From: an uncultured SAR86 cluster bacterium
GTDB lineage: Bacteria > Pseudomonadota > Gammaproteobacteria > Magnimaribacterales > D2472
Length of the DNA: 64,000 nucleotides
Direction: 5' to 3'
Assembly: GCA_902593675.1 (NCBI GenBank)
Contig: CACJJI010000002.1
Span: 62,001-126,000 of the forward strand
The position numbers and the translations under genes were made by a program. Of this stretch, positions 1 to 64,000 are shown in pieces (the first letter of the stretch is position 1; each line of letters opens with the position of its first letter). A model generated the notes under the pieces. It saw nothing but the letters and a program-made list of their open reading frames with translations, had not been told where the DNA came from and searched no databases.

Positions 1-237
1 TATACGCATTAATGATTCAGCCAGACACATAAGCGCGATTCCTTCTGAATTAGAGAGCCCATATTGCTCCATAAAAGCATCTAATTTTGTACGTTGATTT
101 TTATTGCTTCGACAGTATTGAATTATTGATTGAGTGTGCTGGATTATTTCTGGATCATCTAAAAAATATGATTCATCGATTAAGAACTTTGCTAAATCCT
201 GCTCGTCAGCAAACTTGCCATCACTGTTTAAAAACAT
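1..237 (-). CDS. putA: Bifunctional proline dehydrogenase/P5C dehydrogenase PutA, N-terminal fragment (runs off window start)
   Basis: Manual minus-strand translation MFLNSDGKFADEQDLAKFLIDESYF...LDAFMEQYGLSNSEGIALMCLAESLMRI; the xxYxLSxxEGxALMCLAExLxRI motif is typical of PutA. Missed by the ORF track because it is truncated. Confidence 0.85.
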   Translation of the reverse strand, partial: MFLNSDGKFADEQDLAKFLIDESYFLDDPEIIQHTQSIIQYCRSNKNQRTKLDAFMEQYGLSNSEGIALMCLAESLMRI

Positions 238-282
238 AGATTCATCTTATCTAGTTAAAGTTAATATTGGCAAGAAAAAAAA

Positions 283-483
283 TTACATGGATGCAAAGGG
301 GAAAAAGTTCCTTCTTCCTCCAAGCATTGAGACAAGTAACCATGCTAGAGAATTTGGAATCATCGAAGCAGTTAGATGAATAATCACTTCGTCCTGGCTT
401 GGATCCATGAACGTCATCAAAAGCATGAAACATGAAGCCAAAAAGCCTAACCAATGAACAAGAGACAATATTTTAAGCAACAT
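283..483 (-). CDS. Small hydrophobic hypothetical protein
   Basis: 66 aa ORF with two hydrophobic stretches in the gap upstream of putA; no family recognised. Confidence 0.4.
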   Translation of the reverse strand: MLLKILSLVHWLGFLASCFMLLMTFMDPSQDEVIIHLTASMIPNSLAWLLVSMLGGRRNFFPFASM

Positions 484-565
484 GAATTAATTTTAGAAAA
501 TTAATTAGATTTTTAAAATAGGATGATTGAGGGCATAAAAATTCAGAGTTGGAAAGGTAAAGCGC

Positions 566-808
566 TTAGGCAGATTGACGTTTTTTATTCTTATAGAATA
601 TAAGTTCCTGAATCCAATTACGCTTATTGGTTTCGTACATAATTGAGCTTTCCTCAGAAAGAATAATTCTACCGCCATCCATATCAACTCTAAGAGAATC
701 AGTTTTTATGACAGTGCCATCTCCTAAATGAACTTCTCCAATCATATTTCCAGCCGTATCTTCAGGATGAAGATCTGAAAAAATTTCAACCAATTCTTCT
801 TTTTTCAT
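566..808 (-). CDS. Hypothetical protein, 80 aa
   Basis: Intact ORF with ordinary soluble-protein composition; no family recognised. Confidence 0.6.
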   Translation of the reverse strand: MKKEELVEIFSDLHPEDTAGNMIGEVHLGDGTVIKTDSLRVDMDGGRIILSEESSIMYETNKRNWIQELIFYKNKKRQSA

Positions 809-889
809 ATTTTAACAACAGCCTCATCTGATAACGTTGTCAATTATATATAAAAAACAGATTTTATAAACAAAATTTTTATAAATATT

Positions 890-1978
890 TTAGGAAGCGA
901 CTTTCTGCCAGATAAAGAACTTTGTGGCAACAAAAAAACTAAGAAATGCCCAAAAAATGATGCCAAGAAAATTAAAGTTAATGGCAAACAATGCTCCGCC
1001 ATCATTGGAGATGCTTCGCATTGTTGAAGCAATAACACTTAATGGTAGACTGCTAGCAATAGGCTGAATTAATACAGGCAAATAGGAGATTGGGAAAAAA
1101 ATACCAGATAGGATTAACTGCGGAAAGGTAAATAACAACACCAATGGACGAATTGATTCTTGTGTTTTAGCAAGACTGCCTAGAAAGAAACCAACACACA
1201 AAAATATAAATGCGCCAAATAAAATAACGCCGTAAAGAGGCAAAAGCCCTCCAACTATATTAATTTTTAAGAGCCCTATTGCCAGGCCTAAAATCACTGA
1301 AAGCTGCATCATAATTATGAACATTCTTGCAAGGACAATTGAAATAATGAAATCTTTAGGTTGAATTGGAGTAACAAAAAGTCTTTTGAGAATGCCCCTT
1401 CTTCGATATTCAACAATGTTGAATCCGCTACCAGCAATACAAAGATTCATAAGCATGTAGGCCAAAATACCTGGCAACAAAAAATCAATATATCTTTGAG
1501 GTCTAGATTTTACATCTTCAAGCTGAAGAGAAAACATGGGTTGAATATCTCTTATCTCCCGCTCAATAGAAAGAAGCGTTGCCTCTAGAGAGTCTTTGAT
1601 TGCATCTACTTGCCTGACTTGAGATGCATCAAGCAACAATCTTAATTTTCCAGGATTAGGAAATTGATTAAATGAATCTGGGATAATAATAACTGCTGTC
1701 TGATCTGCGGCAATTAAGTCTTCTTTTAACTCTGACTCAGACCCTTCTTTCACAATAAAAGCTTTTTCTTGTTTCACTAAATCAATAAACCTCAATGAAA
1801 GCTCATCTTGAGACTGATTCACTAAACCTAATTTTGTAGGTCTAGGTTCGCCTCCAGAAAAAAGAAATATGCATGTAAAAATTAATGGAAAAAGCAAACT
1901 GAAGAAGAGCGACTGTCGATCTCTATAAAAAATCTTGATGAATATTGAAGCTAAATGAATTTGTGGTTTTGTCAGCAC
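890..1978 (-). CDS. ABC-2 type transporter permease
   Basis: N-terminal TM, large extracytoplasmic loop, C-terminal TM block with LPGILAYMLMNLCIAGSG; directly follows an ABC ATPase. Confidence 0.9.
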   Translation of the reverse strand: MLTKPQIHLASIFIKIFYRDRQSLFFSLLFPLIFTCIFLFSGGEPRPTKLGLVNQSQDELSLRFIDLVKQEKAFIVKEGSESELKEDLIAADQTAVIIIPDSFNQFPNPGKLRLLLDASQVRQVDAIKDSLEATLLSIEREIRDIQPMFSLQLEDVKSRPQRYIDFLLPGILAYMLMNLCIAGSGFNIVEYRRRGILKRLFVTPIQPKDFIISIVLARMFIIMMQLSVILGLAIGLLKINIVGGLLPLYGVILFGAFIFLCVGFFLGSLAKTQESIRPLVLLFTFPQLILSGIFFPISYLPVLIQPIASSLPLSVIASTMRSISNDGGALFAINFNFLGIIFWAFLSFFVATKFFIWQKVAS

Positions 1979-1981
1979 GTT

Positions 1982-2746
1982 TTAATCCCTCAGCCCATGT
2001 CCTGTTAGAGCCAAAAATACATCCTCAATATTTCCATGAATTGGAGTCTCATTTGGTTCAGGTGCATGATCTAAGATGAGTTGTTGCGGGGTATCTTGAG
2101 CAATAATTGAGCCTTTATCCATTATCGCAATTCTGTCACAAAGATATTCTGCTTCCTCCATATTATGAGTCGTAAGAACAATGGTCATGCCATCTAGATT
2201 AAGCTCTTTAGCTAAATTCCATAGGTTTCGTTTTGCCTGTGGATCAAGCCCAGTGGTTGGCTCATCAAGAAATAATATTTTTGGATTATTTACTAAAGCG
2301 CAAGCTATAGAAAATCTTTGTTTTTGACCTCCAGATAAGTCATCGGGCAAAGCTTGTATTTTATTCTCTAAATCAACCTTTGCTAGCATAGCTTTTGGAT
2401 CAATAGATACAGAGTAAAGATTGGCAAAAAGAATTAATAAATCAGATAGATTTAATCTATCGAAATATTCATTTGATTGAAGTTGAACGCCAATAATCTT
2501 TTTGACTGCGTAAGGATCATCCTTTACATCGATGCCGTCTATAAAAACCTCTCCGCTATCAATATTAGTTAACCCCTCCAGCATCTCAAGTGTTGTTGTT
2601 TTACCAGCTCCATTGGGTCCCAGTAAACCAAATATTTCTCCAGCATTAATACTAAGATTAATCTTGTTTACGGCAGCAAAAGTTTTTACTGAGTTTTCAG
2701 GGCTCGGATAATGCTTCTCAAGATTGTTTGCTTTAATAATTGTCAT
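1982..2746 (-). CDS. ABC transporter ATP-binding protein
   Basis: Walker A GPNGAGKTT, signature LSGGQKQR, Walker B ILFLDEPT. Confidence 0.95.
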   Translation of the reverse strand: MTIIKANNLEKHYPSPENSVKTFAAVNKINLSINAGEIFGLLGPNGAGKTTTLEMLEGLTNIDSGEVFIDGIDVKDDPYAVKKIIGVQLQSNEYFDRLNLSDLLILFANLYSVSIDPKAMLAKVDLENKIQALPDDLSGGQKQRFSIACALVNNPKILFLDEPTTGLDPQAKRNLWNLAKELNLDGMTIVLTTHNMEEAEYLCDRIAIMDKGSIIAQDTPQQLILDHAPEPNETPIHGNIEDVFLALTGHGLRD

Positions 2747-2810
2747 AATCTTTCTTAGATCAAATTTTGGGAAGGCGTTTGTTATCTGCTAAAAATAAGT
2801 TCTAAGTTTA

Positions 2811-4838
2811 TTATTTAATTAGAGAAATATCCTCCGGATAAAGGAGATCTTCGCCAATACTTTTCAGTAATGGCTGGAGATTTTTAGCGTAAGGTTTCCA
2901 TCGCCCCATACCCTTTTTATTGATTGGTTGTCGAACTTGCTCTGAGCTCGCGGTCCTTACAGATCTATCTGTTTCATAAAATGAAATGCACTCCTCTTCA
3001 AATGGTAATTCGAGATAATCAAGCATTCTTTTAACTTGCCCCTCAAGATCTTCAATAACATCTTCATTGTTAACTCTTAATATCTTATTTGGCAGAACTT
3101 GATCCCAGTGATTCATAAGCTCCACATAGCTCTTGTAATAGCTGCCCGCCTCTGCCAAACCATATGAAAACTCTTGGCCTTGAGCAAAGAGTTGCTTAAA
3201 CATGCTAAAGCAGCAATCTAAAGGATACCTTCTTGCATCAATAATTTTTGCATTTGGCATGATCAAATGAATTAATCCAATATGCCTAAAGTTGTTAGGC
3301 ATCTTATCGGTAAACATAGGGGCATCTTTCCTATGCATCCGAGTATCTTCAATAAATTTTTTACCAAACTCCTCTCTTTGATTAAGCGTTAATGACTTCA
3401 TGCTTTTAGGATAATTACCTAACTTGCCGTATATATCGTCACCTCTCAAACTTTGAGCGATCGATAAGATATTTGGGAGCTCCAAAGTCCCGTCAATCAT
3501 TGAATGAGAGGCTAAGATTTGCTCAATTAATGTTGAACCTGCTCGTGGAAGACCCAAAATAAATATGGGATCTTTTGTTGTATGTCCTCCACTGCCTAGA
3601 TCTTTAAAAAATGCTTCATCACAAACGTCTATCTGTGCTTGAAGTTCTGCATCCATTCTTTCAATGGAGTACTTACTTTGATCATTTTTAATTTTATTGC
3701 CTTGCTGCAAATGGAAAAAAGCTTCATCAAACTCGTTGATTACTTCACAGCCTTGAGCAAGAGCAAAATGAAAATATGCTTTATCTCTTAATGATAGATC
3801 CACTCTCTCAACTTGCTCCCTCATGCTATTCAATTCATCGGGAGTGAAAGAGTAAGTTTTTAAGTTTGCTAATGAAAAGAATGCCTCACCATGATCCGGC
3901 TTAATTTTATAGGCATTTTGATAGCTGTTAATTGCTTGATCTGTTTTACCAAGGGTTTTTTGTGCATGACCCTTTGATGTGTGGGTGCTGAAATTATATG
4001 GATTCTTGTTAAGGATGCTATCAAACATTGTAATTGCTTGTTCATGATCGCCATTTTGCATCATTTCACTAGCTTTTTGAGCCTGATAGACAGGATTATC
4101 TGGGTATTGATCACAAAGAATATTCACCTGCTCCATGGTTTTAGCAAATTTTTGTTTTTTTCTGAGAATTGCAGCGTATTGCATCCTAAGATCCCCATCA
4201 TTTGGCTTAAATTCAACTGCTTTTTCTAATAAAAATTCTGCATCATCAAAATACCCTAGCCGATTGGCAATTTCAGATAAAAGTGACATAGCATATGTAT
4301 GCGTAGGATTTTTTTTGAGAAAAGCTCTGCATTGCCTTTCAGCTAAACCTAATCTACCCTCATTGAGTATCTGATCTATATACAATAATGCTGGCGGGAG
4401 CGATTCAAGCTTTTTAATTTGCTGTTGGGCATGATCGGCAGCAGGTTGATTTTTATTTTTTATAAAATATTGATGCAGCATATTCCATGATGAGAGTAAT
4501 GCCGGATTAAGTTCACATGCTTGTCTATAATTAATGACAGCCTTTTCATCATTCCCCATATCTCTATTTATATGCCCAAGCTCTTGATAAGCGCGGCCCA
4601 TGTCAGGAGCATTTAATAATAAGTTTTCAATGTATTTTTGTGAGTCATCAAATTTTTTTAAATATCTAGATGACACAGACGCCAGATATAAAGCATCAAT
4701 GTTGTTAGGATGATCTTTAAGAATAATTTCAAAAAGTATGAGAGCATCTTCAAACCGATTTTCTTTTACAGCTTGCGTGGCCTCACTCAAGTCTACTGAT
4801 AAAGTTGGATCGTTAGTATTGGATTTATCTTCTTTCAT
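2811..4838 (-). CDS. TPR-repeat sulfotransferase family protein
   Basis: N-terminal tandem TPRs followed by a sulfotransferase domain with PAPS loop FILGLPRAGSTLIEQILASH. Confidence 0.9.
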   Translation of the reverse strand: MKEDKSNTNDPTLSVDLSEATQAVKENRFEDALILFEIILKDHPNNIDALYLASVSSRYLKKFDDSQKYIENLLLNAPDMGRAYQELGHINRDMGNDEKAVINYRQACELNPALLSSWNMLHQYFIKNKNQPAADHAQQQIKKLESLPPALLYIDQILNEGRLGLAERQCRAFLKKNPTHTYAMSLLSEIANRLGYFDDAEFLLEKAVEFKPNDGDLRMQYAAILRKKQKFAKTMEQVNILCDQYPDNPVYQAQKASEMMQNGDHEQAITMFDSILNKNPYNFSTHTSKGHAQKTLGKTDQAINSYQNAYKIKPDHGEAFFSLANLKTYSFTPDELNSMREQVERVDLSLRDKAYFHFALAQGCEVINEFDEAFFHLQQGNKIKNDQSKYSIERMDAELQAQIDVCDEAFFKDLGSGGHTTKDPIFILGLPRAGSTLIEQILASHSMIDGTLELPNILSIAQSLRGDDIYGKLGNYPKSMKSLTLNQREEFGKKFIEDTRMHRKDAPMFTDKMPNNFRHIGLIHLIMPNAKIIDARRYPLDCCFSMFKQLFAQGQEFSYGLAEAGSYYKSYVELMNHWDQVLPNKILRVNNEDVIEDLEGQVKRMLDYLELPFEEECISFYETDRSVRTASSEQVRQPINKKGMGRWKPYAKNLQPLLKSIGEDLLYPEDISLIK

Positions 4839-4885
4839 TTTTTATATAATTTTAACAAAGAAAAACGAGTTATATTCCGCGTGAA

Positions 4886-4912
4886 AATAAAAAGGGAGCA
4901 TTAGCTCCCTCT
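4886..4912 (-). terminator. Rho-independent terminator of the TonB receptor gene
   Basis: On the minus strand GGGAGCTAATGCTCCC followed by TTTTTATTTT. Confidence 0.8.
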
Positions 4913-4934
4913 TTACTTATATATAAAACTAAAA

Positions 4935-7541
4935 CTAGTTATTAAAAAATCTCTTGTATCTAATACCTACAGTAGTTGGTCGGATTATACCAACACGCTG
5001 TCTGTCAAAGACAAAGGTGTTACTAATTTCAGCTCTCTCATCAGTAATATTATCGATATAGGCTTCAGCTATCCAATCATCATTACTGATTCCGAAACGC
5101 ACGTTCATAAAGCTGTAGCTATCTTGAAGTGCTTTATTGGGAGCCATAATATCGGAGTAACTGTCATCTGACCACGTAAGTTGAGCCTGAAAATGTGCTG
5201 TATTTCCGGAAGCTACACCCCACTCTTTTCTGGCACTTAAATTACCCTGTATTCCAGGAGCAAATGCCAATTCTGATCCAACAACGACATCATTCGTAGG
5301 AACTAAGCTTTTAGTTATCTCTGAATCTAATATGGAAAAAGCACCAGACCATACCCAACCATCAAGGTCAGGAACATAAGTAAAGTCTCCTTCAACACCT
5401 GTAATTTCAGCATCTGCTGCATTATCAGAGAAGAATAAGTTAACTATGCTTGGGTCAAAAATAGTAGACTGAAGCCCACTTATGTCAACCATGAAGGCGC
5501 TACCATTGAATCTCAGTCGACCATCAGCAAGAAGAGCTTTCCAACCAAATTCAAAGTTTGTGACTTCATCGGAATCAATTGAAGGTTTAACTGAATAAGT
5601 GCCATCAGCATTTGTTCGTCCAGCTGGTCTGTTTAACAAGCCCGGTCTAAAACCTTCAGACCAAGTTAGATAGTACATGATGTCTTCAGAAGGATTCCAT
5701 GAATAAGTTATCTTACCAATTGTTCCATCACTCTTAGCTTTATCAGGGTAACCATTTGGATTTCCTGGAGCATATTGAGCCGAAAGATTAGACCCAAATT
5801 GCTGGGTATCAGGAGCACCGAATCCATTATAGAAAGAAGAGTTCGCACTTCCTTCAAAGTCAACTTCAATGTCATACCATCTGACACCAACAGTAAGCTC
5901 AGATGTTTCTGAGGTATCTATGCTAAGCTCACCAAAGACGCCTTGTTGCTTATCAGTTCTCTTAATATCATTAAAGAAAATTACCGGCTCGCTAAATGGA
6001 CCTGCCGAGAACCAACCTGGACTTGCATTATTAATAGATCCTGTTACAGATGTATCAGTTAAAGCATAGTTTGCAGCATAAGTAATATCATTATCAACAG
6101 AACTTGGGTATGTGAAGAGATTTAATTCCGTTAACTCTAGGTCACTAAAAAACACTCCAGCTGTAAGACTTGTAGTATCGTTAATTGGAGCATTAACTCG
6201 GAATTCATGAGTTGTAACCTCTGTGTTAGTTGTTGAATCAACCAATAAGTTTGGTGCACCACAAGTTCCAGTTGGAACATTGCCAGGTGCGAACTTAGTA
6301 TAAGTTACATAATAATCACAGATATAGTAAGGCAGATATTGACCAACAAATAAATAGTCGGTGTAATCAACATCTTGATCTGTTGTTCTGTCTGTATAAG
6401 CACCAGTATAAAGAACCTCAAGATCGCCAATTGAGCCTTTAAGAGTAAGGCTCATGTTATCAAACTCATCTTCAATAGTATCATTGGTATATCTTTGAAT
6501 TTCTAAGTCGCCCAATGTAGGATCAACAAAAAATACGCCGTCAGCATCAATAGTTTGATTAGCAACAGTTGCTAAAACATCCCAATTATCGTTAATTTCA
6601 TGAGCGATACTTGCTCTAAAGCCTGTGTAATCAACTGGATTAGCATCTTCTTCAACATGTGCAAGTGCACTTAAAAGCGTAGCACCTGAAAGGTCTGCTC
6701 CAGCTTGAAAACCAGCTCTAGACGATGATACAGGAAGACCGTTCTGTCTTACAGTTCCAGCTTTTCTAAATCGAGCAGATTGAGCAGCGGTTAATGTGCC
6801 ACCAACTTGATCTATGTAGCCACCTCTTCTATCGCTGTAGGCTACAAATCTTAGGGCTGTTGAATCGCCCATTGGAATATTAGAAACATATTCAAACTTG
6901 CTGCCAGTATCTCCTTCTGGCATTGTTCTAGCTTCAATTTCAAGACTGCTTGATGATTCTCCGATAACAGGTTTGTTTGTAATCATACGAACAACACCAG
7001 CTTGTGAGCTAGCACCGAATAACGTTCCTTGTGGTCCAGATAGAACCTCAACTCGACCAACGTCAGCAGCATAAACATCTAAGTTTCTTCCAGGCTGACC
7101 TAAGGGCTGCTCATCAAGATAAAAAGCAACGTTAGGTGTCAAACCAGCAACACCAGCAGTAGTTAGGTTGGGGGTGGTAGAAGCGAGACCTCTAATATAT
7201 ATAGTGCTTTGACCAGGACCCGATCCACCAGCAGTTACACCCGGTAATTGCATTAAATAGTCCTCAAAGACATTGATTCCTTTTTGCTCAAGCGATTCTT
7301 CTGTAAGAGCGTTAACTGAAAGAGGAACATCTTGAAGTCCCTCAGCCTTTTTCCTGGAGGTAACAACAACCTCTTCAATAGTTGCCTGAGATTGAGCAGA
7401 TATATATCCACTATAGGCAGAGGCATTAATAATTGCTAATGCAGAAATAGCAGAAACAATTTTGCCAAAGAATTTATCAAAGGCCTTTTTATTAAAGAGG
7501 TCTTTGAGGTTTTTTGCTTTACTTTTAATATTATTTATCAT
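4935..7541 (-). CDS. TonB-dependent receptor
   Basis: TonB box-like IEEVVVTSRKK, plug domain (VPLSVNALT...DYLMQLPGV...IRG, VEVLSGPQGTLFG), C-terminal barrel ending in RYKRFFNN. Start refined to the ATG after GGGGGGAA; the track start is upstream at a TTG. Confidence 0.95.
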   Translation of the reverse strand: MINNIKSKAKNLKDLFNKKAFDKFFGKIVSAISALAIINASAYSGYISAQSQATIEEVVVTSRKKAEGLQDVPLSVNALTEESLEQKGINVFEDYLMQLPGVTAGGSGPGQSTIYIRGLASTTPNLTTAGVAGLTPNVAFYLDEQPLGQPGRNLDVYAADVGRVEVLSGPQGTLFGASSQAGVVRMITNKPVIGESSSSLEIEARTMPEGDTGSKFEYVSNIPMGDSTALRFVAYSDRRGGYIDQVGGTLTAAQSARFRKAGTVRQNGLPVSSSRAGFQAGADLSGATLLSALAHVEEDANPVDYTGFRASIAHEINDNWDVLATVANQTIDADGVFFVDPTLGDLEIQRYTNDTIEDEFDNMSLTLKGSIGDLEVLYTGAYTDRTTDQDVDYTDYLFVGQYLPYYICDYYVTYTKFAPGNVPTGTCGAPNLLVDSTTNTEVTTHEFRVNAPINDTTSLTAGVFFSDLELTELNLFTYPSSVDNDITYAANYALTDTSVTGSINNASPGWFSAGPFSEPVIFFNDIKRTDKQQGVFGELSIDTSETSELTVGVRWYDIEVDFEGSANSSFYNGFGAPDTQQFGSNLSAQYAPGNPNGYPDKAKSDGTIGKITYSWNPSEDIMYYLTWSEGFRPGLLNRPAGRTNADGTYSVKPSIDSDEVTNFEFGWKALLADGRLRFNGSAFMVDISGLQSTIFDPSIVNLFFSDNAADAEITGVEGDFTYVPDLDGWVWSGAFSILDSEITKSLVPTNDVVVGSELAFAPGIQGNLSARKEWGVASGNTAHFQAQLTWSDDSYSDIMAPNKALQDSYSFMNVRFGISNDDWIAEAYIDNITDERAEISNTFVFDRQRVGIIRPTTVGIRYKRFFNN

Positions 7542-7768
7542 GGTTCCCCCCAAGGGATAAATTTTTATTTAGAGATGATTTGCAGACAGAAAGGCTCTAT
7601 AGAACCTACTTCCACTATGAATATTGCTTAAGCCTAAGCCCAAGTTTTTAAAAGACATGTTAAGACCATAACAAATGAATGTGGAAATTTTAAGTAAATA
7701 TGAAAAAAACATCATTTTATTTTAAAATATGGGTATTTTTTTAGCATTTTAAGTAGACTTAGCGCACG

Positions 7769-9253
7769 ATGTTTACAAAAATCGCTCCCAAGCGCTTCCT
7801 TTTCTCTATATTCTTAATAACTGCCTTCATTGGATTAACGCTTATGAATCTTAAGGAAGTTGATCAACTATTTGCTGAGATTCAAACTCAAATTTCTGAT
7901 AGCTTGGGATGGTTAATAATATTACTCACTAATGGCTTTTTAGTTTTTGTAATTTATTTAGCGTTTAGTAAACATAAAACGCTTATTCTAGGTGGGCCAG
8001 ATGCTAAGCCAGAGTTTTCACGAGTAAATTGGATAGCCATGCTTTTTAGCGCTGGCCTAGGTGTGGGATTATTATTTTATGGTGTAGCTGAACCTATCAT
8101 GCATCTTAGCTCTGATCTTATCCATAAAGAGGGTGCCTCTTTTTCAGATAAGGCTAATCTTTCTATGAACCTTGCATATTTGCATTGGGGATTTCATGGC
8201 TGGGCAATTTATGGTGTTGTTGGGTTATGTTTTGCATATTTTGCATACAATAATAAATTGCCCTTTCGCGTAAGTTCTTTCTTCTCAGGCCCTTTTACAA
8301 AAAATATTTGGGGAAGAGTGTCGCTGGATGTTATAGCCATTATTGCCACAATATTTGGGATAGCTACATCTTTGGGTCTTGGGGCAAATCAAATTAACTC
8401 TGGTCTGAGTTATATGGGTGTTATTGAAGGTAGCTTTATTAATACTGTTGGGATTGTCATCCTGATCACACTGATGGGGCTTGCAAGCGTTGTGTTAGGT
8501 TTAAAAGTTGGCATTAAAATTTTGTCTCAAATAAATATCGTTTTGTGTATTATTTTCCTCTCATTTATTTTTTTAAGTGGGCCGACAAGCTATATACTTG
8601 ATGGCCTTGTACAAAATTTAGGTTCGTATGTTCAAAAATTATTGAGCTTATCTACAAACACTCAAGGTTATTCAGACTCTTCTTGGCAAAATGCTTGGAC
8701 TCTCTATTATTATTCATGGTGGTTTGCCTGGTCTCCGTTTGTTGGATTGTTTATTGCGCGAATATCTTATGGCAGATCGATTCAGGAATTTTTAATTGGC
8801 GCTGTACTTGTTCCAACTTTTATTGTTTTTATTTGGATGGGTGTTTTTGGTAATGCTGCTATCTATCAAGAGTTCATAGAGCCCACATCTCTTAGCTCAG
8901 CAATAAACAATGATATAACCATCTCCTTGTTTATTTTCTTAGAGCAATTTCCTTTTTCGCAAGCCATCATGTGGTTAGCAATTATAATAATCTTAACTTT
9001 TTTTGTTACATCTTCTGATTCAGGAGCTTTGGTTACATCAATGTTAACTGCAGCAAAAAAAGAAAATTTTAAAGATGAGCCACCTATGATTTTGAGAATT
9101 ATATGGGCATTATCATTAGGTGTAATTTCGATCGTACTTTTAGCCGGAGGTGGCATAGGAGCGCTTCAAACATCAGTCATAGTTACAGGAGTTCCTTTTG
9201 CAATTTTGCTTTCTTTTGCGGCAAGAAGTCTCTTAAAAGATCTTAACAAATGA
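7769..9253 (+). CDS. BCCT family (betaine/carnitine/choline-type) transporter
   Basis: About 12 TM; motifs SAGLGVGLLFYGVAEP, LHWGFHGWAIY, YYYSWWFAWSPFVGLFIARIS. Confidence 0.95.
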   Translation: MFTKIAPKRFLFSIFLITAFIGLTLMNLKEVDQLFAEIQTQISDSLGWLIILLTNGFLVFVIYLAFSKHKTLILGGPDAKPEFSRVNWIAMLFSAGLGVGLLFYGVAEPIMHLSSDLIHKEGASFSDKANLSMNLAYLHWGFHGWAIYGVVGLCFAYFAYNNKLPFRVSSFFSGPFTKNIWGRVSLDVIAIIATIFGIATSLGLGANQINSGLSYMGVIEGSFINTVGIVILITLMGLASVVLGLKVGIKILSQINIVLCIIFLSFIFLSGPTSYILDGLVQNLGSYVQKLLSLSTNTQGYSDSSWQNAWTLYYYSWWFAWSPFVGLFIARISYGRSIQEFLIGAVLVPTFIVFIWMGVFGNAAIYQEFIEPTSLSSAINNDITISLFIFLEQFPFSQAIMWLAIIIILTFFVTSSDSGALVTSMLTAAKKENFKDEPPMILRIIWALSLGVISIVLLAGGGIGALQTSVIVTGVPFAILLSFAARSLLKDLNK

Positions 9254-9648
9254 CTTCTCTAGCCGAAGAAAATAAAGAGATTGCAATTAAGTTTTTTGAA
9301 GCCTTAAGCTCTGGGTCTGAGACCTACTTAGATTTTTATAATGATGATTCAATTATCTGGACCGCTGGTGATAATGCCATTGGTGGTACACGTAGTAAAA
9401 AAGAAATTATAGATTTTGCTCAAGGTATTCTTGCGGCATTCCCAACAGGAATTTCATTTAATATAACAGGCATAACTGCTGAAAATGAGAGAGTGGCTCT
9501 TGAGGTAAGCGGAAAGGCAATACATGCTTCGGGAGAAGCCTACAATAATAAATATCATTTTTTACTGAGAATTAAAAATGGAAAGATTATTGAACTGAAA
9601 GAATATATGGATACTCAATTAGCCGCAAAAATTCTTCTTGGCGAATAG
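9250..9648 (+). CDS. SnoaL-like/NTF2-fold protein
   Basis: 132 aa with NTF2/SnoaL pattern (IAIKFFEALSSG...DDSIIWTAG...KIIELKEYMDT); overlaps the BCCT stop by 4 nt. Confidence 0.75.
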   Translation: MTSLAEENKEIAIKFFEALSSGSETYLDFYNDDSIIWTAGDNAIGGTRSKKEIIDFAQGILAAFPTGISFNITGITAENERVALEVSGKAIHASGEAYNNKYHFLLRIKNGKIIELKEYMDTQLAAKILLGE

Positions 9649-9660
9649 AAATTATAAAAA

Positions 9661-9737
9661 TGGCGCGCCTGAAGAGATTCGAACTCCTGACCCACGGTTT
9701 AGAAAACCGTTGCTCTATCCAGCTGAGCTACAGGCGC
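9661..9737 (-). tRNA. tRNA-Arg (anticodon TCT)
   Basis: Reverse complement GCGCCTGTAGCTCAGCTGGATAGAGCAACGGTTTTCTAAACCG...GGTTCGAATC-like T arm...CCA folds as a cloverleaf; CCA encoded. Confidence 0.95.
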
Positions 9738-9739
9738 AC

Positions 9740-9816
9740 TGGTCGGGGTAGTAAGATTCGAACTTACGACCACTCGCTCCCAAAGCGAGTGCGCTACCAG
9801 ACTGCGCTATACCCCG
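9740..9816 (-). tRNA. tRNA-Pro (anticodon TGG)
   Basis: Reverse complement CGGGGTATAGCGCAGTCTGGTAGCGCACTCGCTTTGGGAGCGAG...TTCGAATCTTACTACCCCGACCA. Confidence 0.95.
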
Positions 9817-9894
9817 AGACGAGTGATCTTAAAGTTTTAAGGTTAAATAATCAATCTCCATTGCATAAAAATTTAATGATGGGAAAATAATTAT

Positions 9895-10734
9895 ATGCCA
9901 TCAAAAATCTTAGACGGAAAAGCTCTTGCTCAGTTAGCCGAAGAAGAGATAAAAGCGAGCGTATCTAACTTAAAGGAAAACGGAATCACGCCAACATTGG
10001 CAACCATTTTGGTGGGTGTAGATCCTGCATCAGCGACCTATGTAAAAATGAAACAAAATGCGTGTGCCAGACTTGGGATGGATTCCATAGCGGTTGAGCT
10101 TAGCAAAGAGACTTCAACAGAAGAGTTATTAGAAGTTATAGAAAAACTTAATCAAGATAGCAAGGTCCATGGCATCTTGTTACAACATCCCGTGCCTTCG
10201 CAAGTTAATGAGCGAAAATGTTTTGATGCAATTAATGTTGAGAAGGATGTCGATGGAGTTACCTGTATTGGCTTTGGTCAAATGACAATGGGGGAAGAAG
10301 CATTTGGTTCATGTACCCCCGCAGGAATAATGCGCATCCTTAAGCACTACGAAATAGAAATTTCTGGAAAAAATGCAGTAGTTATAGGAAGAAGTCCTAT
10401 TCTTGGAAAACCTATGGCTATGATGCTATTGAATGAAAATGCAACTGTAACCATTTGCCACTCAAGAACAGAAAATCTTCAAGAGCATATTCAAAATGCT
10501 GACATATTGATTGGAGCAGTTGGAGTTCCTCGTTTAATTCAGAAAAACTGGATTAAGGAAGGGGCTGTGGTGATAGATGCAGGCTATCACCCTGCAGAAA
10601 AATGTGGGGACATAGATCTTGAGGATATTGATTCCATTGCCTCTGCCCACACTCCAGTGCCTGGTGGAGTTGGTCCAATGACAATCAACACTCTAATTCT
10701 TAATACGTTGTTGGCTGCTCAAAAATTAATTTAA
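9895..10734 (+). CDS. folD: Methylenetetrahydrofolate dehydrogenase/cyclohydrolase
   Basis: Motifs [45 protein letters not shown]. Confidence 0.97.
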
Positions 10735-10735
10735 T

Positions 10736-12424
10736 ATGTCTAACCTTCCATTAATTGTTGGTTATGGCGGAATTAATGCAGCTGGAAGATCAATCTTTGA
10801 TTTAGCCCATAAAAGAATGCTATTCGATAGCATAGATACAAAAAATCAATCTGAGGTATTACAAAGTCTTGGTCACCTTATGGGAACAGATTCAAAAGAA
10901 AAAATTCTAAAAAAAACTCTTATTCGAACCATTGATGATGATTTTTTTAAAGATCACAATTTTAGATCTCCTGAATTGCCTACGTTGGCTGGAGGACAAC
11001 TACCCTCAGGATTTAATCCTGCTGACACTTACAATTCAAGACAACACCCACGCAGTCTTGCAATGACTATTTTTGGTTTATCTGATGCCGTAATGAGTCT
11101 TGGTTTGCCATGGGAAGAAATCCTCCTAAAAGTGCCTCGACAAAAAATCTCATGTGTCTCTGGCTGTGCTGTTGCACAAGCTGACAAATACGGAATGGCA
11201 GGAATGTTTCAAGCACCCATGGCAGGTTCTAGAATTACTAGCAAACATATGGCCATGTCACTAGGAGAAGGCAGTGCAGATTTTGGTCATGCCTATGTAT
11301 TGGGGAGCATGGGCTCTACTGGCAACTACACAGGTGCATGTGCAACTTTTCAGTACAATCTGAAGCTAGGGATTTCTATGATTCAATCAGGGGAGTCCTT
11401 AGTTAGCATTGTGGGTGCGGCTGAGTCCGGAATTGTGCCTGAAATATATGAGGCATTTTCTGCTACCAAGGGTTTAGCAGAAGATAAAAATCTTATGAAG
11501 TTGCAAGAAAAACTTGGGGAAGACTTTGCCGAACCAAATCATCGAAAAATTTGTAGACCCTTTGGTGAAAATATTGGAATGAGTTTAGGGGAATCTGCTC
11601 AATTTGTTATCTTGATGGCAGATGGTCTTGCTCTTGAGCTTGGCTTAAACATCCATGGAGCAGCTTTGTCTAGCCACATTCATGCAGATGGTCACAAAAA
11701 ATCAATTTCTGGCCCTGGTGCTGGAAACTATCTAACTGTTGGAAAAGCTTTTAATGAAATTAAAAAACATTTTGGCGAAGATGCTTTGAATAAAACTTTT
11801 TTTCATGCACATGGAACAAGCACCCCACAAAATAGAGAAAGTGAATCTCATATTATCTCCAGCATATCAAAAGCCTTTGGTATTAAATCTTTACCAGTAA
11901 CGGCTATTAAATCTTATCTCGGCCACTCTTTAGCAGCTGCAGGCGGCGATCAAATTATCAGCTCATTAGGGAGCTGGAGAAATAATTTAATTCCAAGCAT
12001 AGCCTCTACACCAAAGCTTGCCGACAACGTCTATACCGAGAATGTAAATTTTTTATTGGAGAATTTAAAATTTGAGGACCAGGATTTTGATTTTGCTGTT
12101 CTAAATGCAAAGGGTTTTGGTGGCAATAATGGAACCGCTTTGATTGCTTCTCCCTCTCATACTATGCATCTACTGGAATCAAAATATTCAAAAGATGAAA
12201 TAAATAACTATCATAAACAAAAAGAAACCATTGATGAGCAATTACTAGAAAACAAAAATAGAATTCTTAAAGGTGATCTTCAGACTAGGTATATTTTTGG
12301 TGAAGACGTCATTGATGGTATTAATGATTTTGAGGTTGAGTCTCACCAAATCACAAATAAATTAAATAATGAGAAGTTTGATTTAGAGTCCACTCTGCCC
12401 TACAAAGAATTTTTAAAAAATTAA
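10736..12424 (+). CDS. fabY: Beta-ketoacyl-ACP synthase, FabY-like
   Basis: Thiolase-fold KAS with active-site GACATF, FFHAHGTSTPQN and KSYLGHSLAAAGG; 562 aa and N-terminal GYGGINAAGRS fit the long FabY subgroup. Confidence 0.8.
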   Translation: MSNLPLIVGYGGINAAGRSIFDLAHKRMLFDSIDTKNQSEVLQSLGHLMGTDSKEKILKKTLIRTIDDDFFKDHNFRSPELPTLAGGQLPSGFNPADTYNSRQHPRSLAMTIFGLSDAVMSLGLPWEEILLKVPRQKISCVSGCAVAQADKYGMAGMFQAPMAGSRITSKHMAMSLGEGSADFGHAYVLGSMGSTGNYTGACATFQYNLKLGISMIQSGESLVSIVGAAESGIVPEIYEAFSATKGLAEDKNLMKLQEKLGEDFAEPNHRKICRPFGENIGMSLGESAQFVILMADGLALELGLNIHGAALSSHIHADGHKKSISGPGAGNYLTVGKAFNEIKKHFGEDALNKTFFHAHGTSTPQNRESESHIISSISKAFGIKSLPVTAIKSYLGHSLAAAGGDQIISSLGSWRNNLIPSIASTPKLADNVYTENVNFLLENLKFEDQDFDFAVLNAKGFGGNNGTALIASPSHTMHLLESKYSKDEINNYHKQKETIDEQLLENKNRILKGDLQTRYIFGEDVIDGINDFEVESHQITNKLNNEKFDLESTLPYKEFLKN

Positions 12425-12537
12425 TCATGCTTTTGTACCTGAAAAAAATGGTACATATAATTACTGAAATTTAAGCATAAAGGTTTAGAATATAATTCAA
12501 TGACTAATTTATCCGCGTAAGGAAGGAGAAAAGGTAC

Positions 12538-13209
12538 ATGTCTTATGATAAAACAAAGACCGACCCTGCTTTAGGGCAAAAAGTACACGAACATCTAGTT
12601 TCAATAGGAGTCGAAACCCCAATATATGCTAATGGTTTATCGCGAAGAGAAAAGATTGACAAGATCGAAAGTCACTTTGATGAGATTGTCTCGACTTTAG
12701 GGCTTGATTTAAAAGATGATAGCCTTATAGATACGCCAAAACGTGTTGCTAAAATGTATGTTAATGAAATATTTTGGGGGCTTGATTACGATGCTTTTCC
12801 CAAGGTTACTGTTGTTGAAAATAAAATGCAGTATAACGAAATGGTTATAGAAAAAGGTATTTCAGTTCAGTCTTATTGTGAGCATCACTTTGTTAACATT
12901 GATGGACTCGCAACAGTTGCATATGTTCCAAATACCAAAGTACTTGGATTATCAAAAATGAATCGTATTGTTGAATATTTCTCCAGGAGGCCTCAGATTC
13001 AAGAGCGCTTAACTGAACAAATATATCAGGCGTTGTCATTTATTTTAGAAACAGACAATGTGGCAGTGACTATTGATGCAAAGCATTTTTGCGTGAAGTC
13101 TAGAGGCGTTGAAGATACTGAATGCTCAACAGTTACAAGCAGATTAGGTGGTAATTTCAAGTCGCAACCTGAAGTCAGAGCAGAATTTTTAGCTTTTCTT
13201 AAGAGGTAG
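12538..13209 (+). CDS. folE: GTP cyclohydrolase I
   Basis: SYCEHHFVNIDG, VLGLSKMNRIVEYFSRRPQIQERLTEQI and C-terminal AKHFCVKSRGVEDTECSTVTS. Confidence 0.97.
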   Translation: MSYDKTKTDPALGQKVHEHLVSIGVETPIYANGLSRREKIDKIESHFDEIVSTLGLDLKDDSLIDTPKRVAKMYVNEIFWGLDYDAFPKVTVVENKMQYNEMVIEKGISVQSYCEHHFVNIDGLATVAYVPNTKVLGLSKMNRIVEYFSRRPQIQERLTEQIYQALSFILETDNVAVTIDAKHFCVKSRGVEDTECSTVTSRLGGNFKSQPEVRAEFLAFLKR

Positions 13210-13561
13210 TTTGCTCTGGCTGCCCATCGTCTAAGTTAACCTCTTCAGATTTGCCCTCAACAACGTCAACTTCCTGATCGGATTTTGGCTCTTCACTCTT
13301 ATCGTTAAAAGGCCAAGGCTTAGAATCAGTATTAAAACTTAGGAAGTTTAAAGAGTCGCTAAAAAAACCATGAAGCCAATTATTAGCAGTCTGAAGCTGG
13401 TTATTGATTTTAGAAGTAAACAAATAGAAGAAAAATTGAACTGCAGCAATAATTATCAAAATACCGACCACACCATTGATTGCAAATGAATATATGACCA
13501 TGAAGAAGAAGCGCTGCCATTTTGTTAAATCTAATAATTCATCTTTATTTATTTCATTCAT
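13199..13561 (-). CDS. DUF4389-like membrane protein
   Basis: RFFFMVIYSFAINGVVGILIIIAAVQFFFYLFTSKIN plus acidic C-terminal tail. Confidence 0.7.
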   Translation of the reverse strand: MNEINKDELLDLTKWQRFFFMVIYSFAINGVVGILIIIAAVQFFFYLFTSKINNQLQTANNWLHGFFSDSLNFLSFNTDSKPWPFNDKSEEPKSDQEVDVVEGKSEEVNLDDGQPEQTTS

Positions 13562-13563
13562 AA

Positions 13564-14598
13564 TTATTTTTCCTTCTTATAGGTAAATTCTACATCAACT
13601 TCATTAGGGTGATCGAGCAAATCCTTAATTAATTGATCAGATGATGAGTTAGAATATAAAATTTTGTATAACGAATTAACAAGCGGCATACTTACATTCA
13701 TTTTATTTGCCTCATGATAAACAACTTCAAGTGTCCTGGCGCCTTCAGCAACTTGCCCAACTTTCTCTTTTGCATCTATCAAAGAAAAATCTTCTGCAAT
13801 AAGCTCACCTAGCTGAAAGTTTCTTGATAGTTTTGATGTGCAGGTTGCCATTAAATCACCCATGCCTGCTAAACCTAAAAATGTAATTGGATCTGCTCCC
13901 TTGGCTACTGCAAATCTGCTCATCTCTGCCATACTTCTTGTGACAATGAATCCTAATGCATTTTCTCCAACTAATTTTGCATGAGCAATTCCACAGCAGA
14001 TAGCATAAATATTTTTTAGGGCTCCAGCTAATTCGACGCCTTGAATATCATGGCTAGAGAAAACCTTAAATGTTCTTGAGGACAGCATTGATTTAATCTC
14101 AATGTTTATACTCTCATCTTCAGAGGCAATAACAGTTCCTGTAACTTTTTCTTCTGCTATTTCTTTTGCAAGATTTGGACCACTTAGAGCTCCAATTCTA
14201 CTACCTATTAAATGTCCCAGATGCTGATTAATTATATCTGTCATAGTTCTAAAGGGTTCGGGCTTAATTCCCTTTGTGCAAGAGATCACGGTCACTGAGG
14301 GGGTAATTAATGGCTCTAAGCGAGATATCACTTCCTCAAATATTATGCTTGGTGTAGCAACTAAAATATATTGGGATTCCTTAACAACAGATTCTAGATT
14401 ATCGTAAGCAGTGATATTATCTGATAGTTTTAATTCAGGGTGATAAGTAGCATTAGCTCCCTCAGAATTGATCCTCAGAGCCTGCTCAGCATCGCGAACC
14501 CATAAGCGAACCTCATAGCCGTTTGATGCCGCGATGTTTGCCAAAACCGTTCCAAAGCTCCCACCACCGAGAACTGCAACTTGTTTTTTGGTCGTCAT
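13564..14598 (-). CDS. gpsA: Glycerol-3-phosphate dehydrogenase [NAD(P)+]
   Basis: VAVLGGGSFGTVLA, SGPNLAKEIA, ELAGALKNIYAICCGI, GLAGMGDLMATCTS. Confidence 0.96.
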   Translation of the reverse strand: MTTKKQVAVLGGGSFGTVLANIAASNGYEVRLWVRDAEQALRINSEGANATYHPELKLSDNITAYDNLESVVKESQYILVATPSIIFEEVISRLEPLITPSVTVISCTKGIKPEPFRTMTDIINQHLGHLIGSRIGALSGPNLAKEIAEEKVTGTVIASEDESINIEIKSMLSSRTFKVFSSHDIQGVELAGALKNIYAICCGIAHAKLVGENALGFIVTRSMAEMSRFAVAKGADPITFLGLAGMGDLMATCTSKLSRNFQLGELIAEDFSLIDAKEKVGQVAEGARTLEVVYHEANKMNVSMPLVNSLYKILYSNSSSDQLIKDLLDHPNEVDVEFTYKKEK

Positions 14599-16425
14599 CT
14601 ATCCTAGGTATTTGTCTAATTGTCTGAGATATTTAGCGGGATCTTTAGGAGAGCCACCCTCTGCTATGATTGCATAATCAAATAAGAACTCAGCAAAGTT
14701 AGAGAATTCTTTACCAGACATGTTACCTAGTTTTTTAATGAGCTTGTGTTTTAAATTGACTTCAAATACAGGTTTAGAGTCTGCAAAAGTTTGACCAGAA
14801 GCTTCCAGTATGCGCTTCAGTTGTGCTCCAGGTTCATCCTTAGAAAGTACCAAGCACGCGGCTGAATCAACAAGACGAGAGCTAGCAATTACATCTGACA
14901 CTCTTGAGTCTAAAGATTTTTTCATCTTATCAATAATTTCTTGCTTTTCTTTAGTGACTCTTGGTTTTTTCGTCCCTTCTTCTATTTCTTCTTTAGCAAC
15001 ATTAACTAATGTTTTTCCTTTAAATTGCATTAATGTGGACATAAGCCACTCATCAATCCTGTCAGTCAAAAGCAAAACTTCTGTTCCATTCGCCTTTAAA
15101 TGCTCAATATGAGGAGAGTTGACTGCAGCTTCGTAAGTATCGGCGATGGAGTAGTAAATTTTCTCCTCATCAGAATTCATTCGTTCAATGTATTGATCCA
15201 TAGTGGTATCAAATTTATTTTCTTCAGATGCAGTGCTGGCAAACAAAAAGAGCTCAGCAATAGATTCAGAATTTTCATAATCCTCAGCAGGACCCTCTTT
15301 GATTACTAGACCGAATTCCTTCCAAAATTTTTGATAGTCTTCAGGTTGGTCTTTTTGCATTTTTTTCAGGGTATCAAGCACCCTTTTACTTAAACCTTTT
15401 TTTATTGAATCAACTAAAGGATGATCTTGAAGTAACTCTCGAGAAACATTGAGTGGTAAATCGCTGGAGTCAACCACACCTTTTACAAAACGAAGATATA
15501 AAGGCAGGAAGTGAGCAGCATCATCCATAATGAATACTCTCTGAATAAATAACTTAATTCCTCTTGGAGTATCTCTGTTCCAAAGGTCATATGGAGATTT
15601 TTCAGGAATAAAAAGTAAACTAGAATATTCTTGCTTGCCCTCAACCTTGTTATGAATCCAAGTCAAAGGATCATTGGAGTCATAAGTTATAAACTTATAA
15701 AATTCTTTATACTCATCTGCTTTAACTGACCTCTTTGATTTTAACCAGATAGCTTCAGAGTCATTAATTGTTTCTGGCTCTCCCTCTTCTGGGTTTAAAA
15801 TTAAGGGGAAGTTAATATATTGAGAATATTTTTGCAGTAAAAACTTAACACGCATCACCTCAGAAAATTCTTTATTCTCTTCGTTGAGATAGATGGTTAT
15901 CTTGGTTCCTCTTTCTTCTTTTGGAATCTTTGAAAGCTGATATGTGTCCTCTCCAGTGCTCTCCCACATGATTGCGTCATCCGAAGAAACGTTAGCTGAT
16001 CTGGAGTGGACTGATACTTTTTCAGCTACCATAAATACTGAATAAAAACCTACACCAAATTGGCCTATGAGATTAGAGTCTTTTTTCTTATCGCCAGTCA
16101 TTTCAGATAAAAATTGTGCGGTGCCAGATTTAGCTATGGTTCCAATATTTTCTATAATTTCATCCTCTGACATGCCGATTCCGTTGTCTGAGATGGTAAC
16201 GCTGTTATTTTTTGAATTTAAACTGATGTTTATTTTTAAATCAGCATCTCCTTCAAGTAACTTTGAGTTTTCAATAGCATTAAATCGAAGCTTATCAAGT
16301 GCGTCAGATGAATTAGACACTAACTCCCGCAGAAAAATTTCTTTGTTCGAATACAATGAATGGATCATCAGCTGTAAAAGCTGCTTGGTTTCAGTTTGAA
16401 AAGATTTTGTTTTTGGTCTAGCCAT
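14599..16425 (-). CDS. htpG: Molecular chaperone HtpG (Hsp90)
   Basis: QTETKQLLQLMIHSLYSNKEIFLRELVSNSSDALDKLRF, DNGIGMS, GQFGVGFYSVFMVA. Confidence 0.98.
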   Translation of the reverse strand: MARPKTKSFQTETKQLLQLMIHSLYSNKEIFLRELVSNSSDALDKLRFNAIENSKLLEGDADLKINISLNSKNNSVTISDNGIGMSEDEIIENIGTIAKSGTAQFLSEMTGDKKKDSNLIGQFGVGFYSVFMVAEKVSVHSRSANVSSDDAIMWESTGEDTYQLSKIPKEERGTKITIYLNEENKEFSEVMRVKFLLQKYSQYINFPLILNPEEGEPETINDSEAIWLKSKRSVKADEYKEFYKFITYDSNDPLTWIHNKVEGKQEYSSLLFIPEKSPYDLWNRDTPRGIKLFIQRVFIMDDAAHFLPLYLRFVKGVVDSSDLPLNVSRELLQDHPLVDSIKKGLSKRVLDTLKKMQKDQPEDYQKFWKEFGLVIKEGPAEDYENSESIAELFLFASTASEENKFDTTMDQYIERMNSDEEKIYYSIADTYEAAVNSPHIEHLKANGTEVLLLTDRIDEWLMSTLMQFKGKTLVNVAKEEIEEGTKKPRVTKEKQEIIDKMKKSLDSRVSDVIASSRLVDSAACLVLSKDEPGAQLKRILEASGQTFADSKPVFEVNLKHKLIKKLGNMSGKEFSNFAEFLFDYAIIAEGGSPKDPAKYLRQLDKYLG

Positions 16426-16451
16426 AATTATTATTTATCCCCTTTGAAACC

Positions 16452-16480
16452 AATATGGTGTTGAAACGATCAAGTTCAAG
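16452..16480 (-). promoter_or_regulatory. Sigma32-like heat-shock promoter of htpG
   Basis: Minus strand CTTGAA (16480-16475), 14-nt spacer, CACCATATT (16460-16452); compare sigma32 consensus CTTGAA-N13..17-CCCCATNT. Confidence 0.7.
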
Positions 16481-16486
16481 CATTAG

Positions 16487-16627
16487 TTAAGTTTTTTTTG
16501 ATTCAGCTTTACACTTTTTGCTGCAAAATTTTACATCATTCCAAGCTCTTTCCCATTTTTTTCTCCAGGCAAATGAGCGATTGCAGTTTTCGCAAACTTT
16601 GGTTTCCAGATTTAATTTTTTATGCAA
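16487..16627 (-). CDS. DUF2256-type small Cys4 zinc-ribbon protein (46 aa, TTG start)
   Basis: Manual translation LHKKLNLETKVCENCNRSFAWRKKWERAWNDVKFCSKKCKAESKKT*; CxxC...CxxxC with the FxWRKKW...W..VKFCS pattern. Confidence 0.8.
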   Translation of the reverse strand: MHKKLNLETKVCENCNRSFAWRKKWERAWNDVKFCSKKCKAESKKT

Positions 16628-16635
16628 AATAGAAT

Positions 16636-17034
16636 TCAATCAATTAATAAGAAAAACTGAATAAGGCTAAGAGCAAAAATTACGATGGTGCAATAAACAC
16701 TAACACCATGAGAGAATGAAAACACTCTGTCCCACCCTCTATCTTTTGCAGCATTTGTTATCGGAATTCCGATCAGCCCAACCAATGCATGAACAGAAAG
16801 ATTAAATCCTAACCACCAGCTTAATACCGAGTCTTGGAAGTAGAGAATCGATAAAGCTGGAAGCGATAAAAGAAATATCAGCAAATAATATCGAGGAAAG
16901 ATTGCTCGCAAAAAACGAGACGCTTCTTCTTCTTCAAGAGTTTTAAATATGATTGGAGTGGTTAAAACAAGATGGCAAAGGATTACACCAGCAATCATTA
17001 GATTGAAGAATATAAGTGCTATTTGACTGCTCAT
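16636..17034 (-). CDS. DUF4149-like membrane protein
   Basis: About 4 TM, 132 aa, VLTTPIIFKTLEEEEASRFLRAIFPRYY. Confidence 0.65.
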   Translation of the reverse strand: MSSQIALIFFNLMIAGVILCHLVLTTPIIFKTLEEEEASRFLRAIFPRYYLLIFLLSLPALSILYFQDSVLSWWLGFNLSVHALVGLIGIPITNAAKDRGWDRVFSFSHGVSVYCTIVIFALSLIQFFLLID

Positions 17035-17046
17035 ACTTTATTCAAA

Positions 17047-17124
17047 TGGCGATCCGGACGAGACTCGAACTCGCAACCTCCGCCGTGACAGGGCGGCGTT
17101 CTAACCAAATTGAACTACCGGACC
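17047..17124 (-). tRNA. tRNA-Asp (anticodon GTC)
   Basis: Reverse complement GGTCCGGTAGTTCAATTTGGTTAGAACGCCGCCCTGTCACGGCGG...GGTTGCGAGTTCGAGTCTCGTCCGGATCGCCA; acceptor GGTCCGG/CCGGATC. Confidence 0.95.
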
Positions 17125-17317
17125 GCGAACGCTTGTGAATGATAGCTTTTTTTAAGTTTTCTGCAACTTATTTTTTGTGTACCTTTTAATAAATATTTTG
17201 TCAAATTTAATATATATAAAAATGTCAAAATATTTTACTCAAAAGTTGAATATTTGATATTCTGTAATAACTTTCCATGGGGGAGAGTATTAATATATTA
17301 ATAATAAGGAGTGTTAA

Positions 17318-18052
17318 ATGAAATATTTATTGACTCTCGTTGGTTTGATAAGCATGCCATCATTTGCTTCAACAGGTGATCTTCAAACCAGTGATTTGAC
17401 GGGTATTTCCTTTTGGCTTGTAACTGCAGCTATGCTTGCAGCTACTGTATTCTTTTTCGCAGAAAGAGATAATGTCGAAGGTAAGTGGAAAACATCTTTA
17501 TCAGTAGCAGGTTTAGTTACTGGTGTTGCATTCTGGCACTATCTCTATATGAGAGGTGTTTGGGTAGACACTGGGACATCGCCTACTGTATACAGATATA
17601 TTGACTGGTTAATTACAGTTCCGCTTCAAGTAATTGAATTCTATTTAATTCTTAGAGTGTGTACGAATGTTTCTTCAGGTTTATTCTGGAAACTATTAGG
17701 TGCTTCTGTAGTTATGCTAGTTGCTGGTTTCATGGGTGAAACAGGCTCTAATGCAATGATTTGCTTTGTTGTAGGAATGGCGGCTTGGTTATACATCATA
17801 TATGAAGTCTTTACAGGAGAAGCTGGAAAGTTAAATGCTTCTAGCGGCAATGCTGCTGCACAACAAGCATTCAGCACAATCAGACTAATTGTAACCGTTG
17901 GTTGGGCGATATATCCTATTGGATATTTCCTCGGAATGGGAGCTAATCCTGATATGGCTAATGCTAACCTTATCTATAACCTTGCAGATTTTCTTAACAA
18001 AATCGCATTTGGTTTAGCTATTTGGGCTGCTGCAGTTAGCGACAAAGAGTAA
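17318..18052 (+). CDS. Proteorhodopsin, predicted blue-absorbing proton pump
   Basis: 7TM rhodopsin with RYIDWLITVPLQVIEFYLIL (D97 acceptor, Q105 blue tuning, E108 donor in GPR numbering) and retinal Lys in ADFLNKIAFGLAIW. Confidence 0.97.
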   Translation: MKYLLTLVGLISMPSFASTGDLQTSDLTGISFWLVTAAMLAATVFFFAERDNVEGKWKTSLSVAGLVTGVAFWHYLYMRGVWVDTGTSPTVYRYIDWLITVPLQVIEFYLILRVCTNVSSGLFWKLLGASVVMLVAGFMGETGSNAMICFVVGMAAWLYIIYEVFTGEAGKLNASSGNAAAQQAFSTIRLIVTVGWAIYPIGYFLGMGANPDMANANLIYNLADFLNKIAFGLAIWAAAVSDKE

Positions 18053-18065
18053 TTATTTATTCTGT

Positions 18066-18098
18066 AAAAAAGCCCGGAAAGTTCCGGGCTTTTTTTTA
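18066..18098. terminator. Bidirectional rho-independent terminator
   Basis: AAAAAAGCCCGGAAAGTTCCGGGCTTTTTTTT lies between the convergent proteorhodopsin and tRNA-Val genes; T tracts on both strands. Confidence 0.9.
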
Positions 18099-18104
18099 TC
18101 TGTT

Positions 18105-18180
18105 TGGTGGGTGATGACAGGCTCGAACTGCCGACCCTCTCGGTGTAAACGAGATGCTCTCCCAACTGAGCTAATCACCC
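18105..18180 (-). tRNA. tRNA-Val (anticodon TAC)
   Basis: Reverse complement GGGTGATTAGCTCAGTTGGGAGAGCATCTCGTTTACACCGAGAGGGTCGGCAGTTCGAGCCTGTCATCACCCACCA. Confidence 0.95.
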
Positions 18181-18185
18181 AATAT

Positions 18186-18596
18186 TTAAAATAATGCCTT
18201 AAGTTGATCTTCCATGCTTTGGTAATCCCAAAAGGCCCGTAATGATACTATTTTATCGCTTGAATTTACACGGTAAATTACAATCATTTTTGTTTCTATT
18301 TTGATATCTCCAACTATATTCACTATTTCTGCGTAGTTAGCGCACTCCTCTGCGCACGGAATTGACTCTAAAATATTAAATTCTATATTGCCATTGGCAA
18401 TGACTGTGTCATAAAACTTTTCAATTGCAGCAATCCCTTTGTGGCCATAACCCTCTGGGTCTAATGGACTTTTACCAATTGGATCTTGAACTATGGCATC
18501 TTTATCAAACAAAGCTAACCAGTTTTTTTTATCTTTTGCTACAGCATAATCTCGTGAGAGAAAGCCGAGCTCTTGCGCTTTAGTTTTGGGTTTCAT
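18186..18596 (-). CDS. NTF2/SnoaL-like protein
   Basis: WLALFDKDAIVQDPIGKSPLDPEGYGHKGIAAIEKFYDTVIANG pattern of ketosteroid isomerase-like folds. Confidence 0.75.
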   Translation of the reverse strand: MKPKTKAQELGFLSRDYAVAKDKKNWLALFDKDAIVQDPIGKSPLDPEGYGHKGIAAIEKFYDTVIANGNIEFNILESIPCAEECANYAEIVNIVGDIKIETKMIVIYRVNSSDKIVSLRAFWDYQSMEDQLKALF

Positions 18597-19491
18597 TTTT
18601 TAACTCCATTGTGGGCTGAATTTCTAATCTAGCAAAATATATACCAAGCAATGCAAGGATAACAAAGCTTAATTGAATAAAATTTAGGTATTCATAAAAT
18701 ACTATAGCTCCAAAAATAGTTGCAATGATTGGCTGCATTAGCAAACCAATAGATCCAAGGGAAGCTTTGATCTTTGGTAAACTGTAAGTAATAAAAAACT
18801 GGCCTCCGACTTGGCACAAAATAGCCATTGCTAATAAATTATAAAATTGTACTGATGAGCTTGGTAAAAAATCTCTTGATTCAAACAAAGCAAATATTAA
18901 CCCAAACATTCCAGTGAAGAGTGTGGTGTAGAAAATTATATTAATTGAGCTCTCTTCTCCTAATCTAGAAATAATTAATAAGTAGGTGGCGTATAAGAAT
19001 GCTGCCATCAAAGCAATTCCATCTCCCATTAAGGCTCCTTCAGTTTTAATGTTTGAAAAATATATAAGTCCTATTACTCCGACAAAAGTTAAAATAAAAG
19101 ACAAGACAAATTGTTTGGAAATTGATTCTTTGAATACCAAGACAGCAAAGATCACCATATAAATCGAGGCGGTATTTACAAAAATCGTTGCATTAGCCAC
19201 AGAAGTAAACTCCAAACTCCAATGCCAAGAGCTCATATCCCCTGCAAATGCTAGTGAGGCAACTAGTACTAGAAACAAATGCTTACGGTTTTTTAGCTTA
19301 AACGCTTTAGAGCCGTTGTAATAAAAGTTTATAAGAGCTAAAAATGGAAGAGCTAAGAACATTCGATAGCATAAGTTCCATGAAGGTGATAACTCACTCC
19401 ATCTTACAAACAATGGAGCCAGTCCAATGAGGCTTCCTCCAAGACACAGGATAAAAAAATTCTGCGCTGACTTTAATTGTGATGACATCAA
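18580..19491 (-). CDS. EamA/DMT family transporter
   Basis: About 10 TM, 303 aa; GGSLIGLAPLFVRWSELSPSWNLCYRMFLALP is typical of EamA. Confidence 0.9.
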   Translation of the reverse strand: MMSSQLKSAQNFFILCLGGSLIGLAPLFVRWSELSPSWNLCYRMFLALPFLALINFYYNGSKAFKLKNRKHLFLVLVASLAFAGDMSSWHWSLEFTSVANATIFVNTASIYMVIFAVLVFKESISKQFVLSFILTFVGVIGLIYFSNIKTEGALMGDGIALMAAFLYATYLLIISRLGEESSINIIFYTTLFTGMFGLIFALFESRDFLPSSSVQFYNLLAMAILCQVGGQFFITYSLPKIKASLGSIGLLMQPIIATIFGAIVFYEYLNFIQLSFVILALLGIYFARLEIQPTMELKNETQN

Positions 19492-19505
19492 TATATACTT
19501 CTTTT

Positions 19506-20867
19506 ATGTGTGCTGACATTGTAAAACAAGGAGATGAAATTATCTCTGTAGGACAGCTCAACCAACAGGCAAAAAAACTTTTAGAAAATCAATTCAGAGG
19601 TGTTTCTGTCCTAGGAGAAATTTCAAACATAGCTCGCCCCTCCTCTGGGCACATTTACTTTACTTTAAAAGATGAAGAAGGTGCCATTCGCTGTGCCATG
19701 TTTAGAAATCAAAATTTAAGATTAAATTTCGATCCGCAAAATGGCGATCAATGCATTTTAAAAGGACAGGTAAGTCTCTATGCCCCTCGCGGAGACTATC
19801 AATTAATTGTTAGTTCGATGCAGCCTGCAGGAGCTGGAAATCTGATGCATCAATTTGAAGAGCTCAAGAAAAGATTAGACGCCGAAGGTCTTTTTGCTCA
19901 AGAAATAAAAAAGGAGATCCCCGCTCAACCTAAACATATTGGAGTTATAACCTCTGAATCTACAGCAGCATTTCAAGATATTCTCTCCACCATTCAAAGA
20001 CGCGCCCCGATCAGTCAAGTATCTTTAATCCCCGCAACGGTTCAAGGTGATACTGCCCCTAAGACCTTAATTGATGCTTTGCAAAGTACGTTGAATTACA
20101 ACAACCTAAATCCTGAAAATGCTTTTGATGTGATTTTGATATGTCGAGGGGGAGGATCAATTGAAGACTTATGGGCGTTTAATAACGAGAGTCTTGCAAG
20201 AGAAATATTTGACTACCCTCTGCCTATAATTTCTGGAGTTGGGCACGAGATTGATTTTACCATTACAGATTTTGTTGCTGATCTCAGGGCTCCTACTCCA
20301 ACAGCAGCTGCTGAACTTGTTACAGAATATTATTTTCAACTTAAAGACAGGCTAGGAGAATGGAAAGCAACCCTTGGTCATTTATTGCAAGCAAGATTAA
20401 CTGAAAAATCTCAGGCAATTCTCTTTGCCTCACAAAATTTAAAAAGTCCAATCATGATGTTGAAGGAACAATCTCAATCTCTTGATAACGTTGAGATTCG
20501 TCTTACCAATATGATGCAAAATATTATGAGTGGTGCCAAGCAAGACTTCCAATTGGCTGCGACTCAAATTTATCAATCAAGCGCACTGCAAAGATTTGGC
20601 AAATATGAAGATCGCCTGAAAAATAATCTCTACTCATTGAATTCTCAAATAAAAAATTTAATTGATAAGAAAAAATTAATGCTGGCAAGCTTTAACTCTA
20701 ATCTGAAAGCAATTAGTCCTCTGGCTGTTCTTGATAGAGGCTATGCCATAGTCATGAATGAAAATGGCCAAGCCTTAAAATCCTCAAAGGACCTTAAGGT
20801 TGGTGAAAGTGTGACTGCTCGTCTTGCAGATGGAGGGTTTAGTGCAAATGTTTCAAAAAAAGATTAA
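19506..20867 (+). CDS. xseA: Exodeoxyribonuclease VII large subunit
   Basis: SVGQLNQQAKKLLENQFRGVSVLGEISNIARPSSGHIYFTLKDE, RGGGSIEDLWAFN, PTPTAAAE. Start refined from 19479. Confidence 0.96.
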   Translation: MCADIVKQGDEIISVGQLNQQAKKLLENQFRGVSVLGEISNIARPSSGHIYFTLKDEEGAIRCAMFRNQNLRLNFDPQNGDQCILKGQVSLYAPRGDYQLIVSSMQPAGAGNLMHQFEELKKRLDAEGLFAQEIKKEIPAQPKHIGVITSESTAAFQDILSTIQRRAPISQVSLIPATVQGDTAPKTLIDALQSTLNYNNLNPENAFDVILICRGGGSIEDLWAFNNESLAREIFDYPLPIISGVGHEIDFTITDFVADLRAPTPTAAAELVTEYYFQLKDRLGEWKATLGHLLQARLTEKSQAILFASQNLKSPIMMLKEQSQSLDNVEIRLTNMMQNIMSGAKQDFQLAATQIYQSSALQRFGKYEDRLKNNLYSLNSQIKNLIDKKKLMLASFNSNLKAISPLAVLDRGYAIVMNENGQALKSSKDLKVGESVTARLADGGFSANVSKKD

Positions 20868-21645
20868 GGGCTTAAGCCTGCTAACATTCTTTAGCTTGGT
20901 AAGCATGCAAACTTTTGCAAATGGTTTATTCGAGGGTCAGAGTGGAGAAATCATATCAATTCCAGCCGCAGCTCAAGAAACATCTGATGTCCTAATTTTT
21001 AAAACTTCTTCAGGGGCAAAGCAATTGGTAAGCCTACCTTTCGTAAAACAAGATCTTGTGATTACCAGACACCATGTAGATGTAAAAGTAAATTGGGTGA
21101 ACTTTGGAGAGTCGAGAATTACTATTGCCGATGAAAGCAAGGTTACCTTAAGCAAAGAAGATCAAGCTAGAGCAAATAAAGAGGCCATAGAAATTAGAAC
21201 TGCCTTAAGCAATTCTACAAGAGAGATTACTCCTTCTTTTGATTTTGTCGCTCCGGTTCCAGGAATTGTGACATCACCATTCGGTAAGCAAAGATTTGTA
21301 AATGGGCTACCTAGATCAGCTCATCTGGCTCTAGATCTTCGCGGGAGTGTTGGGACGCCCATTGTTGCTCCACTTAAAGGTAAGGTGGTTTTAGTTGGTG
21401 ATTATTTTTATACCGGTTTAACTTTGATCCTTGACCATGGATATGGTCTGTTTTCGTCTTATGCACATATGAGCGAGATCAAAGTAAGGCTCGGTGATTT
21501 AGTAGAGCAATCTTATGAGATAGGTTTGGTCGGAGCCACCGGTCGAGTTACAGGACCTCACCTTCACTGGACGGTTTATTTTGATGGAAATAAAGTGAAC
21601 CCAGAGTCTTTAATTCAAGACGGGTATTTAAACTCCATTTTGTAA
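20848..21645 (+). CDS. M23 family (LytM-like) peptidase
   Basis: FGKQRFVNGLPRSAHLALDLRGSVGTPIVAP ... HGYGLFSSYAHMSEI ... GATGRVTGPHLHW. Confidence 0.93.
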   Translation: MFQKKIKGLSLLTFFSLVSMQTFANGLFEGQSGEIISIPAAAQETSDVLIFKTSSGAKQLVSLPFVKQDLVITRHHVDVKVNWVNFGESRITIADESKVTLSKEDQARANKEAIEIRTALSNSTREITPSFDFVAPVPGIVTSPFGKQRFVNGLPRSAHLALDLRGSVGTPIVAPLKGKVVLVGDYFYTGLTLILDHGYGLFSSYAHMSEIKVRLGDLVEQSYEIGLVGATGRVTGPHLHWTVYFDGNKVNPESLIQDGYLNSIL

Positions 21646-22080
21646 GTCTTTGTATACCAATGACAAACTTGCCTCATCCTGAGGTTTTAAACTAGCAAAA
21701 ACAATCTCTCCAGTTGGTGAGATAAAATAAGTTGCTGGAAGCGTTTTGGGGGTTTGAATGCCCCACACAGTTTTTGGGTGAGTGATAATGGAGGGATAGG
21801 TAATACCAAATTTTTTAATTTGCGGTCTCAAATCCTCAGCCTCAAGTCGATCAAAATTAAATGCAAAAACCTCAACCTCAGGATGCTTTTTTGAAAAAGA
21901 AACTATTTCGGGTATTTCTTTTATGCAGGGCGGACACCAATCTGCCCAATAATTTACCAAAACCCACTTACCGCTCAAGCTGGATGAAAAGATTGGCCTT
22001 GAATCGAAAATTTCCACATCTCCCTTCTCACAAGAAACTAGAAAAAGACAAAATAAAGTTAATGGTAATTTAAATTTCAT
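21628..22080 (-). CDS. TlpA/thioredoxin-like lipoprotein
   Basis: Lipobox LFLVSC and NYWADWCPPCIKEIPEI. Confidence 0.9.
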   Translation of the reverse strand: MKFKLPLTLFCLFLVSCEKGDVEIFDSRPIFSSSLSGKWVLVNYWADWCPPCIKEIPEIVSFSKKHPEVEVFAFNFDRLEAEDLRPQIKKFGITYPSIITHPKTVWGIQTPKTLPATYFISPTGEIVFASLKPQDEASLSLVYKDLQNGV

Positions 22081-22109
22081 GTTTTATAGTATTGCAAAAG
22101 GAAACTATT

Positions 22110-22703
22110 ATGCATCAAAAATATCTTCTTATCTTATTTTATTCAGCGACGGGGGCTGTAAAGAATTTGGCTCATGCTATAGCTGATGGCGCAGAAAAAA
22201 AAGGGCTTGAAGTAAAGATAAGGACAGTTCCAAAAGTTTCCACTGTAGCGGAAGCTACCGAGGCAAATTTGCCAGATAAGGGAGAAATTTACTGCACAAA
22301 AGAAGATCTTGTTAATTGCTCTGGAATGGCGCTTGGCTCACCAACCAGATTTGGCTCTATGGCAGCCCCACTCAAATATTTCTTGGATTCAACAGGAGAT
22401 GTATGGTCTAACCATGAATTAGAAAATAAGCCTGGTTGTGTTTTTACCTCAACAGGATCTCAACATGGCGGTCAAGAAATTACTCTGTTTAATCTAATGA
22501 CTTACATGTTGCATCAAGGCATGATTTTTGTTGGCTCCCCCTATTCCATCCCCGAGCTTAACAGCACCAAAAGTGGCGGCACTCCATATGGACCATCTCA
22601 TGTAGCCAACACAAATAAATCTGGAGGTTTGACTCCAGATGAAAAAGAAATAGCTATTGTATCGGGTGCTCGAATTGCAGAGCTTATACTAAAATTAAAA
22701 TGA
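22110..22703 (+). CDS. wrbA: NAD(P)H:quinone oxidoreductase, WrbA type
   Basis: Flavodoxin-like LFYSATGAVKNLAHAIADG, GSPTRFGSMAAPLKYFLD, FTSTGSQHGGQE. Confidence 0.93.
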   Translation: MHQKYLLILFYSATGAVKNLAHAIADGAEKKGLEVKIRTVPKVSTVAEATEANLPDKGEIYCTKEDLVNCSGMALGSPTRFGSMAAPLKYFLDSTGDVWSNHELENKPGCVFTSTGSQHGGQEITLFNLMTYMLHQGMIFVGSPYSIPELNSTKSGGTPYGPSHVANTNKSGGLTPDEKEIAIVSGARIAELILKLK

Positions 22704-23026
22704 ATCTTAGAAAAAGCTTCCTAATGTTGATCAGTGCTCTGCTTATAACGCATTTATTGCAAGGACTATTAGTAGGGACTCCTTTAATAGGTATATTTAT
22801 TTGGTCGCTACCTCTAATAATCTTTGGGTATAAAGCTTATAACAGCCCCTCAGCAAAGCTCTATCAAATCTTTGGATTTATTATTTTGATCTACTTTATG
22901 AGCGCATGCCTTATTGTATTTGGTCTGCCAAATGCTAGCTTGTTAAGCTGGTTGGAATTAATTGAAATAGTGGCTCTATTTTTAGTAGCAGTCTACGCTG
23001 CACGCGAACAACTAAATGTAAAGTAA
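22700..23026 (+). CDS. DUF2069-like membrane protein
   Basis: 108 aa multi-TM ORF directly after wrbA, a known gammaproteobacterial neighbourhood. Confidence 0.7.
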   Translation: MNLRKSFLMLISALLITHLLQGLLVGTPLIGIFIWSLPLIIFGYKAYNSPSAKLYQIFGFIILIYFMSACLIVFGLPNASLLSWLELIEIVALFLVAVYAAREQLNVK

Positions 23027-23028
23027 AC

Positions 23029-23057
23029 TTGACAGTCAAATAAACTTTACATACTAT
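23029..23057 (+). promoter_or_regulatory. Near-consensus sigma70 promoter
   Basis: TTGACA (23029-23034), 17-nt spacer, TACTAT (23052-23057). Confidence 0.75.
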
Positions 23058-23058
23058 A

Positions 23059-23150
23059 AAAAATATAACGTTTGCATTTATGGTCTAAAACTCCCTAGAA
23101 GTTCTAAGATCGCATCCTCCATGGTTAAAAAATGCAAACGTTATATTTTT
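23059..23150. repeat. Perfect 21-bp inverted repeat with 50-nt spacer
   Basis: AAAAATATAACGTTTGCATTT (23059-23079) and its exact reverse complement AAATGCAAACGTTATATTTTT (23130-23150). Confidence 0.95.
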
Positions 23151-23177
23151 ATTAGAATTTTTGGAGAAAAGTAAAAA

Positions 23178-23636
23178 ATGGCAAAAATTGTTCACAAGGG
23201 CATGTGGATTGATATTAAATCACTAAATGCTAAAGACAAGAAAAACTTTTTAACTTCGTTGGCATTTGGTTTCATGGCTTCTATTTTGTGGGGAATGCAT
23301 TTATCGCACATTGGTTTTCTTGGAAATGAGCCAATCACTGACTCATGGATTTCAGAGAACGGACTTCTTTTTATTAGAATTTTAATGATTGTATTTTTTC
23401 TAATAGGAGCATACTTTTATAAAAAATTCTATAGCGCTCAGGATGATTTTTATAAAAGCTATCACAACTTTACCTTTGCTGGTGGTGCCTATGGTTTTTT
23501 AGTGTTTGGCTCGATCTTAACGGTTCTGGCGCCCTATTTTAATTATCAGCCAACTTTTTATGAATTCTTTTTAGCATTTGCAGCTGGAACAGGATTTGGT
23601 GGTTATTACTTTTATAAAAAATATATTGCTGAATAA
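23178..23636 (+). CDS. Hypothetical 4-TM membrane protein
   Basis: 152 aa ORF with four hydrophobic segments; adjoins an XRE regulator. Confidence 0.75.
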   Translation: MAKIVHKGMWIDIKSLNAKDKKNFLTSLAFGFMASILWGMHLSHIGFLGNEPITDSWISENGLLFIRILMIVFFLIGAYFYKKFYSAQDDFYKSYHNFTFAGGAYGFLVFGSILTVLAPYFNYQPTFYEFFLAFAAGTGFGGYYFYKKYIAE

Positions 23637-23640
23637 TTGA

Positions 23641-23841
23641 ATGAAAAATAACCTTAAAGAATTGCGCCAAAAAGAGAACATCAGTCAAGATGATCTGGCT
23701 TCAATTCTTAAAGTTAGCAGGCAAACCATAAACTCAATTGAAACAGGAAAGTTTGATCCATCATTAAAATTATTGATGAAGATGACCAAGCACTTTAATG
23801 TTCCATTGGAACAAATATTTATTTACGAGGAAGAAAAATGA
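23641..23841 (+). CDS. XRE-family HTH regulator
   Basis: LKELRQKENISQDDLASILKVSRQTINSIETGKFDPSLKLLMKMTKHFNVPLEQIF. Confidence 0.93.
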   Translation: MKNNLKELRQKENISQDDLASILKVSRQTINSIETGKFDPSLKLLMKMTKHFNVPLEQIFIYEEEK

Positions 23842-24053
23842 TCACTTTAGTCTTATTAATTATTACTGGGGTAACAATAGCAATTTGTGGAGCTTCAATC
23901 ATTGCTAAAATTTTTGCATTATTTTTTACCCTCCTAGCTTTTATCTTTTCAATGGCTGTGGTGGTATTAACTGTTGCTTTGGTTTTAATTATGCTCTTGA
24001 CAGCATTGATTGGAGCTATCTTTTCAACACTTTTTAGTTTTTTGATCCTTTAA
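23838..24053 (+). CDS. Small hydrophobic membrane protein
   Basis: 71 aa, almost wholly hydrophobic; start overlaps the XRE stop. Confidence 0.6.
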   Translation: MITLVLLIITGVTIAICGASIIAKIFALFFTLLAFIFSMAVVVLTVALVLIMLLTALIGAIFSTLFSFLIL

Positions 24054-24079
24054 TTTCTTAATCACTCTGGAGAATATCT

Positions 24080-25909
24080 ATGAACGCACTTAAATCTATT
24101 TTTTCTTGGCTTGGCCGATTTCTAGAAAAAGCTAGAACGGTAATGCTAAACCTTGGTACAGCCTTTGTTTTGATCTTTTTTACAATCATCATCATTGGAG
24201 CCCTTACCTCTTCTGGGCCTGAGGTAAAAGATCCAAGTGGCAGAGTGCTCTTTATTGATCCTGTTGGAACTGTGGTTGATCAAGAGGTGTTTAATACAGA
24301 TTTTCTGTCAAGCATTGGTGCTGACTCATCAATGGATCAAATTCAAACAAGAGATCTTATTAAATTAATAAGAGCTGCAGCTGAAGATGAAGAGATTCCT
24401 GCTGTGTTTATTGATTTCTCTGCAACAGGCTTTGCAGGCCCTACTACTGCTATCAATATTGCCAAAGAATTAAAAGCACTTCGCGAGTCTGGTAAAAGAG
24501 TGATTGCCATGAATGATCGTCTCTCTACAGCCTCTTATCTAATGGCTTCTCAGGCATCTGAAGTATGGGTGCATCCAGTTGGAAGTATAAGTGTTAGAGG
24601 TCTTGGTGGAATGCGAAACTACAATAAAGATCTTTTCGATAATCTTAAAATTACTATACACAATTACTCACAGGGAGATTTTAAATCGGCAACTGAAACA
24701 AGTTGGAGATCGAGCATGTCTGATAATGACAGAATGCAGAGAGAAGCCCTGCTCTTTCCTATATGGGATGAGATGAAATCACTTATGGCAGAAGGACGTG
24801 GGATTGAACCAGATGATATCCAATCTTTTGCAGATGACTACGTAGGATTTTTTGGTGAAGCTGCCATTGGGAATATTGCCTATGCTGAAGCAAACAATAT
24901 TATTGATGGGACCAAATCATTTCCAGAATTTCGTCAATACATGATCGAAGAATTTGGTCTAGATGAGGAAGCTGAAACTGAAACCTATAAAACTATTTCC
25001 TATAACGAATATGCAAAACAAATAGATGATGAGTTATCAGAAAGCGACAACCATATTGCAGTTATCACCGCAGAAGGTGCAATCATGGAGGGAGAAATAA
25101 CTCAGGGTGTTGCTGGCGCCAACGGAGTTGTAAAACAAATCAGATCTGCGCATGAAGATAAAAATACTAAAGCTATCGTATTCAGGGTCAACAGTCCAGG
25201 TGGATCTATTATTGCCAGCGAAATGATGCGAGATGAGCTCTTTGCTGCCAAAGAAAAAGGCATCGATGTGATCGTATCTATGGGTGACTATGCTGCATCT
25301 GGTGGGGTATATATATCAACTCCAGCTGATTATATTTTTGCAGAACCCACAACGATTACAGGCTCTATAGGTGTGGCAATTGCCCTGCCAACATTAGAAA
25401 ACGCCATGGATTATATTGGTGTTAATTTTGATGGTGTGGTTACCTCCAAGCATGGTGGCTGGGATCCAACACAAGCAATCGATGATGACCTAGACAAAAT
25501 ATTTGCGGGCTGGGGCGCCGATGCATATGATCGATTTGTTAGCTTTGTTGCTGAATCAAGATCTCAATCTTATGAAGATATTAAAGCAATTGCGGGCGGC
25601 AGAGTCTGGATTGCAACAAGCGCTAAAGAGATAGGATTGGTAGATGAGATTGGCGGCATTGATGATGCAATTGCATACGCTGCTAACATGGCAGAATTAG
25701 AAGATTATCAAGTTGAATATTATGGCCAAGAGCTTTCTCCTGAAGAACTAATTATTAGAGAATTACTTGAAAATTTTGATGTGTCTGTTGGGGAACCGAA
25801 AGTTTTATCAGCGTTGAATGGTCTTGCGGATCTCTATGAAACACTAGCAGACATTCAAGAGCCAAAAGCATTATTAACTTGCAAAGATTGTTTGGTGGAT
25901 CTTGACTAA
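24080..25909 (+). CDS. sppA: Signal peptide peptidase SppA, 67K type
   Basis: Duplicated S49 domains; VFRVNSPGGSIIASEMMRDEL and MGDYAASGGVYISTPADYIFAEPTTITGSIGV. Confidence 0.95.
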   Translation: MNALKSIFSWLGRFLEKARTVMLNLGTAFVLIFFTIIIIGALTSSGPEVKDPSGRVLFIDPVGTVVDQEVFNTDFLSSIGADSSMDQIQTRDLIKLIRAAAEDEEIPAVFIDFSATGFAGPTTAINIAKELKALRESGKRVIAMNDRLSTASYLMASQASEVWVHPVGSISVRGLGGMRNYNKDLFDNLKITIHNYSQGDFKSATETSWRSSMSDNDRMQREALLFPIWDEMKSLMAEGRGIEPDDIQSFADDYVGFFGEAAIGNIAYAEANNIIDGTKSFPEFRQYMIEEFGLDEEAETETYKTISYNEYAKQIDDELSESDNHIAVITAEGAIMEGEITQGVAGANGVVKQIRSAHEDKNTKAIVFRVNSPGGSIIASEMMRDELFAAKEKGIDVIVSMGDYAASGGVYISTPADYIFAEPTTITGSIGVAIALPTLENAMDYIGVNFDGVVTSKHGGWDPTQAIDDDLDKIFAGWGADAYDRFVSFVAESRSQSYEDIKAIAGGRVWIATSAKEIGLVDEIGGIDDAIAYAANMAELEDYQVEYYGQELSPEELIIRELLENFDVSVGEPKVLSALNGLADLYETLADIQEPKALLTCKDCLVDLD

Positions 25910-25913
25910 TTAA

Positions 25914-26618
25914 TTAAATATTAAGCGTTTCTTTAATCAGAGGGATAGTGATCTTTCTTTTTAAAGAAGCTGCTTGCTTGTCAAGAGCAAGAATATTATT
26001 AACAAGCAATGAAAATTTCCGCGTCTGATGTTTTATAAGAAACTCTAGCTCAGCCTTCTCTATTTTGATATCTAATTGTTGAGCTACAAAATCAATTGCT
26101 TGGTTAAAGAACTCATCCTGGACAGCATGAAGTTCTATAAACTCCATGCGCTTAATTCTTGATAATAGGTCAGGAAGTTCAGTATTTTCCTCTACAGGCC
26201 TAGTTCCGCCAAGAGAGAGTATTAAACTACAGTTAGATTGCTGGCATTCATTTATAAGATTAAAAAGCGCTGTTTCCCAATCTTCATGTGCCAACATAAG
26301 TTGCAGATCATCTATACAAACTGCATCTAGGGATGCTAAATTTTGAAATATTTCAGCACCCATATTAAGCGCTTTGTTCATTGGTATAAAAGCAAAATGT
26401 TTTCCCGAAGAGCTGAGCTCATTGCAAATCGCTTGCATTAAAAAAGATTTTCCAGCGCCCTCCTCGCCATGGATAATTAATTCATGGGCATCTCTGCTAA
26501 TTACAATTTCATTAAGTCTTGCCATCAGATTCAAATTGCTAGGTGAGCAAAAAAAGCTCTCAAAAGATGCTTTTTGATTAATCTGAAATGGGAAAATAAG
26601 CTGAGTTGGTTTATTCAC
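25914..26618 (-). CDS. hda: DnaA-related regulatory protein Hda
   Basis: DnaA-like AAA ATPase of 234 aa (HGEEGAGKSFLMQAI, VCIDDLQLM), no DNA-binding domain IV. Confidence 0.85.
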   Translation of the reverse strand: MNKPTQLIFPFQINQKASFESFFCSPSNLNLMARLNEIVISRDAHELIIHGEEGAGKSFLMQAICNELSSSGKHFAFIPMNKALNMGAEIFQNLASLDAVCIDDLQLMLAHEDWETALFNLINECQQSNCSLILSLGGTRPVEENTELPDLLSRIKRMEFIELHAVQDEFFNQAIDFVAQQLDIKIEKAELEFLIKHQTRKFSLLVNNILALDKQAASLKRKITIPLIKETLNI

Positions 26619-27162
26619 GATGTAACTTAGCTGTTAATTTAAACCAATTTAATCCATATAAAAATAAACTGATTAAAGTTATCAAGGCAACTGAAAAATT
26701 AATCATGAAATTGACGAAATTTAAACCGAAGATAATATCAATAAATACACCAGCTAAATATCCAATATGAACAAAGGTTGTAATTTTTCCAAATATATTT
26801 GGATTCGGTGCTGCGGTTTCATACACCGTCATATGAAATGCTGCCCCCATGATGATTATAAAATCTCTGAGCACAAAGACTGCAAGCACAAAAATAGGAA
26901 TGTATGAATTCATCCATAAAATTAAAACGGTTCCAATCAGCAATACTTTGTCGGCAATCGGATCCAGGATTTTGCCTAAATCTGTTTGCCAGTTCATTAC
27001 TCTTGCTAAATAACCATCAAGGCCATCTGTTGCAGCAGCAATAACAAAAATATATAAAGCAAAGAGATAGTTTTCTTCAGATATGAATGTAAGCAAAGGG
27101 TACATCAGATAGATTCTGATGATAGAGAGTAAATTCGGTATAAAAATAAAATATTTACTCAT
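26611..27162 (-). CDS. CDP-alcohol phosphatidyltransferase
   Basis: DGLDGYLARVMNWQTDLGKILDPIADK matches DGx2ARx8Gx3Dx3D. Confidence 0.93.
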   Translation of the reverse strand: MSKYFIFIPNLLSIIRIYLMYPLLTFISEENYLFALYIFVIAAATDGLDGYLARVMNWQTDLGKILDPIADKVLLIGTVLILWMNSYIPIFVLAVFVLRDFIIIMGAAFHMTVYETAAPNPNIFGKITTFVHIGYLAGVFIDIIFGLNFVNFMINFSVALITLISLFLYGLNWFKLTAKLHRE

Positions 27163-27164
27163 TG

Positions 27165-28184
27165 TTAATTTAAATACTCTAGTTTGAGTTGGTTAGTTTC
27201 AGCATTATATTCTTTAATTAAAAATTTAGTGCTGCCTCTAAGCTCCTTCATCAACGAATCTTTTGTTTGAAATAATTGAGTTATGTAGTCAATTTTTGTT
27301 CGTTCAAAAGCATGAAAAGACCTCGATTTAATTGCAAAAATTTTATCCAACTCAGATTCAACTGATTGAAAGTCTGTAAAATTATTTAGCCCCTGAATCG
27401 TGACCATCACCCTTTCGCCCGATGCACCAGGCTCAAGTGGCTTTACCTCAAGAAAATTATCCAAGAACGCATGAACAGAATTTTGAAAAAATGCTTTTAC
27501 TTCCTTCTCCTTTATAGGAGAGAGAGTTTCAAGATCTCCGTTTACTGACCATTGATTGATACCAATTCTTACCAATTCAATTTCTAAAAATGCATCATTA
27601 TAAAATTTCTCCTGAATATAATCCGATGGTGAGAAAAGTATATTGACTTGATTAAGCAAATTTTGATCTTCTAAATCAAATTCAGGTAACTCTAGGTAGA
27701 CTCCTCTCTCAAGAGCTATATTTTGAAAAATTTGTTTAATTTCTAAAGATAGCTTATCGCTTGATTCGTAACTTCCTAGATAAAGAGGTGCTGACTCGCC
27801 GGTATCAATTTTCAATAAGATCAGAATGACAGGACGATTGAAGCCTATCAACGGAGTACCTATTCTTCTTAGTTCAGGGATTAATGCTTCACTGTTAAAT
27901 TTAACAGTTAAAAATTCTTGATCTTCGATTATCTCTGTTGAATAAGAAGAGACAAATTCAATCTTATTAAGTTTGGCATCGCCGATTCTCCAAAGAAACT
28001 TTTTGCTTCTAGAGCCTGATAATTTTTGAATCAATTGATTAAATGCTTTATTTAATCCCTCGTTAGTATTGGTATACTGGTCTTCAGGAATCTTAACTTC
28101 AAACAATGTTGGCAACTCTTTACTTAAAGAAGTGTTAACCATTAAAAAATTTAGTAGAAGTAAGATTTTAATTTTTTGAATCAT
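27165..28184 (-). CDS. DUF2066-containing protein
   Basis: Signal peptide; between the hda/CDP-alcohol genes and divergent purM, as is usual for DUF2066. Confidence 0.8.
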   Translation of the reverse strand: MIQKIKILLLLNFLMVNTSLSKELPTLFEVKIPEDQYTNTNEGLNKAFNQLIQKLSGSRSKKFLWRIGDAKLNKIEFVSSYSTEIIEDQEFLTVKFNSEALIPELRRIGTPLIGFNRPVILILLKIDTGESAPLYLGSYESSDKLSLEIKQIFQNIALERGVYLELPEFDLEDQNLLNQVNILFSPSDYIQEKFYNDAFLEIELVRIGINQWSVNGDLETLSPIKEKEVKAFFQNSVHAFLDNFLEVKPLEPGASGERVMVTIQGLNNFTDFQSVESELDKIFAIKSRSFHAFERTKIDYITQLFQTKDSLMKELRGSTKFLIKEYNAETNQLKLEYLN

Positions 28185-28198
28185 ATTTTTTATTGTAA

Positions 28199-29218
28199 AT
28201 GACTAGCAAAACAAAACCTACAGATCCTTATACCAAGGCGGGCGTAAATATTGAAAAAGGTAATGAATTAGTTAATTCAATTAAAACAAGTGTTAACGAG
28301 ACTCATGATCGAAGAGTTTTAGGTGGAATTGGAGGTTTTGCTGGTCTTTTTCAACTTGGATCTAAATACAAAAATCCTGTTTTAGTAGGTTGCACAGATG
28401 GAGTCGGAACCAAGGTAGCTCTTAGCCAAGCTCACAATAAAACTCACCTTACTGGACAAGACCTAGTTGCAATGTGTGTTAATGACATGGTTACTTGTGG
28501 CGCTGAACCATTATTTTTTTTGGATTACTTTGCCGCATCAAAACTTGAGCCTAAATCTACAGCAAAAATTGTTAAAGGCATTGCCAAAGCATGCAAAAAA
28601 AGTAACTGCGCTCTCCTTGGCGGTGAAACAGCCGAAATGCCAGGTCATTATGCAAAAAATAATTTTGATTTAGCTGGATTTTCAGTTGGCGTTGTTGAAA
28701 AAAATAATGTAATTGATGGCGGAAAGGTAAAACCTGGTCACATTTTATTGGGTGTTGAGTCCAGCGGACCTCATTCAAATGGGTACTCATTAATACGCTC
28801 TATACTTAAAAAACACAAAGCTCCTGAGAAAATATTGCAGGTTTTACTCAAGCCAACACATTTATATCCTACGTCTGTTTTAGAACTAATCAAAAAAACC
28901 AATGTCAAAGGTATGGCACATATTACTGGAGGCGGTTTGACAGAAAATATTCCTCGTATTCTAAAAAAAGGTTTAGTTGCAAATGTGGATCTTGCTGCAT
29001 GGAAATTTCCTAAAGCTTTTTTATGGCTTCAAGAAAAAGGAAAAATTTCCACATCAGATATGCTAAGAATTTTTAATTGCGGGATTGGGATGGTTTGTAT
29101 TTTAGACAAAAAAGAAATTTCAAAAGCGCAAAAAATTTTTTCTGCTCATAAACTTCGGACCTTTGAAATTGGCACAATAACAAAGGGCAGTCTTCAAGAA
29201 AAAATTCAATACAGTTAG
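28199..29218 (+). CDS. purM: Phosphoribosylformylglycinamidine cyclo-ligase
   Basis: GGFAGLF, GCTDGVGTKVALSQ, LLGGETAEMPGHY, HITGGGLTENIPR. Confidence 0.97.
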   Translation: MTSKTKPTDPYTKAGVNIEKGNELVNSIKTSVNETHDRRVLGGIGGFAGLFQLGSKYKNPVLVGCTDGVGTKVALSQAHNKTHLTGQDLVAMCVNDMVTCGAEPLFFLDYFAASKLEPKSTAKIVKGIAKACKKSNCALLGGETAEMPGHYAKNNFDLAGFSVGVVEKNNVIDGGKVKPGHILLGVESSGPHSNGYSLIRSILKKHKAPEKILQVLLKPTHLYPTSVLELIKKTNVKGMAHITGGGLTENIPRILKKGLVANVDLAAWKFPKAFLWLQEKGKISTSDMLRIFNCGIGMVCILDKKEISKAQKIFSAHKLRTFEIGTITKGSLQEKIQYS

Positions 29219-29220
29219 TC

Positions 29221-29868
29221 ATGAAAAAAATAATAGTTCTGATTTCAGGAGGCGGTTCAAATCTAGAGGCCATAGCCAAAGCATGCCAAACTGGAAATAT
29301 ACCTGCCTCTATTGAGTTGGTCATTTCTAATCAATCTAATGTCAAAGGATTAGAGAGGGCTAAAAAATTTCATTTGATGAGCAAAGTTATTGAGCATCAA
29401 GATTTCAATTCAAGAGAAGAATTTGATCAAGCTTTATTAGAGCACATTCTTCCTATAGAACCAGACCTTGTCGTGCTTGCCGGATTTATGCGTATTCTAT
29501 CGAATCATTTCACTGATGCTCTTGAGGGAAAATTAATTAATATTCATCCTTCCTTGTTACCTGAGTACCCTGGCTTAAATACTCATAAACAAGCTATTGA
29601 AAATGGCGATTTAATGCACGGCATATCAGTACATTATGTGAATAATAAGCTGGATGGAGGGCCGATTATAGCTCAAGGAGCTTTAAAAATAGATCCAGTT
29701 GAATCAGAGGCAAAATTAATCAGTCGAGTTCATAAAATTGAGCATGCTGTGTATCCCAAAGTCATAGCGGACATAGCCAAAGGATTCATCAGCCTTCAAG
29801 ACGATGAAGTAAAATTCGAGACAGAAAGTCACTTTGGGCCAAATCACATGGAGTTCTTTAATGTATAA
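29221..29868 (+). CDS. purN: Phosphoribosylglycinamide formyltransferase
   Basis: VLISGGGSNLEAI, VLAGFMRIL, INIHPSLLPEYPG. Confidence 0.97.
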   Translation: MKKIIVLISGGGSNLEAIAKACQTGNIPASIELVISNQSNVKGLERAKKFHLMSKVIEHQDFNSREEFDQALLEHILPIEPDLVVLAGFMRILSNHFTDALEGKLINIHPSLLPEYPGLNTHKQAIENGDLMHGISVHYVNNKLDGGPIIAQGALKIDPVESEAKLISRVHKIEHAVYPKVIADIAKGFISLQDDEVKFETESHFGPNHMEFFNV

Positions 29869-30541
29869 ATACCTCGGGTTATTTTTTGTTTTAATTTCTG
29901 TTGATCTTTCATCTCAAGATATTCCTGACTATAAAGGAGAATATGTTTTTACTAATTCTCGGGTCTCCATGCAAGGAATCAGAGAACTCATTTCTCACAA
30001 AGAAGATGGAAAAAGAACTATTCAATTCAATGCCAAATTTCCACTTGGAAGAATCAAAATCATTTCAGATTTTACGGAAATAAATAATCTGATGACCTCC
30101 ACCAAATATTATGTGGATGTTAAATGGACACTAATATCTGACAAAAGAACACTAGATTTTGACCAGAATACTGGGACCTTAACATCGAAAGGAAAATTTG
30201 AATGGGTTCAAAACTTATTGAAAGATGAAAACGTATTTGATCCTTTGAATGTTCAAATTCAAATCAGAAAAAATGTGATTGCTGGTCTCAAAGAGTTTTC
30301 ATTGATGCTTCCTGATTTAAAAACAGGAGCAATTGAAGCAAACAATTATAAGGTTGTTGATAATGGAAGTTTTGAAGTTGATGGCACTATATATTCATGC
30401 ATTATAGTTGAACGGATTAGACTGCAAGATGATAGAACCACTCGATACTTTTTAGCCCCTGAACTTGATCATTTGATAATAAAAGTTGAAGACCAAGATC
30501 AAGATGGAGATACCAAGCTTGAACTGAAGAAGCTTTATTAA
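29861..30541 (+). CDS. DUF3108-containing protein
   Basis: Secreted beta-rich protein after purN, a common arrangement. Start refined from 29834. Confidence 0.75.
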
Positions 30542-31107
30542 GTTTTTGGGAGGGTCACTCCTGTTTGCCCTTGATATTTTCCGCCTCTATCTTTGTAACT
30601 AACTTCACAATCCTCATCAGATTCAAAGAAAATCATCTGAGCAACACCTTCACCGGCATATATTTTTGCTGGTAAATTGGTGGTGTTTGAAAATTCCAGG
30701 GTTACATGCCCTTCCCACTCTGGCTCTAACGGAGTGACATTAACAATGATGCCGCATCTTGCATATGTTGATTTGCCAAGACAAATAGTTAATACATTTC
30801 TGGGGATTCTAAAATATTCAACTGTTCTTGCTAGCGCAAAAGAATTAGGCGGAATAACGCATACATCTGAAGATATATCCACAAAGCTATTATCGTCAAA
30901 AACCTTAGGATCAACGGTCGCGGAATGAATATTTGTAAAAACTTTAAACTCATTGGCACAACGCACGTCATAGCCAAAACTTGAAACGCCATATGAAATG
31001 AGTTTTTCTCCTTTTTCGTCAACCCGCACCTGATTCTCAGAAAAAGGTTCAATCATTCCTTCTGATTCAGCCATTCGTTTAATCCATGCATCTGGTTTAA
31101 TAGACAT
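30538..31107 (-). CDS. dcd: dCTP deaminase
   Basis: [55 protein letters not shown]. Confidence 0.97.
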
Positions 31108-31694
31108 TAAATTTCAATCCTCCCTTGGATAGCTCGTGCAATAGTATTACCGTCGACATACTCTAACTCTCCTCCAATAGGAATGCCATAGGAAATTCTT
31201 GAAACTTTAACACTTTCAAGATGATCATTGATAAAGGATGCTGTTGCATCGCCCTCAACAGTTGAACTAGTTGCGAGAATTACTTCCTCAATCTTTGCCC
31301 CCTGTATATGACGCAGCAAATCTGGGATTCCAAGATCATCAGGCGACACTCCGTCGATCGGCGAAAGGCGCCCCATTAAGACAAAATATTTGCCTTTATA
31401 ACCTCCGGTTGATTCGATGGCCAAAACATCTGAAGGGCTCTCAACAACACAAAGACTATAAGCATCTCGTGACTCGTCACTACAAATCCTGCATATTGGC
31501 TCTGATGTCAGCTGCCGGCACACTTCGCATCGCTGAATAGCATCCAAGCATTCCTCTAGTGTTTGAGCTAAATGTAAAGCCCCATCTTTATTTTTATCAA
31601 GCAAGAATAACGCCATGCGTTGAGCAGACTTCTTACCAACTCCAGGCAAAATAGTTAAAGCTTCTATAAGCTCATATAACAAATCTTTGCTCAT
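31107..31694 (-). CDS. recR: Recombination protein RecR
   Basis: [13 protein letters not shown], zinc finger [16 protein letters not shown], Toprim [13 protein letters not shown]. Confidence 0.97.
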
Positions 31695-33322
31695 GGGCTC
31701 ACCTTCTTAATAGAGTCATCAATAATTTTTCCACCAAATGAATCTAGAATGTCTTTAACAGCAGCATTCTCCAATAAAGCATCCTTATCCTGATTGAGCT
31801 GGTCCTGAGCCCTCTCAACCTCAACAGCTGCTGGAGAAGCTAGGACCTCTCCGCTTTCTATTATTAATGATATTTTGTGACCCAATTGTGTTGAAATCGC
31901 CTCTAAAAATTCTGTTTTTAATCCCTCAGTTGGATTGATTAGCTCGTCTGATTTTTTTAAGGTCAAAGTGTTATCTGCAAAACTAACAAACTCAAACTCA
32001 GAAAAAACCTGGCTCACGAACATAGATAAGTTTAATGAATTGAATATTGAGTTCCAACTCTGCATATCAAGCTCAGATGGCATGGAGGAGTCCTCAGCAT
32101 CTAACTTCTCTGAAGCCTCCGCAACAGGAGGCACTTCTTTAGGTTCAGTTGTTTGAATCTCAGTTACTTCAGCCAAATTTTCTTTTGGTTTAGTAGGCTT
32201 GGTTGCTAATTCAGGATTTTTTTTTTCTATTTTTGGGGCTGCTCCCTCTGAAATAGGTTGAAAGGTAAGCATACGCAAAATACATAATTCAAGAGCTTGC
32301 TTGGGATGGGGATGAACATGAAACTTGTGTAAAGCATTCAAAGCAATCTCATAATGCAATTGGGTGACCTGCGGATCAATGCTTTCTGCTAATTGCATGA
32401 TACCGGCATCTTCGCTGTTTTGAAGCTGTTGATGCAGTGAGATTTTATGAAATACTGAAATAATAATCTTTAAGACTTGTTCATATTCAACATTAAGTTC
32501 AGTGATTTTATTTAAAGTTAGGTAGGCTCCATCACCATCAGAGGCAGCAACATTTTTAACAAGCTCAATAATGTAGGATTGATCAATTGTTCCTAATAAT
32601 GCTTTTACCTGATCTGCTTCAAGCACTCCATTTCCATGCGCGATAGCTTGGTCTAAAAGCGTTAATCCATCACGAATTGATCCTTGAGCAGAGCTTGCAA
32701 TCAAAGCCAAAGACTCTTCATCATATTTAATATTCTCTAAATCTAACAAAGTTTGAATATGATCACGAATTTGATTTTCTGGAATAGTCTTAAGATTCAA
32801 TTGCAGACAGCGAGATAAAACGGTCTTGGGAACTTTCTCTACCTCCGTTGTAGCCATTAAAAACATTACATGAGGTGGCGGTTCTTCTAATGTTTTTAAC
32901 AAAGCATTAAAGCTGTTTTTGGATAACATATGCACTTCATCAATGAGATAGATTTTGTACCTAGCATTTGCGGGCTTATATTGAACAGACTCTAACAGCT
33001 CCCGCATATCGTCTACACCGGTTCTAGATGCAGCATCAACTTCTAAAAATTCTATGTGGCGGCCTGCTTTAATGTCTAAACAAGCACTACATTCATTGCA
33101 TGGTACAACTTGGGGCAGGTCCCCTTTTTGGCAGTTAAGACATTTAGCAAAAACCCTAGCAATTGTTGTTTTTCCAACCCCTCGAGTACCGCTAAACATA
33201 TAGGCTTGATGGAGTTTATTGTGCTGAATACTATTTTCTAAAGCCGTTAAAATGTGCTCCTGTCCAACTACTTCAGAGAAGGTAGAGGGTCGATATTTTC
33301 TGGCTAAAACCTGGTATGACAT
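31691..33322 (-). CDS. dnaX: DNA polymerase III subunit tau/gamma
   Basis: QVLARKYRPSTFSEVVGQEHILTAL, MFSGTRGVGKTT, CNECSAC zinc site, VHMLSKNSFNALLKTLEEPPPHV. Confidence 0.97.
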   Translation of the reverse strand: MSYQVLARKYRPSTFSEVVGQEHILTALENSIQHNKLHQAYMFSGTRGVGKTTIARVFAKCLNCQKGDLPQVVPCNECSACLDIKAGRHIEFLEVDAASRTGVDDMRELLESVQYKPANARYKIYLIDEVHMLSKNSFNALLKTLEEPPPHVMFLMATTEVEKVPKTVLSRCLQLNLKTIPENQIRDHIQTLLDLENIKYDEESLALIASSAQGSIRDGLTLLDQAIAHGNGVLEADQVKALLGTIDQSYIIELVKNVAASDGDGAYLTLNKITELNVEYEQVLKIIISVFHKISLHQQLQNSEDAGIMQLAESIDPQVTQLHYEIALNALHKFHVHPHPKQALELCILRMLTFQPISEGAAPKIEKKNPELATKPTKPKENLAEVTEIQTTEPKEVPPVAEASEKLDAEDSSMPSELDMQSWNSIFNSLNLSMFVSQVFSEFEFVSFADNTLTLKKSDELINPTEGLKTEFLEAISTQLGHKISLIIESGEVLASPAAVEVERAQDQLNQDKDALLENAAVKDILDSFGGKIIDDSIKKVSP

Positions 33323-33346
33323 AAGAGTAAATCATACCATGTGATT

Positions 33347-33787
33347 TTATAAAATCCGCTCAATAATTTGTGTGCTAAACCCTCGATTGAAAAGAAATTG
33401 TTTTTGCTTCATTTTTGATTTGTAGTCGGTTGGTTTTATGCCTTTAAATTTCTTTTTAAGTTCATTTTCAGCATTTTCAGTCCAGCTTTCATAAGCTTCA
33501 ATGGCATTGCCAATGAGCATTGAATCAACCTTTTTTGAATACAATTCCATCTCTATTTTTTTAGGTCCAAAACCCTTTCTAGCTCTTGCATTAAGATACA
33601 TCTCAACAAAACGCTCATCATCAAGAATATTATTTAACACAAGTTTATCTAGTGCTTCTTCGATGATGGGCATTGTTTCAGGAAAACGTTTGTTGAGCTT
33701 TTGCCTAAGCTCATGACGTGAATGCTCTCGCCTCGAAACTAAATCCAGCGCTTTGTTGTATACAATCGTGAAAGCTTCCGAGCTCAT
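33347..33787 (-). CDS. recX: Regulatory protein RecX
   Basis: ALDLVSRREHSRHELRQKLNKRF ... LVLNNILDDERFVEMYLNARARKGFGPKKIEMEL. Confidence 0.92.
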   Translation of the reverse strand: MSSEAFTIVYNKALDLVSRREHSRHELRQKLNKRFPETMPIIEEALDKLVLNNILDDERFVEMYLNARARKGFGPKKIEMELYSKKVDSMLIGNAIEAYESWTENAENELKKKFKGIKPTDYKSKMKQKQFLFNRGFSTQIIERIL

Positions 33788-34248
33788 TGCAAAGGCATGA
33801 CTCTAGACTTGCCTTTGTTTTTTATAATTTTAACTCTTTGCCCAACAGCAAAACTATAATCTCCTTCTTCTTGGATAATGGAAACTGTTTTGCCTGAATC
33901 TAGGTCTAGCAACAACTCAATAGCTGGTTTCCTAGTTGCGGCATCTCCCATTTTTGAACCTACAGCGGAGCCTACTAAGGCGCCCAAAACTCCTGCAATA
34001 TCTGACTCAGTCTCAGAGTCAGTTACTGAAGCTCCCGCAACTCCACCAATGATTGCTCCAGCCACAGCACCAGTATCTCCATCTCCAGATAATATAACTC
34101 TATCAATTGAGACGACCGTAGCAAAAATTACTGTTTGCATTCTTTGCGCATCAGAGCGATCAACCACTTCAGGTCGCAGTGAACTATATGAACAACTTAC
34201 CATGAGCATTGCAAAAAGAATGCTAAAAATATTTTTAGATGCTGTCAT
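33784..34248 (-). CDS. Glycine-zipper 2TM lipoprotein (SlyB/Pcp-like)
   Basis: Lipobox LMVSC and GAVAGAIIGGVAGASV...GVLGALVGSAVGSKMG. Start refined. Confidence 0.8.
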   Translation of the reverse strand: MTASKNIFSILFAMLMVSCSYSSLRPEVVDRSDAQRMQTVIFATVVSIDRVILSGDGDTGAVAGAIIGGVAGASVTDSETESDIAGVLGALVGSAVGSKMGDAATRKPAIELLLDLDSGKTVSIIQEEGDYSFAVGQRVKIIKNKGKSRVMPLQ

Positions 34249-34660
34249 TGTCTTTAATCTCCTGTTTAAAATTTTTCTCAAGCTCATCTGCAATTAAATA
34301 ATAGGTTTTACCTTTGTAAAAACCATTAAGAAGCTTTACTTCATAGATTGAGTCATTAAATTTAGAAGCAAGTATCTCTATGCTTTCATTTTTTTTCAAA
34401 CGCACGAGGTTTCTTCCATCAACCATAGAAAAAGTATCCCAAGTTTGGAATTTTCTGCTTCTGTGTGTGTGGTATGCATCACTTGATAAAAAATATACGA
34501 CTTGCCCACTACCAAACGATGAGCTTGGAGAGCCATTTTTAATTAGTTGCCAAACTGTGCCCGTGAGATCTGGCGCAGAGTCATCTGTTGTTTCTGCTAA
34601 AAGAGCAGGAGTCGCAATAATTAAGCTGAAAATAAGAAAATATTTTTTTAAATCTTTCAT
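34235..34660 (-). CDS. Exported hypothetical protein
   Basis: 141 aa with N-terminal signal peptide. Confidence 0.65.
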   Translation of the reverse strand: MKDLKKYFLIFSLIIATPALLAETTDDSAPDLTGTVWQLIKNGSPSSSFGSGQVVYFLSSDAYHTHRSRKFQTWDTFSMVDGRNLVRLKKNESIEILASKFNDSIYEVKLLNGFYKGKTYYLIADELEKNFKQEIKDNDSI

Positions 34661-34700
34661 ATTAGTTTTGACCTTAAATTATAAAAAAAGTTCATGCGCT

Positions 34701-35084
34701 TTAGGCAAGGTAAACATATATACCATAAATACTCATCCCCATCATTAATACCCATGAGCCCAATGCCCCCACAACACGATAAGGAGTGCTTTCTCTAGAA
34801 ATAGAAATGCCATAAGCATGAAGAATTCTGCAAAGAAAAAAAGTAGATCCAATCAAATGCAATTTCCAATCTACCACTCCTTGCATTTCTAGTAATAATA
34901 AAAGGATTAATGCAATGGGTGCATGCTCCATTAAATTTCCATGAGCTCGCATGGATTGCAGCAACTCTGAAGAACCGCCGTCTCCTAGCATTGTTTTGGT
35001 TTTTCCTCTTATGACCCCATTTCTAAGTGCTAAAAAAATGGCAAAAATTGTAATCAAGGATGTATATAAAAGCGTTATTTCCAT
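34701..35084 (-). CDS. MAPEG family membrane protein
   Basis: RAHGNLMEHAPIALILLLLLE and C-terminal R..HAYG motifs. Confidence 0.9.
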   Translation of the reverse strand: MEITLLYTSLITIFAIFLALRNGVIRGKTKTMLGDGGSSELLQSMRAHGNLMEHAPIALILLLLLEMQGVVDWKLHLIGSTFFLCRILHAYGISISRESTPYRVVGALGSWVLMMGMSIYGIYVYLA

Positions 35085-35193
35085 AAATAAATTGGTTAAG
35101 TTAAATAATGTTTACTCAGTTTAGTTTAATCGCATAGAGCAAAAGATTGGAGTATTTATTAAAAAAAAATTTTTCATCTATTAGAATAGAAGC

Positions 35194-35754
35194 ATGGATG
35201 CAATGACCAATCTCCTAACGCGAAATTCTCCTCGCGAATTAACCACTCCTATTCCTTCAAAGGATGAGATGCATGAAATATATCAAGCAGCACTTCGAGC
35301 TCCCGATCATGCCTGGCTAAGACCATCTCGTTTTATTGAAGTCACTGGAGAAGGCTTAAATAAGCTATCTGAAATTTTCACAGAATTTGCTTCAAGGGAA
35401 TTAAAAGATGTTACACCCTTACAAATGGAAAAATATCAGTCTGCACCATTCAGAGCGCCAATGATCATTATTCTTACAACAAAAATTACCGAACATCCCA
35501 AGGTTCCTAAAGTTGAGCAAATGTTATCGACTGCAACAGCAGCAGAGAATATTCTTTTGGCATTGCATGCAAAAAAATATGCTGGAATTTGGCGAACAGG
35601 TAAATTTGCCTTCAACAAAAAAATAGCTGAGTACTTAGATTTAACCGCTGACCATGAGGTAATTGGATACTTATATGTTGGCACCCCTACTGGCACCAAT
35701 AAAAAAATACCCCAGCTAGATATTGAAAATTTTGTGACTCGCTGGGACGAATAA
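35194..35754 (+). CDS. Nitroreductase family protein (YdjA-like)
   Basis: AALRAPDHAWLRPSRFIEVTG, STATAAENILLALHAKKYAGIWRTG. Confidence 0.9.
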   Translation: MDAMTNLLTRNSPRELTTPIPSKDEMHEIYQAALRAPDHAWLRPSRFIEVTGEGLNKLSEIFTEFASRELKDVTPLQMEKYQSAPFRAPMIIILTTKITEHPKVPKVEQMLSTATAAENILLALHAKKYAGIWRTGKFAFNKKIAEYLDLTADHEVIGYLYVGTPTGTNKKIPQLDIENFVTRWDE

Positions 35755-35769
35755 ATTCTTCAATATTTC

Positions 35770-35797
35770 CTTGAATTTTTCTTAAAAGCTCCTAAAT
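35770..35797 (+). promoter_or_regulatory. Sigma32-like promoter upstream of hsp20
   Basis: CTTGAA (35770-35775), 13-nt spacer, CTCCTAAAT (35789-35797). Confidence 0.5.
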
Positions 35798-35804
35798 AAA
35801 AGAT

Positions 35805-35884
35805 GTAGATGCCATTTGGGTCTACGTATATTAACCGCATATGCCAATTGGATATGCACATTTAGTCGCTACTAAGGAGGACTA
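35805..35884 (+). promoter_or_regulatory. Candidate ROSE-like RNA thermometer (three hairpins)
   Basis: Hairpin I GTAGA...TCTAC; hairpin II GCATAT(g)CC-AATT-GGATATGC; hairpin III TAGTC(g)CT-ACTAAGG-AGGACTA, an exact 7-bp stem with one bulged G that covers part of the Shine-Dalgarno and has the UYGCU/AGGA pairing. Confidence 0.75.
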
Positions 35885-35888
35885 TATT

Positions 35889-36341
35889 ATGGTACTTAAT
35901 TTTACCGATCCGTTCCTAACCACTCGCGTGTTAGGGTTTGAAAGCCTGTTTGATAGATTGCAGAGATTCTCTGAAACCACAGAAAGATCTTCAAGCTATC
36001 CTCCATATAACATCAGGAGAGATCAAAACAAGATCTTCATTGATGTCGCTGTTGCCGGTCTTGCAAAAGAAGACCTCAACATTGAGTTGGCAGAAGGCGT
36101 ATTAACCATCGAGCATAAAGGCCCAAAAGCTGAACTTCTCAATGGTGAAAATGAAGTTGTCTATCAAGGCATAGCTCAAAGAGCATTTAAGCAGCAATTT
36201 ACTTTGGCTGAAAACGTTGAAGTGCATGGTGCTGAATTAGTCAATGGAATGTTAACTCTCGAATTAGAGAAGATTATTCCAGATGCTCAAAAGCCACGCA
36301 TGATTGACATTAAAGCTCCTAAAATTTTAGGCAGCAAATAA
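35889..36341 (+). CDS. Hsp20/alpha-crystallin family small heat-shock protein (IbpA-like)
   Basis: YPPYNIRRDQNKIFIDVAVAGLAKEDLNIEL ... GIAQRAFKQQFTLAENVEVHGAELVNGMLTLELEK. Start set at the ATG after AAGGAGG; the track start at 35841 lies inside the 5' UTR hairpin. Confidence 0.95.
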   Translation: MVLNFTDPFLTTRVLGFESLFDRLQRFSETTERSSSYPPYNIRRDQNKIFIDVAVAGLAKEDLNIELAEGVLTIEHKGPKAELLNGENEVVYQGIAQRAFKQQFTLAENVEVHGAELVNGMLTLELEKIIPDAQKPRMIDIKAPKILGSK

Positions 36342-36359
36342 CTCATTCATAATGTGATC

Positions 36360-36386
36360 GGGGAGCCTAGGCTCCCCTTTTTTTAT
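36360..36386 (+). terminator. Rho-independent terminator after hsp20
   Basis: GGGGAGCCTAGGCTCCCC followed by a T tract. Confidence 0.9.
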
Positions 36387-36400
36387 TACAATGGTTTAAC

Positions 36401-38350
36401 ATGAACTTCATGAAAAATATCTTTCTAACCTTAAGCATCTTATGGTGCGCAGTTCTGCTGGCCAATCCAGTAGAGACTGGTCATGCAAAGGCGAGTTTGA
36501 TAACCAATCTGCAAAGCTCGTCTCAAGAATCTTTTTATGTCGGTGTCCGTTTGCAAATGCAAGATGGATGGCACACATATTGGGAAAATCCAGGTGATTC
36601 AGGCAGTCCTTTTGAAGCAACATGGAAGACTGATGCTGGGGTCATCATTGAAAATGTAAGCTGGCCTACCCCTCAAACTATTCCATACCCGCCTCTCATG
36701 ACCTTTGGATATGAAGGTGATGTTGTTTTTCCTTTTCAAGTTTTTCGTTCGCTCGATACCGAGTTAACTGAAATAAGTCTAGATTTTGATTTCTTAATTT
36801 GCGCAGATATTTGTATTCCCGAACAGGCAACATTAACCCTAGATCTAACATCGGCATCTTCAAGTGATCTTTTAGATCAAGCGATAGATAATTTACCAAC
36901 CAAGCTTGTAAAAACTACAAGCGCTATTAGCGGAGATGAGCTTAAGGTAGTATTTCAGTCACCCAAAGAATTTTCTTCAGCATATATATTCCCTCGAGAA
37001 GGCAATTTATTTGTCTACACTCCTAATCAAGCAATTACAGCAATTGAAGACAATATTTTCGAAATAACTCTGCCTTTAGCTCAAGAGGAAGTTGAGTCAT
37101 TTTCTGGAATCATTAGTTTGGATGGTCAAGGATTTCAATTTGAAGAACAAATAGCCTCTTCCGGCGGCATGTCACTTTGGCAAGCGATTCTATTTGCATT
37201 GATTGGTGGTTTGATCTTGAATCTTATGCCATGTGTTTTTCCAGTGATCTCTTTAAAAGTTCTGAGCTTTGTTTCTATGGGTGGCGATGACCACGCAAAA
37301 ATAAGAAATCATGCTCTAGCATTTGTTGGTGGGGTCATGTCTACTTTTCTATCGATTGCAACTGCGCTTATGATCATAAGGTCGACTGGATCAATGATTG
37401 GATGGGGTTACCAACTGCAATCACCAGTTGTTGTAGGGATCTTAACGTTGATTATGTTAGGCATTGGGATGATTCTCTTAACAAATATCAATGTCGCCGC
37501 AGGCCTCACCAATATAGGTTCAAGCGTTCAAAATAGAAATGATTACTCAGGTTCGTTTTTTACAGGCGTCTTAGCGGTTGTTGTGGCCTCACCTTGTACA
37601 GCTCCGTTTATGGGAGCAGCTGTGGGCTACGCTCTCCTCCAACCATCATTTGCAACTTTGCCTATCTTTTTGTCTTTAGGTCTGGGATTCGCTGGGCCTT
37701 ATCTTATTCTGGCAATTAAGCCGCAATGGATTAGCTCTCTGCCAAAACCAGGACCGTGGATGGAAACATTAAAGCAATTTTTTGCATTTCCAATGATTGC
37801 AACGGCTTTGTGGTTAATGTGGGTATTTATGGTACAAACCTCCGGAGATGCGCTCATCCAACTCTTGATTTTAGGTTTATCACTAGGTCTGGCTATCTGG
37901 ATGATTGCTGCATTTGAAGGTCGTTGGAAGTGGGTCGGGTTGATTCTTACATTCATCGCATCAATTCAGATTTTTAATAATTTACCAAATAACACCAATG
38001 AAATTACACAATCAGCTGATGCGGATAGTTGGAACCTGTCGATTGAATCTGATTTGCAAGCAAACAATCAAGCCTACCTGATTAACTTTACCGCAGCTTG
38101 GTGTATAACATGCCAGACAAATGAAAAAGCTGCACTTGCAAGAACATCAGTTCAAGATTACTTGGCTGAACAAAATATTAAATACATTAAAGCTGATTGG
38201 ACAAACAGGAACGAGGATATTGCAATCGGACTAGCTAAGTATGAACGCTCAGGAATTCCTTTGTATATTTTTTGGAAACCTGGCATGAGAAATTCTAAAA
38301 TTTTGCCAGCTGTTTTAACCGAAGACTTATTAATTAGGAGCATGCAATGA
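36401..38350 (+). CDS. DsbD/ScsB-family thiol:disulfide interchange protein
   Basis: Secreted N-terminal domain, LNLMPCVFPVISLKVLSF and VASPCTAPFMGAAVGYAL membrane core, C-terminal thioredoxin NFTAAWCITCQTNEK. Confidence 0.92.
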   Translation: MNFMKNIFLTLSILWCAVLLANPVETGHAKASLITNLQSSSQESFYVGVRLQMQDGWHTYWENPGDSGSPFEATWKTDAGVIIENVSWPTPQTIPYPPLMTFGYEGDVVFPFQVFRSLDTELTEISLDFDFLICADICIPEQATLTLDLTSASSSDLLDQAIDNLPTKLVKTTSAISGDELKVVFQSPKEFSSAYIFPREGNLFVYTPNQAITAIEDNIFEITLPLAQEEVESFSGIISLDGQGFQFEEQIASSGGMSLWQAILFALIGGLILNLMPCVFPVISLKVLSFVSMGGDDHAKIRNHALAFVGGVMSTFLSIATALMIIRSTGSMIGWGYQLQSPVVVGILTLIMLGIGMILLTNINVAAGLTNIGSSVQNRNDYSGSFFTGVLAVVVASPCTAPFMGAAVGYALLQPSFATLPIFLSLGLGFAGPYLILAIKPQWISSLPKPGPWMETLKQFFAFPMIATALWLMWVFMVQTSGDALIQLLILGLSLGLAIWMIAAFEGRWKWVGLILTFIASIQIFNNLPNNTNEITQSADADSWNLSIESDLQANNQAYLINFTAAWCITCQTNEKAALARTSVQDYLAEQNIKYIKADWTNRNEDIAIGLAKYERSGIPLYIFWKPGMRNSKILPAVLTEDLLIRSMQ

Positions 38351-38979
38351 AAACAATTTTAAGTTCTTTTATCTTCTTATTTTTCGTGGCCCATGTTTTT
38401 AGCGCTGAAATAGTTTTACAAAATCCAAAAGTAAATGAAAAAGCTCCTTTATTTAGTGCAGTTAATTCATATGGAGAAAGAATTAATTTAACTGACTTCC
38501 AGGGTCAACCAGTCATCCTGGAGTGGTCTAACCATGAATGTCCATACGTTGCTAGACATTATGAAGAAGAAAACATGCAGTCAGTTCAAAAAATGGCTCA
38601 GGAAGAAGGCTTTGTCTGGTTGACTATCATCTCTTCAACCCCAGGAGAGCAAGGCCACGTTAGCCCCTCACTAGCCAACGATTTAACCCAGTCAAGAAAG
38701 GCACATCCAAGTCATGTTCTACTGGATGAATCTGGTGAAATTGGGATGCAATACGGAGCTAAAACAACTCCTCACATGTACATGATCGACGACAAAGGTT
38801 TGCTTCGGTACAAAGGAGCGATTGATGATATTGGCATGGGCATGAAGTTTTTCTCCGCCTCTTTTGCTAACGCCACAAACTATGTTGCAACTCAGCTTTC
38901 AGATGTGAAGAGAAATAAGAAGTTAGCAATAGATAATACTGTGGCTTATGGGTGCAGCGTAAAGTATAACTACGACTGA
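38347..38979 (+). CDS. Redoxin/AhpC-TSA-like thioredoxin-fold protein
   Basis: Signal peptide; FSAVNSYGERINLTDFQGQPVILEWSNHECPYVARHY; GAKTTPHMYMIDDKG. Confidence 0.9.
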   Translation: MKTILSSFIFLFFVAHVFSAEIVLQNPKVNEKAPLFSAVNSYGERINLTDFQGQPVILEWSNHECPYVARHYEEENMQSVQKMAQEEGFVWLTIISSTPGEQGHVSPSLANDLTQSRKAHPSHVLLDESGEIGMQYGAKTTPHMYMIDDKGLLRYKGAIDDIGMGMKFFSASFANATNYVATQLSDVKRNKKLAIDNTVAYGCSVKYNYD

Positions 38980-39488
38980 AAGATATACTTGTCCCACTCT
39001 CTATCAGGGAAGTTTGTTTTATTAATTTGATGGCCGCGAATTAAATGACTAAGTGAAGGCTTGGTGGGCTCTACCTTCGGTCGAATATCTTTATCTCCTT
39101 TTTGCAAATTACAGGTCTTACATGCAGTGACCACATTATCCCATGTTGACCCTCCTTTTCTGCATCTTGGAACTACATGATCCATGGTGAGATCTTTTTT
39201 TTCAAAAATATCAAAGCAATATTGGCATGTATAAAGATCTCTCAAAAATACATTCGATCTTGAGAATTTAACGTAACTATGAAAAGGATGATAACTTTGC
39301 AACATTAAGATGCTTGGAACTTTCATTTCAACACTTGGAGATCTTACTACCCAATCCTTGTGCTCTTTGATGACGATGACACTTCTGGTGATAGTCAGTT
39401 TGATAGCTGTCTTCCATGTGATTACGGATAATGGTAGGTAGCTAATCGGTCGCCCATTTCCATTTAACAATAAACAATCTTGTGACAT
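38970..39488 (-). CDS. HNH endonuclease
   Basis: CQYCFDIFEKKDLTMDHVVPRCRKGGSTWDNVVTACKTCNLQKGDK. Confidence 0.92.
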   Translation of the reverse strand: MSQDCLLLNGNGRPISYLPLSVITWKTAIKLTITRSVIVIKEHKDWVVRSPSVEMKVPSILMLQSYHPFHSYVKFSRSNVFLRDLYTCQYCFDIFEKKDLTMDHVVPRCRKGGSTWDNVVTACKTCNLQKGDKDIRPKVEPTKPSLSHLIRGHQINKTNFPDREWDKYIFQS

Positions 39489-39633
39489 AGAATTAATTTT
39501 TATACCTTGGTAAAAATAATACATAAATTTTTATAAAAAAGATCAATAAGAGCACATTTATGTAACAAATTTTTACAAAGATATATTTTTAGAAAAGTCT
39601 GATATAACATGGGTCAAAAAATTAGATTTATAA

Positions 39634-40350
39634 ATGGATTATCCAGCCTTTGAAGTCTTTGGAACACAGCACCTCATTACGCTGATGATATGTGCGGCTG
39701 TAATCTATGGGTATCCTAAATTTTTTCAGAATCAAAGCGAAACAAAAAAAATATTAGGCGGAAAAATAATTGCTGGGGTAATAATTTTACATATGTTAAC
39801 TCAGCCTGTTTACGATATTTTCCTGTTTGACCTTCCATGGCAAGGTGAATTCCCTATGCACATGTGTGATTTCTCTCAGTTGGCAATGATTTACTACCTG
39901 CTGAATCAAAAGGCACCAAAAATTCTTTTTCATTGTGCTTATTTTTGGGGCATCTGCGGCGCAACTATGGCCTTGGCAACCCCTGACCTTGAGTATGGAT
40001 TTCCACACGGTGAGTATTCACCTTTCTTCTGGGGTCATAGCTTTATCTTGCTGGCAGTGTTTTACGTCTTAATGGTAAGAAATGAGCGTCCTATTCTTAG
40101 CGATATTCCTAAAGTCATTGGAGTGACTTTGGTTCTTCTGATTTTTGTTTATTGTGTGAATTTACTCATAGGACCGCCAGCAAATTACTGGTATTTAGTT
40201 GCAAGACCTGTTGAAGGAACTTTAATGGACTATTTCCCAGATCCACCTCTGCACTTAATTGGTACCATACCGTTAGCAATTCTACTTTTTTATATTGCTT
40301 ATCTACCTCTTCAAATTAAAGATCTTTTACGAGGTAAGGCGGCCAAATGA
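39634..40350 (+). CDS. TIGR02206-like membrane protein
   Basis: Multi-TM with PMHMCDFSQLAMIYYLL and WGICGATMALATPDL. Confidence 0.8.
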   Translation: MDYPAFEVFGTQHLITLMICAAVIYGYPKFFQNQSETKKILGGKIIAGVIILHMLTQPVYDIFLFDLPWQGEFPMHMCDFSQLAMIYYLLNQKAPKILFHCAYFWGICGATMALATPDLEYGFPHGEYSPFFWGHSFILLAVFYVLMVRNERPILSDIPKVIGVTLVLLIFVYCVNLLIGPPANYWYLVARPVEGTLMDYFPDPPLHLIGTIPLAILLFYIAYLPLQIKDLLRGKAAK

Positions 40351-41330
40351 AACTCGAACCAATTGTTTGGTTTGAGGAAGTAGTTAAAACCCATCAAACC
40401 ATTGCTCCACACATTCACCACACTCAAGTGGTGACTTGTCCAGATTTAAATGAGGAGCTTGGGGGCAAATATATTTTTAAACCTGAGTCATTGCAAATCA
40501 CTGGCTCTTTTAAAGTAAGAGGCGCCCTCTCAGCCATCTCAAGACTTTCAAAAGAGCAGTTGAAGCATGGCGTAATAGCATACTCCTCGGGCAATCATGC
40601 GCAAGGTGTTGCTCATGCTGCTAAATTATTTAATACCCCTGCCATTGTGGTCATGCCGAAAGATGCCCCAGTTAAAAAGATTGAAAATGCAAAAACTCTT
40701 GGAGCAAAAGTTGTTTTTTACGATAGAATCAAGGACAGCAGAGAGCAGATGGCTGCAGAGATTGCACAAGAAAAAAACCTTACTCTCATTAAACCCTATG
40801 ACTCACTTGAAACTATTTTCGGTCAAGCAACAGCAGCATACGAAGTCATTCATGATGTAAATAATCCAAAGATTGATAATGCGATAATTTGTGCCGGTGG
40901 TGGTGGATTAACTGCTGGCTCATGCATTCCTTTGAAGCACATCAATCCAGAGTGCAATATCTTTACCGCTGAACCAGAAGATTGGAATGATCATGAACAA
41001 TCATTCAATGCATCTAAACGCGTTGCAGTCGATACCAATAGATATGGCTTGTGCGACGGTATTCTAACACCAACCCCTGGAGAGGTTCCATTTGCAATCA
41101 ATCAACATTACGGCGTGACAGGTTTATCTGCCTCAGATGAAATGATCTGCGAAGCCATGAGTTTTGCCTTCAATCGCCTCAATCTTAAACTTGAACCCAG
41201 TGGCGCAGTGGCACTAGCTTGCCTGCTCGATAACAAAGAAAAGTTTAAAGGCTCAAGAACCTTAATAATGCTTTCTGGTGGAAACGTAGACGAAAAAACT
41301 TTCTCAGATTGTTTAGCTAGAGCTAATTAG
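40347..41330 (+). CDS. Threonine/serine dehydratase-like PLP enzyme
   Basis: FKPESLQITGSFKVRGALSAI, YSSGNHAQGVAHAAK, CAGGGGLTAG, EPSGAVALA. Confidence 0.93.
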   Translation: MKLEPIVWFEEVVKTHQTIAPHIHHTQVVTCPDLNEELGGKYIFKPESLQITGSFKVRGALSAISRLSKEQLKHGVIAYSSGNHAQGVAHAAKLFNTPAIVVMPKDAPVKKIENAKTLGAKVVFYDRIKDSREQMAAEIAQEKNLTLIKPYDSLETIFGQATAAYEVIHDVNNPKIDNAIICAGGGGLTAGSCIPLKHINPECNIFTAEPEDWNDHEQSFNASKRVAVDTNRYGLCDGILTPTPGEVPFAINQHYGVTGLSASDEMICEAMSFAFNRLNLKLEPSGAVALACLLDNKEKFKGSRTLIMLSGGNVDEKTFSDCLARAN

Positions 41331-42057
41331 CTGAATCTTCTTCTTTTTGCAGGAGATCATCAATCCCAGTTCCACCCGTCATGACATCGACAATCACGCC
41401 AATAACCATGTTAAGTAAAATCACGGCATTAATGATGATGAAAGAAACAAAGAAAATCCAAGCATAAGGATAAACATCTATCACTTGCGCCATGATGTTT
41501 GCCCAATCATCATAGGTAGCGACCTGAACCAAGGTAATTAAAGCCAGGCCTATGTTGCCCCAATTCTCTGGATCCACCTTACCAAAGAACATGGTGCCAA
41601 TAGCACCCCAGACATACATAAAAATAAACATGAGCAAAGCTATAAAACCAACTCTTGGAATGGTTTTAACCAATGAATCGATAATATGACGGAAAGCAGG
41701 CACTACGGTAATGATTCGTAAAACCCGAATAATTCGAAGCAATCTTGCTACAAAGACACTTTCAACATTGTTAATTGGAACCAAGGAAATGGTCACGATC
41801 AAAAAGTCAAAGATATTCCAGCCATCGCTAAAGAATTTAACCAAAGATCGTTCGGAAATCATGCGAATAATGATCTCGATCAAGAAAAATAAGGTGATGG
41901 CATAATCGAATAGATCTAAGTAAACAGTGTACTCAGGTGATATGTCATATGAGCTAACACCTGCATAGATCGCAGAGGCCACAATCACAGCAATCACAAT
42001 ACCGCTAAAAAGCTTACTGTTTCTTATTTTAAGAAAAAAATCTACAAAACTATTCAT
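41323..42057 (-). CDS. NaChBac-like single-domain voltage-gated cation channel
   Basis: 6TM; S4 VFVARLLRIIRVLRIITVVPAFRHII; pore LITLVQVATYDDWANIM; no TVGYG K+ filter. Confidence 0.93.
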   Translation of the reverse strand: MNSFVDFFLKIRNSKLFSGIVIAVIVASAIYAGVSSYDISPEYTVYLDLFDYAITLFFLIEIIIRMISERSLVKFFSDGWNIFDFLIVTISLVPINNVESVFVARLLRIIRVLRIITVVPAFRHIIDSLVKTIPRVGFIALLMFIFMYVWGAIGTMFFGKVDPENWGNIGLALITLVQVATYDDWANIMAQVIDVYPYAWIFFVSFIIINAVILLNMVIGVIVDVMTGGTGIDDLLQKEEDSAN

Positions 42058-42105
42058 ATCAGCCCCTAATCATAAAGATAAGTTTTTCATTTACAACCAT
42101 TTTAA

Positions 42106-45100
42106 TTAATCAACCAAATAAATCCCTTCAGCGAAATAAAAATCATTGGCCCCAGCCGTGCCAGTATCGCCTGATTTGTATAAATTGACATTCACTCTAC
42201 CGCCACTCTCATCGGGTGATGAATCACCATATAAAGCTCCAGCCACGGACGCGCCACCTAACCAAGAATTATCTAAGCTGTCGGTTGAATTACCCGTGTA
42301 GGTGTTATCGGTGCCGCTGATTGAAACATTAAACGATGCAAAGCCAGCATTTGAAACGATCGGATTCTTGTCATCAAAATTGGTGAAGGCTAGAGTACCT
42401 GAATAACCACTGGACCCCCAGTTAAAGGTGGCTGCCACATCGGCAGTGGTCGTGTATTTGTGCACGTCGTAGTTGGTGCCAGTTTGATTGTAACGATAAG
42501 CCACATTCATCACCGCCGCCCCACTCATAGAAGCAGAGCCTGAAGTTGGAATTTCATTTTGGGCAACCACCTCACCACCCACCCAAGTCCCTAAATGCAC
42601 CGAAGCATTCTGGGTCCCAGTATTAGGTGAAACATCAGCCGCGCTCATGGCCCAAAAGCCCCAAGTCGAATAAGCGGTATCTGGCATCGAATCATTGCCG
42701 CCAGTGTGGAATAAATCAGTATCCTCTTTATCTAACGTGTTATAAGAGACCATAACTCCAGCCAAGTTATTGGAACCCCCCGAAGTCCCATCAACTTGAG
42801 CGCCATCGTCTTGAATTTCTGCTGCAAAAACTTCACTTGAAATGAAAGCTGATTTTGCCTCATCGTTAGTGGCATCACCAAACTTCAAGGTCATAGAACC
42901 GGTATCCACTGTGGTCCAATTAGACGTATAGTTATTGGATGGAGCTGCGCTGATGGTCATCGGAGCCACCACTTGCACATCATCGTTGGTGGTATCAAAC
43001 GTAAAGCTAGTCAAAGTACTGCTTGAGCGCATGGAAGCCAGTTGCGAATTACCCGTTCCACTGACATCAAATTCTAAAATGCCGCTGAAAAATCCGCTGT
43101 AACCCGTGGCACTTGAAGAGTAATAAGCTGAAGATCTAAAATTACTTAAGCTTGCATAATCTGCATAAGATGAACTTGAAGGTTTAACGTCTTGGACCAC
43201 AGCTGAAATATTAAAGGAGCCAGTGCTGAAGGTATCGTTGTTAGAGTTGTAATTAACCCCCAAAGTCATATTGCCTGACTTGTAAGGATCAGAGGATGTA
43301 ATCATGGCACCGCCGGGTTGATTGGAGCTATCACCCCAAAAACAGCCGCTGTCGTTGGACGTTGCGCACTCAATTGGAGAAGTACCGTAATTGATGCCAA
43401 AGCCATCATTATCGGCATTGGTCGCACCTTGATAGGACCAGTAATGATAACCATCCATGCCCAAGCCAGTATCTCCAGCTGAGTATCTAGTTGTATCATT
43501 TTTTCGATAATCCACGTTAGATATCACCACATTCAATAGGCTTTGTTGATCATCTCGAGTCGTGCTACCTGAGGCACCATCATAAGAATCTTTAAAGGAA
43601 ATTTGTGCCCAAAGGCCAACCCCGACACCACTTGGATTGAGAACTTGCCACCACATGGATTGACCCTCTGGCAACTCATTGGTGGTCCCATAGAATCTAG
43701 AGGTATCAAGCATGTCAGAGCTATCAAGGGCGATGCTAGAAAAATCATAGTAGTTATCATAGGCATTATTGGTATTACATGCCGAGGCATTATTGCCTAC
43801 GCCCAAGCAATAATCGTGTCCAACATCACCATACGACCAAAGCGTTTTTGGAACGAAATTAGGGATAAAATAATCGTTGCTGCTTCCACTGGCTGCAAAG
43901 TTTTCAAGCGGAATCACTACCATGGCAATGACTCGCTTGTTGCTGTCTGTAAAGGATACAAAGTTAGCATCCTTATAAACTTCTCCGGCTAAAGTTACCT
44001 GATCTTCATAGAGGTTATAAGTGCTTGTTGTATTGGACCCGCTTGTTTGATTAGGCAAATCGGCTAAAGCATTCAGTAATTGTTGATTTTGATTGTTAGA
44101 AGCCCTACCAGTCTGCCACTCGATGTCCGTAGACATAAATATATTGCCGTTGTAATCACTACCTAATTCACTTCCTGACCAAAATGAAAGAGAATGAGTA
44201 AGATTCACACCTGAGCCTGAAACCTGCGTTATTTTCGGTCCACAACCAGCACAATACCATGTATCTCCGCTTAAAGTTGAAAAAAGCGACGAGACGACCG
44301 AGCTAGAAATATCAAAGCTTTCAGTATCGACACTGCCATCCCTTGAAGCTGAACCAACTTCACCTCCACCGACTGCATCCAATAGAAGATTGCCATAAGC
44401 TAGCATTTGAGCAGCTTGACAACACTGCTCTCCTGCTAATAAGACAAGAGTGCTAGAGGGTGTTTCCAGCCAGGTTGCCAAATCAGTTATTTCAGACGTA
44501 TAGCTTGTTTTATTAGAATAATTAAGCCTGTAATCAACAATAAGAGAATAACCACTAATATCATCAGGTAAATTAGTAGAGAGCGTTGCGCTATCTAACC
44601 CAGCAGCACTAATCGCAGAATTCCAACCAGTTCTACTGTAACCAGTAGCACTACCATAAACTATTAAGGTGCCACTCGCTCTGGCAAGGGCAGAAGTATA
44701 ATCAATATCAGCTGCAGACTTATCGGTGGTCATGAACCAATATTCAGCGCCTTCTAGTCGTCCTGCGGTCAGGAAGTCAGCATTGGCTATTGTGGTGGTG
44801 ACTGCTGTGCCTAGAGGGCTGTAATACTTACCATCAAGTGCGGAAGAATTTGGTGCAAAAGCAAATTGACCATTGCCTGAGGTATCAACGGGGAAATAAT
44901 AGCGCCAGTTCAATACAGTTCCAGAATTAATCTCCACTGGCACGAAGTTGTTAGAAGTATCATCCACACTTGTAATGGCAGTTGAATTGGTGGTACCGAC
45001 TTGCTCTAAAGTGTAGGCAGCGAGGCTTGATCCAGAAGGACCGCGAGTAGCCGTGGCGCTAAAGCCACTTCTTGAGGCTGAGTTATAGTCAGCAGAATAA

Positions 45101-48100
45101 CGTAGCACTGCTGATTCAAGTTCTTCAACGTTACCCACATTAACCGTAAAGGCATCGGTGGTGGTATTGCCTCCTGCGGTGGCAGTCAAAGTTAAACTGT
45201 AACTTTTAGCTGTCTCAAAATCCAAGGTTGCATTGGTGGTGATATCACCAGAGCTATCAACAGCAAAATTACTGCTACCGGTTCCACTCAGGGAGTAAGA
45301 AACGGTTTCGCTTTCTGGGTTGGTGATGCTCGAACTGCCAACAGTTGTCCCTGAACTGGAGGATTCTGCCAAAGCTGCGCCGCTGTTAGCCAGAGTTACG
45401 GCCAAGGTATTAATTTTTAAATCTGAAACACTTAAGGTAAAAGTTTCAGAAGTGGTGGTCACCCCATCGGTCGCGGTGATGGTAAATTCATGCGAGGTCT
45501 TGGTTTCATAATCGAGCGCATTGGCCAGAGTGACTGCACCGGTTGAGCTGTTAATCGAAAATTTATTATCGGCATCGGTTAACGTGTAAGTCACGGTGCC
45601 TTCAGCATTAGAGGTAGAAGAAGTTGCTATGGAGGTGCCCGTTGAAATACCCTCGCTTTGAGTAGAGGATGCCAAGCTGGCACTCATAGATAAATCTACA
45701 TCTGTAATATTGATCGTTAGGCTGTCGGTAACTGTGTTGGTACCATCGGTTGCGGTTAGGGTTAATGAATAAGATGTTGTGCTTTCATAGTCCAGGCTTG
45801 CTGCTGTGGTAATGGTGCCGTTAGATGAAACAGAAAATTTATCACTGCCGGTGCCAGAAAGTGAATAACTAACAGTCGCACTGCCATCAGTGGTTGTTGT
45901 GGTGGTGGTTACGCTTGTACCTGAAGCAGCCGTCTCGCTTAGACTAATTGATGAGCTAGCCAAAGCAATAGAAAGCTCAACCACATCATCAACGCTAATA
46001 TTGATGGTATTCGAAGTGCTGTTTGTGCCATCACTGGCAGTTAGCGTTAGAGAGTATGAAGTGGTTGTCTCATAATCCAATGCACTGGATAAAGTAATAT
46101 TACCTGCAGAATCCACAGCAAACTTATCGCTGCCGGTTCCACTTAAAGAATAGGTAATGGTTTGAGATTCAGGATCTGTGGCTGAGGCTGTTGCGATGGT
46201 GGTTCCGGTTGAGACATTCTCAGCAAAGGATGATGCAGCCAATGAGTTCGAAAGACTTGGAGCCTCATTAACATCATCAACGGTAATGATTAATTCTGAT
46301 GTGGTGGTATTAACACCATCGGATGCATTTAAAGCTAGGGTATAACTTGTTGCAGTTTCATAATCCAATGAATTAACCAATGAGATATTGCCTGAGCTAT
46401 CCACGCTGAAGTTTTCACTGCCTGTCCCTGAAAGACTAAAGGTAACGGTTTGACCTTCTGGATCTGTTGCTGAGGCTGTACCTATGTTGATGCCAGTGAG
46501 ACTATCTTCAGCAAAACTAGTGGCGGAGGTACTGGCAGTTAAGATTGCGGGTTCATCAATATCAATAACGCTGAAACTAATTTCAAATACGGTATCATTC
46601 ACCCCATCGCTGGCAGTGAGCACAAGGTCATAACTGGTGGTGGTCTCATAATCTAATTCAGTTTGAAGTGAAATATTGCCATTTGCATCCACGCTGAAGT
46701 TTTCACTGCCCTCTCCTGACAAAGTGAATGAGATATCTCCCCCTTCAGGATCTATGGCTGTACTTTCTAAAATTGCTGATTGCAAATCAATGTTTTCAGC
46801 AAACGAATCAGCAAGCAAGTTTGAAGTTAATTCAATGGGTTCATCGATGTTGGTTACATCTAAAAGCACTTCTATTTCTGAGATATCAGCATTCTCAGAT
46901 TCAATAGTCACAGTGAACGAAAGCTTGGTTTGGGTCTCATAATCAAGCGCGCTGATCAGGTTAATGGATGAAGTTTCTGCATCGAATTCAACGAGTTCAG
47001 CATCATCTCCAGATATGGTAATTGAATAATCCAATTCTCCTGGATTGATAAAAACTAGAGGGGTAAGTGTTTCATTGGCCACATTTTCACTAATGGATTC
47101 AATGGAATCACCTGCACTAACTTGGAAAATGGGAGCAACTTCAACGGAAGTTTCTTGAGTGGTTTCAGCCACCTCTTCAGCCACATCCTCGGTTGGGTTC
47201 TCGTTAGCATCATCAGCCTCAACTGTTTCAAGCTCGATGGCCACTTCAAATTCTTCTGCAGTCCCAAGCTCTTCAGGTGCAACATCCGAAGACACATCTG
47301 ATACGCCAGAGGAATCCAGCAAGCCTTCATCCACTTCAATGTCAGTTGAATCACCGACATCATCACTCGCTGCTTCGGTTTCAGCTTCGACCTCTGTTGT
47401 TGCTTCGGTCTCAGTTTCTGTTGATTCAGGAGCAGACTCCTCGGAGGGAGTTTCTTCAGTTGTTGTCTCTTCGCTTGAAGTTTCTTCACTAGAAGCAGAC
47501 TCCTCTTCTTGAGTCTCCTCAGCTGGGGATTCTTCTGCTGGCGTTTCCTCAGCAGCAGATTCCTCTTCTTGAGATTCTTCTGGCGCTTCTAATTCTTCTT
47601 GCAATGCATCTAAACTTTCTTCGGTAACCTCAACAGGTTCACTGGGCTCAGAATCTTCGTTCTCGACTGAGACGGAAAACCCTGGCTCTGTCACAGTTGT
47701 GGCAAAATCTGGAGAGCATTGATCGCCAAAAGTATCAAGATCAACACAATTAGGTGTCACGGTCATCTCGGTTCCATAAAGGAAAGTTGCATTGGTTTGC
47801 GGGCCATTGGTCTGCACGATTCCAATACCCCCTCTAATACCTACGGTGGCTGAATTGGTACGAATTAAAGCAGGTTGTTTTTTTGTAACCTTGCCGCCAA
47901 CGATTCTCAGCAGACCTCTAGCTGTAACCTCGAGCGAGCCTTCTGCTGTCTCAGGATTGTAAATAAACTTATCTAAAACAACACTTGAATTAGGACCAAC
48001 TGAAAATGCCGTGCCATCCAACAAGAGCATCTGCGCCCTGCCAATGCCATCGGTTTCGATGGTGTGGTTTTGAATGATTTCATAGCCTGCATCGATAAGC

Positions 48101-48240
48101 TTACGTTCTTGCTCCAAGGTTAAATCGGTGGTGTTTTTGTTAACGGCAGATGCAACACCTATCTGTGTTTGAGCCATAGTTTCTTGGGTCAGCAAGGCTG
48201 CCATTGTCATTGTTAAAAACAATGAATTTAAAAGTTTCAT
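42106..48240 (-). CDS. Giant exported FecR-domain protein with acidic linker and cadherin-like repeats
   Basis: Signal peptide; FecR-like GRAQMLLLDGTAFSVGPNSSVVLDKFIYNPETAEGSLEVTARGLLRIVGGKV...TVGIRG; E/S/T-rich linker; 7 cadherin-like repeats; long Ser/Asn/Thr-rich C-terminal part. Confidence 0.9.
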   Translation of the reverse strand: MKLLNSLFLTMTMAALLTQETMAQTQIGVASAVNKNTTDLTLEQERKLIDAGYEIIQNHTIETDGIGRAQMLLLDGTAFSVGPNSSVVLDKFIYNPETAEGSLEVTARGLLRIVGGKVTKKQPALIRTNSATVGIRGGIGIVQTNGPQTNATFLYGTEMTVTPNCVDLDTFGDQCSPDFATTVTEPGFSVSVENEDSEPSEPVEVTEESLDALQEELEAPEESQEEESAAEETPAEESPAEETQEEESASSEETSSEETTTEETPSEESAPESTETETEATTEVEAETEAASDDVGDSTDIEVDEGLLDSSGVSDVSSDVAPEELGTAEEFEVAIELETVEADDANENPTEDVAEEVAETTQETSVEVAPIFQVSAGDSIESISENVANETLTPLVFINPGELDYSITISGDDAELVEFDAETSSINLISALDYETQTKLSFTVTIESENADISEIEVLLDVTNIDEPIELTSNLLADSFAENIDLQSAILESTAIDPEGGDISFTLSGEGSENFSVDANGNISLQTELDYETTTSYDLVLTASDGVNDTVFEISFSVIDIDEPAILTASTSATSFAEDSLTGINIGTASATDPEGQTVTFSLSGTGSENFSVDSSGNISLVNSLDYETATSYTLALNASDGVNTTTSELIITVDDVNEAPSLSNSLAASSFAENVSTGTTIATASATDPESQTITYSLSGTGSDKFAVDSAGNITLSSALDYETTTSYSLTLTASDGTNSTSNTINISVDDVVELSIALASSSISLSETAASGTSVTTTTTTTDGSATVSYSLSGTGSDKFSVSSNGTITTAASLDYESTTSYSLTLTATDGTNTVTDSLTINITDVDLSMSASLASSTQSEGISTGTSIATSSTSNAEGTVTYTLTDADNKFSINSSTGAVTLANALDYETKTSHEFTITATDGVTTTSETFTLSVSDLKINTLAVTLANSGAALAESSSSGTTVGSSSITNPESETVSYSLSGTGSSNFAVDSSGDITTNATLDFETAKSYSLTLTATAGGNTTTDAFTVNVGNVEELESAVLRYSADYNSASRSGFSATATRGPSGSSLAAYTLEQVGTTNSTAITSVDDTSNNFVPVEINSGTVLNWRYYFPVDTSGNGQFAFAPNSSALDGKYYSPLGTAVTTTIANADFLTAGRLEGAEYWFMTTDKSAADIDYTSALARASGTLIVYGSATGYSRTGWNSAISAAGLDSATLSTNLPDDISGYSLIVDYRLNYSNKTSYTSEITDLATWLETPSSTLVLLAGEQCCQAAQMLAYGNLLLDAVGGGEVGSASRDGSVDTESFDISSSVVSSLFSTLSGDTWYCAGCGPKITQVSGSGVNLTHSLSFWSGSELGSDYNGNIFMSTDIEWQTGRASNNQNQQLLNALADLPNQTSGSNTTSTYNLYEDQVTLAGEVYKDANFVSFTDSNKRVIAMVVIPLENFAASGSSNDYFIPNFVPKTLWSYGDVGHDYCLGVGNNASACNTNNAYDNYYDFSSIALDSSDMLDTSRFYGTTNELPEGQSMWWQVLNPSGVGVGLWAQISFKDSYDGASGSTTRDDQQSLLNVVISNVDYRKNDTTRYSAGDTGLGMDGYHYWSYQGATNADNDGFGINYGTSPIECATSNDSGCFWGDSSNQPGGAMITSSDPYKSGNMTLGVNYNSNNDTFSTGSFNISAVVQDVKPSSSSYADYASLSNFRSSAYYSSSATGYSGFFSGILEFDVSGTGNSQLASMRSSSTLTSFTFDTTNDDVQVVAPMTISAAPSNNYTSNWTTVDTGSMTLKFGDATNDEAKSAFISSEVFAAEIQDDGAQVDGTSGGSNNLAGVMVSYNTLDKEDTDLFHTGGNDSMPDTAYSTWGFWAMSAADVSPNTGTQNASVHLGTWVGGEVVAQNEIPTSGSASMSGAAVMNVAYRYNQTGTNYDVHKYTTTADVAATFNWGSSGYSGTLAFTNFDDKNPIVSNAGFASFNVSISGTDNTYTGNSTDSLDNSWLGGASVAGALYGDSSPDESGGRVNVNLYKSGDTGTAGANDFYFAEGIYLVD
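45117..47137 (-). repeat. Seven tandem cadherin-like repeats (about 95 aa each) within the giant protein
   Basis: Recurring unit FAEN...ATDPEsqtvtySLSGTGSdkFaVDssGnItl...LDYETtTSYsLTLTAsDGtNttt...I.V.DV. Confidence 0.9.
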
Positions 48241-48242
48241 AT

Positions 48243-49568
48243 TTATTTGAAACATTGATAGTTCACCTGAGCAGACAAATTGCTTCCACTACGTTTATAA
48301 ATATTGATGGTGCTGTGAGTACCGGTCAGCACCCATCCAAAGTTCAAAGACCAACAAGCGCCGATAGGTTTAAGTAAATTAAATCTTAAAGTTTCCATCT
48401 GGTCATGTCGATCGCCAAAAAGAGGGTAATCTTCGTCATGCGATTTATCTTGGTAGCTATACTTGGATGAAAATTGCCAATTTTCTTTTAAGGGCTGTGA
48501 ATAGCTAAATTCAATTCCGTAATTTTCATAAAACTCATAGCCTGCATTAGCCCGATAGTTTTCAAGCATGATCTTGTAGCCATACAAAGCTTGTGAACCT
48601 GACCAAACATAGCTTTGGCCAAAACTGATTCCATTAACGCGGCCATTTTTTTGTCTACCTGATTTAAAAATCTTCTCATCGCGATAATATGAAAAAAGCA
48701 TGGAGGACCCATCATCCAATTGCCCGCTATAATCAAGTGAAATTCGGCCACTGCGTAATATTTCTTCACGATTCAGAACAACCCTTAAAAGATTAATGTT
48801 GGGGCTAAAAACAGGGTCTTCTAAATTAAAAAAAGAAAAATAATTTTCATCTAAATTAAAATTTCTTCTGGCTGACAAAACATTGCTTTGTATATCAAAT
48901 TGAGTATAGGTATTGAATCGATCAGCGCCATAACTAAAAAAGTATTGAATATTATCCCCACGAGGATGATTTAAGTCCTGATCAATGCTTAAAGAATAAT
49001 TGTATAAGGTTGACTGATCTCCCTCTCTCTTGCTTTCAGGATCAACATCTAACAAAAAATCACCTATCTCGATAAAATCAGCATTAATGCCTGAATTACC
49101 ATTGGTTGTGTGCTTCCATCCAAGGCTTAAGTTTTGCTGCCATTGAAACGGCTCTTCTGCAGATACTATGGCCTCTAGAAATTGATCAACCCTAGCTTCT
49201 ACCTCAGGCGGTGGATTAAACTCTTTGACACTCTTAAGATAATTATTAGCCAAAGCATAAGCTCCTAGACGGAAATACAAAACACCGAGTTCTAATCTGA
49301 TTCTTGGAAGTTCTGAATCATAGATAAGCATTTGCTCAAAAACACCTATGGCACCCTCTAGATCCCCAACCAAAATAGATAAATTGGCATATTTAAACAA
49401 CAAAGATAGATTTGTTGGATCTTGAAATAGTTGTTTAAAAACTTCTTCTTTTTGCTGCTGTGCTGCTGCAAGTGCTTCAGGATCAGTTAGGGTGGGTTGA
49501 ACGTTTTGCGCAGATAGGTTCAAACACAAAAAAGTGCCTAAAACCAACAAAAAAGTCCTGTATTTCAT
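48243..49568 (-). CDS. TPR plus outer-membrane beta-barrel protein
   Basis: Signal peptide, TPR region (LFKYANLSILVGDLEGAIGVFEQMLIYDSELPRIRLELGVLYFRLGAYALANNYL), then about 290 residues of alternating amphipathic beta strands. Confidence 0.8.
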   Translation of the reverse strand: MKYRTFLLVLGTFLCLNLSAQNVQPTLTDPEALAAAQQQKEEVFKQLFQDPTNLSLLFKYANLSILVGDLEGAIGVFEQMLIYDSELPRIRLELGVLYFRLGAYALANNYLKSVKEFNPPPEVEARVDQFLEAIVSAEEPFQWQQNLSLGWKHTTNGNSGINADFIEIGDFLLDVDPESKREGDQSTLYNYSLSIDQDLNHPRGDNIQYFFSYGADRFNTYTQFDIQSNVLSARRNFNLDENYFSFFNLEDPVFSPNINLLRVVLNREEILRSGRISLDYSGQLDDGSSMLFSYYRDEKIFKSGRQKNGRVNGISFGQSYVWSGSQALYGYKIMLENYRANAGYEFYENYGIEFSYSQPLKENWQFSSKYSYQDKSHDEDYPLFGDRHDQMETLRFNLLKPIGACWSLNFGWVLTGTHSTINIYKRSGSNLSAQVNYQCFK

Positions 49569-49706
49569 GGTAGTTTTGGGAAGATATATTTCACTCCTCT
49601 GAATATTAATCCCTGATATGGTGCTTATTTAAACATAAATGTGACAATTTATCATTTAAAAAAGATATTAAAGAAACTATTGTATTTCAAAGGTTATAAT
49701 GCTCTC

Positions 49707-50312
49707 ATGAGAAAGTCTGAGCTCACAAAAGCTAAGCTGATAAAAGCGGTTGTTGATCTAATAAATAGGGGTCAAAAAATTTCTGTTAGCAGCATTTCAA
49801 AAGAAGCAAAAACCGCTTACGGAAGCTTTTATAGATATTTCAACAATCTTGATGAGATACATGAGGCTGCAATCATTCAAGTAGTTCTTGAAAGGGCTGA
49901 TAGCCTGGAAAAAGAGCTAGAAAGTGTAAAATCAAACCTTTTCAAAGTTTACTATGGCTGGTTTGTAGCTATCGACTTATATAAAGATACATACACTGCT
50001 AACTGGTTAATTGAAAATCCAAGTAGCATCAATCAAGCATGGGCTTTGACTACTCCGTTGACTCAGTCATGGTTAAGTGAAGCCATCAAATTAAAAGAAG
50101 AGCCAGGCTTAACTGATGAAAATTTAAGACATTTTAAATTGACTTCATCATATATCTATTGGACGTATCAAAATGCATTAAGAGAATTGCTTAGAGGTAG
50201 AAAAACCATTCATGTTTTTACAGATTTAATGAATTCAGTAAACTTCCTGGATCTACCCAGAAAAACTCATAAAAAATATCTTCGAAAAGTTGCTGATTTT
50301 GTTAAGGGTTAA
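49707..50312 (+). CDS. TetR/AcrR-family regulator
   Basis: RKSELTKAKLIKAVVDLINRGQKISVSSISKEAKTAYGSFYRYFNNLDEIHEAAI. Start refined from a GTG at 49641. Confidence 0.85.
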   Translation: MRKSELTKAKLIKAVVDLINRGQKISVSSISKEAKTAYGSFYRYFNNLDEIHEAAIIQVVLERADSLEKELESVKSNLFKVYYGWFVAIDLYKDTYTANWLIENPSSINQAWALTTPLTQSWLSEAIKLKEEPGLTDENLRHFKLTSSYIYWTYQNALRELLRGRKTIHVFTDLMNSVNFLDLPRKTHKKYLRKVADFVKG

Positions 50313-50322
50313 AAAACTTAAC

Positions 50323-52506
50323 ATGACAAAAGACTACAAAAAATTTTCTAGATATGGTCTTATCGGTTTCGCTATTTTTGTAAGTTTTTTACCCATTTTT
50401 AATCCTCTGCAAATTTTTACCAGTCTTCAAAATTATTCTTTTGATACCTTTCAAAGAATTTTACCTAGGGAGGTATATTCTGAAGATCCTGTTGTTATCA
50501 TTGATATTGATGATCGTTCGCTTGCAGAAATTGGACAATGGCCCTGGTCAAGAAATGAATTAGCGAAACTAACCAATCAAGCATATGCCGCAGCTGCCTT
50601 GGGCTTTGATATAGTCTTTGCAGAACCAGATAGAACCAATCCACAAAATTTAATTGCCAATTATTCTTTTGATGAAGCGATAAACAAGGAACTGGCCTCC
50701 CTTCCAAGCAATGATGAGCTCTTTGCTGATGCTATTTCAAACCATGGAACTGTGGTTCTTGGTCAGGCCTTAAATAATAAAGATAATACCAAGCCCTCCA
50801 AAAATAAATTTGGGTTGGTAACTCAAGGCGATGACCCTAAGCAATTCATTGCAAATTATCTGGGAGCACAAAATAACATTAAAATTCTTGATGATTCGGC
50901 CAGTGGAGTTGGCTCAATGAGCATTGGAAATAATGATGTAATTGTTCGTCAATTACCTACGTTTGAGAGAATTGATGAGCAGTTAGTGCCAAGTCTTGCC
51001 CTCGAGATGACAAGGGTTGCAGTCGGCGCCTCAACTTTTCAAATTAAATCATCCAATGCATCAAGCGAAGAGGCCTATGGTGCTCAAACTGGTATCAATA
51101 ACATCAAATTAGGCCCTCTCACCATCCCAACAACACCAGAAGGAAATGCGTGGATTTACTTCGCACCCACTAAAGATATTCTGTCAGTCTCAGCCATTGA
51201 TGTAATATCAGGAACAATACCGCCTGAATTTTTTGAGGGCAAGGTAGCGCTTGTAGGAACTTCAGCTGCTGGATTGCTAGATCTCAGATCTACCCCCACA
51301 GAAAAAAATGTTCCGGGAGTAACAATCATTGCACAGTTTATGCAGCAAATTTTTGCCAATGAATTTTTACAGAGGCCTGACTGGCTTTTTGGAGCTGAAT
51401 TTATTGCCGGGCTTTTGTTGGCTGTATTGATTACTCTGGGTATTCAGGCTTTAGGGCCCATTGGTGGATTAAGCATATTTCTTGTCGGGTCCGGTGGAAT
51501 CATAGGGTCAAGTTATTATTTTTTTAAATCTAAACTCTTTTTGGTTGATCCAATATCTCCCTTGATAATTTCATTGAGTGTTTATGTGGCAGTCACTTTT
51601 TTTAACTTTCTATTTACTGAACTTGAACGCAGCAGAGTAAGAGGTGCTTTTGCACAATATCTTTCTCCTGAAATGGTCAATCGTTTGGCTGAATCGAGCG
51701 AATCATTGGTTCTTGGCGGAGAGAGAAAAGAAATGACTTTTTTGTTCTCAGATATTAGAGGGTTTACCAAAATATCTGAACAATATAAGGACGACCCAGA
51801 GGGTTTGACGCAATTAATCAATGAATTGCTTACCGTTTTGTCTAATGCAATTCTAGATCATGGTGGAACCATAGATAAATACATGGGTGATTGCATCATG
51901 GCTTTTTGGAATGCACCTACCGATCAAGCAGACCATCGTCAACTAGCAATTCAAGCAGCACACTCAATGAATGAAGCTTTAGATCAATTCAATGATGAAA
52001 CCGATGGAAATATAGACTTCAAGCTTGAAATAGGTATTGGCATCAATTCTGGAAACTGTATTGTTGGCAACATGGGTTCGGATAAGCGCTTTGATTATAC
52101 CGTCCTTGGTGATGCGGTTAACTTAGCCTCCAGACTTGAAAGTCAATCCTCTAATTATGGCCTGCACATGATCATTGGTGAAAATACTTACATTGATGAT
52201 TCAACATTTACGATTATTGAAATTGACAAAATTGCCGTTAAAGGCAAATCTTCTGCCGAGACAATCTATACCTGCTTTAAACCAGAGGTTAAATTTGCAA
52301 AAGGATTTATTGAAAAACACAAAGCTTTTTTACAAGAATATAGAATGCAAAACTGGGAAGTGGCTACTTCATTAATTGATGAATTAATACCCTCCTCAAA
52401 TGACCTTGAACTATACTACCAACACATGAAAGAAAGAATTAAAGAATATCTTACTAATCCACCATCTGCTGATTGGGAAGGAGTCTATGTTGCTAAAAAT
52501 AAATAA
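50323..52506 (+). CDS. CHASE2-domain class III adenylate cyclase
   Basis: CHASE2 (VVIIDIDDRSLAEIGQWPWSRNELAKL...GFDIVFAEPDR...KVALVGTSAAGL), 3 TM, cyclase TFLFSDIRGFTKISE, GTIDKYMGDCIMAFWNAP, DYTVLGDAVNLASRLE. Start refined. Confidence 0.95.
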   Translation: MTKDYKKFSRYGLIGFAIFVSFLPIFNPLQIFTSLQNYSFDTFQRILPREVYSEDPVVIIDIDDRSLAEIGQWPWSRNELAKLTNQAYAAAALGFDIVFAEPDRTNPQNLIANYSFDEAINKELASLPSNDELFADAISNHGTVVLGQALNNKDNTKPSKNKFGLVTQGDDPKQFIANYLGAQNNIKILDDSASGVGSMSIGNNDVIVRQLPTFERIDEQLVPSLALEMTRVAVGASTFQIKSSNASSEEAYGAQTGINNIKLGPLTIPTTPEGNAWIYFAPTKDILSVSAIDVISGTIPPEFFEGKVALVGTSAAGLLDLRSTPTEKNVPGVTIIAQFMQQIFANEFLQRPDWLFGAEFIAGLLLAVLITLGIQALGPIGGLSIFLVGSGGIIGSSYYFFKSKLFLVDPISPLIISLSVYVAVTFFNFLFTELERSRVRGAFAQYLSPEMVNRLAESSESLVLGGERKEMTFLFSDIRGFTKISEQYKDDPEGLTQLINELLTVLSNAILDHGGTIDKYMGDCIMAFWNAPTDQADHRQLAIQAAHSMNEALDQFNDETDGNIDFKLEIGIGINSGNCIVGNMGSDKRFDYTVLGDAVNLASRLESQSSNYGLHMIIGENTYIDDSTFTIIEIDKIAVKGKSSAETIYTCFKPEVKFAKGFIEKHKAFLQEYRMQNWEVATSLIDELIPSSNDLELYYQHMKERIKEYLTNPPSADWEGVYVAKNK

Positions 52507-53245
52507 GTTTAAATATATGACAATCTTTGCAATGTGCTTAAGCTCATTAAATGTTTTGGCTCAAGCCATTGTTAATATTGAAGATTTGAGGCGTGAAGGC
52601 GAGGTTGGATTTTTTACCAGCATTAGCGCTAATCTCTATGCAGCTCGCGGTAATAGAGACAGAGATTATTACTCAGCGCAACTAAGGTTTGATAATAATT
52701 CCGAAAAATCAGAGTCTTTTCTAATTCTTCAACAAAGCGAAAGAAAGTCTAACGATAAACTGATGGACGAATCAACCTTCATGCATGGGAGATATATTTG
52801 GGTTGGTGATGAGGCTATTAACTGGGAGGTTTTTGCACAATACAGTGAAAACCCCTTCAGAAATTATAAAAAAAGATCCGTGCTTGGAGGCGGCCTAAGA
52901 TATGAACTTTCCAAATCAGCCCGTCTTGGCATTGGTCTGCTCGATGAAAAAGAGACAGATCTTACTGGACAATCTAAAACAACAGATCGCTTAGGTTTTT
53001 ACCTTCATAATTCTTTCGAGGTAGCAGAAAATATTTCCTTCAAACCTACTGTATATTTCCAACCAAGCTTAGATGATTTTGAGAATGACTACAAAGCAAG
53101 TATGATTTTAGCCTTAGATTTTAAAGTAAATGAAAATTTTAAGATAACGATGCAGTATTCATCTTTTCATGACTCAGATCCTCCTTTATTGGCTGAGAAA
53201 AACGATGAATCAATCTCTACTATGTTTTCATATAACCTAAATTAA
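52487..53245 (+). CDS. Exported beta-barrel-like hypothetical protein
   Basis: Signal peptide and alternating-strand composition; overlaps the cyclase end; true start may be slightly downstream. Confidence 0.7.
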   Translation: MLLKINKFKYMTIFAMCLSSLNVLAQAIVNIEDLRREGEVGFFTSISANLYAARGNRDRDYYSAQLRFDNNSEKSESFLILQQSERKSNDKLMDESTFMHGRYIWVGDEAINWEVFAQYSENPFRNYKKRSVLGGGLRYELSKSARLGIGLLDEKETDLTGQSKTTDRLGFYLHNSFEVAENISFKPTVYFQPSLDDFENDYKASMILALDFKVNENFKITMQYSSFHDSDPPLLAEKNDESISTMFSYNLN

Positions 53246-53247
53246 TT

Positions 53248-54414
53248 ATGGAAGGATTTTTACAAATTTTTACAAACGTCTGGGAAGAAGGCCTCTTAGG
53301 TATTGGTATAACCGAGATAATCGTATCAATGCTCATATTTATAGCTGGAGCCATAAGCAGAGCTTTTTTTGTTGGCAGAGTGCTTAAATGGTTGGAAAAA
53401 CTTACTGACCATACTGAATCTGAGGTAGATGATGTTCTACTGGAATCTTTAAAAAAACCTCTAGGATATATTCCTATGACGGTTGCCCTTTACTTTATTG
53501 CTGTCTATCTTCCTCTTTCAGGCATGGCTGATACTTTTGCTACAAATCTAGTAAAAGCAATGATAGCTTTTACCATTTTTAGTGCTCTAGCCAATAGCAT
53601 TGCTCCAATTTTTCAAGCTTTTACTTCAAGCGCTGTTCTTACCAAATCCATGACCATGTGGCTTGAAAGAGCTGCAAGAATAATAATTTGGATTATTGGG
53701 CTTGGAATCATACTGGATATCTTTGGTATTCAAATTGGTCCATTGGTTGCTGGTCTTGGGTTATTTTCCGTGGCTGTTGCCCTCGGGGCACAAGATCTAT
53801 TTAAAAATCTTATCTCAGGATTATTAATTATCGGAGAAAACAGATTTCAACCAGGCGATCGAATCGAAGTTCCTGGCTCTTTACACGGCATGGTTGAAGA
53901 CATAGGTTTTAGATCAACCCTCGTCAGAATGTTTGATACAGCTCCAATGCTAGTACCAAACAAGGATCTTTCAGACGTAAAAGTGATCAATCATGGCAAC
54001 ATGGAGTACAGAAGAATTAGCTGGACCTTAAATCTTATCTACTCAACCACTCAAGAGCAATTAGCTAAAATTTGTGGAGAAATTACAAACTTTATTAATA
54101 CCTCTAATGAATTTGTGATTAATCCCAACCAAGAGTCGTTTGCTAGAACTGATGAACTAGCTTCAAGTTCAATTGATGTAAGGGTTCTATGTTACACAGA
54201 TCCAGTTGGCTTGACTGATTTTTCTAAAATTAAACAAAATCTAATTTTTGAAATTATTAAAATTGTTCGAAACAATGGTTCTGAGTTTGCATATCCTTCA
54301 ACTTCTGTTTACGTCGAAAATACAGATCCTTTGGATGTTGCAAATTACTCGACAGAAGGTTTAAAAGCTAAAGACATATCTCATAAAGCTGCTCCCGATA
54401 AAGGAGACGATTAA
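53248..54414 (+). CDS. MscS-family mechanosensitive ion channel
   Basis: LGLFSVAVALGAQDLFKNLISGLLIIGENRFQPGDRIEVPGSLHGMVEDIGFRSTLVRMFDTAPMLVPNKDLSD. Confidence 0.95.
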   Translation: MEGFLQIFTNVWEEGLLGIGITEIIVSMLIFIAGAISRAFFVGRVLKWLEKLTDHTESEVDDVLLESLKKPLGYIPMTVALYFIAVYLPLSGMADTFATNLVKAMIAFTIFSALANSIAPIFQAFTSSAVLTKSMTMWLERAARIIIWIIGLGIILDIFGIQIGPLVAGLGLFSVAVALGAQDLFKNLISGLLIIGENRFQPGDRIEVPGSLHGMVEDIGFRSTLVRMFDTAPMLVPNKDLSDVKVINHGNMEYRRISWTLNLIYSTTQEQLAKICGEITNFINTSNEFVINPNQESFARTDELASSSIDVRVLCYTDPVGLTDFSKIKQNLIFEIIKIVRNNGSEFAYPSTSVYVENTDPLDVANYSTEGLKAKDISHKAAPDKGDD

Positions 54415-55442
54415 TCCGCTGATCTGTTTGAAGCGCTGAGCTCTAATTCCTGAAACAGTTTAGGATGTTCATCAGATAATTCAGCTAAATCCGATTTTGT
54501 AAGCTCAAGTAATTTTGTATCATCAGCCGCAGTAATGGTTGCATTACGTGGGGCATTTCCAAGCAAACCCATTTCGCCAAAATAATCGCCTGCGACAAGA
54601 AAAACGGGCTGCTCAATTTCAACTTTGACCTTTCCATACTCAATGATAAACATCGAATCAGCTTCATCTCCTTTAGAGAAAATTGTCTCATGCTCACTCA
54701 CCAAAACCACTTGGAGTTTTTCATTGATTTTACCAACAGCTCCAATAGGAAGCTCTTGAAATAGTGGCACAGAAGCAATGGCTTCAAAGCTAACCAAGAA
54801 ATTCTTTTTTTGAATCTCTTCATAATATGCGGAGGCAAGAATAGCTGCAGGTAGAGCAAACATTCCTATCCCAACTAACATGGTAAAGCTTGCTAGTAAC
54901 TTACCAAGATCGGTCATAGGAACAACATCGCCATAACCCACGGTAGTTAAGGTTGCTATGCCCCACCACATCGTAGATGGAATACTCCCAAAGACATCAG
55001 GTTGCACTGAAGATTCCAAAAAATATATAAATGTTGATACAACTAACAAAATCGAAATCACCATAATTTGCGATCCAAGCAAGGCATTTCTTTGCTTAAT
55101 GATTGTTTTAACTAACGTATTTGTGGGTAATAAAAATCTGGACTGACTAAAAATATCAAACAATCTAAATAATCGAAGAATTCTTAAATCATAAATAGAA
55201 AAAAATACTTGGTTAACTAAGACCAGTCCATCAATCGATAGCAAAAATGATAATCTCTTTTCTGCTAGAGCTCTTAAAAGCAACTCGATTGCAAAGATGA
55301 TAATAGAGGTTAAGTACAAGGCCCTAAAGATGGGCGCATCAACAGTCAGATAGCCAGCACTTGAAACAATTTGATGAAAGATATTAATAGCAATTACAGC
55401 TCCAAAAAATTTATTTAATTTATCAAGTGCATTTTTCATCAT
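54411..55442 (-). CDS. 6TM potassium channel with C-terminal cyclic-nucleotide-binding domain
   Basis: Filter ATLTTVGYGDVVPMTDLGK; CNBD with GDYFGEMGLLGNAPRNATITA. Confidence 0.95.
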   Translation of the reverse strand: MMKNALDKLNKFFGAVIAINIFHQIVSSAGYLTVDAPIFRALYLTSIIIFAIELLLRALAEKRLSFLLSIDGLVLVNQVFFSIYDLRILRLFRLFDIFSQSRFLLPTNTLVKTIIKQRNALLGSQIMVISILLVVSTFIYFLESSVQPDVFGSIPSTMWWGIATLTTVGYGDVVPMTDLGKLLASFTMLVGIGMFALPAAILASAYYEEIQKKNFLVSFEAIASVPLFQELPIGAVGKINEKLQVVLVSEHETIFSKGDEADSMFIIEYGKVKVEIEQPVFLVAGDYFGEMGLLGNAPRNATITAADDTKLLELTKSDLAELSDEHPKLFQELELSASNRSAD

Positions 55443-55558
55443 GTGATTATAACTTGAGTCTGTGATTTGAAAAAACCAGGCCTTAAAATAATAATAATTA
55501 AATAATGCATTTATTTGATAGTATGGGCTTTTGATGAAATCAAATTAGGGGAAAAGTG

Positions 55559-57328
55559 GGCATGTCTGATCAAACTATTCTTGCTACAGCACTGGCTGTG
55601 CTTATGGGCCTTCTTATATGGGGTAAATGGCGTTATGACGGAGTGACGCTGGTATGCTTGGCTGCATTGGTGTTATTTGGTGTAGTGCCTGCAGAAAGTG
55701 CCTTTTCAGGGTTCGGACATCCTGCCGTTATAACAGTTGCACTTGTTCTATTGATCAGCAGAGGTTTGCAAGAAGCAGGAATGGTAAGTTTGGCAGGAAA
55801 CTTAATATCTCGACTAACTCTTTCAGAAAATCAATACATGATAATGATCATGATTGTTGCAGCATTTTTATCTTCATTTATGAATAATATTGGAGCCATG
55901 GCTTTATTGCTGCCAATAACATTATCGTTATGTCAAAAAATGGAATGGAATCCCTCAAAATTCTTAATGCCATTGGCTTTTGCTAGTATTCTTGGCGGCA
56001 TGAACACGGTGATAGGAACGCCACCAAATATTATCATTGCTCAATACAGACAAGAATATACTGGCGTTGCCTTTAACTTTTTTGACTATTCATTTGTTGG
56101 GCTTGCTGTCAGCATCTTAGGCGTTTTGTTTATAGCACTTATAGGATTTAGGTTTGTAATGGTTCGCGAGAATGCAAATGATACAACCAGATTGATAGAT
56201 CTAAAAAACTATCTTTTTGAAGTAACCGTTAAAAATGATAGCAAGGCAATTGGTATGAGGCTATCAGAAATTAAAAAGATTTCAGGCCCTGAAACTGAAG
56301 TCTTAGGCGTAGTCAATGAAACTGGAGGTGTCTCAAGAGTTTCAATGAGTAAAAAGATTCAGTCTGGACAAATTTTGGTTATTAAAACTTCGCCCGATGA
56401 TATTTCAACTATTCAAGAAGCCCTTGGATTTGAGATAGCTGATGATTTGGTGACTGTCCAAGAGTCAGACTTGGCTGAAATTGAGGTTATGGTCACAGCT
56501 GGATCTAGGCTTATTGGTAGAAAGCATGACTTCCTCAAAAGACTTGCCTCAGATGATCTTGCATTGCTTGGATTATGGCGCCAGGGTGCAAAATTTAGAA
56601 CGAGGCTTGCAAGAGAAGCATTCAAAGTTGGAGATGTATTGCTCCTTGGCGTGAGAACAATTGATGATGAAGGGGTTAAAGAAAGAATAAAACATTTAGG
56701 CTTGATGCCGTTGATGGAAAGAGATCTGCAAACTATTCCAAGCAGAAGTAGATTGCTAAAAAGCTTAATTTTTTTTGGATTAGCAATTGGGCTAACTGCT
56801 TTCAATGTAGTTGACATAGTTGTTGCATTTTTATTATGCGTAATAGCTTTTATATCAATCAAAGTTTTAAATGGAAATTTGTATAGAAATATTGAATGGC
56901 CAGTTGTGGTTATGCTTGCAGCGATGATTCCAGTTGGGCAAGCACTAGAAACGTCTGGAATTTCTTTAAACATTGCAAACTTTATTTCTGCTAGCACGGA
57001 AGGCATGAAATTACCTTGGTTAATCTTAATGATTCTAGTTATTACAATGTTTGTTTCAGATATTGTGAATAATGCGGCAACTGCTGTGATTATGGCGCCT
57101 ATTGCAGCGAATCTTGCCATTCAAGTCGGGCAGCCAGTTGAACCCTTTCTGATGGCAGTTGCAGTTGGAGCTAGCTGCGCATTTCTTTCCCCAATAGGGC
57201 ACCAATGTAATACCTTGGTAATGGCCCCAGGAAATTATAAATTTGGAGACTATTGGCGCCTTGGTCTTCCGCTTGAATTCGTGATTGTGGCCATCTCAAT
57301 TCCAATGATTTTATTTGTTTGGACTTAA
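55559..57328 (+). CDS. SLC13/CitT-like transporter with TrkA-C domains
   Basis: TM-RCK_C-RCK_C-TM layout; MNNIGAMALLLPI, GGMNTVIGTPPNIIIA, VNNAATAVIMAPIA, SPIGHQCNTLVMAPGNY. Confidence 0.92.
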   Translation, partial: GMSDQTILATALAVLMGLLIWGKWRYDGVTLVCLAALVLFGVVPAESAFSGFGHPAVITVALVLLISRGLQEAGMVSLAGNLISRLTLSENQYMIMIMIVAAFLSSFMNNIGAMALLLPITLSLCQKMEWNPSKFLMPLAFASILGGMNTVIGTPPNIIIAQYRQEYTGVAFNFFDYSFVGLAVSILGVLFIALIGFRFVMVRENANDTTRLIDLKNYLFEVTVKNDSKAIGMRLSEIKKISGPETEVLGVVNETGGVSRVSMSKKIQSGQILVIKTSPDDISTIQEALGFEIADDLVTVQESDLAEIEVMVTAGSRLIGRKHDFLKRLASDDLALLGLWRQGAKFRTRLAREAFKVGDVLLLGVRTIDDEGVKERIKHLGLMPLMERDLQTIPSRSRLLKSLIFFGLAIGLTAFNVVDIVVAFLLCVIAFISIKVLNGNLYRNIEWPVVVMLAAMIPVGQALETSGISLNIANFISASTEGMKLPWLILMILVITMFVSDIVNNAATAVIMAPIAANLAIQVGQPVEPFLMAVAVGASCAFLSPIGHQCNTLVMAPGNYKFGDYWRLGLPLEFVIVAISIPMILFVWT

Positions 57329-57332
57329 GTTC

Positions 57333-58061
57333 TTATACAATCTGAGAAATTAATTTACTTAACTCAGCCGGATCTTCAAAAAAAGAGAAGTGCCCTACTT
57401 CATTCATTGTATAAGTTTTACTTGGAACCATATTAATAAAATTTTCTACAGCCTTAAGATCCACTAGCCTGTCTTTGTTGCCTAAAATTATTGAAATAGA
57501 AGTCCCTATGTTTTTTAAATCATTTAAATCTAATTGATAATTATTGCATGCTTCTAGATCATCAAGCATCACTGGATCATCAGAATCAGAAAAAGCATTT
57601 TTTAAGCCAAGCATTCTTCTATGGAGACCATACTTAATTATAAAGTCAGCGGCATACCCATTTCCTGCTTTGGCTTTAGCAAGCAAGGCATCAGCAACTC
57701 TTGTTGGATAGATGCTATTAACTAGAATTAGCTCTTTGACCGCAAGTCCATGTTTAAGGGCCATATCTAAGGCAACTAATCCGCCCATACTATGCCCACA
57801 TAAAGATAGATCTTTAAGGTCATAGTCCATTAAAGCATTCATTAAAAACTGGCTGTAAGATTCAATGCTATTGCTTGAGGATCCCTTTGAGTCACCATGA
57901 CCAGGAAGATCAATGATTAAGGGCTTGTTATATTCAGCATCAGATAAACGGATGGCTCGAACCAATCGATGATCCATGCCGGCCCCAGCAATAAAAAGAA
58001 TAGATTTTTTAGTCTTTTCAATTGATTCAAAGTTATGAAAATATGTTTCTGGATTTTTCAT
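57333..58061 (-). CDS. Alpha/beta hydrolase
   Basis: LPGHGDSKG, nucleophile elbow LCGHSMGG, C-terminal EVGHFSFFEDP. Confidence 0.92.
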   Translation of the reverse strand: MKNPETYFHNFESIEKTKKSILFIAGAGMDHRLVRAIRLSDAEYNKPLIIDLPGHGDSKGSSSNSIESYSQFLMNALMDYDLKDLSLCGHSMGGLVALDMALKHGLAVKELILVNSIYPTRVADALLAKAKAGNGYAADFIIKYGLHRRMLGLKNAFSDSDDPVMLDDLEACNNYQLDLNDLKNIGTSISIILGNKDRLVDLKAVENFINMVPSKTYTMNEVGHFSFFEDPAELSKLISQIV

Positions 58062-58121
58062 TAGCTAAATCTATTTTAATTCATAGCAATGATCAATAGA
58101 CATCTAGTAAAACTTTTAAAG

Positions 58122-58200
58122 TGGTAGACCCGAATGGACTCGAACCATCGACCTTCGCAATGTCAATGCGACGCTCTAACCAAAACTGAGCTACGGGTCT
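58122..58200 (-). tRNA. tRNA-Val (anticodon GAC)
   Basis: Reverse complement AGACCCGTAGCTCAGTTTTGGTTAGAGCGTCGCATTGACATTGCGA...GGTTCGAGTCCATTCGGGTCTACCA; anticodon stem TCGCA/TGCGA. Confidence 0.93.
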
Positions 58201-58299
58201 AAATTGTGAATTATTATACAGCTAGACAATTAATAAGATAAGTCTGAAATCTGTTAGATAAAAAGAATTTTTAATTTGGTGAGGCAGTAATTTTAGCTT

Positions 58300-58572
58300 T
58301 TATTGAGATTTATATATGTCAAAAAAATCTAATTTTAGATCAAGAAAATTAGCATATTTTTTAAAATATTGAAGTGCAAAAACTCTTGCTGGAAAAATTG
58401 AATAATCTCCATGCTCTATACCCTTAATGTAATTTACATTTACAAATATTTCAGAGGCAACTTCAAATTCTGATAAAGAAAGTAATTGTCTTCGCTCTTT
58501 GAATACTTTCCCGATCTTGCAGGTTTGTGCAGATCTCAGGCTTGTTTTTGTATCTATTTCACTTATTTGCAT
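58300..58572 (-). CDS. RodZ-like N-terminal HTH protein
   Basis: IGKVFKERRQLLSLSEFEVASEIFVNVNYIKGIEHGDYSIFPARVFALQYFKKYANFL; HTH_25-like pattern without TM. Confidence 0.75.
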   Translation of the reverse strand: MQISEIDTKTSLRSAQTCKIGKVFKERRQLLSLSEFEVASEIFVNVNYIKGIEHGDYSIFPARVFALQYFKKYANFLDLKLDFFDIYKSQ

Positions 58573-58694
58573 TTCTTTAAACTTTAATTATTGCAGAGCG
58601 AACTTATTAGTATACATATAAATGATATATTGTCATTTTTTAAAACCAAAAAATTAAAAAAACTGTTCTGAATAGAAAATAGAATGTTGTAAAT

Positions 58695-60098
58695 TTAATC
58701 TATTGCAATAGATCGTTGAGTTAAAAACTCTTTTGTGTCCTCAAGAATTGACTGGGTTTCTGCAGAATTATCTTTATCTAAAAGTGTTTCAAGATCTGTC
58801 ATCACTTTGCTCATAGAGCCCCAAGGACCTTCTTCATTTAGACGTTGAGTTATAAGCGCTTGATATCGGCTCATCATATCCTCTGGTGCTGCTTGTGGAT
58901 AAAACTGACAAATTAATCTTTCTGCAAATAGCCTATGACGCTCATCAGTAATATTGCGACAAATTTTTATCCTTTCTTCTGCTGAGTCGATACGATGGAA
59001 GTCTGCCATGAGATCTTTATCTTCTTTTGATGGAAAGCCTCCAGCATAAATCATTTGCTCGATATGATCATATTCATTGTTCCAGTTATTGATTTTATCG
59101 GCCATGGCTTGACTGACAAGTGATTGAAAATCTATGTTATCTCTTACTTGCTTCGCCCTATCCTCTAATAAAGCAAAATCTATATCAAATGCATTTTTAT
59201 CATCAATCATAGAGCTGGGACATATGGGTATTGTTTTATTAATTCCATATTTTTTAAAAGGTCCTGATTTGCCAGGCTTTTGAACCATGGAGTAGATTTC
59301 TTGGGTATCAAGATCAAAGATTTCTTCAGGCTCAAAGCTAAGATCAAAAAACATTAAATCATTGGGAGCTTTGCTGCCACAAGGAACAACAGGATATCTA
59401 AAAACCTCGCGCCTGAAGACCTCTCCCAGACCTAAAAAACCAGGCTTTTGAACAGCGTCTTGAACGCCTGCTTTAGAGGAAATATTGAGAAAGTAATCTA
59501 GCAGCTCAGGTTTTTTTTCATTGATGATTTTTAGTAATGAGATCATCAATTTACAATCAGCAATCGCATCATGAGCGTCACCAATTTCGATACCATTAGC
59601 TTCAGCCAAGTCTGCCTGCTTCAAACTAATTGCAGGACCGCCATCATAAAGTGGGATATTTAATAAATCAGGAGAAAAAGCAGCAATATTATTCATCATC
59701 AACAAAAGATCTAACCGACTATTTCCATTGGTATTGGTAAGGTACGATTCAAATAGATTCCAATAAAATTGCCGTCGCACTAGCTCCTCATCATAAGCCA
59801 TACCATTAAAGGTGATAAAAACTGCAGGCTCATCAATGGTCCACTGGCGCCATTGACGATTAAGATCTCGCATCATCTCATAATGAGAAACATTGGAATT
59901 AAAAAGATGGGTTTTTTTATTTGTTACCATTGCCATTGGGTGAGGAATCGCCCATGGCAGAGGAGCGCAACCTAGATTTTGCTCATCTTGGATTTCTAAA
60001 TTACGGTTTGCTTGAATTGATCCACACTGAAGAATTTGGGCAAAATCTTTAATTAACCCAGTTGTCTCGGTGTCGTAAAAAATTAAGTTGTTACTCAA
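58695..60098 (-). CDS. sbcB: Exodeoxyribonuclease I
   Basis: LIFYDTETTGLIKDFAQILQCGSIQ, ITFNGMAYDEELVRRQFYWNL, HDAIADCKLMISLL. Confidence 0.95.
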   Translation of the reverse strand: MSNNLIFYDTETTGLIKDFAQILQCGSIQANRNLEIQDEQNLGCAPLPWAIPHPMAMVTNKKTHLFNSNVSHYEMMRDLNRQWRQWTIDEPAVFITFNGMAYDEELVRRQFYWNLFESYLTNTNGNSRLDLLLMMNNIAAFSPDLLNIPLYDGGPAISLKQADLAEANGIEIGDAHDAIADCKLMISLLKIINEKKPELLDYFLNISSKAGVQDAVQKPGFLGLGEVFRREVFRYPVVPCGSKAPNDLMFFDLSFEPEEIFDLDTQEIYSMVQKPGKSGPFKKYGINKTIPICPSSMIDDKNAFDIDFALLEDRAKQVRDNIDFQSLVSQAMADKINNWNNEYDHIEQMIYAGGFPSKEDKDLMADFHRIDSAEERIKICRNITDERHRLFAERLICQFYPQAAPEDMMSRYQALITQRLNEEGPWGSMSKVMTDLETLLDKDNSAETQSILEDTKEFLTQRSIAID

Positions 60099-60105
60099 CT
60101 CTTTA

Positions 60106-61362
60106 CTAAGATCTACTGATATTAGATGACTCTACCTTTGATTTGTCATATTCCGCATATTTTCCAAGCTCATATCTGGCTACTGACCTTCTATGCACTT
60201 CATCCGGCCCATCGGCGAGTCGTAAAGTTCTCATTCCAGCATACATTCTTGCCAGTGGGAAAACTTGAGAAACTCCTGCACCACCATGCATTTGGATGGC
60301 TCTATCGATTACATCGCAAACAATATTTGGAACAATCACTTTAATTTGAGCAATTTCACTGGCAGCAACTTTATTGCCAACAGTGTCCATCATGTGGGCT
60401 GCTTGCAGAGTTAGAAGTCTAGCCATGTTTAATTCAATTCTTGAATTGGCAATGATATCCATGTTGCCGCCTAGCTGAGATAAAGGCTTACCAAAAGCAA
60501 CTCTACTTTGAGATCTTTCACACATCATTTGTAAGGCTCTTTCACCCAAGCCAACAGCTCTCATGCAATGATGAATTCTACCTGGTCCAAGACGGCCCTG
60601 AGCAATTTCAAAACCTCTGCCCTCCCCAAGAATCATATTGCTTTTAGGAACTCTTACATTTGTAAATTTGAGATGAGCGTGTCCATGCGGAGCATCATCC
60701 CAACCAAAGACCTCCATCATTTTTCTGACTTCAATGCCCTCTGAATCCATTGGAACAAGAATTTGAGAGTGCCTTTTATGTCGAGGAGAATCTGGATCTT
60801 GATCAGTCACACACATAAACACAATAATTTTACACCTAGGATCGCCAGCTCCAGAAGTCCACCACTTTTCACCATTAATGACATATTCATCACCGTCAAG
60901 AATTGCTGTGGCAGCCATGTTCGTAGCATCTGAGGAAGCCACACCAGGCTCTGTCATACCAAATGCAGATCTAATTTCTCCAGCTAAAAGAGGTTTTAAC
61001 CAAGTTTCTTTTTGTTCTTCAGAACCATATCTTTCCAGAACTTCCATGTTGCCAGTATCAGGAGCAGAACAATTAAAAACCTCAGAAGCTATTCCAACTG
61101 CGCCCATTTTTTCTGCCAAATGTGAGTATTCAAAATTACTTAGCCCCGTACCAAACTCGCCCTCATAGCCAGGCAAGAAAAAATTCCACAGCCCTTCAGC
61201 CTTGGCCTTGGCTTTCATTTCTTCCATAATTGGTGGAACACACCATCTGCCACCCTCTTCAACTTGTTGCGCATAAGTAGATTCGTTGGGTCTAATTTCA
61301 ACATCTATAAATGTTTGCACCCTATCAAGAAACGCTTGAACCTCTGGTCTTAAATCTCTCAT
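60106..61362 (-). CDS. Acyl-CoA dehydrogenase family protein
   Basis: [74 protein letters not shown]. Confidence 0.95.
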
Positions 61363-61497
61363 TATTTCCTCTTATTAATGGTTGTTATTTATAATATAAG
61401 TATTGTGAATGTTATAAAATAACTTTATTATTACTAATCAATTTACAACAACCATGATAACTGTAAGCAACATGCAAAGCTATAGGGTGAAACAAAA

Positions 61498-62409
61498 ATG
61501 AAAATAAGTTCTTTTGATTTAAACCTATTTGTCATTATGAACTCTATTTATACCGAAGGCAGTCTTACAAAAGCAGCCGAAGTCGTTGGGATTACTCAGC
61601 CTGCTGTCTCCAATGCCCTGTCTAGGTTGAGAGAGAAATTTGATGATGAGCTATTCGTCAGGACTGGTAGTGGCATGGTGCCGACTCAAAAAACAGAAAA
61701 TATCATTAAAGACATTCAAAATGCTCTTCAGCTCATGCAAAAGAGCGTTAATGAACCTGATGAGTTTAACCCAGCAACCAGCCAAAAAACTTTCAGAATA
61801 TCCCTTGGCGATATAAACGAAGGACGAATCCTGGCAATCCTTATGGGCAAAATGGAAAAACAAGCTCCGAACATAAAACTCGAGTGCTACTATTCTGCAA
61901 GAGATCAGGTACCCCATGCTCTCGCAACAAATGAACTTAGCTTTGCTGTAGACCCTTTTATACCTAACTCTAAAGACACCAATTCAATGAAGGTATTTAC
62001 CGACCAATTTGTGGTAGCTCATCGTGCCAATCATCCTATCTCTCAAGCATCAGACATTACGCTTGATGAATTACTTAAATTAAAATATATCAACATCTCC
62101 AATAGAAAAAGAGGTGCCTCTGTTGTAGAGATGGAAATGCAAAAAATGCAGCTACAACCAGAAATTGCTCTTAGATCTCAGCATTATCAAGTGACTCCAG
62201 AAATAGTTAGATCAACAGACCTATGCCTACTTTGCTCAGAGACTTTTGCAAAAAAACACGGACTAAGTTACCTAGAACTTCCATTTAATGTTCCCGCCCT
62301 TGAGCAATACTTAATTTGGCATTCTAGTGACGATAATGATGGTTCTCACATTTGGATGAGAAATCTGATAATTGAATCCTTTGAAGAAGTTAGCGCGCTT
62401 AAGTCTTAG
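61498..62409 (+). CDS. LysR-family transcriptional regulator
   Basis: LNLFVIMNSIYTEGSLTKAAEVVGITQPAVSNALSRLREKFDDELFVRTGSGMVPT. Confidence 0.95.
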   Translation: MKISSFDLNLFVIMNSIYTEGSLTKAAEVVGITQPAVSNALSRLREKFDDELFVRTGSGMVPTQKTENIIKDIQNALQLMQKSVNEPDEFNPATSQKTFRISLGDINEGRILAILMGKMEKQAPNIKLECYYSARDQVPHALATNELSFAVDPFIPNSKDTNSMKVFTDQFVVAHRANHPISQASDITLDELLKLKYINISNRKRGASVVEMEMQKMQLQPEIALRSQHYQVTPEIVRSTDLCLLCSETFAKKHGLSYLELPFNVPALEQYLIWHSSDDNDGSHIWMRNLIIESFEEVSALKS

Positions 62410-63016
62410 GAGCTTCACCATAATATAAAAAAGATGCTATTTTTGGCCCTTTTATATATTTCTTTTTTAAATCTTTAAATTTAAAGCCTCCTGCAAGAAT
62501 GAGCTCTTCAATATTTCTGTTCAGATTGCAGCCACCAGCAATTTTTTTCCAAACAGGTGTAATTCTATGTTGCCATTTTTGAACATTAGGTTCAGACGAT
62601 AGACCATGCTCCATAAAAAATAATGAACCTCCAGGTTTAAGCAATCGGCGAGCTTCTGCAAGAGCTTGCATGGGATCAGGAATGGTGCAAAGACTAAAGC
62701 CAATAACCGCACTATCAAATGTTGAAGATTCCAAATCAATTGACTCAGCAGTTGTCTCAATGAAAGAAATTTTAGAGTCAAAATTTGAAGCCCTAGATTT
62801 TGCAATTGCCACCGAGCTAACAGCCGGATCAACTCCAACAACCTCAGTTACCTTCTTAAAATCATAAAAATCAAAATTTAAACCTGATCCAATACCAATC
62901 TCTAGAACTCTCCCATGGGCTCTAGGAATAATTTGTGCTCTCTTTTTTTGAAAGCCCTCCATGCCACAACAACAATCTAATAATTTTGGTAAGAAATATT
63001 TCTCATATAGAGTCAT
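62399..63016 (-). CDS. Class I SAM-dependent methyltransferase
   Basis: GRVLEIGIGSGLNFDFY, VGVDPA, DSAVIGFSLCTIPDP, LKPGGSLFFMEHG. Confidence 0.93.
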   Translation of the reverse strand: MTLYEKYFLPKLLDCCCGMEGFQKKRAQIIPRAHGRVLEIGIGSGLNFDFYDFKKVTEVVGVDPAVSSVAIAKSRASNFDSKISFIETTAESIDLESSTFDSAVIGFSLCTIPDPMQALAEARRLLKPGGSLFFMEHGLSSEPNVQKWQHRITPVWKKIAGGCNLNRNIEELILAGGFKFKDLKKKYIKGPKIASFLYYGEAPKT

Positions 63017-63018
63017 AA

Positions 63019-63816
63019 TTAGCTCAAATCATGACCCGCTGTTCCAACCAAACCACCATCGGAAGGAATAGTGGCGCCAACTGTGTATGCGCCAGCTCTT
63101 GAGCAAAGGAATATTGCTAATCCAGCTATGTCCTCAGGAGAGCCAATTCTTTTTCGTGGATTCCTTGATTCTATAAATGAATAGTCATGATTGACAGCAG
63201 CTCCTAACATCATAGATTCATATGGGCCTGGTGCTATTGCATTAACTAAAATATTGTCACCAACAAGCCTTTTAGCCAAAATCCTTGTTAAGTGATGAAC
63301 TGCAGCCTTAGAGGTCCCATAGGCATAGGCTTCTATTACAGGAACATTCATTCCATCTACAGACCCAATGTTGATCACTCGAGATGGGTCTTCTAATGAT
63401 GAATTTACACTAAGCAATGGGGTAAGTTTTTGAGTTAGATAAAATATACTTTTTACATTTAAGTCCATTACCTTATCCCATCCCTTTTCTGAATACTCGG
63501 CATACGGCTCTCCCCATGAAGCACCAGCATTATTTATGAGAAAATCAATGTGCTCTTCTTTTGATTGAATGAATTCAACAAAGTCACTCATTCCATCCAT
63601 GGTGCTTAAGTCACAGGGAACGGGAATACACTCGCCCGAAAACTTATCTGATAATTCTTTAGCTTTTTCAATTAGAGCAGCTTCTTTTCTGGCTGTAATA
63701 TATACCTTGACGCCATTAGCCAAAAAGCCTGCAGCTATCATCTCGCCTATTCCTCTTGAGCCACCAGTTACTATTGCTACCTTTCCAGAGACATTAAAAA
63801 GTTCCTCGATTTTCAT
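63019..63816 (-). CDS. SDR family oxidoreductase
   Basis: VTGGSRGIGEMIA, NNAGASWGE, YAYGTSKAAVHHLTR. Confidence 0.95.
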   Translation of the reverse strand: MKIEELFNVSGKVAIVTGGSRGIGEMIAAGFLANGVKVYITARKEAALIEKAKELSDKFSGECIPVPCDLSTMDGMSDFVEFIQSKEEHIDFLINNAGASWGEPYAEYSEKGWDKVMDLNVKSIFYLTQKLTPLLSVNSSLEDPSRVINIGSVDGMNVPVIEAYAYGTSKAAVHHLTRILAKRLVGDNILVNAIAPGPYESMMLGAAVNHDYSFIESRNPRKRIGSPEDIAGLAIFLCSRAGAYTVGATIPSDGGLVGTAGHDLS

Positions 63817-63899
63817 AATTATCCTTGCTTAATTTAACAAATGCTTATGTTCTCTTGAAATCATTATGAATTCAATAGCATTGCCTTTAGAATACTGTC

Positions 63900-64000
63900 A
63901 TGGAATTAACTTTAAATATTATTCTGCTAATAGCAGGAATCACAATTCTTGTTTGGGGAGCAAATAAATTTGTTGATCATGCGTCTGTCATAGCCAAACA
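63900..64000 (+). CDS. Calcium/sodium antiporter (CaCA family), N-terminal fragment
   Basis: Manual translation MELTLNIILLIAGITILVWGANKFVDHASVIAK matches the CaCA N-terminus; runs off the window. Confidence 0.75.
   Translation, partial: MELTLNIILLIAGITILVWGANKFVDHASVIAK

Follow-up and report, generated by a model that had tools for sequence, protein, structure and literature searches.

The window analysed here is the whole 64,000-nucleotide stretch of DNA from the genome of a gammaproteobacterium of the SAR86 cluster. SAR86 bacteria are among the most abundant uncultured bacteria of the surface ocean and have streamlined genomes. The locus under study comprises an ibpA-like small heat-shock protein gene (hsp20), a predicted promoter and a leader with three hairpins, all on the plus strand:

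35770..35775, plus strand: -35 element CTTGAA of a putative sigma32-type promoter (assigned from its sequence and its fixed spacing in relatives; also found before grpE and groES)
35789..35797, plus strand: putative -10 element CTCCTAAAT, 13 nt after CTTGAA, a degenerate match to the sigma32 consensus CNCCATAT
35804..35826, plus strand: hairpin I, UGUAGAU-G-CC[AUUU]GG-GUCUACG, 7+2 bp, bulged G at 35811
35837..35857, plus strand: hairpin II, GCAUAU-G-CC[AAUU]GG-AUAUGC, 6+2 bp, bulged G at 35843
35863..35884, plus strand: hairpin III, the putative thermosensor, UAGUC-G-CU[ACUAAGG]AG-GACUA, 5+2 bp, bulged G at 35868
35866..35870, plus strand: ROSE motif UCGCU (UYGCU), paired with AGGA at 35878-35881
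35874..35880, plus strand: Shine-Dalgarno sequence AAGGAGG, its first AAGG in the loop of hairpin III and its second AGG(A) paired
35889..36341, plus strand: hsp20 (ibpA-like), 150 aa, ATG at 35889; Pfam HSP20 at 1.4e-14

The best NCBIfam model for the hsp20 product was IbpA (8.7e-30, below the equivalog cut-off), and a single hsp20 was detected in the genome. A nitroreductase gene lies upstream. 3' of hsp20, at about 36360-36385, an inverted repeat of high G+C content is accompanied by a run of T and resembles a terminator. It is followed (region 36360-38979) by genes for a DsbD-like membrane thiol-disulfide protein that carries a thioredoxin domain at its C-terminus, and for an AhpC/TSA-type thioredoxin-fold protein.

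The three consecutive hairpins before the hsp20 start that an earlier note on this DNA had described were all recovered with the sequences and positions given there. Its 7-bp stem with one bulged G, burying part of AAGGAGG, corresponds to hairpin III (5+2 bp), and its 8-bp stem with one bulged G corresponds to hairpin II (6+2 bp). The bulged G of hairpin I had been overlooked. With it, all three hairpins follow a common plan of stem, bulged G, two inner pairs and short loop. The Shine-Dalgarno stretch 35874-35881 reads AAGGAGGA, and its exposed loop half could serve as a landing site for the ribosome. In the window's genus, a hairpin that competes with hairpin III, UUUAGU[CGCU]ACUAAG, can be drawn at 35861-35876, with a computed energy of about -1.0 kcal/mol at 37°C; it is not conserved beyond the genus.

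For the promoter, the earlier note had proposed that CTTGAA-N13-CTCCTAAAT resembles a sigma32 site. The -35 part of this proposal stood. Compared with the pattern CTTGAA-N13-18-CNCCATAT, whose -10 half is the published sigma32 consensus (PMC3669281), the window's -35 element is exact and conserved. In 28 of 32 SAR86 leaders, hairpin I follows TTGA at a distance of 34 nt, with variable sequence in between. The -10 part held less well, as CTCCTAAAT matches the consensus poorly and only partially; closer matches are found before hsp20 in relatives (CCATAAATAA, CCCCACAT and CCATAAAT) and at grpE and groES. In the same genus these two genes are preceded by like bipartite elements, CCCTTGAA...CATCCCAATAT for grpE and ATTGAA...GCCATAAATAA for groES. 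An rpoH gene was identified in the genome with 393.5 bits (cut-off 323.1). A genome-wide search with the sigma32 pattern returned 36 matches, one of them just upstream of grpE, versus 13 for the reversed pattern, and is too loose to be used alone. With the predicted transcription start (about 35800-35804), the transcript would have hairpin I at its 5' end.

For comparison within the family, 34 SAR86 leaders were aligned. All of them parse into three bulged-G hairpins with small departures (one mismatch beside the hairpin II bulge in L035; a shortened inner helix in L050). Covariation was measured on an alignment fitted by a covariance model (R2; alignment A5). In this alignment 99.1% of pair cells are standard, and 9 of the 24 pairs show double-sided changes. 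Cells with such changes numbered 47, against 12.1 expected from shuffles, and none of 500 shuffles scored as high on these measures; the numbers lean in favour of the structure, because the alignment is structure-fitted and the sequences are related. In a control with slid structures only 25-45% of the cells were paired. Double-sided changes affect 3 of 9 pairs in hairpin I, where the covariation was recovered on a MAFFT alignment built without structure, and 5 of 8 pairs in hairpin II, where AU/GC and UA/CG exchanges occur in 10-14 sequences each. Among relatives, the loop of hairpin II is in some cases GCAA, GAAA or GUAA (GNRA type) or UUCG, which fits a selected hairpin. Hairpin III, with one both-sides change, is nearly invariant in the family, as expected of an anti-Shine-Dalgarno strand, and its covariation is thin for that reason; AGGAGG is invariant across the 34 leaders. 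The earlier note had named uncompensated breaks of the stem in relatives as an observation that would speak against a thermometer. In the relatives compared, the stems are kept through compensatory changes. In one genus (g8; L104, L108) some leaders retain hairpins I and III but have a hairpin II without the exact bulged-G core (a long AU-rich stem in L104).

Beyond the family, the sensor was compared in 67 leaders from four families of the order. In 66 of them the UYGCU motif is kept; the sole exception (L038) has AGGG, and the pair is retained as U-G. The hsp20 leaders of the three other families likewise carry UYGCU opposite AGGA, as UCGCU in f4 and UUGCU in f2 and f3, so that Y is C in the window's family (f1) and f4, and U in f2 and f3. 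For the Y-G pair, 45 leaders have C-G and 21 have U-G; for the pair flanking the motif, 45 have G-C and 21 have C-G. These exchanges follow family lines, and each may represent one event. One f3 genome has two HSP20 genes; one of them, at locus L122 (G151:C43), encodes a protein that starts differently, with MLHLARYSS, and has a distinct leader with UUGCU before AGGAGG.

The distribution of the leader was determined with a covariance model (R3) built from the 34 leaders. R3 matched 111 of the 204 genomes of the order, once per genome. Among the hsp20-bearing genomes of the window's family the leader is present in 92 of 94; the two without a match are G080 and G013, where the contig begins inside the gene. 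Wherever a match had a listed hsp20 (97 of 97), it lies directly upstream on the same strand, in 88 cases at identical distance. When R3 was run on 291 genomes spread over the class, no match was obtained outside the SAR86 order. A minus-strand match of R2 at 35778-35861 (E=0.05) was excluded as the reverse complement of the near-palindromic hairpins.

ROSE-like elements are defined by a terminal hairpin in which a U(U/C)GCU motif pairs imperfectly with the Shine-Dalgarno sequence, leaving a G bulged (PMC3669281, PMC11342760). In the window, UCGCU at 35866-35870 pairs with AGGA at 35878-35881, G 35868 is bulged, and the hairpin is the 3'-most one. The leader precedes a small heat-shock gene (Pfam HSP20), as do all 97 matches just mentioned. 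ROSE-like leaders are further expected to have two to four hairpins, the 5' ones stable and the Shine-Dalgarno hairpin the least stable, and the folding prediction for the three hairpins of the window shows this order. When the 60-nt leader was dinucleotide-shuffled with AGGA held fixed, UYGCU/AGGA pairing with a bulged G, flanked by 3 pairs or more, was found in 6 of 20000 shuffles. An Rfam search of the window, at gathering threshold and at E<=10, gave no ROSE match, nor did a search of 15 relatives; the window reaches neither the 43-bit gathering cut-off of ROSE_3 (RF02523) nor the 65-bit cut-off of ROSE_2 (RF01832), for which E. coli ibpA scores 100.4. A ROSE_2 scan of 149 gammaproteobacterial genomes gave none above the cut-off, and its weak matches were treated as chance. 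The f3 leader L126, however, scored 44.1 bits with ROSE_3, above the cut-off, and R3 matched the same stretch (E=4e-4). Four further f2/f3 leaders scored 19-32 bits with ROSE_3 in the right place. Run unfiltered on the E. coli ibpAB region, R3 had its two best matches in the leaders of ibpB (17.5 bits) and ibpA (12.0 bits). Since the definition fits and homology is indicated by L126 and R3, the leader is a ROSE-like element, although it reaches the gathering threshold of no Rfam family. On comparative grounds, the reading of TCGCT/AGGA with its bulged G as ROSE in the earlier note is supported by the definition, by conservation in four families, by the compensatory changes in the stems and by L126.

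Likenesses to known systems differ in detail. ROSE_3 has a two-hairpin core consisting of a bulged-G hairpin GAUGCC...GGGUC, which is also the core of SAR86 hairpin I, and a Shine-Dalgarno hairpin with ACUcGCU; SAR86 adds the middle bulged-G hairpin and has UAGUCGCU/AGGACUA in place of ACUcGCU/AGgAGU. E. coli ibpA (ROSE_2) shares three hairpins before a small heat-shock gene, UCGCU opposite AGGA with a bulged G, a bulged G in an upstream hairpin too (Rfam consensus) and a promoter with CTTGAA. There is little sequence identity, however, hairpin I is longer in E. coli, and the E. coli sensor buries the whole Shine-Dalgarno sequence whereas that of SAR86 leaves AAGG in the loop. The short ROSE-like elements of Pseudomonas also combine a sigma32 promoter, a stable upstream hairpin and a labile UYGCU/Shine-Dalgarno hairpin before ibpA (PMC3669281). 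They have two hairpins rather than three and were tested experimentally, whereas the SAR86 element is known by comparison; in probing, their Shine-Dalgarno hairpin melts while hairpin I remains closed (PMC3669281). ROSE-G elements resemble the leader in that a terminal hairpin has a bulged G opposite the Shine-Dalgarno sequence, but have CUGCU and a second bulged G in the Shine-Dalgarno strand (PMC12857270); the window, with UCGCU and a single bulge rather than CUGCU with opposing bulged Gs, was not assigned to ROSE-G. Nor is it a FourU thermometer, as the anti-Shine-Dalgarno strand is UAGUCGCU and not four consecutive U. A search of the accessible literature for RNA thermometers in connection with SAR86 found no paper.

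Folding energies were unexceptional (z = -1.18 over 101 nt; z = -1.45 for hairpin III). Computed stabilities at 37°C (nearest-neighbour, isolated hairpins) were -7.2, -6.8 and -3.6 kcal/mol for hairpins I, II and III, respectively, hairpin III being the weakest. Across two calculations the energy of hairpin III ranged from -3.6 (isolated) to -4.9 kcal/mol; the E. coli ibpA sensor, computed in the same way as the isolated hairpins, gave a similar -4.1 kcal/mol, and published values for Pseudomonas sensors are -4.1 to -7.6 kcal/mol (PMC3669281). Computed accessibility of the Shine-Dalgarno sequence at 20°C was 0.16, versus 0.35 for other genes of the window. Nearest-neighbour folding across temperatures predicted no switch for the window leader, the Shine-Dalgarno accessibility barely changing. 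It predicted none for the proven E. coli ibpA thermometer either, so this calculation cannot decide on melting. By a crude method, the UUGCU sensor hairpins of f2 and f3 (L090, L110-L127) had about +0.3 kcal/mol at 37°C and a Tm of about 35°C, and those of the window's family a Tm of about 58°C. These computed values hint at different set points for the weaker f2/f3 sensors, or at help from non-canonical pairs.

E. coli IbpA uses R93 to bind the 5'UTR of its own mRNA and repress it, and self-repression by the IbpAs of E. coli, Cedecea and Vibrio needs this residue (PMC10474464). The equivalent residue in the window's Hsp20 is R98, and an equivalent arginine was found in 89 of 89 copies from the SAR86 order (loci redundant). 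This arginine is widespread among the IbpAs of alpha- and gammaproteobacteria (PMC10474464), and its conservation in SAR86 therefore permits feedback without proving it. In a comparison of 18 ibpA-type leaders across the class (one from the SAR86 order; L223 and L235 excluded for lack of a usable start), UYGCU occurs near the Shine-Dalgarno sequence in 16. An upstream hairpin with a Y-G-C bulged-G core is present in 8 of the 18 (L221, L222, L225, L226, L231, L238, L239 and L240), against 0.2 expected from shuffles, in a scan that was designed after SAR86 had been seen. The upstream hairpin of L238, UUGCU...AAGGA, is a near copy of the sensor. By eye, such hairpins are also seen in E. coli (L146) upstream of ibpA (GGACGC-G-CC[UGAU]GG-GUGUUC and GACCU-G-UCC...) and ibpB (AUGCUC-G-CC[GUCA]GG-GAGCAU). 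The role of the upstream ROSE hairpins has been called not fully understood (PMC3669281). In the accessible literature a bulged G was reported for the sensor hairpin only; as the scan was designed post hoc and subscription literature lay mostly outside the search, the priority of the upstream pattern is uncertain. We tentatively suggest, with less confidence than doubt, that gammaproteobacterial ROSE leaders, from that of SAR86 to those of E. coli, repeat the bulged-G core (Y-G-C, a short loop, and C-G or U-A as inner pairs) as a module. The core would be kept upstream because something reads it, most likely Hsp20/IbpA via the conserved arginine, or else a tertiary contact. If so, the upstream hairpins would be an operator for protein feedback, and SAR86 would have the three-module version.

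We consider it highly likely that a ROSE-type RNA thermometer and a sigma32-type promoter control the only hsp20 (ibpA-like) gene of this genome. Sequence comparison supports the predicted promoter elements, the three conserved bulged-G hairpins just after the predicted start and the UYGCU/Shine-Dalgarno pairing. From these we infer heat control of the SAR86 hsp20 itself, the folded leader very probably hiding the ribosome-binding site until the cell warms. In the proposed mechanism, sigma32 would make the hsp20 transcript upon build-up of unfolded protein. Hairpins I and II would act as stable scaffolds, and hairpin III, the least stable, would keep the Shine-Dalgarno sequence closed at normal sea temperature and open on warming. 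Synthesis of Hsp20 would require the agreement of both signals. Less confidently, we propose that Hsp20, like IbpA of E. coli, may complete a feedback loop by binding its own leader when aggregates have been cleared.

In an alternative view, the main role of the leader is that of an operator for protein binding: Hsp20/IbpA would bind the bulged-G hairpins and repress its own synthesis, and temperature would act indirectly through titration by aggregates. The R93-dependent self-repression in E. coli, Cedecea and Vibrio (PMC10474464) and the arginine kept throughout the SAR86 order are in its favour, as are the invariant bulged G and C-G pairs of the upstream hairpins, which simple scaffolds would not need. 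The arginine is too common among such proteins to be specific, however, UYGCU/Shine-Dalgarno pairing is a hallmark of direct thermometers, and both mechanisms can coexist, as in E. coli; as the main function we regard an operator as possible but doubtful. A leader that merely stabilises the mRNA or tunes translation, with no thermometer function, would agree with the unexceptional folding energy and the lack of melting in silico, and 5' hairpins can indeed stabilise mRNA (PMC3669281). Against it stand the exact ROSE motif retained opposite the Shine-Dalgarno sequence throughout the order, the one leader above the ROSE_3 cut-off, and a computed accessibility of the Shine-Dalgarno sequence below that of other genes of the window; this explanation appears very unlikely.

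Two further alternatives concern the promoter and the protein start. Transcription might start from a housekeeping sigma70 promoter instead of a sigma32 promoter, given the weak sigma32 match of CTCCTAAAT and the likeness of TTGAA/TAAAT to sigma70 hexamers as well; with like elements before grpE and groES, relatives that have CCCCACAT or CCATAAAT before hsp20, and rpoH above its cut-off, we think this improbable. The protein might also begin at the in-frame ATG at 35841, from which the window has an open frame (a 166 aa ORF), so that the conserved stretch would be coding. This start was rejected and is scarcely conceivable: 30 of 33 relatives have an in-frame stop within 57 nt upstream of the hsp20 start (11 of 33 within 27 nt), an in-frame upstream ATG of any kind occurs in only 9 of 33, indels in the leader are not multiples of three, and the changes track base pairs.

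The thermometer reading makes the SAR86 leader a well-supported case, on comparative grounds, of a known thermometer type (ROSE) in an ecologically important uncultured lineage. As Rfam holds no annotation of the element in SAR86 genomes, the alignment and model fill this gap. Two points are possibly new: the sensor's bulged-G core also occurs in hairpins further upstream in the leaders of SAR86 hsp20, of E. coli ibpA and ibpB and of further gammaproteobacterial ibpA genes, and SAR86 conserves the arginine with which IbpA binds mRNA. With the repeated module and this arginine, the role of upstream ROSE hairpins becomes directly testable. Nearly all genomes of the family that have hsp20 keep this 90-nt regulatory leader, which suggests that in the open ocean it pays to sense temperature directly for the synthesis of a chaperone; the natural variants of the leader are material for asking if set points follow habitat.
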